A DNA stretch of 64,000 bases from Aequitasia blattaphilus (GTDB taxonomy: Bacteria > Bacillota > Clostridia > Lachnospirales > Lachnospiraceae), in contig NZ_JAMXOD010000013.1 of the NCBI RefSeq assembly GCF_024721305.1, positions 40,798 to 104,797 of the forward strand. Reading direction: 5' to 3'. Under the pieces are notes generated by a model, which was not told where the DNA came from, did not search any database, and saw nothing but the letters and a program-made list of their open reading frames with translations. A program made the translations under genes and the position numbers. Within the stretch, counting starts at the first letter, position 1. Each line of letters opens with the position of its first letter. Below, piece after piece: positions 1-64,000 of the stretch.

Positions 1-723
1 ACTGTGATTTTAACAGAAAAGGCAGCAAAGGAGTTGGGCGTCCAGGTAGGGGACACCGTAACTATAAAAGGTGTAGACGGCGAGCTTAAGGTGGGTAACA
101 TTGCAGAAAATTATCTGGGTCACTATATCTACTGCTCACCGACCTTGTACCAAAAGCTTTACAACGAGGAACCAACGTATAATACACTTCTCTTCACGGC
201 AAAGACGAAGGATGTAAAGGATATTGAAAAGACAGGGCAAAGACTGTTAGAGGAGGATCCACTTTTAAGCATCCGTTATACCAAGGATATGGGAAAAGAG
301 ATGGACCATATGCTAGAATCTTTGGACTTGGTAATTGTGGTACTGATAACAGCGGCTGCACTTTTGGCCTTTGTAGTTCTTTATAACCTCAATACGATTA
401 ATATTTCGGAGAGACGAAGAGAGCTTGCAACTATTAAAGTACTTGGATTTTATGATATGGAAGTTGGCGCCTATGTTTACCGGGAGAATATTATTTTAAC
501 CATAGTTGGAATTTTGGCGGGCATAGGAATCGGTATTTTTCTCCATCAATACATTGTTCAAACGGCAGAGGTTGAATACGTAATGTTTGGCAGGAGAATG
601 AAGGCAGCAAGTTATATCTATAGTATTTTATTTACTTTTGCATTTTCCTTTTTTGTCAATTTCGTAATGTTTTTCAAGCTTCGTAAGATTGACATGGTTG
701 AATCACTTAAGAGTAATGAATAA
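1..723 (+). CDS. FtsX-like ABC transporter permease, C-terminal part (5' end outside window)
   Basis: Reading frame 1 is open from the first base, so the gene starts upstream of the window. About 240 C-terminal residues are visible. Three hydrophobic segments (about residues 109-130, 163-185 and 203-228 of the visible part) follow an extracytoplasmic stretch. The motif ERRRELATIKVLGF after the first helix is the coupling segment typical of FtsX/MacB-type permeases, and the end DMVESLK is the usual family C-terminus. Such permeases work with a separate ATPase in lipoprotein export, peptide resistance or cell-wall control; the substrate cannot be read here. The gene ends 5 bases before the CIRCE element of htpG, which is followed by a T-run and could also act as its terminator. 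Confidence 0.85.
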   Translation, partial: TVILTEKAAKELGVQVGDTVTIKGVDGELKVGNIAENYLGHYIYCSPTLYQKLYNEEPTYNTLLFTAKTKDVKDIEKTGQRLLEEDPLLSIRYTKDMGKEMDHMLESLDLVIVVLITAAALLAFVVLYNLNTINISERRRELATIKVLGFYDMEVGAYVYRENIILTIVGILAGIGIGIFLHQYIVQTAEVEYVMFGRRMKAASYIYSILFTFAFSFFVNFVMFFKLRKIDMVESLKSNE

Positions 724-727
724 ATTG

Positions 728-754
728 TTAGCACTCGATTTCAAAGAGTGCTAA
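728..754 (+). promoter_or_regulatory. CIRCE operator (HrcA binding site) upstream of htpG
   Basis: A perfect 9-9-9 inverted repeat: TTAGCACTC (728-736), 9-base spacer, GAGTGCTAA (746-754). This is the exact CIRCE consensus bound by the heat-shock repressor HrcA. It lies just upstream of the -35 box of the htpG promoter. Six T residues follow the right arm, so the transcript of the upstream permease gene might also terminate here. Confidence 0.93.
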
Positions 755-761
755 TTTTTTG

Positions 762-790
762 TTGACTTTTATCTATTCCCGTATTATTAT
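762..790 (+). promoter_or_regulatory. Sigma-A-type promoter of htpG
   Basis: TTGACT (762-767) and TATTAT (785-790) are separated by 17 bases. The promoter sits between the CIRCE operator and the AGGAG ribosome binding site at 814-818. HrcA bound at 728-754 would flank the -35 region instead of covering the start site. Confidence 0.7.
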
Positions 791-829
791 ATGTTATAGC
801 ATATATAAGAGATAGGAGTGGTATTAAAA

Positions 830-2818
830 ATGGGAACGAAAAAAGGTAGTCTAAAAATTAATAGCGAAAACATTTTTCCAATTATAAAAAAGTGGGTTTA
901 TTCTGATCATGATATTTTTGCCCGTGAGCTGATATCAAATGGTACAGATGCCATTACGAAATTAAAGAAATTAGATATGATGGGAGAATATTCTCTGCCA
1001 GATGATTATAAAGGGAAAATTAAAGTTGAAGTAAATACGGAAGAAAAGAAATTAACTTTTACAGATAATGGATTGGGTATGACAGCAGAAGAAGTAGAAG
1101 AGTATATTACTCAAATTGCTTTTTCAGGTGCAACACAATTCCTTGAAAAATATAAGGACAAGACAACTGAAGATGATATGATTGGTCATTTTGGATTAGG
1201 ATTCTACTCTGCATTTATGGTGGCAGATGAAGTTCATATCGATAGTCTTTCCTATAAAGAGGGAGCAAAACCAGTACATTGGGTTAGTGATGGCGGTACG
1301 GAATATGAAATGGAAGAAGGAACAAAGGCTGAAATCGGGACAACGATAACTCTGTACATCAGCGACGCAAGTATTGAATTTGCAAATGAGTTCCGTATGA
1401 GAGAAGTCATTGAGAAATATTGTTCTTTTATGCCTGTTGAAATCTTTTTAAATAAAGAGAATGCAGAAGTTGAGTACGAAACAATCGACGAAGCAGACTT
1501 AAAGGATGAAGATGTGGTTGTGGAGAGAATCCATGACGAAGAGAAGGATGAAGACCAGGTTAAAATAGAGAAAAGACCGGTCTCAATCAGTGATACAACA
1601 CCTCTGTGGACCAAGCATCCAAATGAGTGTAGTGATGATGATTATAAGGATTTTTATCGAAAAGTTTTTATGGATTATAAAGAGCCACTGTTTTGGATTC
1701 ATTTGAACATGGATTATCCCTTCAATTTAAAGGGAATCTTGTATTTCCCAAGAATTAATACAGAGTACGAGTCTTTAGACGGTACCATAAAGCTTTATAA
1801 CAATCAGGTATTTATTGCCGATAATATAAAAGAAGTAATCCCAGAGTACTTAATGGTATTAAAGGGAGTAATTGATTGCCCGGATCTTCCGTTAAATGTA
1901 TCCAGAAGTGCATTGCAAAATGATGGATTTGTACAAAAGATTGCAGATTACATTTCAAAGAAGGTTGCTGATAAGCTTGCAGGAATGTGCAAAACAAAGA
2001 AGGCAGAGTATGAAGGATATTGGGATAACATTAGTCCATTTATCAAGTTTGGAAGCCTGAAAGATGAAAAGTTTGCAGATAAGATGAAAGATGCAATTCT
2101 GTATAAAAATCTTGAAGGAAAGTATCAAACTCTGACAGAGGTAGTGGAAGCAAATGGCGGTGTTATAGTAGAAGAAAAGAAAGAGACTGAAGAGACTGAA
2201 GACAGTGCAGAGGATATTAAGACCACAGTGTACTACGTAACAGACGAACAGCAGCAAGCACAGTATATCAATCTTTTCAAGAGCCAGGAAAAGGATGCTG
2301 TAGTCCTGACCCATCCAATCGATGCGTCTTTCATCACAATGGTGGAGCAAAAAAATAAGACGGTTCGTTTCCAAAGAATTGATGCCAGCATTACAGAGGA
2401 TGCAAAAGAAGAAATCAAAGAGGACGAAAAAGAAGAATTTAAAAAAGTATCAGATAGCTTGATTGAAATCTTCCGTAAAGCAATTGGAAATGAGAAATTG
2501 GATATTCGTATTGAAAAAATCAAAGATGAAAATATTGCCTCTATGGTAACACTTTCAGAAGAAAATAGAAGAATGCAGGAAATGATGAAATCCTATGGAA
2601 TGGATCAAATGGATATGTCTGGTCAGGAAACACTGGTACTAAATGCAAACCATCCATTAGTGAAATTTGTAGTAGAGCATAAGAGAAGCAAAAGCGTTCC
2701 TGTAATCTGTAAGCAGCTCTATGACCTTGCAATGCTTTCACATAAGCCATTAAGTGCAAGTGAGATGACAGAATTTGTCAATAGAAGTAACGAAATAATG
2801 ATGTTATTAACAAAATAA
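830..2818 (+). CDS. htpG: Chaperone protein HtpG (Hsp90)
   Basis: Cytosolic ATP-dependent Hsp90 chaperone of about 662 residues. The GHKL ATPase motifs are all present in the N-terminal domain: ELISNGTDAITKLK (Mg/ATP-binding Asn helix), DNGLGMT, the ATP-lid glycine motif GHFGLGFYSAF and GTTITLYI. The middle domain has the usual WTKHP and catalytic-loop region SRSALQN. The frame is open from a GTG at 818, but AGGAG at 814-818 is 11 bases from the ATG at 830, and family proteins begin near this Met, so 830 is preferred. A perfect CIRCE lies upstream, which predicts HrcA control. A charged insertion rich in Glu/Lys occurs at about residues 445-465. It appears monocistronic. Confidence 0.97.
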   Translation: MGTKKGSLKINSENIFPIIKKWVYSDHDIFARELISNGTDAITKLKKLDMMGEYSLPDDYKGKIKVEVNTEEKKLTFTDNGLGMTAEEVEEYITQIAFSGATQFLEKYKDKTTEDDMIGHFGLGFYSAFMVADEVHIDSLSYKEGAKPVHWVSDGGTEYEMEEGTKAEIGTTITLYISDASIEFANEFRMREVIEKYCSFMPVEIFLNKENAEVEYETIDEADLKDEDVVVERIHDEEKDEDQVKIEKRPVSISDTTPLWTKHPNECSDDDYKDFYRKVFMDYKEPLFWIHLNMDYPFNLKGILYFPRINTEYESLDGTIKLYNNQVFIADNIKEVIPEYLMVLKGVIDCPDLPLNVSRSALQNDGFVQKIADYISKKVADKLAGMCKTKKAEYEGYWDNISPFIKFGSLKDEKFADKMKDAILYKNLEGKYQTLTEVVEANGGVIVEEKKETEETEDSAEDIKTTVYYVTDEQQQAQYINLFKSQEKDAVVLTHPIDASFITMVEQKNKTVRFQRIDASITEDAKEEIKEDEKEEFKKVSDSLIEIFRKAIGNEKLDIRIEKIKDENIASMVTLSEENRRMQEMMKSYGMDQMDMSGQETLVLNANHPLVKFVVEHKRSKSVPVICKQLYDLAMLSHKPLSASEMTEFVNRSNEIMMLLTK

Positions 2819-2831
2819 ATAGAAATTACAA

Positions 2832-2859
2832 TGAGGTTGCGGCAAGTGCCACAACCTCA
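2832..2859. terminator. Hairpin between convergent htpG and a hypothetical gene
   Basis: TGAGGTTG (2832-2839) pairs with CAACCTCA (2852-2859), with an inner GGC/GCC pair and a short loop. There is no long T-run on either side, so termination would be weak or factor-assisted. Its place between two convergent genes supports a bidirectional terminator. Confidence 0.5.
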
Positions 2860-2866
2860 ATTAGTA

Positions 2867-3346
2867 TCATAGTATATCAAAGGGAATATCCAACTGATAG
2901 AAATAATCAAGAGCCCTGTGATCCCAGGCATGGTCTATGGATTTATCCAAAGAGAAGCTTTTAAGAGAAGTTCCTGTTGTACAATTAAGCTGTCCATTTT
3001 CGTAATGAAAATTAAGATATAAGCCAATAACTTCAGAAGGATCATAAGAAAGCTCATATTCAATTAAAAAGTTCGCAATTTCCTTTTTACTAAGAGTGAA
3101 GATGAAGCGAAAGTTAAGTGGAGTTTTTTTCCCTTTAATCAAGCTGAGGCAGTACCCCTTTAAAGCCTTCCATTTGGAATATTCCTCTTTGGGTAACTCA
3201 TCCAGATATTCTTTTTTGAGCCTTCCATTAAATGAGAAGGTATTGAAGGTGGTCACTTCACCCTCAATTAATAAAAATAAATCGAAACTATCCTTTAGTA
3301 AAAGGTGATTCATGGTTGTTTTTGTTTGCAGCGTTAAGGTTTTCAT
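2867..3346 (-). CDS. Conserved hypothetical protein (DUF5721-like)
   Basis: 159 residues, cytosolic, with no signal peptide or membrane segment. The pattern FLLIEGEVTTFNTFSFNGRLKKEYLD resembles small Lachnospiraceae proteins filed as DUF5721; I recall this family by pattern and could not check it. Function is unknown. It is convergent to htpG and divergent from the phosphopantetheinyl transferase. No Shine-Dalgarno sequence precedes the ATG, and an extended -10 box ends only six bases before it, so the mRNA is probably leaderless. Confidence 0.7.
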   Translation of the reverse strand: MKTLTLQTKTTMNHLLLKDSFDLFLLIEGEVTTFNTFSFNGRLKKEYLDELPKEEYSKWKALKGYCLSLIKGKKTPLNFRFIFTLSKKEIANFLIEYELSYDPSEVIGLYLNFHYENGQLNCTTGTSLKSFSLDKSIDHAWDHRALDYFYQLDIPFDIL

Positions 3347-3352
3347 GTCTGT

Positions 3353-3381
3353 ATTCTAACATGGATGACTTGTATTCACAA
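3353..3381 (-). promoter_or_regulatory. Promoter for the hypothetical gene, predicted to give a leaderless mRNA
   Basis: On the minus strand TTGTGA (3376-3381) and TAGAAT (3353-3358) are 17 bases apart. TG precedes the -10 at the extended -10 position (TGTTAGAAT). Six bases follow the -10 before the ATG at 3346, so the expected transcription start coincides with the A of the start codon. Confidence 0.6.
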
Positions 3382-3398
3382 TTAGCAAATGCTAGAAT
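3370..3398 (+). promoter_or_regulatory. Promoter of the phosphopantetheinyl transferase operon
   Basis: TTGTAT (3370-3375) and TAGAAT (3393-3398) are separated by 17 bases. Its -35 box abuts the -35 box of the divergent promoter (3376-3381), so the two polymerases would compete. The ribosome binding site GAGAGGG follows just before the ATG at 3414. Confidence 0.6.
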
Positions 3399-3413
3399 GA
3401 GAGGGATTTATAT

Positions 3414-4010
3414 ATGGTAAGAACTTATTATTTGAAGTGGAATTCCGATATTCTCTATAGTGATGTTGAAAAGTATGAGATCCTTCTTTCCAAACAAAGA
3501 AGAGAAAAGGTACATAAATACCTGCAGGAGAGTGATAAGATTACCTCGATATTAGGGGGATTGTTGATTCAAAGAGGACTTGATAAAGAGCGGGTGGAAT
3601 TTTATTTTAACTCACATGGTAAACCAAAAGCAAGACAGAGCAATCTGGAGTTCAATCTTTCGCACTCAGGAAACCATCTTTTGTGCAGTGTATCCAATGA
3701 AGGAGCGATAGGGGTGGATATTGAAAGAAAAAGAGAAGCACCCTTGCCTCTGATGAAGAGATACTTTCATCCGGAGGAGATAGAATATGTAGATGGGAAA
3801 AAGAAGTTTTTTGAAATCTGGACAAAAAAGGAAGCCTATGTAAAAATGACAGGAGAAGGTTTAACGAAGGAGTTGTCGGGAATCAATACCTTTCGTATTC
3901 CGGCGTTTTTTCAAACAGAGGAGACAAAGGAGACAATCTATACTTTATGTATGAGGAAGGAACCAAAAGAAATGGTGTTTGTTGAAGTGAAACTGGAGGA
4001 TTTAATATGA
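3414..4010 (+). CDS. 4'-phosphopantetheinyl transferase superfamily protein (Sfp-like)
   Basis: Transfers the phosphopantetheine arm of CoA to a serine of a carrier protein. The 198-residue protein carries the family signatures: FNLSHSG near residues 80-86, GVDIE at 100-104 with Mg-binding D102 and E104, and the W-x-x-KEA motif at 136-141 (E140). Sfp/Gsp-type enzymes are about 220-240 residues, so this is a short member. No polyketide, peptide synthetase or fatty-acid gene is adjacent, so the target carrier is unknown. Its stop overlaps the start of the pseudouridine synthase gene (ATGATG at 4007-4012). Confidence 0.88.
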   Translation: MVRTYYLKWNSDILYSDVEKYEILLSKQRREKVHKYLQESDKITSILGGLLIQRGLDKERVEFYFNSHGKPKARQSNLEFNLSHSGNHLLCSVSNEGAIGVDIERKREAPLPLMKRYFHPEEIEYVDGKKKFFEIWTKKEAYVKMTGEGLTKELSGINTFRIPAFFQTEETKETIYTLCMRKEPKEMVFVEVKLEDLI

Positions 4011-4762
4011 TGCGTTTAAATAAGTATTTAAGCGAGTCAGGTATCTGCTCCAGAAGAGAGGCTGATAAGCTGATTAAGGCAGGGCAAATATATGTAAACG
4101 GGGAAAAAGCCGATTTGGGTATGCAGGTAGATGATACAATGGATATATCCATTGGAAAGAAACGCATTATTAACCGCAAGGAAAAAATTGTGTTGGCTTT
4201 TTATAAGCCACGAGGAATTGTATGTACCGAAAACCCCAGAGAACGAAAAAACATTATTCGTTACATCAATTATCCGATCCGAATCACGTATGCAGGGCGG
4301 CTGGATAAAGAATCAGAAGGTTTAATGATTATGACCAATGACGGCGATTTGATTCATGAAATTATGAAAGCAGGTCACCAACACGAGAAAGAATATCGTG
4401 TCACGGTAAACGAAGAAGTGACAGATGAATTTATAAAGAATCTCTCTAAAGGAGTTCATATTCAAGATGATGAGAAAGAAATTGATACCATAACAAGAAA
4501 AGCAGTGGTGAAAAAAGTGGGGAAATATACTTTTGACATCATATTAACCCAGGGCATAAACAGACAGATTAGAAGAATGTGTGAAAGCCAGGGGTATAAG
4601 GTCACGAAGTTAAAGCGAACCAGAGTCATGAATATTACTTTAAAGGATTTGGCAGTTGGAAAATACAGAAAATTAACAACACAGGAGTTGGATGAATTAT
4701 ATGAAAAAATCGAAGAAAGCAAGAATGGAAGAGCTTGTCAGTCTCCTTACGAAAGCCGCTAA
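4007..4762 (+). CDS. RluF/RsuA-family rRNA pseudouridine synthase
   Basis: Isomerises a uridine in rRNA, most likely in 23S rRNA as in RluF. An N-terminal S4 RNA-binding domain (residues 2-60, RLNKYLSESGICSRREADKLIKAG) is followed by the catalytic domain with YKPRG and the active-site motif GRLDKESEGL (Asp about residue 100). The later QGINRQIRRM motif is also typical. Two ATG codons at 4007 and 4010 both suit the GGAGGA at 3995-4000. The 3' end overlaps ligA by about 70 bases. The last dozen residues are probably not conserved. Rsu-like specificity cannot be excluded. Confidence 0.87.
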   Translation: MMRLNKYLSESGICSRREADKLIKAGQIYVNGEKADLGMQVDDTMDISIGKKRIINRKEKIVLAFYKPRGIVCTENPRERKNIIRYINYPIRITYAGRLDKESEGLMIMTNDGDLIHEIMKAGHQHEKEYRVTVNEEVTDEFIKNLSKGVHIQDDEKEIDTITRKAVVKKVGKYTFDIILTQGINRQIRRMCESQGYKVTKLKRTRVMNITLKDLAVGKYRKLTTQELDELYEKIEESKNGRACQSPYESR

Positions 4763-6668
4763 GGCTTACTATGTGGATGCAGAAGAAATCATGAGTAATT
4801 ATGCTTATGATCAGCTTTATGATGAATTACTGGAGCTGGAAAAAGAGACAGGAATCGTTCTCGCCCAAAGTCCAACGCAAAATGTTGGTTATGAAACCAT
4901 GAGTGAGCTTCCCAAAGAAAGACATGAAAGTCCAATGCTTTCCCTGGATAAAACGAAAGAAGTCACTGATTTGATTGAGTTTGCAGGAAATCAAAAAGTT
5001 CTGGTTTCCTGGAAATTAGATGGACTTACTATTGTACTGACCTATCGAGAGGGAGTCCTCTATAAAGCGGTTACTCGAGGGAATGGCGAAGTAGGTGAAG
5101 TGGTGACGAATAATGCAAGAGTATTTAAAAATCTCCCCCTTCAAATCCCTTATAAGGATGAGCTGGTGTTAAGAGGGGAAGCGATTATTACTTATTCTGA
5201 TTTTGAAAAAATAAATGAAGAGATTGACGATGTGGACGCAAAATATAAAAATCCCAGAAATCTTTGCAGTGGTTCGGTACGTCAATTAAATAATGAAATA
5301 ACGGCAAAACGAAACGTTCGTTTCTTTGCTTTTACCTTGGTGAAAGCCGAAGGTGTTGACTTTCACAATTCAAGAGAGAAGCAGCTGCAATGGATAAAAG
5401 AGCAGGGTTTTGAAATCGTGGAATATGAAAGTGCGGCTGGTGATACCCTTTCGAAAGAAGTTCTTAAGTTTTCGGAAAAAATCACAGACAATGATTTCCC
5501 TTCCGATGGTCTTGTGTTAACATATGATAACATAGCCTACGGAAGTTCTTTGGGGGCAACCTCAAAGTTTCCAAGAGATTCCTATGCTTATAAATGGGAA
5601 GACGAGACGAAAGAGACTACTTTGACAACCATTGAGTGGAGCCCCTCCAGAACAGGACTTATCAACCCGGTTGCAATTTTTGAACCAGTTGAACTGGAAG
5701 GAACGACAGTAAGCAGAGCCAGTGTCCACAATATTAGTGTTATGGAAGAATTGGAGCTGGGGGTTGGAGACCGAATCCAGGTTTATAAGGCCAATATGAT
5801 TATCCCTCAGATTTCAGAAAATTTGACAAGAAGTGGTGTAAAGGATATACCAGTCCAATGTCCAGTCTGTCAGGGAGAGACAAAGATTCAGAAGGAAGGG
5901 AATGCAAAAACCCTGTTTTGCCCGAATCCGAACTGTCAGGCGAAGCACGTGAAGTCTTTTTCTTTGTTTGTAAGCAGAAATGCGCTGAATATAGAAGGTC
6001 TTTCAGAAGCAACCTTGACCAAGTTTATTCAAAAAGGCTTTATCAAAGAATATCGAGATGTTTTTCATTTGGATCGATATGAAAATGAGATAAAAGAGAT
6101 GGAAGGATTTGGAGAAAAATCCTATGTGAATTTAATCGACAGTATACAGAAAGCAAAGCATACAACTTTGCCCAGACTAATTTATGGCTTGGGAATTGCA
6201 GGAATTGGAATTGCAAATGCAAAATTAATCTGCAAAGAGTTTCGCTATGACATAGATAAGATAGTGGATGCCTCTAAGGATACATTAGTGGCGATACATA
6301 CGATTGGAGAGATACTGGCAAATGCTTTTGTAGAATATTTTTCAGACGAGACTAAAAGGAGAGCTTTTTTTGACTTGATAAAAGAATTGGAGATTGAAAA
6401 ACCGGAAGCTCCCAAAGAACAGATATTTGAACAAAAGAATTTTGTGATTACAGGAAGTGTAAATCATTTCCAGAATCGTAATGAAATGAAGGAAGTAATT
6501 GAAAGCCGAGGGGGCAAAGTGACAGGGTCTGTCACTTCGAAAACCGATTACTTAATAAATAATGACACACACTCAACATCTTCAAAGAATAAGAAGGCAA
6601 AGGATTTAAATATCCCAATTATATCAGAGGAAGATTTTCTGAAAATGATGGCCCAGGATGATGAGTAG
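4692..6668 (+). CDS. ligA: NAD-dependent DNA ligase LigA
   Basis: Seals nicks in replication and repair using NAD+. The 658-residue protein has the normal family length and order: Ia domain, adenylation domain with the KxDG nucleophile (K108 in KLDG), OB fold, four-cysteine zinc finger (CPVC then CPNPNC near residues 391-418), HhH repeats and a C-terminal BRCT domain (from about residue 580, FVITGSVNHFQNRNEM). AGGAG at 4683-4687 lies 4 bases from the ATG at 4692 and 13 bases from a second in-frame ATG at 4701, so the exact start is uncertain. It overlaps the 3' end of the rluF-like gene, which implies an operon. Confidence 0.96.
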   Translation: MNYMKKSKKARMEELVSLLTKAAKAYYVDAEEIMSNYAYDQLYDELLELEKETGIVLAQSPTQNVGYETMSELPKERHESPMLSLDKTKEVTDLIEFAGNQKVLVSWKLDGLTIVLTYREGVLYKAVTRGNGEVGEVVTNNARVFKNLPLQIPYKDELVLRGEAIITYSDFEKINEEIDDVDAKYKNPRNLCSGSVRQLNNEITAKRNVRFFAFTLVKAEGVDFHNSREKQLQWIKEQGFEIVEYESAAGDTLSKEVLKFSEKITDNDFPSDGLVLTYDNIAYGSSLGATSKFPRDSYAYKWEDETKETTLTTIEWSPSRTGLINPVAIFEPVELEGTTVSRASVHNISVMEELELGVGDRIQVYKANMIIPQISENLTRSGVKDIPVQCPVCQGETKIQKEGNAKTLFCPNPNCQAKHVKSFSLFVSRNALNIEGLSEATLTKFIQKGFIKEYRDVFHLDRYENEIKEMEGFGEKSYVNLIDSIQKAKHTTLPRLIYGLGIAGIGIANAKLICKEFRYDIDKIVDASKDTLVAIHTIGEILANAFVEYFSDETKRRAFFDLIKELEIEKPEAPKEQIFEQKNFVITGSVNHFQNRNEMKEVIESRGGKVTGSVTSKTDYLINNDTHSTSSKNKKAKDLNIPIISEEDFLKMMAQDDE

Positions 6669-6680
6669 TTAGGAGGAGCT

Positions 6681-8075
6681 ATGTCAGAGAAAGATCAGGA
6701 AGAAATTATTGTAGAAGATATAAAAGAAGAAAAACAGGAAGATGAGTATGAAAAGGTATGTTTCATATGTCACAGACCAGAAAGTGTAGCAGGGAAAATG
6801 ATTGATCTTCCCAATAATATTTCCGTATGCAATGATTGTATGCAAAAAAGCTTTGATGCAATGAAGGGTGGGAATATGGATTATTCCCAGCTGCTGAACA
6901 ATCAGAATTTCCAAATGTTTAGCATGCAGGATATGGAGCAAAATGTTCCGAAAAGCCAGAAACTTAAGAAAAAGAAGACAGAAGAAGAGGTTGAGCCTCT
7001 GATTGACATTAATAATCTGCCGGCACCTCATAAGATTAAGGGAAGCTTGGATGAATACATTATCGGACAGGAACATGCGAAGAAAGCCATATCTGTTGCG
7101 GTTTATAATCATTACAAAAGAGTGGCAACAGACACGATGGATGAAATTGAAATCGAGAAATCAAACATGCTTATGATTGGTCCAACGGGTTCTGGAAAGA
7201 CCTATCTTGTAAAGACTTTAGCAAAGCTTTTAGATGTTCCTCTTGCGATTACGGATGCCACTTCTCTAACAGAGGCAGGTTACATAGGGGATGATATTGA
7301 AAGTGTGGTTTCCAAACTTTTGGCTGCTGCAGATAATGATGTACAGAAGGCAGAGCAGGGAATTATCTTCATCGATGAAATTGACAAGATTGCCAAGAAG
7401 AAAAATTCCAGTCAAAGGGATGTAAGCGGTGAATCGGTACAGCAAGGAATGCTAAAGCTTCTGGAAGGAAGTGATGTGGAGGTACCGGTAGGGGCAAATA
7501 GTAAAAATGCTATGGTTCCTCTCACTACGGTAAGTACAAAAAATATTTTGTTTATTTGTGGAGGAGCATTTCCGGATTTAAGTAATATTATTCAGGAACG
7601 TCTTACAAAGCAGGCATCCATTGGTTTTGGAGCGGATTTAAAAGATAAGTACAAGAATGATAAAAACATTCTTTCCAGAGTTGCCATGGAGGATTTGCGT
7701 GGATTTGGTATGATACCGGAGTTCTTGGGAAGACTGCCAGTTGTGGTAACTTTAGAAGGTTTGTCAGAAGATATGTTAGTTGAAATATTAAAGGAGCCAA
7801 AGAATGCCATACTTAAGCAATACCAGAAGCTTTTGGCTTTGGACGAGGTAAAGCTGGAGTTTAATGAAGAGGCTCTTCATGCAATTGCTCGAAAAGCAAT
7901 GAAAAAAGATACAGGAGCCAGAGCCCTTCGGGCAATTATCGAGGAGTTTATGTTGGATATTATGTATGAGATTCCGAAGGATGATAATATTGGGCAGGTA
8001 GTTATTACAAAGGAATACATTGAAGGAACCGGAGGTCCAGTGATTAAGCTTAGAAACCAGAATGTTCATGGATAG
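6681..8075 (+). CDS. clpX: ClpX-type ATP-dependent unfoldase (AAA+)
   Basis: Unfolds proteins and feeds them to ClpP. The N-terminal zinc domain has paired cysteines C27/C30 and C50/C53. The AAA+ core has Walker A GPTGSGKT (167-174) and Walker B IIFIDE (228-233). The ClpP-binding tripeptide IGF is present in KQASIGFGADL, so docking to ClpP is expected. At 464 residues it is longer than usual (about 420) because of an acidic N-terminal extension (residues 1-25) and a Lys/Glu-rich linker between the zinc domain and AAA+ core. No clpP or tig is adjacent, so this may be a second ClpX copy. Strong AGGAGG at 6670-6675. Confidence 0.92.
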   Translation: MSEKDQEEIIVEDIKEEKQEDEYEKVCFICHRPESVAGKMIDLPNNISVCNDCMQKSFDAMKGGNMDYSQLLNNQNFQMFSMQDMEQNVPKSQKLKKKKTEEEVEPLIDINNLPAPHKIKGSLDEYIIGQEHAKKAISVAVYNHYKRVATDTMDEIEIEKSNMLMIGPTGSGKTYLVKTLAKLLDVPLAITDATSLTEAGYIGDDIESVVSKLLAAADNDVQKAEQGIIFIDEIDKIAKKKNSSQRDVSGESVQQGMLKLLEGSDVEVPVGANSKNAMVPLTTVSTKNILFICGGAFPDLSNIIQERLTKQASIGFGADLKDKYKNDKNILSRVAMEDLRGFGMIPEFLGRLPVVVTLEGLSEDMLVEILKEPKNAILKQYQKLLALDEVKLEFNEEALHAIARKAMKKDTGARALRAIIEEFMLDIMYEIPKDDNIGQVVITKEYIEGTGGPVIKLRNQNVHG

Positions 8076-8083
8076 GAGGAGGT

Positions 8084-8371
8084 ATGAGTATGCAGGAATT
8101 TATCGATGATTTAGGAAAACGGGTAATGAGTGTAGCGAAAGATGTAGGAGAAAAGGCGGAAGAAGTGATTGGAATTCAAAAGCTAAAAAGTGATATTCGT
8201 TCTCTGGAAAGAGGGAATAACCGTGACCTTCTACACATTGGAAAAATGGTTTATGAAAAGTTTAAAGATGGAGAAACAGTGGATTTGAATTACATAACTC
8301 TTTGTGAAGGAATTGAGCAAAGGGAAGAAGAAATCGAGAAAAAAGAAGAAGAAATTGATAGTATGAAATAA
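8084..8371 (+). CDS. Small coiled-coil hypothetical protein
   Basis: 95 residues, highly charged, predicted helical throughout. The C-terminal third is a Glu/Lys coiled coil (REEEIEKKEEEIDSMK). There is no cysteine pair beyond one Cys, no membrane segment and no catalytic motif I recognise. It follows the ClpX-type gene after 8 bases and is probably co-transcribed. AGGAGG at 8077-8082 lies 7 bases from an ATG at 8090, which may be the true start (MQEFIDDLG) in place of 8084. A terminator follows. Confidence 0.75.
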   Translation: MSMQEFIDDLGKRVMSVAKDVGEKAEEVIGIQKLKSDIRSLERGNNRDLLHIGKMVYEKFKDGETVDLNYITLCEGIEQREEEIEKKEEEIDSMK

Positions 8372-8381
8372 CAATAGAATT

Positions 8382-8420
8382 CCCCTCGGCCAGATGTAAA
8401 TGGCGGAGGGGAGTATTTGT
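8382..8420 (+). terminator. Intrinsic terminator after the coiled-coil gene
   Basis: CCCCTCGGCCA (8382-8392) pairs with TGGCGGAGGGG (8401-8411) with one mismatch and an 8-base loop, followed by ATTTGTTTTT. It separates the plus-strand operon from the convergent dehydrogenase gene. Confidence 0.75.
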
Positions 8421-8426
8421 TTTTCG

Positions 8427-9362
8427 TCAAATTGAAAACATTTCCTTTACTTGATGGTAAATAGTATCCATTAGGCGGTTTCTTGCCTCTACACTTGCCC
8501 AAGCGATATGAGGAGTGATAAAAAGCTTCTCGCTGTTTTTGATTGCTAATAAAGGATTTTCTTCGCTCATTGGTTCCTGGGTAAGCACATCCAGACCGGC
8601 AGCAGCAATCATATCCTTTTCCAAGGCAATCTTTAGATCCGACTCGACAACGATAGGGCCTCTTCCTAAATTGAGCAGGATAGCTGATTTTTTCATTTTT
8701 TTAAGATTGGAAAGATTCATTAAATTCTCGGTGTACTCATTCAGTGGGGCGTGAATGGAAACTATGTCAGAAGTAGAAAGTAAGGTATCTAAATCCACTT
8801 GAGTAAAGCCGGCTTGAGGTGGGCTTCCGGAAGGAGAGGTGTAGATAACATTCATTCCAAATGCAGTGGCAATGGTACTTACCTTTCTTCCGATATTACC
8901 CAATCCAATGATGCCGAAAGTTTTATCTTTTAGTTCAAAGAACACCTGGTCAAAATGGGTAAAGACAACATCATTTACATAAGAACCACTTTTCACATAT
9001 TCGTCATAGTAACGGAGCTTTTCTAATAGGTAGAATAAAAGAGCAAAGGTATGCTGGGCAACAGAATCGGTAGAATACCCGGCAACATTTCTCCACTCTA
9101 TATTTCGCATCTTTAAAAAATCCTTATCCAGGTTGTTTGTTCCGGTGGCTGTAACGCAAACAAGTTTGAGATTCTTTGCATTTTCCAATGTATATTTGTT
9201 TATATTTACTTTGTTCACAATAACCACATCTGCATTTGCTAAACGCTCTCGAGCTTGCGTATCTGTTGAAAAAGAATACTTGGTTACGGTTCCAAGGGAA
9301 TCGAATTTTGCTAAATCAATGTCATCTCCAATTGTTTTTGCATCTAAAAAGACAATGTTCAT
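8427..9362 (-). CDS. D-isomer-specific 2-hydroxyacid dehydrogenase
   Basis: NAD(P)-dependent oxidoreductase of 311 residues acting on a 2-hydroxy/2-keto acid; the substrate is not deducible. It has the Rossmann motif GIIGLGNIGRKV (about residues 150-161) and the three catalytic elements of the family: Arg in LNLGRGPIV, Glu in DVLTQEPM and His in ITPHIAW. Glycerate/hydroxypyruvate reductase is one possible assignment. The start ATG has AGGAGG upstream on the minus strand. It stands alone, divergent from the C39 peptidase gene. Confidence 0.9.
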   Translation of the reverse strand: MNIVFLDAKTIGDDIDLAKFDSLGTVTKYSFSTDTQARERLANADVVIVNKVNINKYTLENAKNLKLVCVTATGTNNLDKDFLKMRNIEWRNVAGYSTDSVAQHTFALLFYLLEKLRYYDEYVKSGSYVNDVVFTHFDQVFFELKDKTFGIIGLGNIGRKVSTIATAFGMNVIYTSPSGSPPQAGFTQVDLDTLLSTSDIVSIHAPLNEYTENLMNLSNLKKMKKSAILLNLGRGPIVVESDLKIALEKDMIAAAGLDVLTQEPMSEENPLLAIKNSEKLFITPHIAWASVEARNRLMDTIYHQVKEMFSI

Positions 9363-9423
9363 TTATGAAGCCTCCTTCTATCTATATATTTAAGGTTAGT
9401 ATAACATAAGACAATCATAAATG

Positions 9424-9452
9424 TTGTGGAGTTTACAACTTTCGTGTATAAT
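9424..9452 (+). promoter_or_regulatory. Promoter of the C39 peptidase gene
   Basis: TTGTGG (9424-9429) and a perfect TATAAT (9447-9452) are 17 bases apart, 28 bases before the start codon. Confidence 0.6.
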
Positions 9453-9479
9453 GGAGGTCGATAAAAGGAAGTGTATGCA

Positions 9480-10322
9480 ATGAACGAAAAAAGAAAACAA
9501 CAAGTATTAAGACATAAAATTGTCTTAGCCACTCTGGGGATAGTGGTAATCATATTAGGAAGTGTTTTGTGGGCGAAAAAAAGCCAAAAAAATGAGAAGC
9601 CATCGGAGAGCAGTAATGTTACAGCTGCAAAGACAATCCAGCAGAAAACCCAGGAAAAGACAACGGAAGAGCGGATTGAAGAGGCAAGGCAGCTGGGTAT
9701 CGAAAAGGGTTATCCAGAGTCCTTGATGGAAGCATTTGAGATGAATCCTCAGGAGGTGCTGCCACTTGTGGAGCAGTATGAAAAGTTAAAAGATCAGGAA
9801 CCTGTGTCAGATATAGGAAGTGACTATATTGAGGGAAGTATTCCGACTCTTTATCAGTGGGATGAAAGATGGGGACTTGCCAGCTATGGTTCGAGTCTTT
9901 TGGTTCGGGCGGGTTGTGGTCCAACGGCTCTTTCCATGGTAATGATTTATGTGACAGGTGATCCCTCCTTTGTTCCAAGCTGGGTTGCAGGCTATTCTAT
10001 GCAACGGGGTCTTGTAGATGAGGACAATTTGACACTATGGCAGCTGATGCGTGTTTTGCCAGAAGATTATGGCATAACGGTTACAGAAGGACATCCCTCC
10101 GATGAAGAATGGGTTAAGAATACTCTGAATGAAGGTCATCCGATTATCTGCAGTATGGGACCAGGTGATTTTACAGGAGAGGGTCATTTTATTGTGGTTA
10201 CAGAATACAAAGAAGACGGAACGGTAGTCGTTCACGATCCCTTTCGAAAAGTAAATACTATAAAAGAATGGAAATATGCAGATATCATTCCTCAGATCAA
10301 TGCAATCTGGGCCTATAATTAA
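9480..10322 (+). CDS. Membrane-anchored C39-like cysteine peptidase
   Basis: About 280 residues. One N-terminal transmembrane helix (about residues 15-32, LATLGIVVIILGSVLW) acts as signal anchor, so the enzyme faces outward. A low-complexity Lys/Glu/Thr linker leads to a peptidase_C39_2-like domain. Its candidate catalytic residues are Cys in RAGCGPTALSM, His in GEGHFIVV and Asp in VVHDPF. The substrate is unknown; bacteriocin processing is unlikely because no ABC domain is attached. The frame extends to a GTG at 9471, but AAGGAAG at 9465-9471 is better spaced for the ATG at 9480. Confidence 0.85.
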   Translation: MNEKRKQQVLRHKIVLATLGIVVIILGSVLWAKKSQKNEKPSESSNVTAAKTIQQKTQEKTTEERIEEARQLGIEKGYPESLMEAFEMNPQEVLPLVEQYEKLKDQEPVSDIGSDYIEGSIPTLYQWDERWGLASYGSSLLVRAGCGPTALSMVMIYVTGDPSFVPSWVAGYSMQRGLVDEDNLTLWQLMRVLPEDYGITVTEGHPSDEEWVKNTLNEGHPIICSMGPGDFTGEGHFIVVTEYKEDGTVVVHDPFRKVNTIKEWKYADIIPQINAIWAYN

Positions 10323-10333
10323 GATACAACAAA

Positions 10334-10360
10334 TTAGCACTCGTCTCTTGACAGTGCTAA
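10334..10360 (+). promoter_or_regulatory. CIRCE operator upstream of clpB
   Basis: TTAGCACTC (10334-10342), a 9-base spacer, then CAGTGCTAA (10352-10360). Only one base differs from the CIRCE consensus (C for G at the first base of the right arm). The substitution creates the last bases of the -35 box. Confidence 0.9.
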
Positions 10361-10375
10361 TTTTTGTGTTATATT
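10348..10375 (+). promoter_or_regulatory. Promoter of clpB, -35 box inside the CIRCE element
   Basis: TTGACA (10348-10353) and TATATT (10370-10375) are 16 bases apart. The -35 box overlaps the spacer and right arm of the operator, so HrcA binding would exclude RNA polymerase directly. Confidence 0.7.
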
Positions 10376-10410
10376 GTATCTAGAACAGATTTATACGAGG
10401 AGGTAACGAT

Positions 10411-12993
10411 ATGAACATAAATAAATTCACTCAAAATTCTATGCAGGCAATTCAGACTTGTGAAGGGCTGGCAGCAGAATATGGAAATCAGGAGATAGCC
10501 CAAATACATCTCTTTTACGCACTGCTTACCCAAGAAGATAGTTTGATTTTAAAGCTCTTTACAAAAATGGGAATTGAAAAAGATAGTATCCTTAGAAGAG
10601 CAGAGGAAGGAATAAGCAAACGCATCAAAGTGCAAGGAGGAAATCCTTATGTTGGACAAGCATTAAATAATGTTTTGATTCATGCAGAAGATGAGGCAAA
10701 GCAAATGGGAGATGAATACGTCTCAGTAGAACATCTGATGCTTGGAATGATTAAATATGCGGATTCAGATATGAAAGTCCTATTTAAGGAGTTTGGAGTT
10801 ACGAGAGACGTGTTTTTACAGGTTCTTTCCACAGTCCGGGGAAATCAGCGGGTGACCAGTGACCATCCAGAGGCTACCTACGATACACTAAATAAATATG
10901 GACAGGATTTAGTAGACAGGGCAAGAGAACAGAAGCTTGACCCCGTTATAGGCAGGGATGCAGAAATAAGAAATGTGGTAAGAATTCTTTCAAGAAAGAC
11001 GAAAAATAATCCAGTCCTTATTGGAGAGCCGGGCGTTGGTAAGACGGCGGTAGTGGAAGGGCTTGCCCAGAGAATTGTGAGAGGTGATGTCCCGGAAGGA
11101 TTGAAAGAAAAGACGATTTTCTCCCTGGATATGGGTGCTCTGGTAGCAGGTGCAAAATACCGTGGTGAGTTCGAGGAACGGCTGAAAGCAGTTTTGGAAG
11201 AAGTGAAAAACTCGGATGGAAGGATTATCTTATTTATTGATGAGCTTCATACGATTGTTGGAGCCGGCAAAACAGATGGGGCAATGGATGCAGGAAACAT
11301 GCTAAAACCAATGCTGGCAAGAGGAGAGCTTCACTGTATTGGTGCAACAACCTTAGATGAGTATCGGAAGTATATTGAAAAGGATGCAGCGCTTGAGAGA
11401 AGGTTTCAGCCAGTTATGGTAGAAGAGCCAACAGTGGAGGATGCAATTTCAATCTTACGAGGATTAAAGGAACGGTATGAGGTGTTCCATGGAGTTAAAA
11501 TTACAGATGGAGCCTTAGTGGCAGCAGCAACCCTTTCAGACCGATATATTATGGATCGGTTTTTACCGGATAAAGCCATTGATTTAGTGGATGAGGCATG
11601 TGCCTTAATTAAGACAGAGCTGGACTCTATGCCTGCAGAATTAGATGAATTGCAAAGAAAGATTATGCAGCTTGAAATCGAAGAGGCAGCATTGAAAAAG
11701 GAAGATGACCGACTCAGCAGGGACCGCTTGACACATTTACAGGAAGAGCTTGCAAACCTAAGAGAAGAATTCAGTGGAAAAAAGGCTCAATGGGATAATG
11801 AAAAAGGAGGAGTTTTGCGTCTTCAAAAAATCAGGGAAGAAATTGAAGAGGTAAATAACGAAATTAAAAAGGCTGAAAGAGATTATGACTTGAACAAAGC
11901 AGCGGAATTACAATATGGCCGTCTGCCAGAGCTGCAAAAAGAATTAGAAGCAGAGGAAGAAAAGGTTTCCAAAGAGGACAATACCCTGGTTCATGAAAAT
12001 GTAACCGATGAAGAGATCGCAAAAATTGTTTCCAGATGGACAGGAATACCGGTTGCGAAATTAAATGAAAGTGAACGAAACAAAACGCTTCATTTGGCAG
12101 AACATTTACATAAAAGAGTCATTGGTCAGGACGAAGGAGTGCAGCTGGTAAGTGAAGCAATCCTAAGATCAAAGGCAGGGATAAAGGATCCAACAAAACC
12201 GATTGGCTCATTCTTGTTTTTAGGACCTACAGGAGTTGGTAAAACAGAATTGGCAAAGGCTTTGGCAGAAGATCTTTTTGATGATGAAAGCAATATCGTA
12301 AGAATTGATATGAGTGAGTATATGGAGAAGCACTCCGTATCACGACTAATTGGAGCACCTCCGGGATACGTAGGATACGATGAAGGAGGACAGCTTACGG
12401 AAGCAGTTCGGAGAAAGCCTTACAGTGTAGTGCTGTTTGATGAAATTGAAAAAGCACATCCAGACGTATTTAATGTTCTCCTTCAAGTATTGGATGATGG
12501 AAGAATTACTGATTCTCAAGGGCGAACCGTAGATTTTAAAAACACCATATTGATTATGACTTCAAATATTGGTTCTTCCTACTTATTAGATGGAATCGAT
12601 GAAAATGGAAATGTTTCAGAGGAGGCAAAAGAGATGGTGGAAACTTCCTTAAGAGCTCATTTCCGGCCAGAATTTTTAAATCGCCTGGATGAGATTATCA
12701 ACTTCAAACCGTTGACGAAAGATGATATTTATGACATCATTGATTTATTAATAGCAGATGTAAATAAACGGTTAAGAGACAGAGAGGTTTCCATAGCTTT
12801 AACAGAAGAGGCTAAAAAATATGTACTGGAAGGTGGATATGACCCAACCTACGGTGCAAGACCTTTGAAAAGATTCCTGCAAAAACACGTTGAAACACTG
12901 GCGGCAAAATTAATGCTGCAAGGGGACATTGGAGCAGGCAGTGAAATTCTAATTGATGTGGATAATGGAGCCTTAACAGCAAGGAGCAGATAA
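10411..12993 (+). CDS. clpB: ATP-dependent disaggregase ClpB
   Basis: Heat-shock AAA+ hexamer that dissolves protein aggregates with DnaK. The 860 residues show the complete ClpB plan: the double Clp_N repeat (residues 1-145), AAA-1 with Walker A GEPGVGKT, the long coiled-coil middle domain (about residues 400-525) that separates ClpB from ClpA/ClpC, AAA-2 with GPTGVGKT, and the ClpB C-terminal domain ending [18 protein letters not shown]. No ClpP-binding loop is seen. GAGGAGGT precedes the ATG. The promoter is overlapped by CIRCE. dinB follows after two bases. Confidence 0.97.
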
Positions 12994-12995
12994 AT

Positions 12996-14192
12996 TTGAG
13001 TATCATCTTCCATATAGACGTAAATTCCGCCTTTCTTAGTTGGAGTGCGGTAGAAGAATTAAAAGAAGGAAAGGGTCGGGATTTACGGGAAATTCCCTCC
13101 ATTGTGGGAGGGGATCAAAAATCCAGACGAGGTGTTGTATTGGCGAAGTCAATTCCGGCCAAGAAGTATGGAATCCGGACAGGAGAGCCTGTTGCAAATG
13201 CCTTTCGTAAGTGTGGAAATTTAACCAGTGTTCCACCGAACCATAAGAAGTATAGTGAGTATAGCCGACAGTTAATGAGGTTCCTGCTGGAAGTGAGTCC
13301 GGTCTTAGAGCAAGTCAGCGTAGATGAATGCTATTTAGACTATTCTCAAGCGTATGATTATCGTGAGGATTATAAAGCGGCCGCTCAAAAGATTAAAGAT
13401 GAGGTGAAGCAGAAATTTGGTTTTACAGTAAATGTCGGAATATCAAGTAACAAGCTTTTGGCAAAAATGGCATCTGATTTTGAAAAGCCGGATAAGGTGC
13501 ACACCTTGTTTCCAGAAGAAATCAAAGAGAAGATGTGGCCATTGCCCATCGGAGATCTTTATATGGCAGGGAAAAAAAGTGTGGAGACCTTAGAAAAGCT
13601 GGAAATCCGTACCATAGGAGAGCTTGCAAAAGCAGATCCTGAGCTCGTGAGTATTCATCTAAAAAGTCACGGCAGAAAGCTGTGGGAGTTTGCAAATGGC
13701 TATGGAACCCAGGAAGTGAAGATTGAACGGGAGGATGCGAAGAACATCGGAAACTCCACAACGCTTTCAAAAGATGTTGTACTGCAAGACGAAGCATTAG
13801 AAGTAATCAATAAGCTATCTGTGAAGGTTGCAGGAAGATTACAGAAGGCAGGACAAAGGGCATATAACATTGGTGTGGAGATTAAATACTATGACTTTAC
13901 TTCTGCCTCTCATCAGACTCAGCTACGGACTGGGGTTTCGGACGGAGAAAGTATTTATCAGGTTGCAAAGGAACTTTTTCAGGAGCTGTGGGATAAAGAA
14001 CCTATTCGTCTGTTGGGTGTGAGAAGTTCAAAATTGGAAGATATAAATGAACCGACTCAGCTCACGCTTTTTGAGGTGGAGGAGGAGGTTCTGCAGCTGA
14101 AAGAGAAGTATGAGAAGGAAAGAAAGATTAAAGAAGCAATGAATGAAATTCATAAGAAATTTGGTGATGACATCATAAAAAAAGGGATTTGA
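12996..14192 (+). CDS. dinB: DNA polymerase IV (Y-family, DinB)
   Basis: Error-prone translesion polymerase of 398 residues. It has the Y-family catalytic carboxylates in FHIDVNSAF (near residue 8) and SVDECYLD (near residue 109), a helix-hairpin-helix region with IGELAKADPE, and a little-finger domain. The start is a TTG at 12996, supported by AAGGAG (12981-12986) 9 bases upstream. It begins two bases after the clpB stop, so a heat-inducible clpB-dinB transcript is likely. No beta-clamp motif was identified with confidence, although QLTLFEVEE near the C-terminus fits the clamp-binding QLxLF pattern. Confidence 0.94.
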   Translation: MSIIFHIDVNSAFLSWSAVEELKEGKGRDLREIPSIVGGDQKSRRGVVLAKSIPAKKYGIRTGEPVANAFRKCGNLTSVPPNHKKYSEYSRQLMRFLLEVSPVLEQVSVDECYLDYSQAYDYREDYKAAAQKIKDEVKQKFGFTVNVGISSNKLLAKMASDFEKPDKVHTLFPEEIKEKMWPLPIGDLYMAGKKSVETLEKLEIRTIGELAKADPELVSIHLKSHGRKLWEFANGYGTQEVKIEREDAKNIGNSTTLSKDVVLQDEALEVINKLSVKVAGRLQKAGQRAYNIGVEIKYYDFTSASHQTQLRTGVSDGESIYQVAKELFQELWDKEPIRLLGVRSSKLEDINEPTQLTLFEVEEEVLQLKEKYEKERKIKEAMNEIHKKFGDDIIKKGI

Positions 14193-14218
14193 CAAAAGGG
14201 CTTCTAAAGGGATATACT
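14189..14218 (+). promoter_or_regulatory. Promoter at the end of dinB
   Basis: TTGACA (14189-14194) and TATACT (14213-14218) are 18 bases apart. The -35 box overlaps the dinB stop codon. The predicted transcript runs straight into the hairpin at 14227-14276. Confidence 0.6.
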
Positions 14219-14226
14219 TGTAAATG

Positions 14227-14276
14227 AAAAGAGCAATTGCGATCACATTTTATTGAGACGCGAGTGCTCTTTTTTT
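14227..14276 (+). terminator. Terminator/attenuator hairpin between dinB and the YitT gene
   Basis: AAAAGAGCA (14227-14235) pairs with TGCTCTTTT (14265-14273), the stem continuing inward with GCG/CGC after a mismatch, and a T-run to 14276 follows. It would end dinB transcripts and would also act about 50 bases into any RNA begun at the promoter at 14189-14218. Confidence 0.75.
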
Positions 14277-14315
14277 GTATCGTGTGAGATTTTAATGAGA
14301 AAGAGAGGTTTTCAT

Positions 14316-15197
14316 GTGAAAAAATTGAATTTAGATTTTAAAGAACTGGGAATGGATGTATTAGTAGATATTATAGCAGGTTTTTTGATTGGGATTGGTT
14401 TGCACAATTTTGCTCTGAACGCAGAATTTCCAGTGGCAGGTTTTTCGGGGATTGCCATTGTATTATATCATTTGATAGGATTACCAATTGGTCTTGGTAC
14501 ATTATTGATAAATATCCCAGTTGTTATCATATGTTTTCGGTATTTAGGGCTGCCATTTTTCCTGAAATCTTTAAAGTCCATGGTGATATCATCGGTTATG
14601 ATTGATTATATTGCCCCTCTGTTCCCGGTTTATGATGGCAGCAGACTTTTGGCAGCAATCTGCATGGGAGTGATTTGTGGGGTGGGTTATGCAATGATCT
14701 TTATGCGGGGATCGTCTACAGGTGGCCAGGATTTTATATCCGTATCAATAAAGAAAGCAAAACCTCATATTACGTTAGGTATCATCACATTCATGTTAGA
14801 TGTGGTAACAATCATTATTGGATTCATAACTGTATTTAAGGATGTGGACGGATTGATTTATGCAATCCTTGTAACGTATCTTCTGGCAGTGGTAATGGAT
14901 CGGCTGCTTTATGGAGTAAATGCAGGAAAAATGACCTTGATTGTAACGGAAAGAGGACATGAAATTGCAGAAAAAATAGATGAATATGTTGGAAGAGGTG
15001 CTACGATTTTGAAGGGAGAAGGGAGCTATTCTAAAAAAGGCAAAGATGTTATCATGTGTGCGTGTAATAACAAGCAAATGTATGTCATAAAAAAAATGGT
15101 TCATAAGCTGGATCCCAAGGCATTTACAGTGATTGTTGAATCCAATGAAGTTGTAGGAGAAGGTTTTAAGGAAGAGATTAAGGATATTGAATTATAG
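14316..15197 (+). CDS. YitT family integral membrane protein
   Basis: About 293 residues with five or six transmembrane helices in the N-terminal two thirds (YitT_membrane/DUF161, for example DIIAGFLIGIGLHNFAL and MIFMRGSSTGGQDFIS) and a C-terminal cytosolic DUF2179 domain (GRGATILKGEGSYSKKGKDVIMCACNNKQ). The function of this family is not settled. The frame is open from 14253; AGAGAGG at 14302-14308 favours the GTG at 14316, while an ATG at 14295 is the alternative. A strong hairpin terminator follows. Confidence 0.88.
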   Translation: MKKLNLDFKELGMDVLVDIIAGFLIGIGLHNFALNAEFPVAGFSGIAIVLYHLIGLPIGLGTLLINIPVVIICFRYLGLPFFLKSLKSMVISSVMIDYIAPLFPVYDGSRLLAAICMGVICGVGYAMIFMRGSSTGGQDFISVSIKKAKPHITLGIITFMLDVVTIIIGFITVFKDVDGLIYAILVTYLLAVVMDRLLYGVNAGKMTLIVTERGHEIAEKIDEYVGRGATILKGEGSYSKKGKDVIMCACNNKQMYVIKKMVHKLDPKAFTVIVESNEVVGEGFKEEIKDIEL

Positions 15198-15205
15198 GCT
15201 TAGAA

Positions 15206-15246
15206 GAAAGGGAAATCATGATAATAGTTATTGTGATTTCCCTTTC
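15206..15246. terminator. Bidirectional terminator between yitT-like gene and pepT
   Basis: A perfect 13-bp stem: GAAAGGGAAATCA (15206-15218) and TGATTTCCCTTTC (15234-15246) around a 15-base loop. The genes on either side converge. The flanking T-run is short. Confidence 0.75.
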
Positions 15247-15265
15247 TTTGCTCCTGTGATATAAA

Positions 15266-16486
15266 TTAAAATGTACTATAAATCTTTACCAACTCTAAAG
15301 CCATTTCTTTTGATTTTTCCATTCCCTCTTTCGTTATATGCTCAAAAGGTCCATGGTATGCATGACCGCCAGTGCCAAGATTTGGACAAGGCAGGCCCAT
15401 AAAGCTTAAGGTGGCACCGTCTGTTCCGCCTCTTATCGCTTCAATAATAGGAGTGAGTCCTACGCCAGTGGCAGCCTCTTTGGCAGAGTCAATGAGATGC
15501 ATTGATTCCGCAATGATTTCAGCCATATTCCGATATTGATCTTCAATGACAAGTGTAACGGTACCGTCTCCCCATTTTTCGTTCAAATTTTTTTCAATTA
15601 GTCGAAGAGTATTTTTTCTTCCCTGGAATAGATGAGGATTATGATCCCGTACAATATAATTGAGTGTGGCTTCGCCAACCTCACCGGTCATGCTGACTAA
15701 ATGGTAAAAACCTTCATAGCCTTCTGTTCCGCGAGGAGTCTCAAAAGCTGGAAGAGCCTGAATAATCTCCATTGCCACAAGGCTGGCATTTACCATGATG
15801 TTTTTCGAAGAACCGGGATGTACATTGAGGCCTTTTATGGAGAAAGTTCCTTTACAAGCATTAAAGTTTTCATATTGTATTTCTCCTTCGGTATCCCCAT
15901 CAAGAGTATAGGCATATTTCGCTCCAAACTGTTCCACATTGAAATGGTGTGCCCCAAGTCCGATTTCTTCATCTGGTGTAAAAGCAATAGAAAGAGGACC
16001 ATGAGGAATTTCCAGCTGAATCAGTTCTTCGACCATGGTGAGGATAATAGCAATTCCTGCTTTATCATCTGCCCCCAAAATTGTTGTGCCGTCGCTGGTG
16101 ATAAGAGTACGTCCTTTCAAGGCTTTGAGATGAGGAAATACTTTTGTGCTTAAGATACGTCCGCTGGTTCCTAAGGGAAAGTCTTCCCCATTATAGTTTT
16201 CTGTAATGATAGGTTGGATGTTTCCTTCGACGAAGTCGGAGACAGTATCCATATGAGCAATAAAGCCAATGGGAGTCCTGTGTTCATAGCCTTTGGTTGC
16301 AGGAAGCTTTCCATAGAGATAACATTTTTCGTCCAAAATCACATCATCCATCCCAAGAGAAATCATCTCTTCCTTGAGAATTCCAGCCAAATCAAATTGT
16401 ACTTGGGAGGACGGAACTGTTTCACTGTTCTCGTCACTGGGTGTTTTAATTACCACATATTTGAGTAATCTCTCTAAAGTATCCAT
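15266..16486 (-). CDS. pepT: Peptidase T (tripeptide aminopeptidase, M20 family)
   Basis: Cytosolic zinc exopeptidase that removes the N-terminal residue from tripeptides. The 406 residues carry the M20 metal ligands in order: His in GFIAHMDT, Asp in LGADDKAG, the Glu-Glu pair in TPDEEIG, Asp in TLDGDTEG and the C-terminal GTGGHAYHGPFEH. RGGTDGATLSF is the typical dimerisation/substrate segment. An AGGAGA site precedes the ATG on the minus strand. It is a single gene convergent to the YitT gene. Confidence 0.95.
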   Translation of the reverse strand: MDTLERLLKYVVIKTPSDENSETVPSSQVQFDLAGILKEEMISLGMDDVILDEKCYLYGKLPATKGYEHRTPIGFIAHMDTVSDFVEGNIQPIITENYNGEDFPLGTSGRILSTKVFPHLKALKGRTLITSDGTTILGADDKAGIAIILTMVEELIQLEIPHGPLSIAFTPDEEIGLGAHHFNVEQFGAKYAYTLDGDTEGEIQYENFNACKGTFSIKGLNVHPGSSKNIMVNASLVAMEIIQALPAFETPRGTEGYEGFYHLVSMTGEVGEATLNYIVRDHNPHLFQGRKNTLRLIEKNLNEKWGDGTVTLVIEDQYRNMAEIIAESMHLIDSAKEAATGVGLTPIIEAIRGGTDGATLSFMGLPCPNLGTGGHAYHGPFEHITKEGMEKSKEMALELVKIYSTF

Positions 16487-16564
16487 ATTAAAATCTCCTC
16501 TCTATGACAATATACTGGTTTCATTGTAACTCCATAGATACGCCTAGCGCAAGAGGGGAATAAG

Positions 16565-16573
16565 TGGTATACT
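16565..16573 (+). promoter_or_regulatory. Extended -10 promoter of priA, predicted leaderless mRNA
   Basis: TGGTATACT is an extended -10 element (TG at 16565-16566, TATACT at 16568-16573). The start codon is at 16583, so transcription would begin within about three bases of the ATG. No Shine-Dalgarno sequence lies at a workable distance and no good -35 box is seen. Confidence 0.6.
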
Positions 16574-16582
16574 ATCCATACT

Positions 16583-18814
16583 ATGTATGCAGATGTTATT
16601 GTAGATATTACTCATGAAAAATTAGATAAAATATTTCAATATTCCATTCCAGAAAATCTAAAGAATAATCTTGTGATTGGATCAAAGGTTTTAATTCCTT
16701 TTGGCAAAGGAAATAAACTGATTCAGGGATATGTAATTGGACTTGGAGAAAAAACAAGTTATGATCCAACAAAGATTAAGGAAATTCACGCTCTTTCAGA
16801 AGAAGGAATTAATCCTTCTGAAAAACTCATCCGTCTTGCTGCCTGGATAAGAGAAGAATATGGCGGTACGATGATAGCAGCTCTAAAAACTGTCCTTCCC
16901 ATTAAAAAAAAGGAAAAAGAAAAAGAAGTAAAGAAGGTTACTTTAAGGGTTTCCAAAGAGGAAGGTGTAAAGTTATTAGAGGAGCTTTTAGGAAAGAATC
17001 AAAGAGCGAGGGTGCGTGTACTTTCTCTTTTATTAGATCAGAAAGAATGGGATCATAAAACGTTATTAACGAAGGCACAAGTATCTCTTGAGGTCTTAAG
17101 AAGCATGGAAAAAATGGGGATTTTATCCATGCAGACAACCAGAGTTTATCGCAAGGTATTACCGGAGGGTGCTGTAGGAAAGCAAGAGATTCATTTGAAT
17201 GAAGAGCAAGAAAAAATCATGCAGACCTTTCGCAGAGACCGGCAAGAAAGTACAAGAAAAACCTATTTGATTCATGGAATAACAGGAAGTGGAAAAACCC
17301 AAATATATATGGAAATGATTGATGAGGTTGTAAAAGAGGGAAAGCAGGCAATTCTTCTGATTCCAGAGATTTCTCTGACGTATCAGGTGGTTGGAAAATT
17401 TCAAAATCGTTTTAAAGAGAGAGTTGCAATTTTGAATTCAAAGCTTTCTCCAGGAGAACGCTGGGATCAAATGGAACGTGTAAGGCAGAAAGAGGTAGAT
17501 GTTATGATAGGTCCGCGGTCTGCGCTTTTCACACCTTTTGAGAACCTTGGCTTAATTGTGATTGATGAAGAACATGAACCCACCTATAAAAGCGAGCAGG
17601 TGCCACGCTACCACGCAAGAGAAGTGGCAATTCAAAGAGCAAAAGAGGAAGGCGCAGGAGTAGTATTAGGATCGGCAACACCATCTCTGGATTCATACTA
17701 TAAAGCAATGCAGGGTGAATACTCCCTTATGCAAATCGATAAAAGAGCAACCAAATCAAAACTTGCGGAAGTCGAAATTGTGGACATGACAAAAGAACTG
17801 AAAGAGGGAAACCGCTCGATTTTAAGCGACAGACTAAAGGAACTGATTGAGGATCGGCTGGAGAAAAAAGAACAAGTTATGCTTTTCTTAAATCGACGTG
17901 GATATGCAGGGTTCATATCTTGCAGAGCCTGTGGATATGTAGTAAAATGTCCCCATTGTGATGTGTCCTTGTCCTACCACAAAAAGAGCGGAAAACTAAT
18001 CTGCCACTATTGTGGGTATGAACAGGAAAATGTACATACATGTCCGGAATGTGGCTCCCCTTATATTGGAGGATTTAAAGCCGGTACACAACAAGTGGAA
18101 GAATTGATACAGAAGAAGTTTCCAACAGCCAGAGTTCTTCGCATGGATATGGATACCACAAGAAAGAAACATAGTTATGAGGAGATTTTAAAAGTCTTTG
18201 ATGAACAGAAGGCAGATATCTTAATTGGCACCCAGATGATTGTGAAAGGACATGATTTTCCCAAAGTAACTTTAGTTGGAATCTTAGCGGCGGACATGTC
18301 CCTTTATGGAAATGATTACCGTGCAGGAGAGCGAACCTTTCAGCTCCTTACCCAGGCAGCAGGAAGAGCAGGAAGAGGTGTGGATGGAGGAGAGGTAGTT
18401 ATACAGACCTATAGCCCGGAACATTACAGTATTGAGTTGGCGGCAAAGCAGGATTATCTTGGCTTCTACAAGAAGGAAATGGAATTCCGCAGGATGCTGT
18501 CTTATCCTCCAGTGGAAAATATGATGGCAGTTTTGATGACAGGAAGTGACGAAGAAAAATTGATGGTAGCGGCGAAATATTTAAAGGAATTTGTATTTCT
18601 TCTGAAAAATATTGAGAAACACCAAGTGATTGGGCCGGCACCTCCTTACATAGGAAAGCTCAAAGATACTTATCGACAAGTAATCTATATAAGAAGTGAG
18701 TCAAATAACGAATTAATTCACATAAAAGACAAAATGGAGGAGTATATTGATATCAACAAAGGTTTTCAGGAACTTTATATTCAATTTGATTTCAATCCTC
18801 TAAATGCATTTTAA
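16583..18814 (+). CDS. priA: Primosomal protein N' (replication restart helicase PriA)
   Basis: 3'-5' DNA helicase that reloads the replisome at stalled forks. The 743 residues show the N-terminal 3'-DNA-end binding domain (MYADVIVDITHEKLDKIFQY), helicase Walker A GITGSGKTQ, the DEEH box VIDEEHEPTYK, a cysteine-rich zinc region between helicase lobes (CRACGYVVKCPHC, CHYCG, CPECG) and the C-terminal PriA domain. Start at 16583 matches the family N-terminus. It opens a long same-strand run with def and fmt, the usual Firmicutes order. Confidence 0.96.
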   Translation: MYADVIVDITHEKLDKIFQYSIPENLKNNLVIGSKVLIPFGKGNKLIQGYVIGLGEKTSYDPTKIKEIHALSEEGINPSEKLIRLAAWIREEYGGTMIAALKTVLPIKKKEKEKEVKKVTLRVSKEEGVKLLEELLGKNQRARVRVLSLLLDQKEWDHKTLLTKAQVSLEVLRSMEKMGILSMQTTRVYRKVLPEGAVGKQEIHLNEEQEKIMQTFRRDRQESTRKTYLIHGITGSGKTQIYMEMIDEVVKEGKQAILLIPEISLTYQVVGKFQNRFKERVAILNSKLSPGERWDQMERVRQKEVDVMIGPRSALFTPFENLGLIVIDEEHEPTYKSEQVPRYHAREVAIQRAKEEGAGVVLGSATPSLDSYYKAMQGEYSLMQIDKRATKSKLAEVEIVDMTKELKEGNRSILSDRLKELIEDRLEKKEQVMLFLNRRGYAGFISCRACGYVVKCPHCDVSLSYHKKSGKLICHYCGYEQENVHTCPECGSPYIGGFKAGTQQVEELIQKKFPTARVLRMDMDTTRKKHSYEEILKVFDEQKADILIGTQMIVKGHDFPKVTLVGILAADMSLYGNDYRAGERTFQLLTQAAGRAGRGVDGGEVVIQTYSPEHYSIELAAKQDYLGFYKKEMEFRRMLSYPPVENMMAVLMTGSDEEKLMVAAKYLKEFVFLLKNIEKHQVIGPAPPYIGKLKDTYRQVIYIRSESNNELIHIKDKMEEYIDINKGFQELYIQFDFNPLNAF

Positions 18815-18837
18815 TATAAGAAAGGCAGGAAAATAAA

Positions 18838-19329
18838 ATGGCAACACGTATCATAAGAGAGTTGGGAGAACCGGTATTAAACAAGGCAGCAAAACCGGTG
18901 AAGGAAATAACGCCTCGTGTGAAGGAATTAATAGAGGATATGCTGGATACCATGTATGAAGCACATGGAGTTGGACTGGCAGCACCTCAGGTAGGGATTT
19001 TAAAACAAATCGTTGTAATTGATATCGGAGAAGGTCCCCTTATTTTAATCAATCCGGAGGTCATAGAAACGGAAGGGGAACAGACAGGTGAAGAGGGCTG
19101 CCTAAGTGTTCCGGGAAAGTATGGTATCGTAACGAGACCTCAGAAGGTTAAAGTTAGAGCTTATAATGAAAAGATGGAAGAATTTGAAATTGAAGGAGAA
19201 GATCTCCTGGCAAGAGCTTTCTGTCATGAGTTGGATCATTTATCAGGTAAAATGTATGTAGATATGGTATTAGACGGCCTGCATGATGTAGGAGAAGAGC
19301 CTCAGGAGGAGGTAGAAGAATGCGAATAA
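18838..19329 (+). CDS. def: Peptide deformylase
   Basis: Removes the formyl group from nascent protein N-termini. All three family motifs are visible: GVGLAAPQ (44-51), EGCLS (86-90, metal ligand C88) and HELDH (130-134). At 163 residues it is a type 1-length enzyme. AAGGCAGG precedes the ATG. Its end overlaps fmt by 10 bases, which ties deformylation and formylation together by translational coupling. Confidence 0.97.
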   Translation: MATRIIRELGEPVLNKAAKPVKEITPRVKELIEDMLDTMYEAHGVGLAAPQVGILKQIVVIDIGEGPLILINPEVIETEGEQTGEEGCLSVPGKYGIVTRPQKVKVRAYNEKMEEFEIEGEDLLARAFCHELDHLSGKMYVDMVLDGLHDVGEEPQEEVEECE

Positions 19330-20252
19330 TCTTTATGGGAACACCGGATTTTTCAGTGCCTGTATTAAAGGCATTAATGGACAATGGCCATGAAGTGGTT
19401 TTGGCTGTTACACAGCCGGACAAACAACGGGGAAGAGGGAAAAAAGTGACTTATTCCCCAGTAAAAGAAGAGGCACTGGCTCGTGATATTCCAGTATTTC
19501 AGCCAAAGAAAATACGAGAGGAAGAAAATATAGAGTTTTTAAAGAAGTACGAAGCAGATGTGATGGTTGTAGTGGCCTTTGGCCAGATTTTACCAAAAGC
19601 CATTTTGGAAATGACTCCATACGGATGTATTAATGTCCACGCTTCCTTGCTGCCGAAGTACAGAGGAGCCGCTCCGATACAATGGGCTGTTTTGGAAGGC
19701 GAAAAAGTTTCAGGAGTCACCATTATGCAGATGGATGAAGGACTGGATACCGGGGATATGCTTTTGAAAAAAGAAGTAGAGCTTACAGCTACAGAGACTT
19801 ATGAAAGCCTTCATGATAAGCTTAGCCCTTTGGGCGCAGAGGCTCTAATTGAAACATTGAAGCAAGTGGAAGAGGGAGAGGTAAAGCCAGTTCCCCAAGG
19901 AGAAACACCAACCCCATACGCTCGTATGATTGAAAAAGAGATGGGAAATATTGACTGGTGCAAAGATGCCATTCAGGTTGACCGCTTAATCAGAGGGTTG
20001 AACCCCTGGCCTTCGGCATATACGATGTTAGAGGATAAAGTCATGAAAGTATGGAAGGGCGAGGTCTTAACAGAGGATTTGGGAAAATCTCCAGGAGAGA
20101 TTGTAAGAGTCGATAAAGATGGTTTGGTGGTGCAGACTGGTAAGGGCTGCATTAAGATAACAGAGCTTCAGGTTCCAGGAAAAAAGAGGATGCTGGCTTC
20201 AGCTTTCCTATTAGGATATAAAGTACCTGTTCATACAGTGTTAACACAATAA
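19320..20252 (+). CDS. fmt: Methionyl-tRNA formyltransferase
   Basis: Formylates initiator Met-tRNA using 10-formyltetrahydrofolate. The 310 residues contain the formyl-transferase motif HASLLPKYRGAAPI and SGVTIMQMDEGLDTGDML, followed by the C-terminal tRNA-binding OB domain. The ribosome binding site GGAGGAGG lies within the def coding end. It is the normal partner gene of def. Confidence 0.97.
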   Translation: MRIIFMGTPDFSVPVLKALMDNGHEVVLAVTQPDKQRGRGKKVTYSPVKEEALARDIPVFQPKKIREEENIEFLKKYEADVMVVVAFGQILPKAILEMTPYGCINVHASLLPKYRGAAPIQWAVLEGEKVSGVTIMQMDEGLDTGDMLLKKEVELTATETYESLHDKLSPLGAEALIETLKQVEEGEVKPVPQGETPTPYARMIEKEMGNIDWCKDAIQVDRLIRGLNPWPSAYTMLEDKVMKVWKGEVLTEDLGKSPGEIVRVDKDGLVVQTGKGCIKITELQVPGKKRMLASAFLLGYKVPVHTVLTQ

Positions 20253-20266
20253 GAGAGGAAGATTTT

Positions 20267-20962
20267 ATGTTTTGGTTTTGGGATTCAACGTATATTTTAG
20301 TGATTATTGGAATGGTTATTTGTCTGATTGCTTCTTCTAAAATGAATGCTACCTTTTCAAGGTATTCGAAGGTAAGAAGCAGAAGCGGAATGACGGGGGC
20401 ACAGGCTGCACAGAGAGTCTTGCAAAGTGCTGGAATTTATGATGTAAAGATTGAGCATGTGAGAGGGAATTTATCGGACCACTATGATCCAAGAGGGAAG
20501 GTTTTAAGACTGTCTGATTCCACCTACAACTCTACATCGGTTGCAGCAATTGGCGTTGCAGCTCATGAATGTGGTCATGCGATGCAGGACGCAAAAGGAT
20601 ATGTACCTCTTCGATTAAGAGCTTCGTTGGTTCCAGTGGCCAATATTGGCAGTACCCTTGCCTGGCCATTGATTTTAATCGGTCTGATTTTTAATGGTCA
20701 GTCATCCATGCTGTTTATTAACCTTGGAATCCTGCTATTTTGTGGAGCAGTGCTTTTTCAAGTTGTCACTCTTCCTGTGGAATTCAATGCTTCAGCAAGA
20801 GCACTGCAATGTGTTGGGAGTACAGGCCTTCTGTATGATGATGAAGTTGTTATGACCAAGAAGGTATTACAGGCGGCTGCAATGACCTATGTTGCAAGTG
20901 CGGCATCCTCTATTTTACAGTTGCTTAGATTATTGATTTTAACTGGAAACAGACGAGATTAG
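20267..20962 (+). CDS. Membrane zinc metallopeptidase (YugP-like, Peptidase_membr)
   Basis: 231 residues with an N-terminal transmembrane helix, a HECGH zinc motif (100-104, HExxH) in AAHECGHAMQDA, and two or three further hydrophobic segments. The fold follows the DUF/peptidase family of B. subtilis YugP. The substrate is unknown. It lies between fmt and rsmB in the same run, a common Clostridia arrangement. Confidence 0.9.
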   Translation: MFWFWDSTYILVIIGMVICLIASSKMNATFSRYSKVRSRSGMTGAQAAQRVLQSAGIYDVKIEHVRGNLSDHYDPRGKVLRLSDSTYNSTSVAAIGVAAHECGHAMQDAKGYVPLRLRASLVPVANIGSTLAWPLILIGLIFNGQSSMLFINLGILLFCGAVLFQVVTLPVEFNASARALQCVGSTGLLYDDEVVMTKKVLQAAAMTYVASAASSILQLLRLLILTGNRRD

Positions 20963-20974
20963 AAGGAGATAAAT

Positions 20975-22270
20975 GTGGCAAATACAGTAAATAATCGAGA
21001 AGTGATACTGGATACAATGCTTCTGATAACCAAAGAGGGAAAGCATTCCCATATTGCACTTCGGGGAGTGCTTGATAAATATCAATACTTAGAAAAAAAG
21101 GAGCGTGCCTTTATTACAAGAGTAGTAAATGGCACGCTTGAACGCATGATAGAATTAGACTATGTGATTTCTCTTTTTATTAACTTGAAAATCAATAAGT
21201 TAAAGCCGGTTATCCGAGCTATTTTAGAAACAGGAGTTTTCCAGATTCTGTATATGGATGGGATACCAGACAGTGCAGTATGCAATGAAGCGGTTAAATT
21301 GGCGAATCAAAGAGGGTTTCGCAATTTAAAAGGCTTTGTGAATGGAGTCCTGCGGAATGTAGCCAGAAAAAAGGAAGAAATCTCTTATCCAAATCTTGCA
21401 GTACGCTACTCTCTGCCGGAATGGATTGTTAAGATGTGGGAAGAAAGCTATACAGAACAAGAAATTGAAGTGATGGGTGCCTACTTTCTTGCGGAGAAGC
21501 CTTTTAGTATTCGATTTGATCCGGAAAGAATTCAAAAAGAACAACTGATTAAGCTTCTCAAAGAAGAAGAGATAGAGTCAGAAGAAATTCCAGGGTATTC
21601 AGATGCTCTTTATCTAAAGAACATTGATTATTTAGGCAAACTGAAAAGTTTTCAAGAGGGTCTTTTCTACGTACAGGATATTAGTTCGATGGAAGTGGGA
21701 AGATGGGCGCAACCTCAAAATGGAGATTACTGTATTGACTTGTGTGGTGCTCCCGGAGGGAAAACAATACATTTGAGTCAGCTTCTTAAAGGAAGTGGAA
21801 TGGTGGATTGCCGAGACGTGTCTGAATATAAGGTGGACTTAATTCGAGAGAATCTAAAGAAAAGCCACATAGACAATGTGAAGGTAAAAGTCTTTGATGC
21901 AAGGCTGCTGGATGAAGACATTATAGACAAGGGAGATATTGTGATTGCAGATTTGCCTTGTTCTGGTCTGGGTGTATTGAACCGAAAGCCGGACATAAAA
22001 TATCATTTAACAGAAGAAGGGCTGGTAAGCCTTGTTGAATTGCAAAGAGAGATATTAAAAAATGCAAGGAAATATGTAAAACCAGGTGGGAAACTCATCT
22101 ATTCTACTTGTACAGTGAATAAAAAAGAAAATGAAGAGAATACAAGCTGGTTTCTTGAAAACAATTCGGATTTTAAGTTAATACGTGAAAAACAGCGTAT
22201 TCCAGGTGTTGATATGGGAGATGGATTCTATCTGGCCCAGTTTCAAAAGGAGAAACATGACGAAGATTGA
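20975..22270 (+). CDS. rsmB: 16S rRNA (cytosine(967)-C(5))-methyltransferase
   Basis: Methylates C967 of 16S rRNA. The 431 residues have an N-terminal NusB-like RNA-binding domain (residues 1-140) and a SAM-dependent domain with CIDLCGAPGGKT, ADLPCSGLG and the catalytic cysteine motif YSTCTVNKKENEE. The start is a GTG at 20975 with AAGGAGAT upstream. The 3' end overlaps rlmN by 14 bases. Confidence 0.95.
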   Translation: MANTVNNREVILDTMLLITKEGKHSHIALRGVLDKYQYLEKKERAFITRVVNGTLERMIELDYVISLFINLKINKLKPVIRAILETGVFQILYMDGIPDSAVCNEAVKLANQRGFRNLKGFVNGVLRNVARKKEEISYPNLAVRYSLPEWIVKMWEESYTEQEIEVMGAYFLAEKPFSIRFDPERIQKEQLIKLLKEEEIESEEIPGYSDALYLKNIDYLGKLKSFQEGLFYVQDISSMEVGRWAQPQNGDYCIDLCGAPGGKTIHLSQLLKGSGMVDCRDVSEYKVDLIRENLKKSHIDNVKVKVFDARLLDEDIIDKGDIVIADLPCSGLGVLNRKPDIKYHLTEEGLVSLVELQREILKNARKYVKPGGKLIYSTCTVNKKENEENTSWFLENNSDFKLIREKQRIPGVDMGDGFYLAQFQKEKHDED

Positions 22271-23309
22271 TATATGTTCTTACAATTTAGAAGAGCTGAT
22301 ACAGGAACTAAAAAATATAGGTGAAAAGAGCTTTCGGGGAAAACAGATTTATGAATGGCTTCATATTAAGCTGGTCTCAGATTTTGACGAAATGACAAAT
22401 CTCTCAAAGGATCTCAGGAATAAGCTAAAGGAGTCCTATCAAATTTGTAAAATGAAAAAAGTTGCTCAGCAGATTTCAAAGAAAGATGGAACCAGGAAAT
22501 ATTTGTTTGAGTTGGAAGATAAGAATGTAATTGAAAGTGTATTAATGAGTTATGATTACGGGAATTCTATTTGTATTTCGTCTCAAGTTGGCTGCAAGAT
22601 GGGCTGTCGGTTTTGTGCTTCGACAATTGGTGGATTGAAACGTAATTTAAGAACCTCTGAAATGCTTCGGCAAATCTATGAGGTACAAAAAGAGCTGGGT
22701 GAAAGGATTTCCAATGTTGTCATTATGGGAACCGGAGAGCCTATGGATAACTATGATAATTTTGTAAAATTTGTTCGAATGATTAGTGATTCTAATGGGT
22801 TGTGTATCAGTCAACGTAATATAACCGTATCCACTTGTGGTCTGGTTCCGGAAATGAAGAAGCTCTCGAAAGAAGGCTTTCAGATAACATTGGCCTTGTC
22901 CCTGCATGGGGCAACCCAGGAAAAGAGAAAAGAACTGATGCCAATTGCAAATCAGTATTCCATTGACGAGGTATTATCTGCCTGTGAAAATTATTTTAAA
23001 GTAACAGGGAGACGTGTGTCTTTGGAGTATTCATTAGTGAAGGGTGTTAATGATACAGAAGAGTCAGCAAGAGATTTGATTCGCTTAATAGGAGGGAAGG
23101 GTTATCATTTAAATCTGATTCCGGTGAACCCGGTAAAAGAGAGACAATATGAGAAGCCAGACCCTAAAAATGCTCTTGCTTTTAAAAATAAACTTGAAAA
23201 AAACGGAATAAATGTTACTATTAGAAGGGAAAGAGGCTCGGATATTGATGGAGCCTGCGGTCAGCTAAGGCATCGTTTCCTGGCTGATGAGGAGGATGAC
23301 AATAAATGA
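22257..23309 (+). CDS. rlmN: Dual-specificity 23S rRNA/tRNA adenine C2-methyltransferase RlmN
   Basis: Radical-SAM enzyme methylating A2503 of 23S rRNA and A37 of some tRNAs. The radical-SAM cluster motif is CKMGCRFC (C-x3-C-x2-C) and the methyl-carrying cysteine is in GACGQL near the C-terminus. The frame is open from 22185, but AAAGGAG at 22246-22252 and family alignment place the start at 22257, giving about 350 residues. It overlaps both rsmB and the phosphatase gene (ATGA-type overlap at 23306). Confidence 0.95.
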   Translation: MTKIDICSYNLEELIQELKNIGEKSFRGKQIYEWLHIKLVSDFDEMTNLSKDLRNKLKESYQICKMKKVAQQISKKDGTRKYLFELEDKNVIESVLMSYDYGNSICISSQVGCKMGCRFCASTIGGLKRNLRTSEMLRQIYEVQKELGERISNVVIMGTGEPMDNYDNFVKFVRMISDSNGLCISQRNITVSTCGLVPEMKKLSKEGFQITLALSLHGATQEKRKELMPIANQYSIDEVLSACENYFKVTGRRVSLEYSLVKGVNDTEESARDLIRLIGGKGYHLNLIPVNPVKERQYEKPDPKNALAFKNKLEKNGINVTIRRERGSDIDGACGQLRHRFLADEEDDNK

Positions 23310-24052
23310 AACAGTATGCAATGACTGATGTAGGAAGAAAAAGAGAAATAAATCAGGATTCTGTATATGTGACCGACAAAAAAATTGGACCCTTCCCAAA
23401 CTTATTAGCAGTAGCAGATGGAATGGGTGGTCATAAAGCTGGTGATTTTGCGTCCAAATACGCAATCAATGTTTTCAAGAGCGAACTGGCAAAGACAACA
23501 TATAAAAATCCAGAAGAAATACTTAGAACTATTGCAATTACAGTAAATGATAAAGTAGTACAACAGGCACAAGAAGATATAAAGCTAGAGGGTATGGGTA
23601 CGACTCTGGTGGTAGCAACAGTGATTGGAAGTACCTTATATTTTGCCAATGTGGGAGATAGCAGATTATACTTAATTAATGAAAAGATTATTCAGCTTTC
23701 CAAAGATCACTCTTTAGTAGAAGAAATGGTTCGGCTGGGAGGTATTAAAGCAGAAGAAGCAAAATATCATCCAGATAAAAACATCATTACAAGAGCAATT
23801 GGAGTAAAGGATTCTGTTGAAGCAGATGTATATGAATACAGCTTGAAAAAGGGCGATATTATTTTAATGTGTACAGACGGATTGAGTAATATGGTAGAAG
23901 ATGAAGACATGTTTGATATTGTCAAAGGGTCAAGAGACCTGGTTGAAGCAGTTCATATGCTGGTTGAGAAAGCGAATAGTAATGGTGGGAGAGATAATAT
24001 AGGAGTGGTAATGGCAGAACCACTTGCAGATGAGGTGAAAATAAGTGAGTAA
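23306..24052 (+). CDS. stp: PP2C-family serine/threonine phosphatase (Stp/PrpC)
   Basis: Dephosphorylates the targets of the neighbouring PASTA kinase and the kinase itself. The 248 residues show the PP2C metal motifs: DVGRKREINQD near the N-terminus, VADGMGGHKAG, NVGDSRLYL, CTDGLSNMV and GGRDNIGVV. Gene order rlmN-stp-prkC-rsgA is standard in Firmicutes. It overlaps the kinase gene by 8 bases. Confidence 0.95.
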   Translation: MKQYAMTDVGRKREINQDSVYVTDKKIGPFPNLLAVADGMGGHKAGDFASKYAINVFKSELAKTTYKNPEEILRTIAITVNDKVVQQAQEDIKLEGMGTTLVVATVIGSTLYFANVGDSRLYLINEKIIQLSKDHSLVEEMVRLGGIKAEEAKYHPDKNIITRAIGVKDSVEADVYEYSLKKGDIILMCTDGLSNMVEDEDMFDIVKGSRDLVEAVHMLVEKANSNGGRDNIGVVMAEPLADEVKISE

Positions 24053-26069
24053 AGGCATATTTCTTGGAAAACGATACGAGGTACTTAGTAAAATTGGTGC
24101 CGGCGGTATGGCGGATGTGTATAAAGGAAAAGACCATATGCTCAACCGGTTTATCGCAATTAAAGTATTGAAAAAAGAATTTAGAGAAGATAAAACATTT
24201 GTGGAAAAGTTTAATTCTGAGGCTCAGGCAGCAGCGGGACTTACGAACCCTAACATTGTCAATGTCTATGATGTTGGTGAAGACAGAGGACTTCATTATA
24301 TGGTTATGGAATTGGTAGAAGGGGCCACGTTAAAAGAATATATACGAAAGAAAGGCAGACTTTCTTTTAAAGAAACCATTAGTATTGCAATTCAAATGTG
24401 TAATGGGATTAATGCGGCTCATGAAGCAGGGCTTATTCATAGAGACATTAAACCTCAGAATATTATTATATCCCAAGAGGGAAAAGTGAAGGTAACAGAT
24501 TTTGGAATCGCAAAAGCAATTACCTCCAACACGATTTCTTCCAATGCTATGGGCTCTGTTCATTACACCTCTCCAGAGCAGGCCAGAGGTGGATATAGTG
24601 ATATGCGCAGTGATATCTATTCCATGGGAATTACAATTTATGAGATGGTAACAGGTGAGGTTCCCTTTGATGGAGAATCAACGGTGGCTGTTGCAATGAA
24701 GCAGCTGCGGGAAGAAATGCCACTTCCATCGGATAAGGTACCGAACATTCCTTTTGCGTTGGAGCAGATTATCTTAAAATGTACTTTGAAAAGCGCGGAG
24801 AGAAGATATGCTGACACGCAAGAGTTGGCCGAAGATTTAAAACTGGCATTGACAGACCCGGATGGAGATTTTGTAGATATTGCACCTTTGAGAAATGCAG
24901 ATACAATTATGATATCAGAAGAAGAATTAGATGATATCAAGCATCAATATGACGATTTGGATGAGGACGAGGATTACGATGAGGAATATGACGACTTAGA
25001 CGGTGAATACAATATCAAATTAAAGAAAAAGAATGATAATAAGGTCAATCCAAAGATGAATCGTGTGATGAAGGTTCTTACAATTGCAGTAGCAGTTATT
25101 ATATTAATTGTCTTAATTTTTGTGATTGGCAGAGCGGTGGGATTCTTCAATTTTGGACCAGACATTTCCACAGAGAGTTCCACAGAAAACGTTACAGTGC
25201 CTAATATATTGGGGATGACAGAGGAAGAAGCGAAAGCAGCTCTTAAGAAGAAGGATTTGGGTCTAAAGATAACGAAAAAGGAAGGCTCTACAGAATATGA
25301 AGAAGGATTGATATCAGCCCAGACTCCAGGAAAAGATGAAAAGGTTAAAAAGAATTCCAAAGTTGAGGTTGTAATCAGCAGCGGACTTGTAGGGGTTGAG
25401 ATAGAGATACCAAATGTTGTAGGACTCTCAGAGTCAGCGGCAGAACAGGCTTTAAGCAATGCTGGATTTACGAAAATCAGTAAAGAGAGTGCCAATAGTG
25501 ACTCTGTAGAAAGCGGTAATGTTATTTCGACAAATCCTACTGCTGGTGCCAAAGCTACAAAGGATGCAACAATTACTATGACGGTAAGTCTGGGGGCGAA
25601 AAAGCCGGATAAGGTAGAGGTTCCAAACGTTGTAGGAACGGATGAGGCAAGTGCAATTGCTGCAATTGAAAATGTAGGACTTAAGGTAAATCTTAAACGT
25701 GCAAACAGCAGAGATGTGGAAAGTGGATTGGTGATTTCCCAGGATCCTGCAAGTGGGAAGAAAGATCCAGGGACCACTGTTACCATTACAGTAAGTACAG
25801 GACCTGAAAATGTAACGGTTCCAAGTTTGGCTGGATATTCTTTGGAAGCTGCCAAGTCTGCACTTACCAATGTAGGGTTGACTTGGGAAGTGACATATGA
25901 GAAAAGTGATACCGTGACGGCAGGAATGGTGATTTCTTGTAGTCCTGAAAGTGGAGAAAGTGCTCCAGCTGGAAGCAGTGTTAATATTGTGATAAGTGAC
26001 GGACCAGAAACACCGACACCGACGCCGACACCAGATCCGGAACCAACAAACCCGACAGGGAATGAATAA
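24045..26069 (+). CDS. prkC: PASTA-domain serine/threonine protein kinase (PrkC/Stk)
   Basis: Membrane sensor kinase responding to muropeptides or lipid II and controlling growth and cell-wall functions. The 674 residues show: kinase domain 10-270 with glycine loop GAGGMADVY, AIKVLKK lysine, catalytic HRDIKPQN and DFGIAK; an acidic juxtamembrane stretch; one transmembrane helix (about 345-368); four extracellular PASTA repeats, each starting with VPN or VPS; and a Thr/Pro tail. The start is GTG at 24045. Strong acidic low-complexity DEDED residues precede the helix. Confidence 0.96.
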   Translation: MSKGIFLGKRYEVLSKIGAGGMADVYKGKDHMLNRFIAIKVLKKEFREDKTFVEKFNSEAQAAAGLTNPNIVNVYDVGEDRGLHYMVMELVEGATLKEYIRKKGRLSFKETISIAIQMCNGINAAHEAGLIHRDIKPQNIIISQEGKVKVTDFGIAKAITSNTISSNAMGSVHYTSPEQARGGYSDMRSDIYSMGITIYEMVTGEVPFDGESTVAVAMKQLREEMPLPSDKVPNIPFALEQIILKCTLKSAERRYADTQELAEDLKLALTDPDGDFVDIAPLRNADTIMISEEELDDIKHQYDDLDEDEDYDEEYDDLDGEYNIKLKKKNDNKVNPKMNRVMKVLTIAVAVIILIVLIFVIGRAVGFFNFGPDISTESSTENVTVPNILGMTEEEAKAALKKKDLGLKITKKEGSTEYEEGLISAQTPGKDEKVKKNSKVEVVISSGLVGVEIEIPNVVGLSESAAEQALSNAGFTKISKESANSDSVESGNVISTNPTAGAKATKDATITMTVSLGAKKPDKVEVPNVVGTDEASAIAAIENVGLKVNLKRANSRDVESGLVISQDPASGKKDPGTTVTITVSTGPENVTVPSLAGYSLEAAKSALTNVGLTWEVTYEKSDTVTAGMVISCSPESGESAPAGSSVNIVISDGPETPTPTPTPDPEPTNPTGNE

Positions 26070-26090
26070 GAAGCATATTGAAGGGGAAAG

Positions 26091-26969
26091 ATGACAGGAA
26101 AAATAATAAAAGGTATTGCCGGATTTTACTACGTTCACGTGGTAGAATCCGGTGTTTATGAGTGTAAGGCAAAAGGGATTTTCAGAAAAGATCATATCAA
26201 GCCCTTGATAGGAGATAATGTTGAAATTCAAGTTCTGGATGAAGAGAACAAGGAAGGGAACATTATCGAAATTCTGCCTAGACAAAATGAATTGATTCGG
26301 CCTAATGTTTCCAATATTGACCAGGCTTTAGTTGTTTTTGCAGTTGCAAGGCCTAAGCCACACTTCAATCTGTTGGACCGTTTTCTGGTTATGATGGAAT
26401 ACAAAGAAATTCCCACAATTCTTTGCTTTAATAAAGAAGACATTGCCAAAGAAGGACGCCTGGATGAATTAAAAGAAGTGTATGAAGAGTGTGGATATCC
26501 GGTTCTGTTTACCAGTGCAAAGGAAAAACGTCATATGGATGACTTAATGAAAGTATTAAAGGGAAAAACCACTGTTATTGCCGGACCCTCTGGTGTAGGA
26601 AAGTCTTCCCTTTTAAACGTATTGTTTCCAGAAGCAAATATGGAAACGGGAGCGATTAGTGAAAAAATTGAAAGAGGTAAGCACACTACAAGACATTCTG
26701 AGTTGTTTTCCTTAGGAGAAGATACATTTATCATGGATACTCCCGGATTTAGCTCTCTTTTTGTAATGGAGATGGAAAAGGAAGAGCTTAAGTATTGTTA
26801 TCCGGAATTTGAGTCCTATAATGGAACATGCAAGTTTTCTACTTGTGATCATATAATGGAACCGGGATGCCGGGTTAAACAGGCAGTGGATGAGGAAATG
26901 ATTTCAAAGATCCGGTATGGAAATTATGTGGATATATACAATGAAGTTAAGAATAGGAAAAGGTATTAA
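26091..26969 (+). CDS. rsgA: Ribosome small-subunit-dependent GTPase RsgA
   Basis: Late 30S assembly GTPase. The 292 residues have an OB fold, then a circularly permuted GTPase domain with motif order G4 (FNKED), G5 (TSAK), G1 (GPSGVGKSS), G2-like HTTRHSEL and G3 (DTPGF), and a C-terminal zinc site (CKFSTCDHIMEPGC). It follows prkC by 21 bases with AAGGGGAAAG as ribosome binding site. Confidence 0.96.
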   Translation: MTGKIIKGIAGFYYVHVVESGVYECKAKGIFRKDHIKPLIGDNVEIQVLDEENKEGNIIEILPRQNELIRPNVSNIDQALVVFAVARPKPHFNLLDRFLVMMEYKEIPTILCFNKEDIAKEGRLDELKEVYEECGYPVLFTSAKEKRHMDDLMKVLKGKTTVIAGPSGVGKSSLLNVLFPEANMETGAISEKIERGKHTTRHSELFSLGEDTFIMDTPGFSSLFVMEMEKEELKYCYPEFESYNGTCKFSTCDHIMEPGCRVKQAVDEEMISKIRYGNYVDIYNEVKNRKRY

Positions 26970-26971
26970 CG

Positions 26972-27628
26972 ATGAGTAGTGAGTTCGTAATTGTAAGTGG
27001 CGGAAAGCTCGAGGATGAAATAGGCCTTAAAATTTTGAAAAAGGAGCATATTGGCTGCGTGATTGGTGTAGACAAGGGGATTGAATTTCTATACAAGCAT
27101 GATATCGTTCCCAGCTACATTGTAGGAGATTTTGATAGCGCATCTAAGGAAATTGCCACTTATTACAGAGATGAAAAAAATGTTGCTGTAAAGGAATATA
27201 ATCCGGTAAAAGATGCATCCGACACGGAAATGGCGATTCGGCTTGCTATGACTTTGGGTGCAAAGAGCATTATTATTCTGGGAGCCACAGGAAAGCGTCT
27301 GGACCACCTTTGGGCTAATGTGCAGTGTCTTAGTATTCCGATGAAAAAGAATATAAAGGCTGTAATTCTAGATGGATACAACAGGATTTCCCTAAAAGAT
27401 CAGGATTTTACATTGAAAAGGGAAGAGGCTTATGGAAATTATTTTTCGGTCTTTTCTTTGGACGGAGAAATTCACGGGGTTACAATAGAGGGCTGTAAAT
27501 ATCCATTGAATAATCACAGATTAACACCTTATGACAGTCTGTGTGTAAGCAATGAATTTGTAGAGGATGAAGTAAGTGTTTCGTTTCGGAATGGGACGAT
27601 GATATTAATGGAAACAAAAGATAAATAG
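26972..27628 (+). CDS. thiN: Thiamine diphosphokinase
   Basis: Pyrophosphorylates thiamine to thiamine diphosphate. The 218-residue protein has the TPK motifs GDFDSAS, DASDTEMAIRLA and GATGKRLDHLWANV. It starts two bases after rsgA, the usual order in Firmicutes, and presumably supplies the cofactor for enzymes such as NifJ encoded further on. Confidence 0.94.
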   Translation: MSSEFVIVSGGKLEDEIGLKILKKEHIGCVIGVDKGIEFLYKHDIVPSYIVGDFDSASKEIATYYRDEKNVAVKEYNPVKDASDTEMAIRLAMTLGAKSIIILGATGKRLDHLWANVQCLSIPMKKNIKAVILDGYNRISLKDQDFTLKREEAYGNYFSVFSLDGEIHGVTIEGCKYPLNNHRLTPYDSLCVSNEFVEDEVSVSFRNGTMILMETKDK

Positions 27629-27646
27629 AAAGAGGAATGAACAAAT

Positions 27647-28747
27647 ATGAAGCTAGGAATTGTAGGATTACCAAATGTAGGAAAGAGCACTTTATTTAAC
27701 TCTTTAACAAAAGCAGGGGCAGAATCAGCGAATTATCCTTTTTGTACAATTGACCCCAACGTAGGAGTTGTAACGGTACCAGACAAAAGATTGCAAGTGC
27801 TAGGAGATATGTACACAACGAAAAAAATTGTTCCGGCGGCTATTGAATTTGTCGATATCGCAGGTCTTGTAAAGGGAGCTTCAAAGGGAGAAGGTCTTGG
27901 AAACCAGTTTTTGGCAAACATCAGAGAAGTAGATGCGATTGTACATGTGGTTCGTTGCTTTGAGGATACGAATATCGTACATGTGGATGGAAGCATTAAT
28001 CCGATGCGTGACATAGAGACCATAAATCTGGAACTTATTTTCTCGGATTTGGAAATTTTAGAAAGACGAATAGCAAAAGCAACAAAGCTTGCCCGCAACG
28101 ATAAAAGTGCAGCGAAGGAGCTGGCTTTCCTTGAGAAAATAAAGAATCATTTAGAAGACGATAGATTGGCAAAAACCTTTGAAGATATAGCAGATGAAGA
28201 GGAAGAAAACTGGATTGAAAGTTATAATCTTTTGACTTATAAACCAGTCATATATGCTGCAAATGTTATGGAAGATGATCTTGCCAATGATGGAGCGGAT
28301 AACGCCGGAGTACAGGCAGTTCGAGAATATGCAGCGAAAGAGAACAGCGAAGTATTCGTTGTGTGTGCCCAGATTGAACAAGAACTGGCAGAATTGGACG
28401 AGGAAGAGAAGAAAGAATTCCTTGAGGATTTAGGGCTCAGCGAATCCGGATTGGAGAAATTAATTCGGGCAAGCTACAAGCTTCTTGGTCTTATCAGTTT
28501 TTTGACAGCAGGGGAGCAAGAAGTAAGAGCCTGGACAATTACAGATGGGATGAAGGCACCACAGGCAGCTGGGAAGATTCATACTGATTTTGAGAGAGGT
28601 TTTATTCGGGCAGAAGTAGTCTATTATGATGACTTAGTGGGAAATGGAACTTATCAGGCTGCAAAAGAAAAAGGTTTGGTTCGTCTGGAAGGAAAGGAAT
28701 ACATTGTGAAGGATGGAGACGTTATTCTCTTCCGGTTTAATGTATAA
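27647..28747 (+). CDS. ychF: Redox-regulated ATPase YchF (OLA1 family)
   Basis: Obg-family ribosome-associated P-loop protein that prefers ATP. The 366 residues have GLPNVGKST (residues 6-14), [17 protein letters not shown], the altered G4 motif NVME that confers ATP preference, a coiled-coil insertion and a C-terminal TGS domain ending [15 protein letters not shown]. It is a highly conserved core gene with AGAGGAA upstream. Confidence 0.96.
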
Positions 28748-28758
28748 GAAGTGGTAGC

Positions 28759-29634
28759 ATGAATAAAAGAATTGATTTTCCGAATCTGGGGATTCACCTA
28801 AAAAATGTTGGGATGAATTTCGATGTTTTTGGTTTTGAAATTGCATATTACGGTATTTTAATTGGACTAGGTGTTTTGGCAGGTGTTGCAATTGCTATGC
28901 AGATGGCAAAAAAATCAAAGCAAAACCCAGAAACATATTTAGATTTAGCAATTGTTGGGGTTATTACATCTGTTATAGGTGCAAGGCTTTTCTACGTTGC
29001 CTTTTCCTGGGAGGAATACAAAGATGACCTTCTAAGTATTCTCAACGTCAGACAAGGGGGACTTGCTATCTATGGCGGGATTATAGCTGCAATTATTGTT
29101 GCGTTTCTATTTGGGAGAAAAAAGAAGATATCTGTTTTCCTTTTGCTGGATACGGTATCAGTTGGACTGGTAACCGGTCAGATGATAGGACGATGGGGTA
29201 ATTTTTTTAACCGGGAAGTGTTTGGAGAATATACAAATAATATTTTTGCGATGCGGCTTCCGTTAAGCGAAGTAAGGGCTTCGGATGTATCGGAAAAAAT
29301 GCGGCAACACATGGAGACAGTGGATGGTGCTCAGTATATACAAGTACATCCTACTTTTTTATACGAGTCTCTATGGTGTCTGGGTTTATTGATTATCCTA
29401 TTGATTTTTTATAAACATAAAAAATTTAACGGTGAGGTGTTTTTGGTATATATGCTGGGATATGGCATTGGAAGATTCTGGATTGAGGGAATCCGAACAG
29501 ATCAACTATTTATTACGGGAACTCAGATACCGGTATCTCAGATGCTTGCGGCAGTCTTTGCATTAGTGGCTCTGGTTCTAATTATTATCAAACGAATACA
29601 GATTACAAAAAGAGGTATTGATTCTAAATTATAA
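28759..29634 (+). CDS. lgt: Phosphatidylglycerol:prolipoprotein diacylglyceryl transferase
   Basis: Integral membrane enzyme that lipidates the lipobox cysteine of prolipoproteins. The 291 residues form about seven helices. Diagnostic motifs are GLAIYGGIIAA, the catalytic-region RWGNFFNREVFG, and YGIGRFWIEGIRTDQL. The last codons form the left arm of the following terminator. Confidence 0.96.
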   Translation: MNKRIDFPNLGIHLKNVGMNFDVFGFEIAYYGILIGLGVLAGVAIAMQMAKKSKQNPETYLDLAIVGVITSVIGARLFYVAFSWEEYKDDLLSILNVRQGGLAIYGGIIAAIIVAFLFGRKKKISVFLLLDTVSVGLVTGQMIGRWGNFFNREVFGEYTNNIFAMRLPLSEVRASDVSEKMRQHMETVDGAQYIQVHPTFLYESLWCLGLLIILLIFYKHKKFNGEVFLVYMLGYGIGRFWIEGIRTDQLFITGTQIPVSQMLAAVFALVALVLIIIKRIQITKRGIDSKL

Positions 29635-29648
29635 GAATCAATACCTCT
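29611..29648. terminator. Bidirectional terminator overlapping the lgt stop codon
   Basis: AGAGGTATTGATTCT (29611-29625) and AGAATCAATACCTCT (29634-29648) make a perfect 15-bp stem with an 8-base loop. The lgt stop is inside the hairpin. It serves the convergent SNF transporter gene as well; AAATTTT follows on the plus strand. Confidence 0.85.
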
Positions 29649-29657
29649 AAATTTTCC

Positions 29658-31022
29658 TTATTTAATAAATCCGAAGCAGTTCAAAATAATGATAATCATT
29701 AATACTGGAATGACGACAGCAGATAATACTTTTTGGTAACCGGAAAGCTTGCCATCTCTGCCGTCAGCTGTTAGTTCCTTCTCATAGTTATCAAATCCCC
29801 AAACGCGCCAAATATAAAAGCAGGTCAGAAGACAGCCAAGAGGAAGAAGCACATAGGCAGTGAAGGTATCCAACCAGTCATACAGATTGTAATGGGCAAT
29901 TCCGCTTACATCCAGCCAAGGAAGTGAAATATGACTTAGAATACCAAATCCAAGGGATACAATGGTGCCTCCTGCAAAGATAATTAGTGATACAATAACC
30001 GTTGCCTTTTTATGAGAAATTTTCACTGTTTCTTCAAACCACTTAACAGGTATTTCAATAATGGTAAATAAGGTGGATAGTACCGCAAAAATCAATGAGA
30101 GGAAGAAGAATAATCCAATGATTCGTCCTCCAGGAAGTTTGTCGAAAATTTGTGTCATTACAACGAAGATAAGGGATGGACCACTTGCAACATCTACACC
30201 AGCGCCAAAAGCGGAAGGGATGATTACAAATCCAGCTAAAATTGCGACTGCAGTATCACAGATGGTTACCCACATGGAATCCTTCTTGATATTGTTTTCT
30301 GCTGGAAGACTGGCGCCCAGAGTAACAAAGATTCCCCATCCAATTCCAACAGAAAACAGAACTTGGGTAGCGGCATCAGCAAATACCTTAACAGACATTT
30401 TGCTAAAATCTGGAATTAAGTAATACTTCAAACCTTCGACTGCACCGGGAGTAGCAAAGATTGCCCAGACACCACAGATGATAAGTAGAATAAATAAGGC
30501 AGGCATAATAATTTTTGTGACCTTTTCGACAAGGTTTGTAATGCCAAAGAACAGTAGGAATGCAACTATAATCATTAATATTCCTGTATATATGATTGGA
30601 GATGCCGTACTGGAAGTGAATTCGTTAAAATAAATTTGAGTATCTACTCCAAAATCTGTTCCAATAACATATGATACAGCATATTTTAACACCCACCCTC
30701 CTACTACAATATAGTAGATGTCAATCAGTGTTGTACAAAGAATTGCAACAATACCAATGAATTTGTACTTTTTCTTAAACTTCCCAAATGCTGCCGCTAC
30801 GTTTCCTCTTCCGTAACGTCCAATTGCTGTTTCCATTTCAACCATAGGGTGTCCCATGATAAAAATGAGTATGAGGTAGACAAGGATGAAAATCCCACCT
30901 CCGCCTCCGTACGCCAGGTATGGAAAGCGCCAGATGTTACCAAGACCTATTGCAGCGCCGGCGGCAACCATGATGTAACCAAATCGTGAGCCCCATTGAG
31001 CTTGTTTCTTTTTTTCGTCCAT
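29658..31022 (-). CDS. Sodium-dependent neurotransmitter:Na+ symporter family transporter (SNF)
   Basis: 454 residues with 11-12 transmembrane helices. The N-terminus carries the LeuT-fold signature GAAIGLGNIWRFPYL (sodium and substrate site) and is followed by the helix-2 segment with GHPMVEMETAIGRYGRG. Bacterial members import amino acids such as tryptophan, leucine or tyrosine with Na+; the substrate is not deducible. GGAGAGAG precedes the ATG on the minus strand. Confidence 0.93.
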   Translation of the reverse strand: MDEKKKQAQWGSRFGYIMVAAGAAIGLGNIWRFPYLAYGGGGGIFILVYLILIFIMGHPMVEMETAIGRYGRGNVAAAFGKFKKKYKFIGIVAILCTTLIDIYYIVVGGWVLKYAVSYVIGTDFGVDTQIYFNEFTSSTASPIIYTGILMIIVAFLLFFGITNLVEKVTKIIMPALFILLIICGVWAIFATPGAVEGLKYYLIPDFSKMSVKVFADAATQVLFSVGIGWGIFVTLGASLPAENNIKKDSMWVTICDTAVAILAGFVIIPSAFGAGVDVASGPSLIFVVMTQIFDKLPGGRIIGLFFFLSLIFAVLSTLFTIIEIPVKWFEETVKISHKKATVIVSLIIFAGGTIVSLGFGILSHISLPWLDVSGIAHYNLYDWLDTFTAYVLLPLGCLLTCFYIWRVWGFDNYEKELTADGRDGKLSGYQKVLSAVVIPVLMIIIILNCFGFIK

Positions 31023-31048
31023 ATACTCTCTCCTTTTCTTATGTATTA

Positions 31049-31076
31049 ATCATACCATGATGAGAAAAAGTGTCAA
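31049..31076 (-). promoter_or_regulatory. Promoter of the SNF transporter gene
   Basis: On the minus strand TTGACA (31071-31076) and TATGAT (31049-31054) are 16 bases apart, 26 bases before the start codon. Confidence 0.65.
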
Positions 31077-31115
31077 GTGTATGTAAAAAGGAACAATATA
31101 AAACACCCCAACACC

Positions 31116-31144
31116 TTGTATTTTAGGGTGGGGAGAGCTATAAT
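31116..31144 (+). promoter_or_regulatory. Promoter of nifJ
   Basis: TTGTAT (31116-31121) and a perfect TATAAT (31139-31144) are 17 bases apart, followed by a leader of about 43 bases carrying AGGAGG (31179-31184). A CACCC/GGGTG inverted repeat surrounds the -35 region. Confidence 0.65.
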
Positions 31145-31193
31145 AAAAGAACACGTCAAATATTATATACGTAATCAAAGGAGGAAAAATTTA

Positions 31194-34100
31194 ATGGCTA
31201 GAAAAATGAAAACCATGGATGGGAATCAGGCGGCAGCACATGTGGCATATGCTTATACTGAAGTTGCAGCAATCTATCCTATTACACCATCTTCTGTAAT
31301 GCCTGAACATATTGATGAATGGGCAGCAGAGGGCAAAAAAAATATTTTTGGTCAGCCTGTTCAAGTAACAGAAATGCAATCAGAAGCAGGAGCAGCAGGA
31401 GCAGTTCACGGATCCTTAGCAGCAGGAGCCTTGACAACTACATTTACTGCATCTCAAGGTTTGCTTTTGATGGTACCAAACATTTATAAGGTAGCAGGAG
31501 AATTACTGCCAGGGGTGTTCCATGTGTCAGCTCGTGCGCTTGCAAGTCACGCACTTTCTATCTTTGGAGATCATTCAGATGTTTACGCCTGTCGTCAGAC
31601 TGGAGCAGCAATGCTTTGTGAATCCAGTGTGCAGGAAGTAATGGATCTTGCTCCAGTTGCTCACTGTGCAGCAATGAAAGGTAAGTTACCATTCATTAAC
31701 TTCTTTGATGGATTTAGAACTTCTCATGAAATTCAAAAAATCGAAGCTTGGGACTATGAAGATTTAGCAGACATGATGGATATGGATGCGATTGATGCGT
31801 TTAGAGAAAATGCGTTAAATCCAAATCATCCTGTTCAAAGAGGTTCTGCACAGAATCCTGACATTTTCTTCCAAGCAAGAGAAGCAAGTAATGTATATTA
31901 TGATGCATTGCCAGGAATTGTTCAGGAATATATGGACAAAGTTAATGAAAAAATCGGTACAGATTACAAATTGTTCAACTACTACGGTGCAGAAGATGCT
32001 ACCAAGGTAATTATTGCAATGGGTTCTGTTTGCGAAACGATTGATGAAACAATTGATTACTTAATGAAAGCTGGAGAAAAAGTCGGAGTTGTTAAGGTTC
32101 GTTTGTTCAGACCATTCTGCAACGAAGCATTGCTTGATGCAATTCCAGATTCTGTAAAATACATTAATGTATTAGACAGAACAAAAGAACCGGGAGCTTT
32201 AGGAGAACCATTGTACTTAGACGTTGTTGCAGCGTTAAAGGGAACGAAGTTTGATCAGATTCCAGTAAATTGCGGACGCTATGGATTAAGCTCAAAGGAT
32301 ACAACACCAGAGCAGGTTGTTGCAGTATTTAACAATACAGAGAAGAAACTCTTTACTGTAGGAATCAATGATGATGTTACAAACTTATCTCTTCCAATCG
32401 GAGAATCAATCGATTCTACACCAGAAGGAACAATTAACTGTAAGTTCTGGGGACTTGGAGCAGATGGTACTGTTGGAGCAAATAAAAACTCTATCAAAAT
32501 TATTGGTGATCATACAGATATGTATGCACAAGCATACTTTGATTATGACTCTAAAAAATCAGGTGGTATTACAATGTCTCATTTGAGATTTGGTAAGAAA
32601 CCAATTCAGTCTACTTACCTGATTAAGAAAGCAAACTTTGTTGCCTGTCATAATCCATCTTATGTGAATAAATACAACATGGTTCAAGAATTAGTAGATG
32701 GAGGAACATTCCTACTAAACTGTTCTTGGGATATGGATGGTTTGGAAGAACATTTACCAGGACAGGTAAAGGCTTACATTGCAAACCACAATATTAAGTT
32801 CTATACAATTGATGGTATTAAAATTGGTAAAGAAATCGGACTCGGAGGACGTATTAACACAGTGCTTCAATCTGCATTCTTTAAACTTGCAAATGTTATA
32901 CCTGAAGAAGATGCAATTAAGTTCATGAAGGACGCAGCCAAAGCTACTTATGGTAGAAAAGGTGATAAGATCGTAAAAATGAACTATGATGCAATCGATG
33001 CCGGAGCAGAACAGGCAGTTCGAATCGAGGTTCCAGAATCTTGGAAGAATGCTGCTGATGAAGGCTTATTTGTTCGTGATATTAAGGGTGGAAAAGAGGA
33101 TGCAGTAGCATTTGTTACAAACATCCAAAGAAAAGTAAATGCTCAAGAAGGAAATACACTTCCTGTTTCAGCATTTGGTGATTATATTGATGGTACAACT
33201 CCGGTTGGTACTGCTGCATTCGAAAAACGTGGTATTGCAGTGGATATTCCAGTATGGAAGTCTGAAAACTGTATTCAGTGTAACCGTTGTGCTTATGTGT
33301 GTCCTCATGGAGTTATTCGTCCGGTAGCACTTACTGAAGAAGAACTTGCAAAGGCGCCAGAAGGAACGAAGACAATCGATATGATTGGTATGCCAGGTAT
33401 GAAGTTTACCATGACAATTTCAGCGCTTGACTGTCAGGGATGTGGATCTTGTGCAAACGTTTGCCCAGGTAAGAAGGGTGAAAAAGCACTTGTTATGGAA
33501 AGCCTTGAAGAGAACATGGCAGAGCAAGAAATCTTTGATTTTGGTACAGAGATTCCAGTAAAACCAGAAGTAGTAGCGAAATTCAAAGGAAATACCGTTA
33601 AGGGAAGTCAGTTTAAACAACCATTGTTAGAGTTCTCAGGAGCTTGTGCAGGTTGTGGAGAAACACCTTACGCTAAATTAATCACACAGTTATTTGGTGA
33701 TAGAATGTATATTGCAAATGCAACAGGATGTTCTTCAATCTGGGGGAACTCAGCACCTTCTACACCTTACACAGTAACACCAGAAGGAAAAGGTCCAGCA
33801 TGGGCAAACTCTTTATTTGAAGATAACGCAGAATTTGGTTATGGAATGCTTCTTGGACAAATCGCTATTCGTAAGAGATTAGGAGAAAAGGTTGCAGCAA
33901 TTGCAGAAGCAGCAGAATCTACAGACGAAGTAAAAGCAGCTTGTAAAGAATACATGGATAGCTTCCATGACGGAGCTACCAATGGTGATGCTACTGACAA
34001 GCTTGTAAGTGTATTATCAGGAATTGATTGTGATGTATGCAAAGATGTTGTGAAGAACAAAGACTTCTTGGCGAAAAAATCACAGTGGATCTTTGGTGGA

Positions 34101-34730
34101 GACGGATGGGCATATGACATCGGATTCGGTGGATTAGACCACGTACTTGCCAGTGGACAAGATATCAACATCATGGTGTTTGACACAGAGGTTTACTCTA
34201 ACACAGGTGGACAATCTTCTAAATCTACACCAACTGGAGCAACTGCTCAGTTTGCTGCTGCAGGTAAAGAAGTGAAGAAAAAAGATTTGGCTCAAATCGC
34301 TATGAGTTATGGATATGTATATGTTGCTCAAATTGCTATGGGTGCAGACTTTAATCAGACTGTAAAGGCAATTGCAGAAGCAGAAGCTTATCCAGGACCA
34401 TCAATCGTTATTGCTTACGCACCATGTATTAATCACGGTATTAAGAATGGTGGTATGACGATGTCTCAGACAGAGGAAGAAAGAGCAGTTAAGGCAGGTT
34501 ACTGGCATAACTTCCGCTTTAATCCTGATGCAGAAGGAGATAAGCTTGTAGTAGATAGTAAAGAACCTACAGAAGACTATATTGAATTCTTGAACGGAGA
34601 GGTTCGTTACAATGCGCTTATGAGAGCAAATCCAGAAAGAGCAGAAAGACTGTTTGAAAAATCAGCAAAAGAAGCGAAAGAGAAATATCAGCATTTAATC
34701 AAACTGGTAGATCTTTATAAAGCAGAATAA
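31194..34730 (+). CDS. nifJ: Pyruvate:ferredoxin (flavodoxin) oxidoreductase
   Basis: Oxidises pyruvate to acetyl-CoA and CO2 while reducing ferredoxin; a single-chain homodimeric enzyme of about 1178 residues. It shows the N-terminal pyrimidine-binding domain (AYPITPSS type: AIYPITPSSVMPEHIDEW), a domain with two 4Fe-4S motifs (CIQCNRCAYVCPHG and CQGCGSCANVCPG) and the C-terminal TPP domain with a proximal cluster (CAGCGETPY) and GDGWAYDIGFGGLDH. The frame is open from 31077, but AGGAGG and homology fix the start at 31194. It supplies reduced ferredoxin for HydABC. Codon use is notably regular, as in a highly expressed gene. Confidence 0.97.
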   Translation: MARKMKTMDGNQAAAHVAYAYTEVAAIYPITPSSVMPEHIDEWAAEGKKNIFGQPVQVTEMQSEAGAAGAVHGSLAAGALTTTFTASQGLLLMVPNIYKVAGELLPGVFHVSARALASHALSIFGDHSDVYACRQTGAAMLCESSVQEVMDLAPVAHCAAMKGKLPFINFFDGFRTSHEIQKIEAWDYEDLADMMDMDAIDAFRENALNPNHPVQRGSAQNPDIFFQAREASNVYYDALPGIVQEYMDKVNEKIGTDYKLFNYYGAEDATKVIIAMGSVCETIDETIDYLMKAGEKVGVVKVRLFRPFCNEALLDAIPDSVKYINVLDRTKEPGALGEPLYLDVVAALKGTKFDQIPVNCGRYGLSSKDTTPEQVVAVFNNTEKKLFTVGINDDVTNLSLPIGESIDSTPEGTINCKFWGLGADGTVGANKNSIKIIGDHTDMYAQAYFDYDSKKSGGITMSHLRFGKKPIQSTYLIKKANFVACHNPSYVNKYNMVQELVDGGTFLLNCSWDMDGLEEHLPGQVKAYIANHNIKFYTIDGIKIGKEIGLGGRINTVLQSAFFKLANVIPEEDAIKFMKDAAKATYGRKGDKIVKMNYDAIDAGAEQAVRIEVPESWKNAADEGLFVRDIKGGKEDAVAFVTNIQRKVNAQEGNTLPVSAFGDYIDGTTPVGTAAFEKRGIAVDIPVWKSENCIQCNRCAYVCPHGVIRPVALTEEELAKAPEGTKTIDMIGMPGMKFTMTISALDCQGCGSCANVCPGKKGEKALVMESLEENMAEQEIFDFGTEIPVKPEVVAKFKGNTVKGSQFKQPLLEFSGACAGCGETPYAKLITQLFGDRMYIANATGCSSIWGNSAPSTPYTVTPEGKGPAWANSLFEDNAEFGYGMLLGQIAIRKRLGEKVAAIAEAAESTDEVKAACKEYMDSFHDGATNGDATDKLVSVLSGIDCDVCKDVVKNKDFLAKKSQWIFGGDGWAYDIGFGGLDHVLASGQDINIMVFDTEVYSNTGGQSSKSTPTGATAQFAAAGKEVKKKDLAQIAMSYGYVYVAQIAMGADFNQTVKAIAEAEAYPGPSIVIAYAPCINHGIKNGGMTMSQTEEERAVKAGYWHNFRFNPDAEGDKLVVDSKEPTEDYIEFLNGEVRYNALMRANPERAERLFEKSAKEAKEKYQHLIKLVDLYKAE

Positions 34731-34742
34731 GATAAAAAAGAT

Positions 34743-34777
34743 ACCGGTGTCACTCAGTTGAGTGATGCCGGTTTTTT
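34743..34777 (+). terminator. Terminator of nifJ
   Basis: A 14-bp stem with two G-T wobbles: arms 34743-34756 and 34759-34772, a two-base loop, and a run of T immediately after. Confidence 0.88.
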
Positions 34778-34789
34778 ATGAGAAAAGAT

Positions 34790-34827
34790 AAAAAAAAGAT
34801 AGACATCACAGAATCAAGTGATGTCTA
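34790..34827 (-). terminator. Terminator of gdhA
   Basis: TAGACATCAC (34800-34809) pairs with GTGATGTCTA (34818-34827). On the minus strand the hairpin is followed by a run of eight T residues (plus-strand A-run near 34790-34797). Confidence 0.85.
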
Positions 34828-34854
34828 CCCTTATTTTTGGCTTTGCTATTTTAT

Positions 34855-36222
<1,368 letters not shown>

Positions 36223-36239
36223 TTAATTTTGCAAGTATG

Positions 36240-36268
36240 ATTATACAATACTGCAAAAGTGATTGCAA
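36240..36268 (-). promoter_or_regulatory. Promoter of gdhA
   Basis: On the minus strand TTGCAA (36263-36268) and a perfect TATAAT (36240-36245) are 17 bases apart, with a leader of about 45 bases. Confidence 0.7.
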
Positions 36269-36306
36269 GGTTGAGTTTAAAAAAATGGGATATTAGTCCT
36301 TTTTAG

Positions 36307-36335
36307 TTGACCTGAAAAAACTTATAAGGTAAAAT
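36307..36335 (+). promoter_or_regulatory. Promoter of the NhaC antiporter gene
   Basis: TTGACC (36307-36312) and TAAAAT (36330-36335) are 17 bases apart. It is divergent from the gdhA promoter. Confidence 0.65.
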
Positions 36336-36375
36336 CAATTATTATGAGAACAAGTGATTGAGAAGGGATGAGAAG

Positions 36376-37983
36376 ATGAGAAAAAAAATGAAACTATGGG
36401 CAATTCCATTTATGCTTTTTATGGTATTTGTTTTGCCTGTCACGGCTATGGCTGCAGAGGAGGGAGATGTACCTGTCTCAAATATGTATGCGACTTTTTG
36501 GGCGCTTGTACCGCCTCTTGTTGCGATTATCTTGGCATTGGTAACGAAGGAGGTATACAGCTCCCTGTTTATTGGAATCTTAATTGGAGGAGTTTTTGCC
36601 TCAAACTTTAATTTTGAGCACACAATTAACCATGTTTTTGAACGAGGAATTATCAGTGTAATTTCAGATAGCTATAATGTGGGTATTCTTGTGTTTTTAG
36701 TAATACTTGGAATCATGGTTGCTATGATGAACAAGGCAGGTGGATCTGCAGCTTTTGGAGAATGGGCGAAAATCCATATTAAAAGCCGGGTAGGAGCACA
36801 ACTAGCCACAGTGGTCTTGGGAGTATTGATTTTTATTGATGATTATTTCAATTGTTTGACGGTTGGAAGTGTAATGAGACCGGTAACGGACAGTCATAAT
36901 GTATCCAGAGCAAAACTGGCGTATTTAATTGATGCAACAGCTGCACCGGTTTGTATTATTGCCCCAATTTCTTCCTGGGCGGCCGCAGTAACAGGATTTG
37001 TAGAAGGAGAGGATGGATTTTCTATTTTTATCCGTGCAATACCCTATAACTTTTATGCATTGCTAAGCATTGTTATGATGATTTCTATCACGGTGATGAA
37101 GTTTGATTATGGCCCGATGAAACTCCACGAGAAAAATGCGAAAAATGGAGACTTGTTTACAACTCCAGACAGACCTTATGCAGATGCAAAGGAAGAAGTG
37201 GTTTCTTCCAAAGGGAAGGTAATTGATCTGGTATTTCCTATTATAGTATTGATTGTTGCATGTACAATTGGAATGATTTATACGGGTGGTTTTTTTGAGG
37301 GTGCCGATTTTGTAACAGCATTTTCAAACAGCGATGCCTCTGTTGGTTTGGTATATGGCAGCTTTTTTGGATTTGTTTTTACAATCTTCTTTTACTGGCT
37401 TCGGAAAGTGCTAAAGTTTAGAGAATGTATGGAGTGTATTCCAGACGGATTTAAGGCTATGGTACCTGCAATTCTCATACTGACACTTGCGTGGACACTA
37501 AAGGCAATGACAGATAGTCTTGGTGCGGCAGAGTTCGTAGCAGGAGCTATGGAGAGCAGCGCGGGACATTTGATGAATTTCCTTCCTGCGATTATTTTCT
37601 TGATTGGCTGCTTCTTGGCATTTGCCACGGGAACCTCATGGGGGACTTTTGGAATTTTAATTCCAATCGTTGTTGCAGTATTTTCAGGAAATGATCAAAA
37701 TATGATGATTATTTCGATTTCGGCATGTCTGGCAGGAGCAGTTTGTGGAGATCATTGTTCTCCGATTTCAGATACTACCATTATGGCATCAGCAGGAGCC
37801 CAGAGTAATCACGTAAATCATGTGTCAACTCAGCTTCCTTATGCGATTACAGTTGCGGCTGTTTCGTTTGTAACATATATTGTGGCGGGATTTGTACGAA
37901 GTGCGTTTATTGCATTGCCTGTAGGAATTGTTCTTTTGTTCGCTGTTCTTTTGATTATTCGGAAGAAGACACAGGAAAGCTAA
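36376..37983 (+). CDS. NhaC family Na+/H+ antiporter
   Basis: About 535 residues with ten or more transmembrane helices. Family motifs include IFIDDYFNCLTVGSVMRPVTD and the later GDHCSPISDTTIMASAGA. Members exchange Na+ for protons or carboxylates such as malate/lactate; the exact substrate is open. The N-terminus looks like a cleavable signal peptide (hydrophobic core then AMA-AEEG), which is uncommon for antiporters outside Clostridia. The open frame begins at a TTG (36358), but AAGGG at 36362-36366 suits the ATG at 36376. Confidence 0.9.
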   Translation: MRKKMKLWAIPFMLFMVFVLPVTAMAAEEGDVPVSNMYATFWALVPPLVAIILALVTKEVYSSLFIGILIGGVFASNFNFEHTINHVFERGIISVISDSYNVGILVFLVILGIMVAMMNKAGGSAAFGEWAKIHIKSRVGAQLATVVLGVLIFIDDYFNCLTVGSVMRPVTDSHNVSRAKLAYLIDATAAPVCIIAPISSWAAAVTGFVEGEDGFSIFIRAIPYNFYALLSIVMMISITVMKFDYGPMKLHEKNAKNGDLFTTPDRPYADAKEEVVSSKGKVIDLVFPIIVLIVACTIGMIYTGGFFEGADFVTAFSNSDASVGLVYGSFFGFVFTIFFYWLRKVLKFRECMECIPDGFKAMVPAILILTLAWTLKAMTDSLGAAEFVAGAMESSAGHLMNFLPAIIFLIGCFLAFATGTSWGTFGILIPIVVAVFSGNDQNMMIISISACLAGAVCGDHCSPISDTTIMASAGAQSNHVNHVSTQLPYAITVAAVSFVTYIVAGFVRSAFIALPVGIVLLFAVLLIIRKKTQES

Positions 37984-37995
37984 ATTGAGAAAATG

Positions 37996-38029
37996 GGAGG
38001 TAAAGACATTGGTCTTTATCTCCTTTTTT
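37996..38029 (+). terminator. Terminator of the NhaC antiporter gene
   Basis: GGAGGTAAAGAC (37996-38007) and GTCTTTATCTCC (38012-38023) form a 12-bp stem with an ATTG loop and six T residues after it. Confidence 0.88.
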
Positions 38030-38030
38030 G

Positions 38031-38039
38031 TGCTATAAT
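38031..38039 (+). promoter_or_regulatory. Extended -10 promoter of the M16 peptidase gene
   Basis: TGCTATAAT is a TGn extended -10 with a perfect TATAAT (38034-38039), 30 bases before the start codon. No strong -35 box is seen. Confidence 0.55.
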
Positions 38040-38068
38040 ACCATATATACAAAAAGGAGGAAGATGGT

Positions 38069-40990
38069 ATGGTATTGGAGAAGATAGAAGCATACGAATT
38101 ATTACAGGAAAAAGAAATCAAGGGCATCGCTTCAACAGGTTATGTTTTCAGACATAAAAAGAGTGGTGCTCGTGTTTTGTATATAGAGAACAATGACAGC
38201 AATAAAGTGTTCACAATTGGATTCCGAACACCCCCTAAGGACAGCACAGGCCTGCCCCATATTTTGGAGCATTCTGTTCTTTGTGGATCCAAGAAATATC
38301 CGGCGAAAGACCCTTTTGTGGAATTGGTGAAAGGTTCTCTGAATACCTTCCTAAACGCAATGACATATCCGGATAAAACGGTGTATCCTGTTGCGAGTCA
38401 AAATGACAAGGATTTCCAGAATTTGATGAATGTATATCTGGATGCAGTTTTTTATCCTAAAATCTATGAGCGGGAGGAGATATTCAGACAAGAGGGATGG
38501 AGCTATAAGCTGGAAAAGGAAGAGGATGCGCTTCAATATAATGGAGTAGTATATAACGAAATGAAGGGAGCGTTTTCGTCACCAGAGGGAGTGCTGGACC
38601 GCAGAATTGTCAATGCATTGTTTCCGGACACAACCTACGCCAACGAATCGGGAGGAGATCCAGAGGAAATCCCAAATCTGACGTATGAAGAATTTCTGGA
38701 TTTCCACAGAGCCTATTACCATCCCTCGAATAGTTATATCTATTTGTATGGGGATTTGGATATTGAAGAAAAGCTGAAATTTATTGATGAAGAATACTTA
38801 AATGATTTTGAATATAAGAAAATTGATTCAGAAATACAGATGCAGGAACCTTTTAAGGAAATACAGGACAAAGAATTTCCTTATTCGATTTCACAAGAGG
38901 AATCAATGAAGGACAACACTTATCTGTCTTACAATAGAGTTGTGGGAACGAATTTGGATAAAGAGCTGTATCTGGCATTTCAGGTGCTGGATTATGTACT
39001 TCTTTCCTCGCCGGGAGCGATTCTCAAGAAAAATCTTATTGAGGCTGGAATAGGAAAGGATATTTTAGGCGGATATGACAATGGGGTACTGCAGCCCTTC
39101 TTTTCTGTTGTGGCCAAAGGAGCTAATAAAGAAGACGAGAAGAGATTTTTAGAGGTTATTGAGAATACGCTGGCAGAGTTGGTAGAAAACAAAATTGAGT
39201 TGAAAGCCCTGGAGGCAGGAATCAATTATCAGGAATTCCAATATCGGGAAGCCGATTTTGGCGGATATCCGAAAGGACTCATCTATGGACTGGAGGTTTT
39301 TGATAGCTGGCTTTATGATGATCAGTCCGTATTTACACATTTGGATGCCCTTGACACTTTTGCTTTTTTGAGAGAAAAAATAGGTACGGATTATTATGAA
39401 AACCTGATTCAGAAGTATCTCATTGATAACACTCATGGAGTAAATGTAAGAGTGATCCCAGAGCAGGGAAGGACAACAATCTTAGAAAAAGAGCTGGAAG
39501 AGAGTCTGAGACTATATAAAGAAAGCCTTGGAAAAGAAGAGCTGGAAGAGCTGGTGCTAAAGACAAAAAGATTAGAAGAGTATCAAAATGAAGAAGAAGC
39601 CTTAGAAGATATAGAAAAAATTCCACTTCTCAAAAGAGAAGATTTGACGAAAAAGCCTCAGCTAATTGCGAATGAAAAGATGGAGCTTAATGGAGTTCCC
39701 CTTTTGTTTCACGAAATCAATACAAACGGAATTGGTTACTTGAATTTTATTTTTGATACGAATGGAATTGGGGAAGAGGATTTGCCATATCTTGGTTTGC
39801 TTCAGGGAATTTTAGGACTTGTTGATACGAAAAATTATACTTATGGAGAGTTATCCAATGAAATTAACGTTCATACAGGAGGGGTAGGGACTCATTTAGA
39901 TACCTATGTCAATGTGAATGATCCAGTCAATAGTGGATTTAAAGCTACCTTTGAGGTGAAAACAAAGGCTCTTTATGATAAATTGGAGGTCTCTTTCGAT
40001 ATGGTGAAGGAGATTCTGCTCCATTCGAATCTGGAAGATGAAAAGCGGATTAAAGAGATTATCTCCATGTCCACATCAAGACTTTTGATGAAGTTTCAAC
40101 AGGCGGGACATTCCACAGCGGTTTCCAGAGCTTCTTCGTATTCGTCTGTAATAGGTAAATATAAAGAATTAACTTCTGGAATCGATTATTATCAATTCCT
40201 GGCAGCGTTATTAGAGGATTATGATAATCGGAAAGAGGAGATGGTTTCGAAGCTCAGGAAAATATTAGTACACGTTTTCCGAAAAGAAAATCTATTAATC
40301 AGCTTCACAGCAGAACGGGAAGGCTTGGAAGGGATTCATAAAAAGCTGCCTGAATTTACAGATCTTCTTTTTGTTGATGAAAGAAAGATGGAAGCTTTTC
40401 AGCCTGTATTGGAAAAGAAAAATGAAGGCTTTAAATCTGCGACCAAAGTACAGTATGCTGCACAATGTGGGAATTTTATGAAGGTGGGAGAGAGCTATAA
40501 AGGTACTTTACAGATATTAAAAGTGATACTTGGCTATGATTATTTGTGGCAAAATATCCGTGTGAAAGGCGGTGCCTACGGTGCAATGTGTGGATTCAAC
40601 CGAATTGGGGAGGGATTTTTAACCTCATACCGTGATCCGAATCTGAAAGAGACCTATGAAGTTTATCAAAATACGGTAGATTATATCAAGAATTTTCAAG
40701 CTTCAGACAGAGAGCTAACGAAGTATATCATTGGTACAATGAGTAATCTGGATCAGCCTATGACACCAGCTACCAAAGGGGAGCGCTCCAAGAACCTTTA
40801 CTTATCAAATATCAGCTATGAGATGCTTGTAAAGGAAAGAGAAGATGTGTTAGGCGCTACGGTGGAAGAAATACGGGAACTGTATAAAGTTGTAGAAGCG
40901 GTGTTGGCGGCAAAACAGATTTGCTGTATTGGAAGTGAAGAGAAGATTACTGAAAACAAAGAGTTGTTTAATGAAGTAAAGGGATTTTAG
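38069..40990 (+). CDS. M16 family zinc metallopeptidase (PreP/insulinase-like)
   Basis: 973 residues, the length of presequence-protease-type M16C enzymes. The inverted zinc motif HxxEH appears in HILEHSVLCGS near residue 70, with the downstream Glu region EMKGAFSSPEGVLD. Two M16 halves are joined by a Glu/Lys-rich hinge (about residues 460-530) and the second half keeps RVKGGAYGAM. No signal peptide is seen, so it acts in the cytosol on peptides. GGAGGAAG precedes the ATG. Confidence 0.94.
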   Translation: MVLEKIEAYELLQEKEIKGIASTGYVFRHKKSGARVLYIENNDSNKVFTIGFRTPPKDSTGLPHILEHSVLCGSKKYPAKDPFVELVKGSLNTFLNAMTYPDKTVYPVASQNDKDFQNLMNVYLDAVFYPKIYEREEIFRQEGWSYKLEKEEDALQYNGVVYNEMKGAFSSPEGVLDRRIVNALFPDTTYANESGGDPEEIPNLTYEEFLDFHRAYYHPSNSYIYLYGDLDIEEKLKFIDEEYLNDFEYKKIDSEIQMQEPFKEIQDKEFPYSISQEESMKDNTYLSYNRVVGTNLDKELYLAFQVLDYVLLSSPGAILKKNLIEAGIGKDILGGYDNGVLQPFFSVVAKGANKEDEKRFLEVIENTLAELVENKIELKALEAGINYQEFQYREADFGGYPKGLIYGLEVFDSWLYDDQSVFTHLDALDTFAFLREKIGTDYYENLIQKYLIDNTHGVNVRVIPEQGRTTILEKELEESLRLYKESLGKEELEELVLKTKRLEEYQNEEEALEDIEKIPLLKREDLTKKPQLIANEKMELNGVPLLFHEINTNGIGYLNFIFDTNGIGEEDLPYLGLLQGILGLVDTKNYTYGELSNEINVHTGGVGTHLDTYVNVNDPVNSGFKATFEVKTKALYDKLEVSFDMVKEILLHSNLEDEKRIKEIISMSTSRLLMKFQQAGHSTAVSRASSYSSVIGKYKELTSGIDYYQFLAALLEDYDNRKEEMVSKLRKILVHVFRKENLLISFTAEREGLEGIHKKLPEFTDLLFVDERKMEAFQPVLEKKNEGFKSATKVQYAAQCGNFMKVGESYKGTLQILKVILGYDYLWQNIRVKGGAYGAMCGFNRIGEGFLTSYRDPNLKETYEVYQNTVDYIKNFQASDRELTKYIIGTMSNLDQPMTPATKGERSKNLYLSNISYEMLVKEREDVLGATVEEIRELYKVVEAVLAAKQICCIGSEEKITENKELFNEVKGF

Positions 40991-40998
40991 GAGGAAAT

Positions 40999-41895
40999 AT
41001 GTCGGAAAATAAAAAGTCAGGTTTTGTAACGCTAATTGGTAGACCTAATGTGGGGAAATCAACTCTTATGAACTATTTAATTGGTCAAAAAATTGCAATT
41101 ACATCAAATAAGCCACAGACCACCAGAAATAGAATACAAGCAGTTTTAACCAGAGAAGAAGGGCAAATCATTTTTTTGGACACTCCAGGAATACATAAGG
41201 CCAAGAATCGTCTGGGGGACTACATGGTGAAAACGGCTACTGGAACCATTCAGGATGTGGATGTTGTTCTGTTTTTAGTAGAGCCAACCACTTTTATTGG
41301 AAAAGGTGAGCAATTTATAATAGAGCAATTAAAGAAAACGAAGGAGCCTGTCTTTTTGATTATTAATAAGGTGGATTCTGTACAAAAAGAAGAAGTATTA
41401 AAATCCATTGATGCATACAAAGATTTGTATGATTTTGCAGAGATTATTCCAGTATCTGCACGAAACGGAGATAATATAGATGCGTTGATAACGGAGATAT
41501 ACCGTTATCTGCCAGAGGGTCCTATGTTCTACGAAGAGGATACGTTGACAGATCAGCCAATGAAACAGATCGTAGCAGAAATTATTAGAGAGAAGGCCCT
41601 TCATAGTCTGAATGAAGAAATCCCTCATGGAATCGCGGTTGCCATTGAAAGTATGAAGAAGAAGGGAAAGATTTATCATATTGAGGCGACAATTATTGCG
41701 GAAAAGGAGTCACATAAAGGAATTATTATTGGAAAGCAAGGGGTAATGCTTAAGAAAATCGGAAGTACAGCAAGGTATGAGTTGGAACAACTTCTTGGGT
41801 ATCAGGTAAACCTAAAGCTTTGGGTAAAGATAAAGAAGGACTGGAGAGACAGTGAGTTTCTTTTGAAGAATTTTGGATATCAGAAAGAAGAGTAA
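40999..41895 (+). CDS. era: GTPase Era
   Basis: Binds the 3' end of 16S rRNA during 30S maturation. The 298 residues show G1 GRPNVGKST, G2 TTRNRIQAV region, G3 DTPGIH, G4 NKVD, and a C-terminal KH domain with GIIIGKQGVMLKKIG. AGGAGG precedes the ATG. It is followed after two bases by recO, the normal Firmicutes order. Confidence 0.97.
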   Translation: MSENKKSGFVTLIGRPNVGKSTLMNYLIGQKIAITSNKPQTTRNRIQAVLTREEGQIIFLDTPGIHKAKNRLGDYMVKTATGTIQDVDVVLFLVEPTTFIGKGEQFIIEQLKKTKEPVFLIINKVDSVQKEEVLKSIDAYKDLYDFAEIIPVSARNGDNIDALITEIYRYLPEGPMFYEEDTLTDQPMKQIVAEIIREKALHSLNEEIPHGIAVAIESMKKKGKIYHIEATIIAEKESHKGIIIGKQGVMLKKIGSTARYELEQLLGYQVNLKLWVKIKKDWRDSEFLLKNFGYQKEE

Positions 41896-41897
41896 AG

Positions 41898-42641
41898 ATG
41901 AATCAAATCAGCGTTACAGGAATGGTGATTTACAATGCTCCTGCGGGAGAATACGACAGGCGGGTTGTTCTTTTGACAAAAGAAAGAGGAAAGATAACGG
42001 CTTTTGCAAGAGGGGCAAGAAAGCCAAACAGTTCGTTGATTGCAGCCACTACTCCCTTTGTATTTGGAGAGTTTGTTCTATATGAAGGGAGAACCTCTTA
42101 TACTTTAAATTCGGCTAAGCCAGGAAATTACTTTGAATCCCTGAGGCATGATCTGGAAGGGGCATATTATGGGATTTATTTTCTGGATTTAATTCATTAT
42201 TATGCCCGGGAGGGCACGAATGAATCGGAAAGCCTTAAGCTGATTTATCAAACGTTAAGAGCCCTGGAAAGTGACAAAATTCCAAATCCATTAATACGCA
42301 GAGTTTTTGAGTTGAAGCTTATCACGATTAATGGAGAAGGTCCTCAAGTATTTCAGTGCCAGTCTTGTGGATCAAGAGAATATGAAGATGTTTACTTTAG
42401 TGTGGATAAAGGTGGGCTGTTATTAGGTGCGTGCAAGGGTGATGATCCATCAGCTCTTCGAATCGGTCAGTCCACGTTATACGCCCTTCAGTATATTGTT
42501 AGCTCCTCAGTGGAAAAGCTGTATAGCTTTGTGGTAAAAGAAGAGGTGCAAAGAGAATTGGACGCTCTTTTGGAGGCATATTTAGAAAAGTATTTAGATA
42601 AAAATTTTCGTTCCAGAGAAATTTTAGAGAGTTTATCGTAA
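41898..42641 (+). CDS. recO: DNA repair protein RecO
   Basis: RecFOR-pathway mediator of RecA loading. The 247 residues have an N-terminal OB fold (VTGMVIYNAPAGEYDRRVVLLTKERGKITAFARGAR) and a zinc site (CQSCG ... GAC). The coding end forms the left arm of the terminator hairpin. Confidence 0.95.
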   Translation: MNQISVTGMVIYNAPAGEYDRRVVLLTKERGKITAFARGARKPNSSLIAATTPFVFGEFVLYEGRTSYTLNSAKPGNYFESLRHDLEGAYYGIYFLDLIHYYAREGTNESESLKLIYQTLRALESDKIPNPLIRRVFELKLITINGEGPQVFQCQSCGSREYEDVYFSVDKGGLLLGACKGDDPSALRIGQSTLYALQYIVSSSVEKLYSFVVKEEVQRELDALLEAYLEKYLDKNFRSREILESLS

Positions 42642-42674
42642 ATGGTTGTACTATTTTTCGATAAACTCTTTTTT
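42628..42674 (+). terminator. Terminator overlapping the end of recO
   Basis: AGAGTTTATCG (42628-42638) and CGATAAACTCT (42659-42669) form a perfect 11-bp stem followed by five T residues. The left arm lies inside the last recO codons. Confidence 0.85.
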
Positions 42675-42677
42675 GTC

Positions 42678-42706
42678 TTGCATAATTCTTGGTTATATTT
42701 TACAAT
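42678..42706 (+). promoter_or_regulatory. Promoter of the hydrogenase operon
   Basis: TTGCAT (42678-42683) and TACAAT (42701-42706) are 17 bases apart, about 50 bases before the hydC start. Confidence 0.65.
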
Positions 42707-42755
42707 GATATAGATAAAAAATTAACAAACCATGTGTAATTTAGGAGGAAATGAT

Positions 42756-43232
42756 ATGTTGGACCAGTCTTACTATGAAAAGGCAGATCAAATTATTGGT
42801 AATTATGGCAGACAACAGAGTGCTCTAATTCCGATTATTCAAGAGATTCAAAATGAATATCGCTATTTGCCCCCGGAACTACTGACTTACGTTGCCAAGG
42901 AGCTTAAGATTAATGAGGCTAAAGCGTACAGTGTGGCTACATTTTATGAAAACTTTTCTTTTGACCCGAAAGGAAAATACATTATTAAGGTTTGCGATGG
43001 TACCGCCTGTCACGTGCGTAAATCCATACCAATTCTGGATTTTCTATACAAGGAACTAAATCTGTCGAAAGAAAAGAACACTTCGGATGATATGCTTTTT
43101 ACTGTTGAGACGGTTTCCTGTCTTGGAGCCTGTGGTCTTGCACCGGTGCTTACGGTAAATGACAAGGTTTATCCGGCAATGAATCCGGAAAAAGCGGGAG
43201 AGTTATTAAAGGAACTGAGAGGAGAAGCGTGA
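42756..43232 (+). CDS. hydC: NADH-dependent hydrogenase subunit HydC (NuoE-like)
   Basis: Thioredoxin-like [2Fe-2S] subunit of about 158 residues. The four cysteine ligands are in CDGTACHV and CLGACGLAP. The frame is open from 42732, but AGGAGG (42743-42748) sets the start at 42756. It overlaps hydB (GTGATG at 43229-43234), so the subunits are translationally coupled. With hydB and hydA it forms the trimeric electron-bifurcating [FeFe] hydrogenase; the same subunit also occurs in other NADH-linked complexes. Confidence 0.93.
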   Translation: MLDQSYYEKADQIIGNYGRQQSALIPIIQEIQNEYRYLPPELLTYVAKELKINEAKAYSVATFYENFSFDPKGKYIIKVCDGTACHVRKSIPILDFLYKELNLSKEKNTSDDMLFTVETVSCLGACGLAPVLTVNDKVYPAMNPEKAGELLKELRGEA

Positions 43233-45100
43233 TGGTCTTAAAAAGCAGAGAAGATTTAAAACAGATAAGAGTGGAAAGCCAGAATAAGATGGCGGTTGAT
43301 GATTGCCGTATTTTGATTTGTGCAGGTACAGGCTGTCTTGCAGGAGGATCTCAGGAAATTTACAATCGTTTTGAAGAATTAACGAAAGATATTGATAGTG
43401 TGTCCTGCGAATTTGGAAGAGAAATTGCTCATGTAGGGGTGAAGAAAAGTGGCTGTCATGGGTTTTGCGAAATGGGGCCTTTGGTACGTATTGAGCCAAT
43501 GAATTATCTTTATATAAAAGTAAAACCAGAAGATTGTGAAGAAATTTTCAATGAAACCATTCTTAAAGGGAAGCCTGTTGAGAGACTTTTATATGAAGTA
43601 GATGGAAAACGATACGAAAGTCAAGAGGAGATTCCATTTTATGCAAAGCAAACCAGATTGGTTCTAAAGAATTGCGGACATATTGATGCGGAAAATATTG
43701 AAGAGTACTTAGCCTTTGGAGGGTATTCCGCTCTTGAGAAGGTCCTTTTTGATATGAAGCCGAGTGAGGTTGTGAATGAGATAGAAGAATCGAACCTGCG
43801 AGGCAGAGGAGGCGGTGGCTTCCAAACAGGGTATAAATGGAGACAAGTTGCAAAACAACCAGAAAAAATCCGCTACGTGGTCTGTAATGGAGATGAGGGA
43901 GATCCGGGTGCTTTTATGGACCGAAGTATTATGGAAGGTGACCCTCACAAGATGATTGAAGGTATGATGGTGGCTGCCTATGCAACAGGAGCTCAGGAAG
44001 GCTATGTTTATGTACGCGCAGAGTATCCTCTTGCAATCAGCAGATTAAAAGGGGCAATTGAACAAGCAGAGGCTTATCAGCTTTTGGGAGATAATATATT
44101 AGGAACGGATTTTTCCTTCAAACTACATATCAATAAAGGAGCAGGAGCTTTTGTCTGTGGCGAAGGAAGTGCTCTGACAGCGTCTATTGAGGGGGAACGT
44201 GGTATGCCAAGAACGAAACCCCCAAGAACGGTAGAACAGGGGCTTTTTGGAAAACCTACGGTTTTGAACAACGTTGAAACATATGCTAACGTGCCTATGA
44301 TTATTGAAAATGGATCAAAATGGTACTTGGGAATTGGGACGGAAGGAAGCCCTGGAACGAAAGCCTTTGCATTAACAGGAAGTGTAAATAATACTGGACT
44401 GATTGAAGTGCCTATGGGAACGACGCTAGGGGAAGTTATCTTCTCGATTGGCGGTGGCGTAAAAAATGATGCAAAGTTTAAAGCAGTACAAATTGGTGGA
44501 CCATCAGGCGGCTGTTTGGTGGATACGGATTTGGAATTGCCTCTTGATTTTGATTCATTAAAGAAAAGAGGAGCTATGATTGGCTCCGGTGGGTTGGTTG
44601 TAATGGATGAAAACACTTGTATGGTTGAAGTGGCAAGATTCTTTATGAACTTTACCCAAAATGAAAGCTGTGGAAAGTGTGTGCCTTGCCGTGAAGGAAC
44701 CTACAGGATGCTGGAGATTTTAGAGCGTATTGTAAACGGAGAAGGAAAACTGGAAGATTTGGATATGTTGGAAGAATTAGGACAAGCAATCACGGATACA
44801 GCTCTTTGTGGTCTTGGAAAGAGTGCCGCTCTTCCTGTTCTTAGTACGTTGAAAACATTTAGAGATGAGTATGAGGAGCATATTAACAAGCGGTGTCCTG
44901 CCGGAAGTTGTGAGAAATTGCGCAGCTATGTGATTGATCCGGAAGCCTGTAAGGGATGTTCGAAATGTGCGAGAAACTGTCCTGTGGAGGCGATAGAGGG
45001 TGTGATTAAAAGCCCTTATGTTATTAATCAGGAAAAATGTATTAAATGTGGTGCTTGTATTGATAGTTGTCCTTTCAAAGCAATCGCAATCGCAAACTAG
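43229..45100 (+). CDS. hydB: NADH-dependent hydrogenase subunit HydB (NuoF-like, flavin site)
   Basis: FMN- and NAD(H)-binding subunit where bifurcation takes place in this complex family. The 623 residues have an N-terminal thioredoxin-like [2Fe-2S] domain, the NADH/FMN-binding core (GRGGGGFQTGYKW, CNGDEGDPGAFMDR), a 4Fe-4S motif ESCGKCVPCREG and a C-terminal pair of 4Fe-4S motifs (CKGCSKCARNCP, CIKCGACIDSCP). The start is GTG 43229 or ATG 43232. Family knowledge: oxidises NADH and reduced ferredoxin together to make H2, or the reverse. Confidence 0.94.
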   Translation: MMVLKSREDLKQIRVESQNKMAVDDCRILICAGTGCLAGGSQEIYNRFEELTKDIDSVSCEFGREIAHVGVKKSGCHGFCEMGPLVRIEPMNYLYIKVKPEDCEEIFNETILKGKPVERLLYEVDGKRYESQEEIPFYAKQTRLVLKNCGHIDAENIEEYLAFGGYSALEKVLFDMKPSEVVNEIEESNLRGRGGGGFQTGYKWRQVAKQPEKIRYVVCNGDEGDPGAFMDRSIMEGDPHKMIEGMMVAAYATGAQEGYVYVRAEYPLAISRLKGAIEQAEAYQLLGDNILGTDFSFKLHINKGAGAFVCGEGSALTASIEGERGMPRTKPPRTVEQGLFGKPTVLNNVETYANVPMIIENGSKWYLGIGTEGSPGTKAFALTGSVNNTGLIEVPMGTTLGEVIFSIGGGVKNDAKFKAVQIGGPSGGCLVDTDLELPLDFDSLKKRGAMIGSGGLVVMDENTCMVEVARFFMNFTQNESCGKCVPCREGTYRMLEILERIVNGEGKLEDLDMLEELGQAITDTALCGLGKSAALPVLSTLKTFRDEYEEHINKRCPAGSCEKLRSYVIDPEACKGCSKCARNCPVEAIEGVIKSPYVINQEKCIKCGACIDSCPFKAIAIAN

Positions 45101-45112
45101 GAGGTTAAGAAA

Positions 45113-46807
45113 ATGGACTTTATAACGATAGATTCACAAAGCGTGCCAATTGAAGGAGAAAAAAATATTCTCTCTATTATTCGAAAAGCAGGAATTGATT
45201 TGCCTACCTTTTGTTACCACTCTGAACTTTCCATTTACGGTGCCTGTCGGATGTGTGTGGTAGAAGACGATAGAGGAAGGGTTTTTGCATCTTGCTCGGA
45301 ACAACCAAGAAAAGGCATGGTGATTAAAACAAATAGTAGTAAAATTCAAAAATACCGAAAGTTAATTATGGAATTATTACTGTCCTCTCATTGCAGAGAC
45401 TGTACAACATGTCATAAAAATGGAATCTGTGAATTGCAAAAGCTTGCTTACAAGGTTGGAGTGGATGCAGTACGATTTACAAACAATAAAGAAACTCTGC
45501 CTCTTGATACAAGCTCACCCAGTATTGTCAGGGATCCCAACAAATGTATTCTTTGCGGTGATTGTGTCAGAACCTGTGATGAAGTTCAAGGTGTTGGAGC
45601 TTTAGACTTTGCTTTCAGAGGGTCGGAGATGCAGGTAATGCCAGCCTTTAATAAACCTCTTGCAGAAACGAACTGTGTGGGATGTGGTCAGTGTCGTGTG
45701 GTTTGTCCTACCGGAGCAATTACCATCAAAAAAGATGAGGAAAGAGTATGGGAGGCTTTGGATGATCCCAATACAAGAGTGGTTGCTCAAATCGCACCAG
45801 CAGTACGTGTGGCAATCGGTGATTCTTTTGGAATTCCGAAAGGAACCAATTCTATGGGGAAACTAGTAGGAGCTCTTAGAAGAATGGGATTTGACAAAGT
45901 GTATGATACCACCTTTGGAGCGGATTTAACTGTTTACGAAGAATCCAAAGAATTGGTAGAACGCATTCAAAACAATGAGAAGTTACCACTTTTTACGTCT
46001 TGTTGTCCAGGATGGGTGAAGTTCTGTGAGAATAAGTTTCCTGAACTGACGGATCATATTTCTACTTGTCGTTCACCTCAAGGAATGTTTTCTGCTCTAT
46101 TAAAAGATTATTATCGTACCCAAGATGAAAAAGAGGGTGTAGATATGAAAACATTTGTTGTTTCTATTATGCCATGTACGGCGAAAAAGGGAGAAGCGAT
46201 TCGTGATGATTATAAGACCGACGGAGTACAAGACACAGATGCTTCTATAACAACAGCAGAGGCTGCGAGAATGATACGAAGAGCAGCAATTAAGTTTGAA
46301 GATATAGAAGAAGAAGCGGTAGATATGCCATTTGGTATTGTATCTGGTGGTGGTGTAATCTTTGGAGTTACAGGCGGTGTGACAGAAGCAGTACTTCGTA
46401 AAATTAGCTATGATAAGGATCACAATCATAAGGCGTTAGGTGAAATAAAATTCAGCGGAATTCGTGGAATTGAAGGGGTAAAAGAGACCAGCATCATGCT
46501 AGGCGACCGGGAAGTAAAGATTGCCGTAGTTCATGGCCTTGGAAATGCCTCCAAGCTGATTGAAGAAATCAAGGCGGGAAAAAGAAACTATGATTTTGTA
46601 GAAGTAATGGCTTGTAAAAGGGGATGTGTTATGGGTGGTGGACAACCGGTACCAGCAGGTCCAAGAACAAAGCAAATGAGAATGAAAGGTTTGTATTCTG
46701 TAGATACTGCCTCTCAAGTGCGTACATCAAATGAGAATCCACTTGTTCGTCTGGTTTATGATGATATGATTAATGGAAGAGAGCATAAATTGCTGCATAC
46801 GAGATAA
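45113..46807 (+). CDS. hydA: [FeFe] hydrogenase catalytic subunit HydA (trimeric bifurcating type)
   Basis: Makes or consumes H2 at the H-cluster. The 564 residues have an N-terminal [2Fe-2S] domain (CYHSELSIYGACRMC), a His-Cys3 4Fe-4S site (HCRDCTTCHKNGIC), two 4Fe-4S motifs (CILCGDCVRTCD, CVGCGQCRVVCP), and the H-cluster motifs L1 TSCCPGW, L2 MPCTAKKGE and L3 MACKRGCVMGGGQP. L3 reads CKRGC where CPxGC is usual. The small C-terminal domain is present. AGGAGG precedes the ATG, 12 bases after hydB. Maturases HydEFG are not in the window. Confidence 0.95.
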   Translation: MDFITIDSQSVPIEGEKNILSIIRKAGIDLPTFCYHSELSIYGACRMCVVEDDRGRVFASCSEQPRKGMVIKTNSSKIQKYRKLIMELLLSSHCRDCTTCHKNGICELQKLAYKVGVDAVRFTNNKETLPLDTSSPSIVRDPNKCILCGDCVRTCDEVQGVGALDFAFRGSEMQVMPAFNKPLAETNCVGCGQCRVVCPTGAITIKKDEERVWEALDDPNTRVVAQIAPAVRVAIGDSFGIPKGTNSMGKLVGALRRMGFDKVYDTTFGADLTVYEESKELVERIQNNEKLPLFTSCCPGWVKFCENKFPELTDHISTCRSPQGMFSALLKDYYRTQDEKEGVDMKTFVVSIMPCTAKKGEAIRDDYKTDGVQDTDASITTAEAARMIRRAAIKFEDIEEEAVDMPFGIVSGGGVIFGVTGGVTEAVLRKISYDKDHNHKALGEIKFSGIRGIEGVKETSIMLGDREVKIAVVHGLGNASKLIEEIKAGKRNYDFVEVMACKRGCVMGGGQPVPAGPRTKQMRMKGLYSVDTASQVRTSNENPLVRLVYDDMINGREHKLLHTR

Positions 46808-46895
46808 ATACAACCAGAAAGCCATTATTGGACTTGCAAAGGATAGCGCAAAAAGTTATAATCAATCCATAGTTTAAGAAAGGGTGGAAATAAAA

Positions 46896-48287
46896 ATGGC
46901 AGAAAAAACAATGGAAAAAATCGTAGCTTTGGCAAAATCAAGAGGATTTGTTTATCCTGGATCAGAGATTTACGGTGGCCTTGCGAATACATGGGATTAC
47001 GGCAACTTAGGTGTAGAGCTAAAAAATAATGTAAAAAAAGCATGGTGGCAGAAATTTATTCAGGAAAGTCCTTATAATGTAGGAGTGGACTGTGCAATCC
47101 TTATGAACCCTCAGACGTGGGTGGCTTCTGGTCACGTTGGTGGTTTTAGTGATCCTTTAATGGATTGTAAGGAATGTAAGGAACGATTCAGGGCAGATAA
47201 AATAATCGAAGATTTTGCACAAGAAAAAGGAATGGAATTAGGGGAAGCTGTAGATGCTTGGTCTCATGAAAAAATGAAGAAATTCATTGATGACAATCAA
47301 GTGCCATGCCCAACCTGTGGATCCCATAACTTTACCGATATCCGTGAGTTTAATCTGATGTTTAAAACCTTTCAAGGAGTTACAGAGGATGCTAAAAATG
47401 CGGTTTATTTAAGACCAGAGACTGCGCAAGGTATCTTTGTGAACTTTAAAAATGTGCAGCGTACTTCCAGAAAGAAAATTCCATTTGGAATCGGTCAGAT
47501 TGGTAAATCTTTCCGAAATGAAATTACGCCAGGAAACTTTATTTTCCGTACCAGAGAATTTGAACAAATGGAATTGGAATTCTTCTGTGAACCAGGTACA
47601 GACTTAGAATGGCATGCATACTGGAAAGAGTTCTGCCTAAATTGGCTTAAATCTCTGGGAATTACAGATGAGGAGCTTCGTCCAAGAGACCATGACCCAG
47701 AAGAATTATCTCATTATAGTAATGCAACAACAGATATTGAGTTTATGTTCCCATTTGGATGGGGAGAGCTTTGGGGTATTGCGGATCGTACCAATTACGA
47801 CTTAACACAGCATATGGATCACTCGAAGCAGGATATGATGTATTTTGATGATGAGAAAAAAGAAAAGTATGTACCATACTGTATTGAGCCATCCTTGGGC
47901 GTAGACCGTATGCTCTTAGCATTCCTTTGCAGTGCATATGACGAAGAGGAATTAGAAGGTGGGGATACGAGAACGGTTCTTCATTTCCATCCAGCTCTTG
48001 CGCCTGTTAAAATTGGAGTTTTACCACTTTCCAAGAAGTTGAATGAAGGTGCAGAAAAGGTGTTTAGTAAGTTATCCAAGAAATACTACTGTGAATTTGA
48101 TGATCGAGGAAATATTGGAAAGAGATATCGCCGATTGGATGAAATCGGAACTCCATTCTGTGTAACATATGACTTTGATTCAGAAGAAGATCAAGCAGTT
48201 ACGGTTCGTGACCGTGATACGATGGAACAAGAACGAATCAAGATTGAAGATTTAGATGCATACTTTGAAAAGAAGTTTGCTTGGTAA
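46896..48287 (+). CDS. glyQS: Glycine--tRNA ligase (single-chain, dimeric type)
   Basis: Charges tRNA-Gly. About 463 residues of the eukaryote/archaea-like alpha2 class II enzyme, with class II motif 2 region [22 protein letters not shown], the [10 protein letters not shown] segment, motif 3 [10 protein letters not shown] and the C-terminal anticodon-binding domain. A zinc-binding CPTCG is also seen. The frame extends upstream to 46884; the start at 46896 (MAEKTMEKI) fits AAAGGGTGG. No T-box fits in the 88-base leader. Confidence 0.96.
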
Positions 48288-48313
48288 GAAATAGGTAAAA
48301 AGTTATAAAATTG

Positions 48314-48363
48314 AAGTGCCAAAATATAGCGAAAGAGCTCAGCTATATTTTGGCACTTTTTTT
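48314..48363. terminator. Strong terminator between glyQS and the prepilin-like gene
   Basis: A perfect 17-bp stem: arms 48314-48330 and 48342-48358 around an 11-base loop, followed by T residues to 48363. It serves both convergent genes. Confidence 0.9.
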
Positions 48364-48367
48364 ACTT

Positions 48368-49240
48368 TTATTCGTTCTGCCCCTTGATTGAAATCCATTC
48401 AGAGGTTCCGGCAGACCACATTCCTTTATCATTTGGAGCTACGTAATACTGTCCTGAATTGAAATAGATATCTCCCTTTTTAGGTGTTTCTCCATCTTTC
48501 CAGTGTCCTTCCGTTAAATCATCGGTAGTCCAAATCTTACTGTCTTCATTTAACTTGATAAAATAGTCAGGTCTGGCAGCCAGGAAATCTTGCAAAGTCC
48601 AATCTTTTGCAGCTTCATCGCGTATCCATCCATTAGACCAGGTATTACATACGTAGGTGCCAGTTTCATCGGAAAGAACCAATCCAGGGGTGATATTCCA
48701 GCCATTGATTATTTTAGCTTGAATATCAGCCCAGCTTGAAGATGGGCGAATGGTATGAGTATTATTTGAACTATCGGTCAGTGTAACGGAACCATCAGTC
48801 TCAGGAGGGTTGCCGCCAGAGTTATCGCCACCATCGGTACCATCAGAGCCGGTTCCATCATCAATTGTCCATTTGCCATCGGCAAACTTGACAATGATTC
48901 CTTTTTCCAGATAACGAAAGGGCTTGTCCTCTGTGGAGTCCACAAAGCCATACTCTGTAAAGGTCATATTGAGAATCTCTCCATCCAGCTTTGCAGATGT
49001 TAGAACTTCAGTTTTTGTTGGCTCCGTCCAAAGGGAGGAAACATATTTTTCGGCAGAAAGTGTCTGAGCGGATAAATAGGCTTGCCGACCGTTGTGTATA
49101 ATGCTTTGCTGCTGAGCTTTTTGTATGTATTTCACAAGAGAAGGAGTAAGAATTGCAGCTAATATTCCGATTATTGTTAGTACAACAATCATCTCTACAA
49201 GGGTAAATCCCTTTTTTTGATGATTCTCTTTTTGAGTCAT
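48368..49240 (-). CDS. Orphan type IV prepilin-like protein with a Trp-rich C-terminal domain
   Basis: 290 residues. The N-terminus has a class III signal peptide: KKG|FTLVEMIVVLTIIGILAAI, with cleavage expected after Gly, Phe at +1 and Glu at +5, so it is a pseudopilin/pilin substrate of a prepilin peptidase. A Gly/Asp/Thr linker (about 130-152) leads to a C-terminal part whose last 35 residues (GDIYFNSGQYYVAPN ... GTSEWISI) resemble a CBM5/12 chitin-binding module in spacing of aromatic residues. No other pilus gene is adjacent. AGGAGG precedes the ATG on the minus strand. Confidence 0.82.
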   Translation of the reverse strand: MTQKENHQKKGFTLVEMIVVLTIIGILAAILTPSLVKYIQKAQQQSIIHNGRQAYLSAQTLSAEKYVSSLWTEPTKTEVLTSAKLDGEILNMTFTEYGFVDSTEDKPFRYLEKGIIVKFADGKWTIDDGTGSDGTDGGDNSGGNPPETDGSVTLTDSSNNTHTIRPSSSWADIQAKIINGWNITPGLVLSDETGTYVCNTWSNGWIRDEAAKDWTLQDFLAARPDYFIKLNEDSKIWTTDDLTEGHWKDGETPKKGDIYFNSGQYYVAPNDKGMWSAGTSEWISIKGQNE

Positions 49241-49315
49241 TCTATCCCTCCTATTCTCTTGGTGGAATGTTTTGTATCGTTCTTAATTACATTCTATAAG
49301 TGTTTACCCATGATG

Positions 49316-50557
49316 TCAACGAACTTCCACACCTAGTTTGGGAAGAGCCTCTCCATCTTTAATTCGTTTATGGTACTCAGCAGTTGCGGTGAAGAGGGCA
49401 TCTGTTGAGGAATTTAATGCAGTTTCACAGGAATCTTGAATGACTCCTACAATAAATCCAACACCAACTACTTGCATCGCGATATCATTAGAAATTCCAA
49501 ATAAGCTGCAGGCAAGGGGGACTAATAGCAGAGAACCACCAGCAACGCCAGAGGCACCACATGCACTGATTGCAGAAAGGATACATAAAATAAGTGCGGT
49601 TGGGATATCTATGCGGATTCCAAGGGTATGGCAGGTTGCCAAAGTTAATACAGAGATTGTGACAGCAGCCCCACCCATGTTAATGGTTGCACCTAAAGGG
49701 ATGGATATGGAATAAGTATCCTTGTTCAACCCAAGGCGCTTACAAAGTTCCATGTTGACTGGAATGTTGGCTGCAGAACTTCTGGTAAAGAACGCAGTAA
49801 TTCCACTTTCTTTTAAACATTTGAATACTATTGGATAAGGATTTCTTTTTGTCATTGCAAAAACAATGATTGGATTGATAACAAGGGCAACAAGAAGCAT
49901 GGTACCAACCAATAAGATGATTAATTGACCATAACTCAAAAGTCCTTCGATACCCTGGGTGGCAATGGTTCCGTACATTAGCCCCATAATACCGAAGGGA
50001 GCACAGTTGATTACCCAACGGACAACTTGAGAAACAGCATTTGAAAATGCTTCCAAGGCATTTTTAACACCGTCAGATGCTTTTCGAAGTGCCAGACCAA
50101 GAATGACGGCCCAGGCAAGAATTCCAATATAGTTAGCCTCGGCAAGAGACTGTATGGGATTGGCTACAATGTTTAGAAGCAGTGTGGTTAAAACCTCGCC
50201 AATTCCCCCAGGTGCAACGAGCTCCTCGGTGCTTTCGGTAAGTGTTAATGTGAGGGGAAAAGTAAAGCTTACGATAACCGCTATTGTACCTGCTAAGAAT
50301 GTTCCTAACAGATAAAGAAAAATAACCGTTCGCATATTTGTTTTTTGCCCTTCACGATGCATAGCCAGTGCAGTCATAACCAAGAAGAATACCAGAACAG
50401 GAGCAATCCCCTTTAGTGCTCCAACAAAGAGTGAACCAAGCATAGCAATGGGTTCTGCTTTTGGAAAGATTAACCCCAAGATCAAACCAATGATTAGGCC
50501 AATGATAATTCTTTTCACAAGACTTAAGTGATTCCATTTTCCTATTAGATTTTTCAT
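49316..50557 (-). CDS. sstT: Serine/threonine:Na+ symporter SstT
   Basis: Member of the dicarboxylate/amino acid:cation symporter family, 413 residues with eight helices and two hairpins. SstT-like features are the N-terminal [20 protein letters not shown], the hairpin-1 region [15 protein letters not shown] and the helix-7 segment with [10 protein letters not shown]. It probably imports serine and threonine. A GAGAGAGGT site precedes the ATG on the minus strand. Confidence 0.92.
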
Positions 50558-50656
50558 ACAAAATACCTCTCTCTCTTATATTTACGACTTTTCGTCTTTG
50601 ATACCATACTATTATACAATATTTAATCAATAGAAAAAGGACTTTTTTATAGAATG

Positions 50657-50665
50657 TGGTATACT
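50657..50665 (+). promoter_or_regulatory. Extended -10 promoter of the M18 aminopeptidase gene
   Basis: TGGTATACT, the same extended -10 sequence as at priA, lies 37 bases before the start codon; here a normal GAAGGAGG ribosome binding site follows. Confidence 0.5.
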
Positions 50666-50702
50666 TGTTATATTGTGATAAAAAAGAAGGAGGCAAACAT
50701 AA

Positions 50703-52088
50703 ATGATGAATGAAAATGTGTGGAACACATACAAGAAAAAGGACCTGAATGAACTGGACAAAATAAATAACCGGTATAAACAAATGTTGGATCAAGGAAA
50801 GACAGAGAGGGAATGTGTGGCGCTTTCGATAAAGCTTGCGAAAGAAGCAGGATATATAGACTTGATTGATATTCTTAGTCAAGGAAAGAAGATAAAAGCA
50901 GGAGACAAAATCTATACTTCGATTATGAAAAAAAGCCTTATTCTGTTTCAGATAGGTGAAGAGGCGTTGGAAAAAGGGATGAGCATTTTAGGAGCTCATA
51001 TTGATTCTCCTCGTATTGATGTAAAGCAAAACCCTTTGTATGAAACGGAGGAGCTGGCTTATTTGGATACTCACTATTACGGTGGAATCAAGAAATATCA
51101 ATGGGTTACAATGCCGTTGTCTCTTCATGGTGTTGTCGTGAAAAAGGACGGAGAGGTTGTGAATATTAACATCGGAGAGGATGAAAATGATCCAGTTTTT
51201 GTGATTTCAGATTTGCTTGTTCATTTGGCGGCGAAGCAGCTGGAGAAAAAGGCAAGAGTGGTAATTGAAGGAGAAAAGCTGGATGTTTTAGTGGGAAGCA
51301 GACCACTTGAAAGTGCAGATGTAAAAGAAAAGAGCGTGAAGGGAAATGTTCTGAAAATCCTTTATGAAAAATATGGAATAGATGAAGCGGATTTTCAATC
51401 GGCTGAGTTGGAGATTATACCAGCAGAAAAGGCAAGAGATTTAGGATTTGACCGAAGCATGATTTTAGGGTACGGACAAGATGACCGGGTTTGTGCATTC
51501 ACATCGTTGATGGCGTTTTTAGAGACGGAGATTCAAAAGAAAACGACATGTTTAATTCTTGTGGATAAAGAGGAAATCGGAAGCGTTGGAGCCACGGGAA
51601 TGCAATCCAGATTTTTTGAAAACACAGTTGCGGAAATTGTGTCTAGTATGTATGGAGAATCAGATTTGTTAGTGAGACGAACCATTATGAATTCAAAAAT
51701 GCTCTCTTCTGACGTAAGTGCAGCTTATGATCCAATGTTTGGAGAAGCCTTTGAAAAAAGGAGTGCAGCTTTCTTTGGTCATGGACTGGTATTTAATAAA
51801 TTTACGGGAGCAAGAGGGAAAAGTGGCTCGAATGATGCAAATGCAGAGTATATTGCCGAAATCAGAAAGGCAATGGACGAATACAATGTTACCTACCAGT
51901 TTGCAGAGCTTGGGAAGGTAGACGAAGGCGGTGGTGGCACAATCGCTTACATCATGGCTAATTATGGAATGGATGTGATTGATAGTGGGGTGGCAGTTCT
52001 TAGTATGCATGCCCCCTATGAGGTAACATCCAAGGCAGATGTCTATGAAGCGTATAAAGGCTATAAAGCCTTTTTAAAAACCATGTAA
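50703..52088 (+). CDS. M18 family aminopeptidase
   Basis: Zinc-dependent cytosolic aminopeptidase of 461 residues, related to aspartyl aminopeptidase and to the putative M18 aminopeptidase 1 of Clostridia. Metal ligands are expected in LGAHIDSPR (His), VDKEEIGSVG (Glu pair) and the C-terminal SMHAPYEVTSKAD (His). Two ATG codons stand together at 50703 and 50706. GAAGGAGG precedes them. Confidence 0.92.
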   Translation: MMNENVWNTYKKKDLNELDKINNRYKQMLDQGKTERECVALSIKLAKEAGYIDLIDILSQGKKIKAGDKIYTSIMKKSLILFQIGEEALEKGMSILGAHIDSPRIDVKQNPLYETEELAYLDTHYYGGIKKYQWVTMPLSLHGVVVKKDGEVVNINIGEDENDPVFVISDLLVHLAAKQLEKKARVVIEGEKLDVLVGSRPLESADVKEKSVKGNVLKILYEKYGIDEADFQSAELEIIPAEKARDLGFDRSMILGYGQDDRVCAFTSLMAFLETEIQKKTTCLILVDKEEIGSVGATGMQSRFFENTVAEIVSSMYGESDLLVRRTIMNSKMLSSDVSAAYDPMFGEAFEKRSAAFFGHGLVFNKFTGARGKSGSNDANAEYIAEIRKAMDEYNVTYQFAELGKVDEGGGGTIAYIMANYGMDVIDSGVAVLSMHAPYEVTSKADVYEAYKGYKAFLKTM

Positions 52089-52104
52089 AAGCGTATAATT
52101 CCCC

Positions 52105-52133
52105 TTGACGGAATGATAGAAAACCGATACAAT
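52105..52133 (+). promoter_or_regulatory. Promoter of ppdK
   Basis: TTGACG (52105-52110) and TACAAT (52128-52133) are 17 bases apart, about 54 bases before the start codon; AGGAGG follows in the leader. Confidence 0.7.
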
Positions 52134-52186
52134 ATTATGTGCGACTTTAATTAGAAAAAAATAGTATTTTAGGAGGTCATACAGAG

Positions 52187-54817
52187 ATGACAAAATGGGT
52201 TTATATGTTTTCTGAAGGCGATGCTACAATGAGAAACCTTCTTGGTGGTAAAGGTTGTAACCTTGCCGAAATGACAAAACTTGGTTTACCAGTACCTCAA
52301 GGATTTACGGTAACAACAGAAGCTTGTACACAATATTATGAAGATGGTAAGAAAATCAATGATGAGATTTTAGCTCAAATCATGGATTCTGTTACTAAAA
52401 TGGAAGAAATCGCTGGAAAGAAATTTGGTGATAATGAGAATCCGCTGCTTGTATCAGTTCGTTCAGGTGCACGTGCTTCTATGCCAGGTATGATGGATAC
52501 CATCCTTAACCTAGGTCTTAATGAAGATGTAGTTAGTGTAATTGCTGAGAAATCAGGAAATCCTCGTTGGGCTTGGGATTGCTACAGAAGATTTATCCAA
52601 ATGTACTCTGATGTAGTAATGGAAGTAGGTAAAAAGTACTTTGAAGAACTCATTGATAAAATGAAAGAGGACAAAGGGGTTACAGAAGATACTGATTTAT
52701 CTGCTGAAGATTTGAAAGAACTGTCTGCACAATTTAAAGCAGAATATAAGAATAAATTGGGAGAAGAATTCCCAACAGATGCAAAAGAACAACTTCTTGG
52801 AGCAATTCAGGCAGTATTCCGTTCTTGGGACAACCCTCGTGCAAATGTATATCGTCGTGATAATGATATCCCTTATTCTTGGGGAACTGCTGTTAACGTA
52901 CAAATGATGGCATTTGGTAACATGGGTGATACATCAGGAACTGGTGTTGCGTTTACTCGTGATCCAGCTACTGGAGAAAATAAATTGATGGGAGAATTCC
53001 TAATCAATGCACAAGGTGAAGACGTTGTTGCAGGTGTGCGTACACCACAACCAATTTCTGAACTTGAAAAAATCATGCCAGAAGTATACAAAGAATTTGT
53101 TGATATTACAGAAAAGCTAGAAAATCACTATCGTGATATGCAGGACATGGAGTTTACTATCGAAGATAAGAAACTTTACATGCTTCAAACACGTAATGGT
53201 AAGAGAACAGCAAAGGCTGCTCTTAAAATCGCTTGTGATTTAGTAGATGAAGGAATGATTAAGGAAGAAAAAGCAGTCGAGATGATTGATCCTCGTAACT
53301 TAGATACTTTACTTCATCCTCAATTTGATCCAAAAGCAATCAAAGAAGCAAAAGAACTTGGCCGTGGTCTTGCTGCATCACCAGGAGCTGCATCTGGTAA
53401 AGTTGTCTTTACTGCTGCTGATGCAAAAGCTTGGGATGCAAAAGGTGAGAAGGTAGTCCTTGTTCGTCTTGAGACTTCTCCAGAAGATATTGAAGGTATG
53501 AAAGCTGCACAAGGTATCCTTACTGTTCGTGGTGGTATGACTTCTCACGCAGCTGTTGTTGCTCGTGGTATGGGTACATGCTGTGTATCTGGTTTGTCTG
53601 AAATCAAGATGGACGAAGCAAATAAGAAATTCACATTAGGTGATACTGTATTCAATGAAGGCGATGCAATTTCTTTAGATGGTTCTACAGGAGCTGTATA
53701 CCCAGGAGCAATCGCTACTATTCCAGCTGAGATTTCTGGAGACTTTGGCCGCATCATGGGATGGGCAGATCAATTCAGAGTATTAAAAGTTCGTACGAAT
53801 GCAGATACTCCAGAGGATGCTAAGCGTGCTCGCGAATTAGGAGCTGAAGGTATTGGTCTTTGCCGTACAGAGCATATGTTCTTTGAAGGCGACAGAATTG
53901 ACGCTTTCCGTGAAATGATTTGTTCAGATACAGTGGAAGAAAGAGAAGCAGCTCTTGAAAAAATCCTACCTGTACAACAGGGAGATTTCGAAAAATTATA
54001 CGAAGCTTTGGAAGGTAACCCAGTTACTATTCGTTTCCTTGATCCACCGCTTCACGAATTTGTTCCAACAGAAGAAGCAGACATCAAGAAATTGGCAGAT
54101 GCTCAAGGAAAAACAGTTGAACAAATCAAAGAAATTATTGAAGGTTTACATGAATTCAACCCAATGATGGGACACCGTGGTTGCCGTTTAACAGTAACTT
54201 ATCCAGAAATCGCTAAGATGCAAACACGTGCAATCATTCGTGCAGCAATCAATGTGAAGAAGAATACTAATCTGGAAGTAAAACCGGAAATTATGATTCC
54301 ACTTGTAGGTGAAGTAAAAGAATTCAAATTTGTAAAAGATATCGTTATTGCAACAGCTGAAGAAGAAATCAATAATGCTGGTGTGAAACTTGATTATGAA
54401 GTAGGTACAATGATTGAGATTCCAAGAGCTTGTTTAACAGCTGATGCTATTGCAAAAGAAGCTGACTTCTTCTGCTTCGGTACGAACGATTTAACACAAA
54501 TGACTTATGGTTTCTCACGTGATGATGCAGGTAAGTTCTTGGATTCATACTATGATGCTAAGATCTTCGAATATGACCCATTTGCGAAGTTAGACCAAGT
54601 AGGTGTAGGTTCACTTATGAAGATGGCACTTGATAAAGGTCGTCCAGTAAACGATGCTTTACACTTCGGTATCTGTGGAGAGCACGGTGGAGATCCTTCT
54701 TCCGTAGAATTCTGCCATGAGATCGGATTAGATTATGTGTCTGCATCACCATTTAGAGTACCAATCGCAAGACTTGCAGCAGCACAGGCAGCTATCAATA
54801 ATAGGGAGGGGAAGTAA
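52187..54817 (+). CDS. ppdK: Pyruvate, phosphate dikinase
   Basis: Interconverts pyruvate + ATP + Pi and PEP + AMP + PPi. The 876 residues have the N-terminal ATP-grasp domain (GGKGCNLAEMTKLGLPVPQGF), the swivelling phosphohistidine domain with RGGMTSHAAVVARGMG, and the C-terminal PEP/pyruvate barrel with GICGEHGGDPSSVEF. Codon use is strongly biased, as for an abundant protein. It links NifJ pyruvate metabolism with glycolysis/gluconeogenesis. It is the last clear core gene before the accessory region. Confidence 0.97.
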   Translation: MTKWVYMFSEGDATMRNLLGGKGCNLAEMTKLGLPVPQGFTVTTEACTQYYEDGKKINDEILAQIMDSVTKMEEIAGKKFGDNENPLLVSVRSGARASMPGMMDTILNLGLNEDVVSVIAEKSGNPRWAWDCYRRFIQMYSDVVMEVGKKYFEELIDKMKEDKGVTEDTDLSAEDLKELSAQFKAEYKNKLGEEFPTDAKEQLLGAIQAVFRSWDNPRANVYRRDNDIPYSWGTAVNVQMMAFGNMGDTSGTGVAFTRDPATGENKLMGEFLINAQGEDVVAGVRTPQPISELEKIMPEVYKEFVDITEKLENHYRDMQDMEFTIEDKKLYMLQTRNGKRTAKAALKIACDLVDEGMIKEEKAVEMIDPRNLDTLLHPQFDPKAIKEAKELGRGLAASPGAASGKVVFTAADAKAWDAKGEKVVLVRLETSPEDIEGMKAAQGILTVRGGMTSHAAVVARGMGTCCVSGLSEIKMDEANKKFTLGDTVFNEGDAISLDGSTGAVYPGAIATIPAEISGDFGRIMGWADQFRVLKVRTNADTPEDAKRARELGAEGIGLCRTEHMFFEGDRIDAFREMICSDTVEEREAALEKILPVQQGDFEKLYEALEGNPVTIRFLDPPLHEFVPTEEADIKKLADAQGKTVEQIKEIIEGLHEFNPMMGHRGCRLTVTYPEIAKMQTRAIIRAAINVKKNTNLEVKPEIMIPLVGEVKEFKFVKDIVIATAEEEINNAGVKLDYEVGTMIEIPRACLTADAIAKEADFFCFGTNDLTQMTYGFSRDDAGKFLDSYYDAKIFEYDPFAKLDQVGVGSLMKMALDKGRPVNDALHFGICGEHGGDPSSVEFCHEIGLDYVSASPFRVPIARLAAAQAAINNREGK

Positions 54818-54836
54818 TTTATACTTCTCATTCAAG

Positions 54837-54935
54837 ATAGATTTCGAGCAGGCAAGAGCCTTTCGTAAGGCGAATGGCGACTATCTGCGGCGGAACCAAT
54901 GGACAGACCTTATGGTTGATGTTTATATAATTTAA
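54837..54935 (+). pseudogene. Possible 3' remnant of a foreign gene
   Basis: A frame of about 33 codons reading IDFEQARAFRKANG, DYLRRNQWTDLM and VDVYII then stop. It has no start or ribosome binding site of its own (the open frame runs back into ppdK in another phase). The composition is visibly richer in G and C than neighbouring host intergenic DNA, and it ends 9 bases before a good terminator. I do not recognise the family. It may be the C-terminal stub of a gene lost when the accessory region was inserted. Confidence 0.3.
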
Positions 54936-54943
54936 AGATTAAG

Positions 54944-54979
54944 CAACGCTCTGTTTGGTAAAAGCAGAGCGTTGTTTTT
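54944..54979 (+). terminator. Terminator upstream of the cyclase-like gene
   Basis: CAACGCTCTG (54944-54953) and CAGAGCGTTG (54965-54974) form a perfect 10-bp stem followed by TTTTT. It probably ends the ppdK transcript or that of the remnant. Confidence 0.85.
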
Positions 54980-55026
54980 GCAGTTTGAGATTTCTGTGAG
55001 AATTACCTAGAAAAGGGAGTGATGGA

Positions 55027-55947
55027 ATGTGTAATAAGAAAAGTATAGCTTACTTAGATGTTTTGGGTTTTTCAAATTATGTTACAGGAAATAAAAATTG
55101 TGCTTATGCAGCTAACATGCTGATAAGTGTAAATCATATACTTAGAACAAAAATATCTGATTATAAAAAGATGAAAAGTGTTGAGTGTGATGAACGATTG
55201 AGCGAATTAGTGGAGAAAAATGGTGTTTCGAGCTTTGATAATTTGCTATCATTTAGTGATAGCCTGTTTATAACTTCTCCTAAAGTTGATGAATTTCTCA
55301 AGCAATTATCGTCATTTGTTGCAGAGTGTTTTTACTATCATAGCGAACAATATAGAAATCCGTTAAATGAAAAAAAACCTGAAGAAGTGAAAAGTATAGT
55401 AGTGGGTAGTGATCAGCATAATATAGTAGAAAAATGGTATCCAATCTTATTTAGAGGCGGAATTTCATATGAGGAAGTCATAGTTAGTAATAGTTCAATA
55501 ATTAAGGAGTCAGAGGTACTACAGATTCCTAATCTTATAGGAAAAGGAGTTGTACAGGCGGTAGGATTAGAACAACAAGGAAAAGGCCCTAAAATTTTTA
55601 TTGATGATCAATTCTATCATAAATTGTCAGATACTATGAAGCGATTCATTGCAAAAGAACAAGATACAAAGTATATTCTATGGCCAGCTTTCCGCTATAT
55701 ATGGCAAAATGATTTTGAGTCTGAGATTCAACATTTTAAACATGATCTTGAAGCTTGTATTAATCTATGGCTAGCATATCAAAGTGAAAGATTTGGTGAA
55801 CAGTATAAAGAATTGTTAAAGTTAGTGATACGCTCTTTTATGAAATTATGTGAAGTGATATATCCGGAGAACTATAAAACTGCGAAAGTTACAATAGTTG
55901 CGATATTAGAGAAAAAGAAAGTTTGCGTTAGCGATTTTGTGCAATAA
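55027..55947 (+). CDS. Class III nucleotide cyclase-like domain protein (diverged)
   Basis: 306 residues, no membrane segment. The order of motifs follows a class III adenylyl/guanylyl cyclase fold: AYLDVLGF (D11, first metal Asp position), LLSFSDSLFI (D78, second metal Asp position), RGGISYEEV (143-151, like the usual RxGIHxGEV) and IGKGVVQAVGLE (171-182, like the usual GxxVNxAxRLE) followed by PKIFIDD. The positions that normally hold the catalytic Asn and the transition-state Arg read Val and Gly, so activity is doubtful. The C-terminal 100 residues are helical and unassigned. The gene is AT-rich. AAAAGGGAG precedes the start. Confidence 0.6.
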   Translation: MCNKKSIAYLDVLGFSNYVTGNKNCAYAANMLISVNHILRTKISDYKKMKSVECDERLSELVEKNGVSSFDNLLSFSDSLFITSPKVDEFLKQLSSFVAECFYYHSEQYRNPLNEKKPEEVKSIVVGSDQHNIVEKWYPILFRGGISYEEVIVSNSSIIKESEVLQIPNLIGKGVVQAVGLEQQGKGPKIFIDDQFYHKLSDTMKRFIAKEQDTKYILWPAFRYIWQNDFESEIQHFKHDLEACINLWLAYQSERFGEQYKELLKLVIRSFMKLCEVIYPENYKTAKVTIVAILEKKKVCVSDFVQ

Positions 55948-56030
55948 TGTCCTGGAGTTTAAATAGATTTATACAGTTGATGTTTCTGAATAATTTAACT
56001 ATAATAAACTCACAAGGAGGTGCCAAACAT

Positions 56031-56210
56031 ATGAGAACAGAAACATATCACGTTTACCTGGATAGCCAAGAACGACAGATTCTGATACATAGTCTGAATC
56101 AATTAAGAAATCAGCAAATAGAGCAAGGCAGATACACCGACCCGATTGATGAACTGCTCTATAAGACTTTGACAGCACCAACGAAGAAACTTAAAATTAA
56201 ATACAGTTAA
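56031..56210 (+). CDS. Small ICE/plasmid-associated hypothetical protein
   Basis: 59 residues: MRTETYHVYLDSQ then a helical segment with LNQLRNQQIEQGRYTDPIDELLYKTL and a basic tail. Similar short proteins commonly sit just upstream of parA in integrative conjugative elements of Firmicutes; this is from memory of that gene context. AAGGAGGTG lies upstream of the ATG at 56031, although the frame is open from 55947. It is followed by its own terminator. Confidence 0.7.
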   Translation: MRTETYHVYLDSQERQILIHSLNQLRNQQIEQGRYTDPIDELLYKTLTAPTKKLKIKYS

Positions 56211-56228
56211 ATCTATACCGGACATACG

Positions 56229-56265
56229 CCGCTTATTCTTATAAACAAGAGTAGGCGGTTTTTTT
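56229..56265 (+). terminator. Terminator after the small ICE protein gene
   Basis: CCGCTTATTCTT (56229-56240) pairs with AAGAGTAGGCGG (56247-56258) with two G-T wobbles and a six-base loop, followed by seven T residues. Confidence 0.88.
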
Positions 56266-56284
56266 GCGTTCAGAAACATTTACA

Positions 56285-56307
56285 TAGCCACCCTGACAAG
56301 GTGGCTA
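56285..56307 (+). promoter_or_regulatory. Inverted repeat in front of parA
   Basis: TAGCCACC (56285-56292) and GGTGGCTA (56300-56307) form a perfect 8-bp inverted repeat with a 7-base spacer, 29 bases before the parA start. It could be an operator bound by ParA or a partner, or a leader hairpin. No T-run follows. Confidence 0.5.
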
Positions 56308-56335
56308 AATTTATGCGAAAGGAGGATTTAACAGC

Positions 56336-57160
56336 ATGTCAAATTGCAAAGTAATTGCTCTGACCAATCAGAAAGGTGGTGTCGGGAAAACCACATCAAC
56401 GCTCAACCTGGGGGTCGATCTGGCAAGACGAGGGAAAAAAGTTTTACTGATCGACGTGGATGCCCAAGCCAATTTAACAATGGCTTTGGGCTATAGAAAG
56501 CCGGATGATCTGCCATTCACTCTGGCTAATGTCATGCAGAACATCATGGATGATAAAACGATTCCGGCAGATGCGGGTATTCTGCATCATAATGAGAGCA
56601 TTGACCTGATGCCATCAAACATTGAGTTATCAGGTCTCGAAGTTAGGCTGATTAATGCAATCAGCCGGGAACGCATTCTAAAGTCCTATATTAGTACCGT
56701 TCGGCAGAATTACGATCACATCCTGATTGATTGTATGCCGTCGCTTGGAATGATGACGATCAATGCTCTAGCAGCGGCTGACAGCGTGGTTATCCCAACA
56801 CAGCCACACTATCTTTCGGCGAAAGGTTTAGAGCTGCTGCTTCGCTCGATATCCAAGGTTAAACGGCAGATCAATCCAAAGCTGCGGATAGATGGAATCT
56901 TAATGACGATGGTCATGTCACGAACCAATATGGCGAAAGAGATCACAGCATCGGTAAAAAGTGTATACGGACAGAAAATCAAAGTATTTGATGCAGCGAT
57001 ACCGCATTCCATCCGGGCAGTAGAGGCCAGCGCTGAGGGGCAGAGTATTTTTGCCTATGACAAAGGAGGCAAGGTCGCAGCAGCTTATGAGCAGTTCGGG
57101 AGGGAGGTGATGGTGGTGTTAGTATATAAGTGTGGACACAAAAAGTTGAACAACCTATAA
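56336..57160 (+). CDS. parA: ParA/Soj-type partition ATPase, 3' end replaced by IS sequence
   Basis: Walker-type ATPase that positions plasmids or excised ICEs. Residues 1-255 are well conserved: deviant Walker A KGGVGKTT with the signature lysine near residue 15, IDVDAQANLT, and Walker B ILIDCMPSLG. After GREVMV (about base 57113) the frame enters the insertion sequence and ends in LVYKCGHKKLNNL, which is IS-encoded. The native tail of some 10-20 residues is therefore missing. Function may survive because the catalytic core is intact. The partner genes expected downstream are not there. AAAGGAGG precedes the ATG. The base composition is less AT-rich than in the cyclase-like gene. Confidence 0.88.
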   Translation: MSNCKVIALTNQKGGVGKTTSTLNLGVDLARRGKKVLLIDVDAQANLTMALGYRKPDDLPFTLANVMQNIMDDKTIPADAGILHHNESIDLMPSNIELSGLEVRLINAISRERILKSYISTVRQNYDHILIDCMPSLGMMTINALAAADSVVIPTQPHYLSAKGLELLLRSISKVKRQINPKLRIDGILMTMVMSRTNMAKEITASVKSVYGQKIKVFDAAIPHSIRAVEASAEGQSIFAYDKGGKVAAAYEQFGREVMVVLVYKCGHKKLNNL

Positions 57161-57192
57161 TAACAAATGAAAGAATAAAGGAGATGTTCAAC

Positions 57193-57491
57193 ATGGCTAA
57201 GAACCAAAAATCTTATACTCCAGAATTTAAACAACAGATTGTTGATTTATATAACACAGGAGGGTATTCGTATCCACAACTGGAACGTGAATATGGCGTA
57301 AGTCGGAGTACTATCAGCGGATGGGTAAAACAGCTTTCTCCCATCAGAATATCAGAGGAAGAAACTGTGACACTTAAGGAGTATAAGGCTTTGCAAAAGG
57401 AGATGCAGCGCCTTAAGATTGAGAATGAAATGTTACACTGAAAGCGGGCAGAGCCAAAAAAGCGACCGCCATATTCGCAAAAGAACAATAG
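57193..57491 (+). pseudogene. IS3-family transposase orfA, disrupted
   Basis: HTH protein: QKSYTPEFKQQIVDLYNTGG then YGVSRSTISGWVKQL and a leucine-zipper-like region. It stops at a TGA (57439-57441) after 82 codons. If the 20 bases 57436-57455 are removed, the frame continues as ENEMLKKATAIFAKEQ to a TAG at 57489-57491, which is the normal family C-terminus. The A6G slippery heptamer for the -1 frameshift into orfB is at 57456-57462. AAGGAGAT precedes the ATG. Confidence 0.75.
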
Positions 57492-58366
57492 CCGAAATTG
57501 TGACTTTTATCCAGAAACATTTAAGGTATTATACATTAACCCAGCTTTGTGCTACCTTGAAATTTCCCAGAAGCACTTATTACAAAGCTCTGGTTTGTGT
57601 ACCTTCAGACAGACAAAAGGAATAGGACAAATTCAGCCGGGAAGTAAAACATGTCTACGACGAATCGAAAGGGATATATGGAGCTGTGAAAATCTGTCGT
57701 TCCTTGAATGACAGTGGCATACCATGCAGTTTAAAGCGTGTTCAACGTCACATGATGAAAATGGAGCTGCGCTCCAAGATGGTGAAAAAATATAATCACC
57801 ATACCAATAAAGGGGTCATACCAAATGATAAGGAAAATATCTTGAACCGTGATTTCAAAGCAGATACCATAAACCAGAAATGGTGTACAGATATCACCTA
57901 TATTCATGTATTAAAAGAGGGTTGGACCTATCTTGCTTCTGTTATGGATTTATGCAGCCGAAAGATTATCGGATATGCTTATGGAACCTCTATGACAGCG
58001 GAATTGGCGCTGGAAGCAGTGGAAAAAGCCTGTTTGAATACAAAAAATACAGAAGGCATTATTCTGCACAGTGATTTGGGAAGCCAGTACACCAGTCACC
58101 TCTTTGAAAGCTATTTATTCAATGCAAAAATCCGGCATTCCTTTAGCCGTAAGGGAAATCCATATGATAATGCCTGCATCGAATCTTTCCATTCTGTACT
58201 AAAGAAAGAAGAGATTTATCTGCATACTTATCAAGATTCGAGAGAAGCCCGGAAGGCAATCTTTGAGTATATAGAATCCTGGTATAACAGAAAAAGGATT
58301 CACAGTGCCATTGATTACATGACGCCACAACAAAAAGAGGATATAGAGGTTAAAAAAGTGGCATAG
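57456..58366 (+). pseudogene. IS3-family transposase orfB (DDE integrase), interrupted by an amber stop
   Basis: The frame reads through an HTH_21-like part (KHLRYYTLTQLCATLKFPRS), then meets TAG at 57623-57625 between RQKE and DKFSREVKHVYDESKGIYGA. The second part continues in the same frame to 58366 and carries the integrase core with the DDE residues in WCTDITYI, HSDLGSQYTS and ESFHSVLKKE. A single base change would restore it. As it stands no full transposase can be made. Confidence 0.85.
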
Positions 58367-58427
58367 TCTTTCAACTTTTTTTGTCCAAAGTATTGACATA
58401 GGTCCATAGCTACTCTCGTTTCTTCAC

Positions 58428-59423
58428 TCACACCATCAGGCAATCAACGCGCCTCCCCCTCTCACGGCCAATCTTTGGCACTGAACGGCCCAGATAAGAC
58501 AACAAAAAATCATTGACATCCTTACCATAAGGTGGTGGATCATCAATGATTTCATAGTTGTTTTTCAATAATTCAGATAAGACTTTCGTGCTTACCCTGC
58601 CAGCTTTGTCATTATCCAAGTGCAGCACGATGATTTTAATATTAGGATTGGCTTTCAAAAAAGTTGCCAGAGCGATTGGGATCTTGCTGTCCTTTACCTC
58701 CTGCTTCGGCTGATACACCCCGGATAATGACAGCAGATTTTGCGTTCCCAACTCTCTATCCCCAAACTTTAGATACGCGGCATATGACAACAGATCAATC
58801 GCTGCTTCAAATAGATGCACGCTTGTCGATGGCTCTTTTGCTAACAGCCGAAAAGAATAGCGTTTATCGCTGCCGGATGCATCCCCCTTGAAATTACTGC
58901 CTATCGTACTACGGCAGGCTGCATATTTAGGCGTTCCCTGTTCATCTTTGCCTACAAATACGGTGTTGTGATAGTCAGCACTTTCATAGATTATTCCGGC
59001 AGCAATACACTCATCGATCAACTGGCGGTCAATACCACGGCCCAAAAGATACCGAATCACTCTGTCATTATTCCGGTTCTTTGGCGGTAAGAGCAATTGC
59101 TTTGGCTCTTCTTTCTTCTGAACCGGCGGCGGTGGTATCCAGTCAGCTGATCTGCCGGTAATGGTCTCGACGGCTTCGACAAAGCTGTAATCTTTGACTT
59201 TGATCAGGTAATCGAGTGCGGAAACACCGCCGATTCCTTTTGCCCACCAATACCATTTTCCATTGGAAATTTTAAGACTGGAGTGTTCTTTGGTTCCATA
59301 GGCATTGCCGGAAAAGCGAACCAGATTGCCCGGTTCATAGTGCTGCAAATAGGTCAGCAAATCCATTCTTCGTGCCTGCTCGATGACATCTGGGTCGAGC
59401 GGTACATAATTATTAGTTTTCAT
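58428..59423 (-). CDS. Toprim/DUF3991 mobile-element protein (primase-like)
   Basis: 331 residues. The N-terminal half (LLTYLQHYEPGNLVRFSGNAY, KWYWWAKGIGGVSALDYLI) is like the CHC2/DUF3991 domain of primases carried on integrative elements. The C-terminal half is a Toprim_2 domain with the acidic residues in LFEAAIDLL and IIVLHLDNDKAG (the DxD motif). It probably serves replication or processing of an ICE or plasmid. AGGAGGTGA precedes the ATG. It runs opposite to parA, although both families usually travel together in the same direction, which hints at a rearrangement. Confidence 0.85.
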   Translation of the reverse strand: MKTNNYVPLDPDVIEQARRMDLLTYLQHYEPGNLVRFSGNAYGTKEHSSLKISNGKWYWWAKGIGGVSALDYLIKVKDYSFVEAVETITGRSADWIPPPPVQKKEEPKQLLLPPKNRNNDRVIRYLLGRGIDRQLIDECIAAGIIYESADYHNTVFVGKDEQGTPKYAACRSTIGSNFKGDASGSDKRYSFRLLAKEPSTSVHLFEAAIDLLSYAAYLKFGDRELGTQNLLSLSGVYQPKQEVKDSKIPIALATFLKANPNIKIIVLHLDNDKAGRVSTKVLSELLKNNYEIIDDPPPYGKDVNDFLLSYLGRSVPKIGRERGRRVDCLMV

Positions 59424-59452
59424 TCAATAAAATCACCTCCTGAAAATAAAAT

Positions 59453-59490
59453 TAGCCGAGTGGCTTTCTGGGGTGAAAGTCGCTCGGCTA
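59453..59490 (-). terminator. Terminator of the ABC-3C-like operon
   Basis: A 16-bp stem with two G-T wobbles: 59453-59468 pairs with 59475-59490 around a TGGGGT loop. On the minus strand ATTTTATTTTC follows. It also lies in the leader of the Toprim gene. Confidence 0.8.
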
Positions 59491-59525
59491 TGTAATATTA
59501 TTTTTAAATTAGATTTCAAAATATT

Positions 59526-61577
59526 TTATTCTTTTTCCTTTATATCGTCTTCAAACAATTTAAAGGAATGAACGCCTACATTAATTATATTGGCATCTGA
59601 TTCTGGTAAGTTTTCAATAGAGGTCTTTAAATCATCATTATTTAAAGTTATTCCCATTATGACTTGAGATGATGTTTTCAGTTCAAGTATACTTTGAATC
59701 AAACTTTCCATATCAGAAGTAACAATACTATGTTGAGCTGGCTCATCAAAAATAATCACACCTGGATGATTTCCATTTTTCTTAATAGACGTTTGTAGTA
59801 AAGCCATTGTAAAAGACCAAATAATCCGAATATTATCACTTGCAGAAGAATCAAACTTCATGTCAAAACCATCAATTGTCGGAAGGCACGTATCAATTGG
59901 AATTTCAATAGCATCAATGTTGGGAGCACTTTTATATTTGTATTTGCGTAAATTCTTAATAAAGTTCTCTTTTAAACAATTGATAATTTCGATATCCGAG
60001 TCAGTATTCACATTTTTAGGAAGATTCGCATACTCTTCTTTATACCTCTTCCACCTCTTAGATAACTCACTAAGTTCTTGCAATTGCTCTGACATAAGAG
60101 ACTGTAATTGTTGATAGCACCTAATTCTTGATTCTATATCAACAAGTTTTTGAACAACGGACTCAGACCACTCCGTTTCAGTTGAGTAAATATCAGAACG
60201 TATTGTTTGTGCAAGTCGGCGAAGTGTAACTAATCGTGAACTCAGATCATTCTTTATAAGAGAAAGTCTGTCGACATTTGTCTTATGACTATCACGCGTA
60301 AATTCAAGAACACTTTTTTGCCCTTCCAGATGCCGAATATTTTCTTCAACACTCATGATTGGTATGTCCTTATTTACATTTAAAAGAGAATCTTCAATCC
60401 TCTGATTGCATGTAGGACAAACATTTTCCGAGAATTTACACCCCGATGCTGATCCCATTCTTTGTAATTTAGCTGCATCTTTATTGTTTCTCAAATCCTT
60501 TTTTACTACTTCGAGACTACGTTCTGCTTGTATCATTGCGCTACGAGAAATTAATATTTGGCTTTCACACTCGGATACTTTTTGTTCAAAAGAAGATATT
60601 GTTTCAGTTATTGTTTCCAACTCATTATTTAATGCTTCAAAATTATCAACATTTTTAGGCTTAAGGCGTTTTATCGAGTCGTGTTCCGATTGCAATTCAA
60701 ATATAGCCTCTTCCAGTCCCTTCCCGTCAACCGTAGTAATACCAATAATATCATAGTCTTTCTCTCCCATGATCTTAGGTCTTATCGGAAAACCAGCCAT
60801 AGAACAAGATTCACGATTAACACTCCTATTAATATCATCAAATACAGCCTTCCATGAAGTAGAGATAGAATCTTTAACCACCTTTAGCCTATCTCTTTCT
60901 TTTTGATTTTTAAAAGTGTCAATTCCTAATAAAAACTCAACAACACGTTTTTTTGCATCTTTAATACTGAAAAACGGCATACCAGAAAAAATATCCGCCC
61001 ATCCATGTTTTTGTTCAATGAATAGACACGAAAAAATCACCTGCAAATATAATTTTTGGTCATTACCATTAGTTTGAACTAATGGTAATTGAAGATGTAA
61101 AAAGGATTCTAAAAATGCATGAAACCCTTTATCATTAGTCGCAGCACCACCATCGTGAAGAAACATATCTTCTGGTGGAGTCTTCTGGTTACCTATTGAA
61201 TCATAATCTCCATAATACAATGTTATCATACGTGCGTCTCTTGTATCTGACTTTGCAGCTCTAAATACAGTAACTATCTCATTACCATTAGATATTTCCA
61301 AATACACCTCGGACTCCAAAACGCTCCAATCGTTTTCACCATCATTGATTATGCTTTTATATACAGAGGTTAAGACTTTCTCATTTCTTCCACCAATAAT
61401 TTCTTCAAAACCAAGACAATAGAAAATTGCTTCAATGACTGAACTCTTTCCTGATGTATTGCTGTAACTAGCAATTAAATTTAATCCATTCGTAAATCGC
61501 TCATCAAATCCATATACGCCTCCCTGAGATTCATTTGCTGTTTTTATTTCAATACGGAGTCTATTAATCCTCAGCAT
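59526..61577 (-). CDS. Rad50/SMC-like ABC ATPase with CxxC hook (ABC-3C ATPase component)
   Basis: 683 residues. The N-terminal ATPase lobe has a variant Walker A, SNTSGKSS (39-46), in which the first Gly of GxxxxGKS is Tyr38. A long coiled-coil region (about 290-510) is broken in the middle by CPTC (387-390), a zinc-hook type motif with a further Cys at 380. The C-terminal lobe has a signature-like SSASDNIRIIW (577-587) and Walker B GVIIFDEPAQHS (606-617, D611/E612). This matches the ATPase of ABC-three-component conflict systems. It overlaps the middle gene by 14 bases. GGAGGAA precedes the ATG. Confidence 0.82.
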   Translation of the reverse strand: MLRINRLRIEIKTANESQGGVYGFDERFTNGLNLIASYSNTSGKSSVIEAIFYCLGFEEIIGGRNEKVLTSVYKSIINDGENDWSVLESEVYLEISNGNEIVTVFRAAKSDTRDARMITLYYGDYDSIGNQKTPPEDMFLHDGGAATNDKGFHAFLESFLHLQLPLVQTNGNDQKLYLQVIFSCLFIEQKHGWADIFSGMPFFSIKDAKKRVVEFLLGIDTFKNQKERDRLKVVKDSISTSWKAVFDDINRSVNRESCSMAGFPIRPKIMGEKDYDIIGITTVDGKGLEEAIFELQSEHDSIKRLKPKNVDNFEALNNELETITETISSFEQKVSECESQILISRSAMIQAERSLEVVKKDLRNNKDAAKLQRMGSASGCKFSENVCPTCNQRIEDSLLNVNKDIPIMSVEENIRHLEGQKSVLEFTRDSHKTNVDRLSLIKNDLSSRLVTLRRLAQTIRSDIYSTETEWSESVVQKLVDIESRIRCYQQLQSLMSEQLQELSELSKRWKRYKEEYANLPKNVNTDSDIEIINCLKENFIKNLRKYKYKSAPNIDAIEIPIDTCLPTIDGFDMKFDSSASDNIRIIWSFTMALLQTSIKKNGNHPGVIIFDEPAQHSIVTSDMESLIQSILELKTSSQVIMGITLNNDDLKTSIENLPESDANIINVGVHSFKLFEDDIKEKE

Positions 61578-62052
61578 ATATATTCCTCCAGATATCTGAT
61601 AGTTGTTTTATCTTTGCATCAGTCAGTTTTGTCGATAATAAAGACAAGTCCTTTTTTTCAGCAGAAAGCACCGTTGATTCCTTTTCAATCTTAGAAACAA
61701 AGAATCTACCTTTGTCTGTCAGTGCATATTTCCCATTTTGCCCCTGAAAAATCAAGCCATCTGCTATACCAAAAGTAACTGCACTGTTTACTGCCGGGTC
61801 GAAGCGAACAATTGGCACCTCAGCATATTCACTTTGCGTAAAGATCAAAAGTTTATCCATTGCTTCTTTTGAACAAAGCGCAAAAGATATCATGTGTAAC
61901 TTTATTGGTAAACAACCAGATTTTCCCCAACATGATTTGGCTAAGATGAGGCAAACCTGAGCCACCTTATAACTAATGCGATAATTATAGGGCACTGCAT
62001 CTGGTTTAGCATTAAAAATAACATCCTGTTCTTCAATAAATCTCTTATCCAA
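61564..62052 (-). CDS. ABC-3C middle component-like protein (winged helix)
   Basis: 162 residues, cytosolic. The C-terminal part (VTFGIADGLIFQGQNGKYALTDKGRFFVSKI) has the pattern of a winged helix: a short hydrophobic strand, GLI, then KYxLTxKG. The N-terminal part (NYRISYKVAQVCLILAKSCWGKSGCLP) is helical. Such a protein between an ABC ATPase and an effector gene is the defining middle component of ABC-3C loci. The start is TTG at 62052, supported by AGGAG 6-7 bases upstream. It begins 9 bases after the nuclease-like gene. Confidence 0.7.
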   Translation of the reverse strand: MDKRFIEEQDVIFNAKPDAVPYNYRISYKVAQVCLILAKSCWGKSGCLPIKLHMISFALCSKEAMDKLLIFTQSEYAEVPIVRFDPAVNSAVTFGIADGLIFQGQNGKYALTDKGRFFVSKIEKESTVLSAEKKDLSLLSTKLTDAKIKQLSDIWRNIYAED

Positions 62053-62061
62053 AATTTTCTC

Positions 62062-63021
62062 CTACATTCTAAATTCCATAGAGCAATCCGCTAACCAGCT
62101 CGCTACCAAATCCTGTTTAAGTTCTCCAATTGAGGCTAGATCAACACTTGTAGAAAATTGCTCTTTTAGTTTCTTTTCAAAATCATCAAGTAAACTATTA
62201 AATAATTGTGCATTTACGGAAGTATCTGATGTAAGTCGCGTTTTAACAGAAACATCTTCTTTACAACTTCCTTCTAATTCAATCAATGCTTGATGAATTT
62301 CTGGGAAACTTAATCTTAACTCATTGAGAATTGCCACTCCACTAAGGTAAGATTTTATAAAATGATCAACCAGAAAGACCACATCTGGATCTGAATCATC
62401 ATCTGTATTCTTAATAGCCTTTATTTTACGCCGTATATTCTCCACCTTTTCAGAATCACATTGTGAGTAATCAAGAGTGGATTTATCTTTTATCGCTAAA
62501 TTTAACAAATAATCTTTATGTGGCGAAAGAACAATTTTGCTGATTTCTAATAAAAAGTCATCAGCACACTTAATATACACTTTAAAATCATCACTAATAT
62601 GTGGAAAATCGGATGGATTCGCCCTCTTTGCTGCCTCTACTTCTTTTCTTTTATTTTCAGCATGCTTTACTATTCGAGAATCCTTTTGCTCAGGTATAAC
62701 AAAATGCCATTCTACAATCGGAGGAACACCCCAATCTATTAGTCTAATCTTATAATTTGCTTTCAGAAGTTTACCAATATCTTTAGTCATTTTATCGCGC
62801 AGATGTTCGTAATTTTCTTCATCAGAGTAATCTTTCTCAGGACAGTAACATTGATGGACAACCCCATTTTGAGTGAATCCTTCAATTCCACCATCTCCTC
62901 CTTGTGCTGCTGATATAGGAGTATAATGTTCATTTTGGTAACGCATACGGTAACACATTACACACAGTTCTTCCCAAGCATTTCCGTTCAAATATCCATC
63001 AATAAACTGTAGTACATTCAT
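62062..63021 (-). CDS. PD-(D/E)XK nuclease-like effector protein of the ABC-3C-type locus
   Basis: 319 residues. The N-terminal 60 residues resemble a restriction-endonuclease fold: WEELC (E17/E18), GGDGGIEGF (D43) and VHQCYCPEK (Q57-C-Y59), a GxGGxDG ... QCY variant in which the usual Lys of QxK is Tyr. The rest is helical: a charged middle region and a C-terminal domain that would contact the ATPase/middle complex. In ABC-3C loci the N-terminal domain is the toxic effector, here probably cutting nucleic acid. It overlaps the small upstream gene by ATGA. Confidence 0.72.
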   Translation of the reverse strand: MNVLQFIDGYLNGNAWEELCVMCYRMRYQNEHYTPISAAQGGDGGIEGFTQNGVVHQCYCPEKDYSDEENYEHLRDKMTKDIGKLLKANYKIRLIDWGVPPIVEWHFVIPEQKDSRIVKHAENKRKEVEAAKRANPSDFPHISDDFKVYIKCADDFLLEISKIVLSPHKDYLLNLAIKDKSTLDYSQCDSEKVENIRRKIKAIKNTDDDSDPDVVFLVDHFIKSYLSGVAILNELRLSFPEIHQALIELEGSCKEDVSVKTRLTSDTSVNAQLFNSLLDDFEKKLKEQFSTSVDLASIGELKQDLVASWLADCSMEFRM

Positions 63022-63227
63022 ATTTCTCTGCCTCCAAAATAATTTAATGATATTGAATTTGTGAAATTAGGCCTTAGAGATAATGTACATCTGTCAACAA
63101 GATATGAATGTTCATCAAACAAATCCTTTATTTTAACAAGATGAAAGCAATCCCAAATACCTATGACCACTACTTCTCTTTGCATGAAATAACATTTTTC
63201 GCCTATTTCAGGAAGATATCCAGGCAT
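63018..63227 (-). CDS. Small protein coupled to the nuclease-like gene
   Basis: 69 residues: PEIGEKCYFMQREVVVIGIWDCFHLVKIKD, then NFTNSISLNYFGGREI. Alternating short hydrophobic stretches suggest a small beta fold (SH3-like); no named family is recognised. It is supported as a gene by a strong purine-rich site (GAGGGGGGAGA) just upstream and by the four-base ATGA overlap with the nuclease-like gene. It is the first gene of the operon. Confidence 0.6.
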   Translation of the reverse strand: MPGYLPEIGEKCYFMQREVVVIGIWDCFHLVKIKDLFDEHSYLVDRCTLSLRPNFTNSISLNYFGGREI

Positions 63228-63302
63228 TCAGTTCTCCCCCCTCTTGACAACATTTTGTATGTTAACCCACTCACCACTAAAACAAACCAGTATTAACATC
63301 AC

Positions 63303-63332
63303 TTTATATTAAATCATTTCAACATATTTCAA
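63303..63332 (-). promoter_or_regulatory. Candidate promoter of the ABC-3C-like operon
   Basis: On the minus strand TTGAAA (63327-63332) and TATAAA (63303-63308) are 18 bases apart, about 75 bases before the small gene. Confidence 0.5.
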
Positions 63333-63368
63333 TCACGTATTAATCTGTTGGTACTAATTGGTTTTTCC

Positions 63369-63377
63369 ATTATATCA
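63369..63377 (-). promoter_or_regulatory. Second candidate promoter (extended -10)
   Basis: TGATATAAT on the minus strand is a TGn extended -10 with a perfect TATAAT (63369-63374). It would give a leader of about 135 bases. No convincing -35 box is seen. Confidence 0.4.
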
Positions 63378-63411
63378 TGATTTGGCAAAATTCTCTATTT
63401 AAAAGTGTATA

Positions 63412-63443
63412 AATGCGGCATCAGCATATGCTAATACCGCATT
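63412..63443 (-). terminator. Palindrome after the truncated regulator gene
   Basis: AATGCGGCATCAGCAT (63412-63427) pairs with ATGCTAATACCGCATT (63428-63443) with two wobble/mismatch positions and essentially no loop. It lies 14 bases beyond the XRE gene stop and upstream of the operon promoters. It may be a terminator or an operator for the regulator. Confidence 0.55.
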
Positions 63444-63456
63444 ATTTAATAACATG

Positions 63457-63980
63457 CTATTTACCTGTTTTTCTAAGATACCCCACACCGTCATAACAAC
63501 CTCTAAAATAAACCGCTTCGACTTCCATAGCTGAAATCTTGTTCCTTAATCTCAATACTTCAATCAAAGCATTACATTCCTGCTCATTAAGATCACACGA
63601 TTCTTCACTATCCAGAACCCCTAAAACCTTTGGAAACCGGTCATAAAGCTCCTTGATCCTTACATTAGCCGCCTGATATTCTGGATTATCCTTTGCCAGC
63701 TTTGTCCCTACTGAACTCAGATATTCTTTAAATACGTCATTGTACATATCCACAAAGGTTTCAAATTTATTGTTCTCATCCATTCCGGCACCTCCGATAT
63801 TTTTATCTTTCTCAATTATATTACCCGAAAAGGCCGCATTACAATTATGCAAATTATCAGTTTGTCTATCATTATCTAAACCCAGCAAATAATCACTGGT
63901 GACATGAAAAAGACTCGAAAGCTCGGCGATCTGGTTGATATTCGGACAGTAAATAGCTGTTTCCCACCTTGAGATCGTCA
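63457..63980 (-). pseudogene. XRE-family regulator, N-terminus lost at an IS junction
   Basis: About 174 codons remain. They begin inside the helix-turn-helix (TISRWETAIYCPNINQIAELSSLFHVTSDYLLGL is the second half of an XRE domain), followed by a linker and a helical C-terminal domain. The ATG at 63979-63981 is formed at the junction itself: its first base belongs to the sequence shared with the IS end. The first HTH helices are missing, so DNA binding is probably lost. In front of the junction the frame is closed by a stop within the IS sequence. Confidence 0.8.
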
Positions 63981-64000
63981 TGGACCTATGTCAATACTTT
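63981..64000 (-). mobile_element. Start of a second, inverted IS copy (cut by window end)
   Basis: These 20 bases are the exact reverse complement of 58387-58406, the right end of the IS copy at 57114-58406. The element would continue to the right, with its transposase genes on the minus strand. Only the terminus is visible, so identity of the rest is inferred. Confidence 0.65.

What the first reader, a model, noticed from the sequence alone, without database searches (positions are those of the whole stretch)
59526..63227. ABC-three-component (ABC-3C) type conflict cassette
Three overlapping or closely spaced minus-strand genes encode a Rad50-like ABC ATPase with a CPTC hook and degenerate Walker A (SNTSGKSS), a 162-residue winged-helix protein, and a protein with an N-terminal REase-like motif set (WEEL, GGDGG, HQCY). 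This is the architecture described for ABC-3C biological conflict systems (ATPase, middle component, effector). The family was defined mainly by comparative genomics. A nuclease-effector member on an IS-bounded mobile segment is a plausible uncharacterised anti-phage or anti-plasmid system.
Basis: partly seen in the sequence, partly recalled or inferred. Interest (0 to 1): 0.8.

Follow-up and report, generated by a model that had tools for sequence, protein, structure and literature searches.

The report
Four-gene Lamassu defence with Tudor-like protein
These genes are a bacterial immune system of a known kind (Lamassu), but in this branch of bacteria it carries a fourth tiny gene next to its DNA-cutting enzyme, which may act as that enzyme's safety catch.

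Summary
The three genes are real and lie where stated. They are LmuA, LmuC and LmuB of a Lamassu defence system (PADLOC E 2e-28, 6e-21, 4e-102); a review places ABC-3C inside the Lamassu superfamily. The LmuA model has a PD-(D/E)XK-type N-terminus and aligns with solved Lamassu chains.

Best reading: a four-component Lamassu whose small barrel protein binds LmuA, perhaps as inhibitor or assembly subunit (inferred). The operon sits in a variable cargo slot of a conjugative element, not an IS-bounded segment.

The parts
63018..63227 (-). fourth gene, 69 aa, no database name (called 'small' here): predicted Tudor/SH3-like barrel protein, first gene of the operon; 4-nt ATGA overlap with lmuA
   Evidence: dN/dS; fold
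62062..63021 (-). lmuA, 319 aa: PD-(D/E)XK-type nuclease effector (E17, D43, E47, Q57, Y59 in place of the usual Lys) plus C-terminal helical domain
   Evidence: PADLOC LmuA E 1.7e-28; conservation; model pLDDT 88; VIA match to solved Lamassu chains and to PD-(D/E)XK nucleases
61564..62052 (-). lmuC, 162 aa, TTG start: middle component, winged-helix-like C-terminal half (weak matches)
   Evidence: PADLOC LmuC E 6e-21; weak winged-helix matches only
59526..61577 (-). lmuB, 683 aa: Rad50/SMC-like ATPase; Walker A K44, zinc hook C387/C390, Walker B D611-E612
   Evidence: PADLOC LmuB E 3.7e-102; conservation; PDB match to Lamassu LmuB 9ux7 E 1.1e-5
63031..63035 (-). GGAGG inside the last codons of the small gene, 9 nt 5' of the lmuA ATG: likely ribosome-binding site that couples the two genes
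   Evidence: read from sequence; a G-rich site of this kind 5' of the lmuA start in 38 of 59 loci, the window included
63234..63243 (-). GAGGGGGGAG, likely ribosome-binding site of the small gene
   Evidence: read from sequence
63369..63397 (-). sigma-70-like promoter candidate (TAGAGA-17-TATAAT, TG before the second hexamer), 5' of the operon; the scan as a whole found fewer sites than shuffled sequence
58428..59423 (-). DUF3991/Toprim gene: flank of the cargo slot in the conjugative element
63457..63981 (-). DUF6664 gene (with weak HTH match at its start): other flank of the cargo slot

Best explanation
This is a Lamassu anti-phage/anti-plasmid operon of a Bacillota-centred clade with four genes: small, lmuA, lmuC, lmuB. 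By analogy with known Lamassu systems, the Rad50-like LmuB (zinc hook, ATP site) with LmuC holds the nuclease LmuA inactive and senses unusual DNA, such as ends or hairpins of phage or plasmid. LmuA is then activated, oligomerises and cuts DNA, stopping infection at the cell's cost. Shown here: gene content, homology, predicted nuclease and barrel folds, overlap of the small gene with lmuA, purifying selection on it, and its restriction to one LmuB clade among the loci examined. Inferred: the sensing and killing steps (from the family) and the job of the small protein. The confidence given is for the four-gene Lamassu reading. My preferred job for the small protein (about 0.45) is that it is made just before LmuA, binds LmuA and keeps the nuclease inactive or in the right assembly state until LmuB signals.
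Confidence: 0.8

Rival explanations
1. The small protein is a fixed fourth structural subunit or DNA/protein-binding adaptor of the LmuABC complex, not an inhibitor: its barrel binds DNA or a LmuB/LmuA surface and sharpens sensing.
For: Tudor, KOW and PWWP barrels bind proteins or nucleic acid (recalled), and the matches include NusG/Spt5 KOW-type chains and a PWWP domain with ssDNA. It co-occurs with the whole system and correlates with all three partners (rho 0.63-0.70).
Against: The partial correlation falls mostly on LmuA. Adjacency and overlap are to lmuA. It evolves faster than the other three (mean identity 29% against 48-52%), unlike a typical core subunit.
Confidence: 0.35
2. The small gene is a translational leader: a short ORF kept to couple and dose lmuA translation, with little function of its protein.
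For: 4-nt overlap in 24 of 59 and a ribosome-binding-like site just 5' of the lmuA start in 38 of 59.
Against: Similarity kept across 58 aligned members, dN/dS 0.11-0.58, and a coherent predicted fold argue for a working protein. The gap to lmuA varies from -20 to +24 nt.
Confidence: 0.1
3. Ordinary three-gene Lamassu/ABC-3C; the small ORF is an unrelated neighbour that happens to precede it.
For: A three-gene Lamassu type II is active against phage (PMC8565338, passages). PADLOC, Pfam and NCBIfam hold no matching fourth protein.
Against: 62 of 62 profile hits among 12,942 ORFs sit next to lmuA. It is present in 62 of 66 readable clade members.
Confidence: 0.04
4. The operon is decayed and inert in this genome.
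For: Neighbourhood looks rearranged: IS3 next to the Toprim gene, and the relaxase-type gene seen beyond the Toprim gene in relatives is not there.
Against: All four frames are open with invariant motifs, and ribosome-binding-like sites are present.
Confidence: 0.1

Closest known systems
Lamassu type II (LmuA-LmuC-LmuB; PADLOC) and the ABC-3C superfamily
   Same: three homologous proteins, effector, middle component, Rad50-like ATPase with zinc hook; nuclease effector with C-terminal helical domain
   Different: a fourth, upstream, overlapping small barrel protein; no significant Pfam match to LmuA or LmuC
Solved Lamassu complexes (Vibrio cholerae 9uxl, 9uxh; Salmonella 9hqx, 9hr5; also 9ny1, 9nxx, 9ny5)
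   Same: LmuA fold, best over the C-terminal domain; LmuB relation (9ux7)
   Different: 7-10% identity in the structural alignment; Walker B keeps Glu here (E612 in 61/62 and 19/19), whereas the review reports Gln as general for LmuB; the entry titles seen name LmuA, LmuC, LmuB or DNA, no fourth protein
Tudor / KOW (SH3-like) domains: SMN, SPF30, NusG C-terminal domain
   Different: about 10% identity, no sequence-level relation found; no claim of methyl-residue reading
Type II toxin-antitoxin operons (recalled)
   Same: small gene first, overlapping the nuclease gene, fast-evolving
   Different: part of a larger sensor system; neutralisation untested; three clade loci have the nuclease without the small gene

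Membership tests
Lamassu (LmuABC superfamily, includes ABC-3C) | LmuB: SMC/Rad50-like ATPase related to known LmuB | tested here: met
   PADLOC E 3.7e-102 over residues 1-642; PDB LmuB 9ux7 E 1.1e-5
Lamassu (LmuABC superfamily, includes ABC-3C) | LmuA effector with N-terminal enzyme domain and C-terminal docking domain | tested here: met
Lamassu (LmuABC superfamily, includes ABC-3C) | LmuC middle component between effector and ATPase genes | tested here: met
   PADLOC E 6e-21; gene order
Lamassu (LmuABC superfamily, includes ABC-3C) | zinc hook CPxC in LmuB (many, not all members) | tested here: met
   C387 and C390 in 62/62 and 19/19
Lamassu (LmuABC superfamily, includes ABC-3C) | anti-phage or anti-plasmid activity | not testable with these tools
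   needs plaque and plasmid assays; reported for other members (PMC8565338 passages)
Pfam models for ABC-3C components | match of LmuA or LmuC above the gathering score | tested here: not met
   best LmuC hit WH_AprA E 0.026, LmuA none at E<=1; a limit of the models, not part of the definition of Lamassu
Vibrio-type LmuB | Walker B Glu replaced by Gln (called general in PMC10586767) | tested here: not met
   D611-E612 kept in 61/62 and 19/19; the review does not make this a defining feature of the superfamily
PD-(D/E)XK nuclease superfamily (LmuA N-terminus) | fold | tested here: met
PD-(D/E)XK nuclease superfamily (LmuA N-terminus) | catalytic D ... (D/E/Q)xK | tested here: inconclusive
   D43 and Q57 conserved, but the Lys position is Y59 in 62/62 and 18/18; K77 (62/62, 17/18) or K84 (61/62, 18/18) could replace it; geometry not checked
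Tudor/SH3-like barrel (small protein) | barrel topology | tested here: met
   AlphaFold2 pLDDT 79.7, strands 11-14, 17-25, 30-35, 41-45 and a short helix about 46-48; most of the 50 Foldseek rows shown, and 9 of the first 10, are Tudor or other SH3-like domains or proteins that hold them
Tudor/SH3-like barrel (small protein) | homology to a named Tudor or KOW family | tested here: inconclusive
Type II toxin-antitoxin pair (small + LmuA) | small protein neutralises the nuclease | not testable with these tools
   only order, overlap and selection seen

The most novel reading that the evidence does not exclude
A whole branch of Lamassu is a four-component system in which a co-translated Tudor/SH3-fold protein is the dedicated safety catch (antitoxin-like or assembly-licensing subunit) of the LmuA nuclease: an SMC-type DNA-structure sensor combined with a toxin-antitoxin-like lock.
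Probability: 0.4. Interest if true: 0.75.

Novelty: new variant of a known kind. Interest (0 to 1): 0.55.

Why it matters
How LmuA effectors are held off and then switched on was called unclear in the 2023 review seen here; the 2025 structure papers were not readable. A conserved extra protein overlapping that effector gene gives a concrete handle on the question in Bacillota. The four profile libraries tried here hold no model for it, so annotation based on them leaves it unnamed, and anyone cloning such a system as three genes would leave it out and could see toxicity or loss of function.

Tried and rejected
Pfam and NCBIfam searches of the three proteins gave nothing above cut-off, only SMC/Rad50-like segments of LmuB. 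Matches of the small profile in two genomes of the phylum sample (L111, L112; E 3e-4 and 1e-3) were rejected as chance: no LmuA, LmuB or LmuC in those loci, and L112 lies antisense to a transporter-like ORF (by eye). A Rhizobium plasmid hit (E 0.7) was rejected: its neighbours are unrelated. I looked for a decayed small gene in L010, L043, L046, L064 and L066. The DNA profile found none. The best BLAST piece, L064 against L008, has E 2e-5 over 52 bases; the frames there do not resemble the family by eye, so I count it as absent. Two other short LmuB-like matches among 195 relatives (G037, G135; E 8e-4) were left out of the 85 sources as trivial. No LmuB match was found in the phage collection. 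In viral contigs LmuB gave 15 loci, 4 of them with the small gene. PDB profile searches of LmuA and LmuC found no solved relative by sequence; LmuC gave only weak DtxR-type winged-helix matches (best E 0.05). Foldseek alone gave no E<=0.001 for either model; the LmuA case rests on the second look by VIA. The tree was a quick one; it warns that long branches meet at several places, and it counts 6 changes of small-gene state with the two unreadable rows included. The small profile was built from the same ORF set it was counted on; position was not used in building it. The promoter scan found fewer sites than shuffles (13 against 19), so the promoter is only a candidate. I saw no conserved operator 5' of the small gene in three groups of relatives, only ribosome-binding-like sites. 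A search of the small model in the viral fold library was not run.

Papers: PMC10586767 passages and section 9; PMC12799240 passages; PMC8565338 passages; PMC12904381 passages. Not held: a DOI that I recalled for the 2020 classification of ABC ATPases and two 2025 structure papers on Lamassu, known to me only as cited. They could describe the fourth gene. Searches whose listings (titles and starts of abstracts) showed no account of a fourth gene or of LmuD: 2 of 2 papers listed; 11 of 11; 1 of 1; none found; 15 of 19; 20 of 371; 20 of 26; 20 of 133; 12 of 121.
Full report
What is there. The nearest LmuB relatives are Bacillota. Four minus-strand ORFs follow each other: small 63018-63227 (69 aa), then 62062-63021 (319 aa), 61564-62052 (162 aa, TTG start) and 59526-61577 (683 aa). 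The first two overlap by four bases (ATGA), the last two by 14.

Conserved chemistry. Over 80 LmuA sequences (62 from loci with the small gene, 18 without), D43 (62/62, 17/18), E47, Q57 and Y59 (each 62/62, 18/18) are kept; E17 is kept in 62/62 but only 13/18. The usual catalytic Lys position is thus Tyr; K77 (62/62, 17/18) and K84 (61/62, 18/18) are candidates to replace it (the relocation is inference). Over 81 LmuB sequences, N40, G43, K44, S45 and both hook cysteines are invariant, and D611-E612 is kept in 61/62 and 19/19. The Walker B Glu is thus retained, unlike the Gln reported as general for LmuB.

The fourth gene. A scan of genome contigs with an LmuB alignment gave 79 loci, the best of 157 that encode a relative. 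With L005, L008-L011 and the window this makes 85 sources: LmuB in 85, LmuA in 82, LmuC in 82. An iterated profile from the 69-aa ORF finds 61 hits at E<1e-3 and 62 at E<0.01 among 12,942 ORFs. All 62 lie within 220 bases of an lmuA on the same strand, 5' of it in the listing. L005 (genome G029) makes 63 of 85, because its small gene lay past the end of the fetched piece. The 22 others are: two plasmid loci (L010, L011); 13 Pseudomonadota, Actinomycetota and Myxococcota loci; L043, L046 and L064 (LmuA motifs intact); L066 (LmuA without its nuclease part); and L034, L054 and L073, where no lmuA was found (two begin inside lmuB). On the LmuB tree (83 rows, quick method; L072 and L073 left out for split LmuB) one clade of 68 rows, SH-aLRT 100, holds all 62 carriers in the tree. 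Inside it 6 rows lack the gene, two of which (L034, L054) cannot be judged: 62 of 66. The tree warns of long branches that meet. The members are Bacillota, plus one bin labelled Mycoplasmatota (Acholeplasmataceae), viral contigs and one unplaced bacterium.

Independent check of co-occurrence. In 391 genomes of the window's class the small profile matches 3 genomes and LmuB (E<=1e-10) 4; three coincide, and the fourth is a short LmuB remnant (48-residue match). In 398 genomes of the phylum the small profile matches the window's genome and two chance-like places without Lamassu. I found no clear case of the small gene away from Lamassu.

How it probably works. Reported elsewhere: a type II Lamassu lowers phage plaquing (PMC8565338 passages); Lamassu is thought to sense DNA hairpins or ends (PMC12904381 passages); one solved entry is an LmuA tetramer on DNA (title of 9hr5). 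Inferred here: LmuB-LmuC restrain LmuA and switch it on at target DNA. The small protein, translated immediately before LmuA, binds LmuA and holds it inactive or helps it assemble. Support is modest: position, overlap, and a higher partial distance correlation with LmuA (0.30) than with LmuB (0.10) or LmuC (0.06) over 58 loci; LmuA beats LmuB in 85% and LmuC in 97% of 400 bootstraps. Against it: three clade members, and the systems outside the clade, have LmuA without a small gene.

Setting. Housekeeping-type genes run to 54817. After that come a 306-aa ORF, an 87-aa ORF, a ParA gene, an IS3 element and then the DUF3991/Toprim gene. In three genomes of the same family (four places, L130-L133) a DUF6664 gene and a close relative of the Toprim gene flank 1.4-3.1 kb of other cargo: a 388-aa unknown; a GNAT plus a DUF5104 protein; a weakly MGMT-like gene with a 118-aa ORF and transposase-like genes; and 222- plus 554-aa unknowns. 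A helicase-type gene lies beside the slot in all four, and a relaxase-type gene beyond it in three (the fourth contig ends first); Pfam was run on the helicase and relaxase of L130 only, the rest is by eye. In the window the same two flanks hold Lamassu. So the operon is cargo in a slot of a conjugative-type element, here apparently a rearranged remnant.

Verdict. Observation confirmed. Interpretation right in family but incomplete: a four-gene variant of Lamassu whose extra gene appeared in none of the libraries or paper listings seen here. The main literature gap is that the 2025 structure papers were not readable.

Noticed in passing
window 58428-63981; L130, L131, L132, L133: Cargo slot between a DUF6664 gene and a DUF3991/Toprim gene of a conjugative-type element; five places carry five different cargoes, Lamassu in the window. 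Could be mined for other defence genes (for example the 388-aa and the 222+554-aa unknowns, which have no PADLOC or Pfam match).
   Followed up: partly
window 62062-63021 (lmuA): The PD-(D/E)XK Lys position is an invariant Tyr (Y59) in 80 of 80 sequences, with conserved K77 and K84 in a following helix: possible relocated catalytic Lys.
   Followed up: partly
window 59526-61577 (lmuB): Walker B Glu kept (E612) in 80 of 81 sequences, unlike the Gln reported as general for LmuB; ATP hydrolysis may differ from Vibrio Lamassu.
   Followed up: partly
L013 2734-3981; L015 15-356: ORFs that look like serine recombinases or a piece of one (read by eye, not tested) lie near the Lamassu operon in two close relatives, suggesting further mobile settings.
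   Followed up: no
L013, L014, L066: lmuA frame broken (L013, L014) or shortened (L066) in otherwise recognisable operons.
   Followed up: no
window 55027-55947: 306-aa ORF at the edge of the mobile region with no Pfam match.
   Followed up: no
L010 (Priestia plasmid) 4577-5512: LmuA with Lys at the E17 and Gly at the D43 position and no small gene; next to several TIR-domain genes: perhaps an altered effector in a defence cluster.
   Followed up: no
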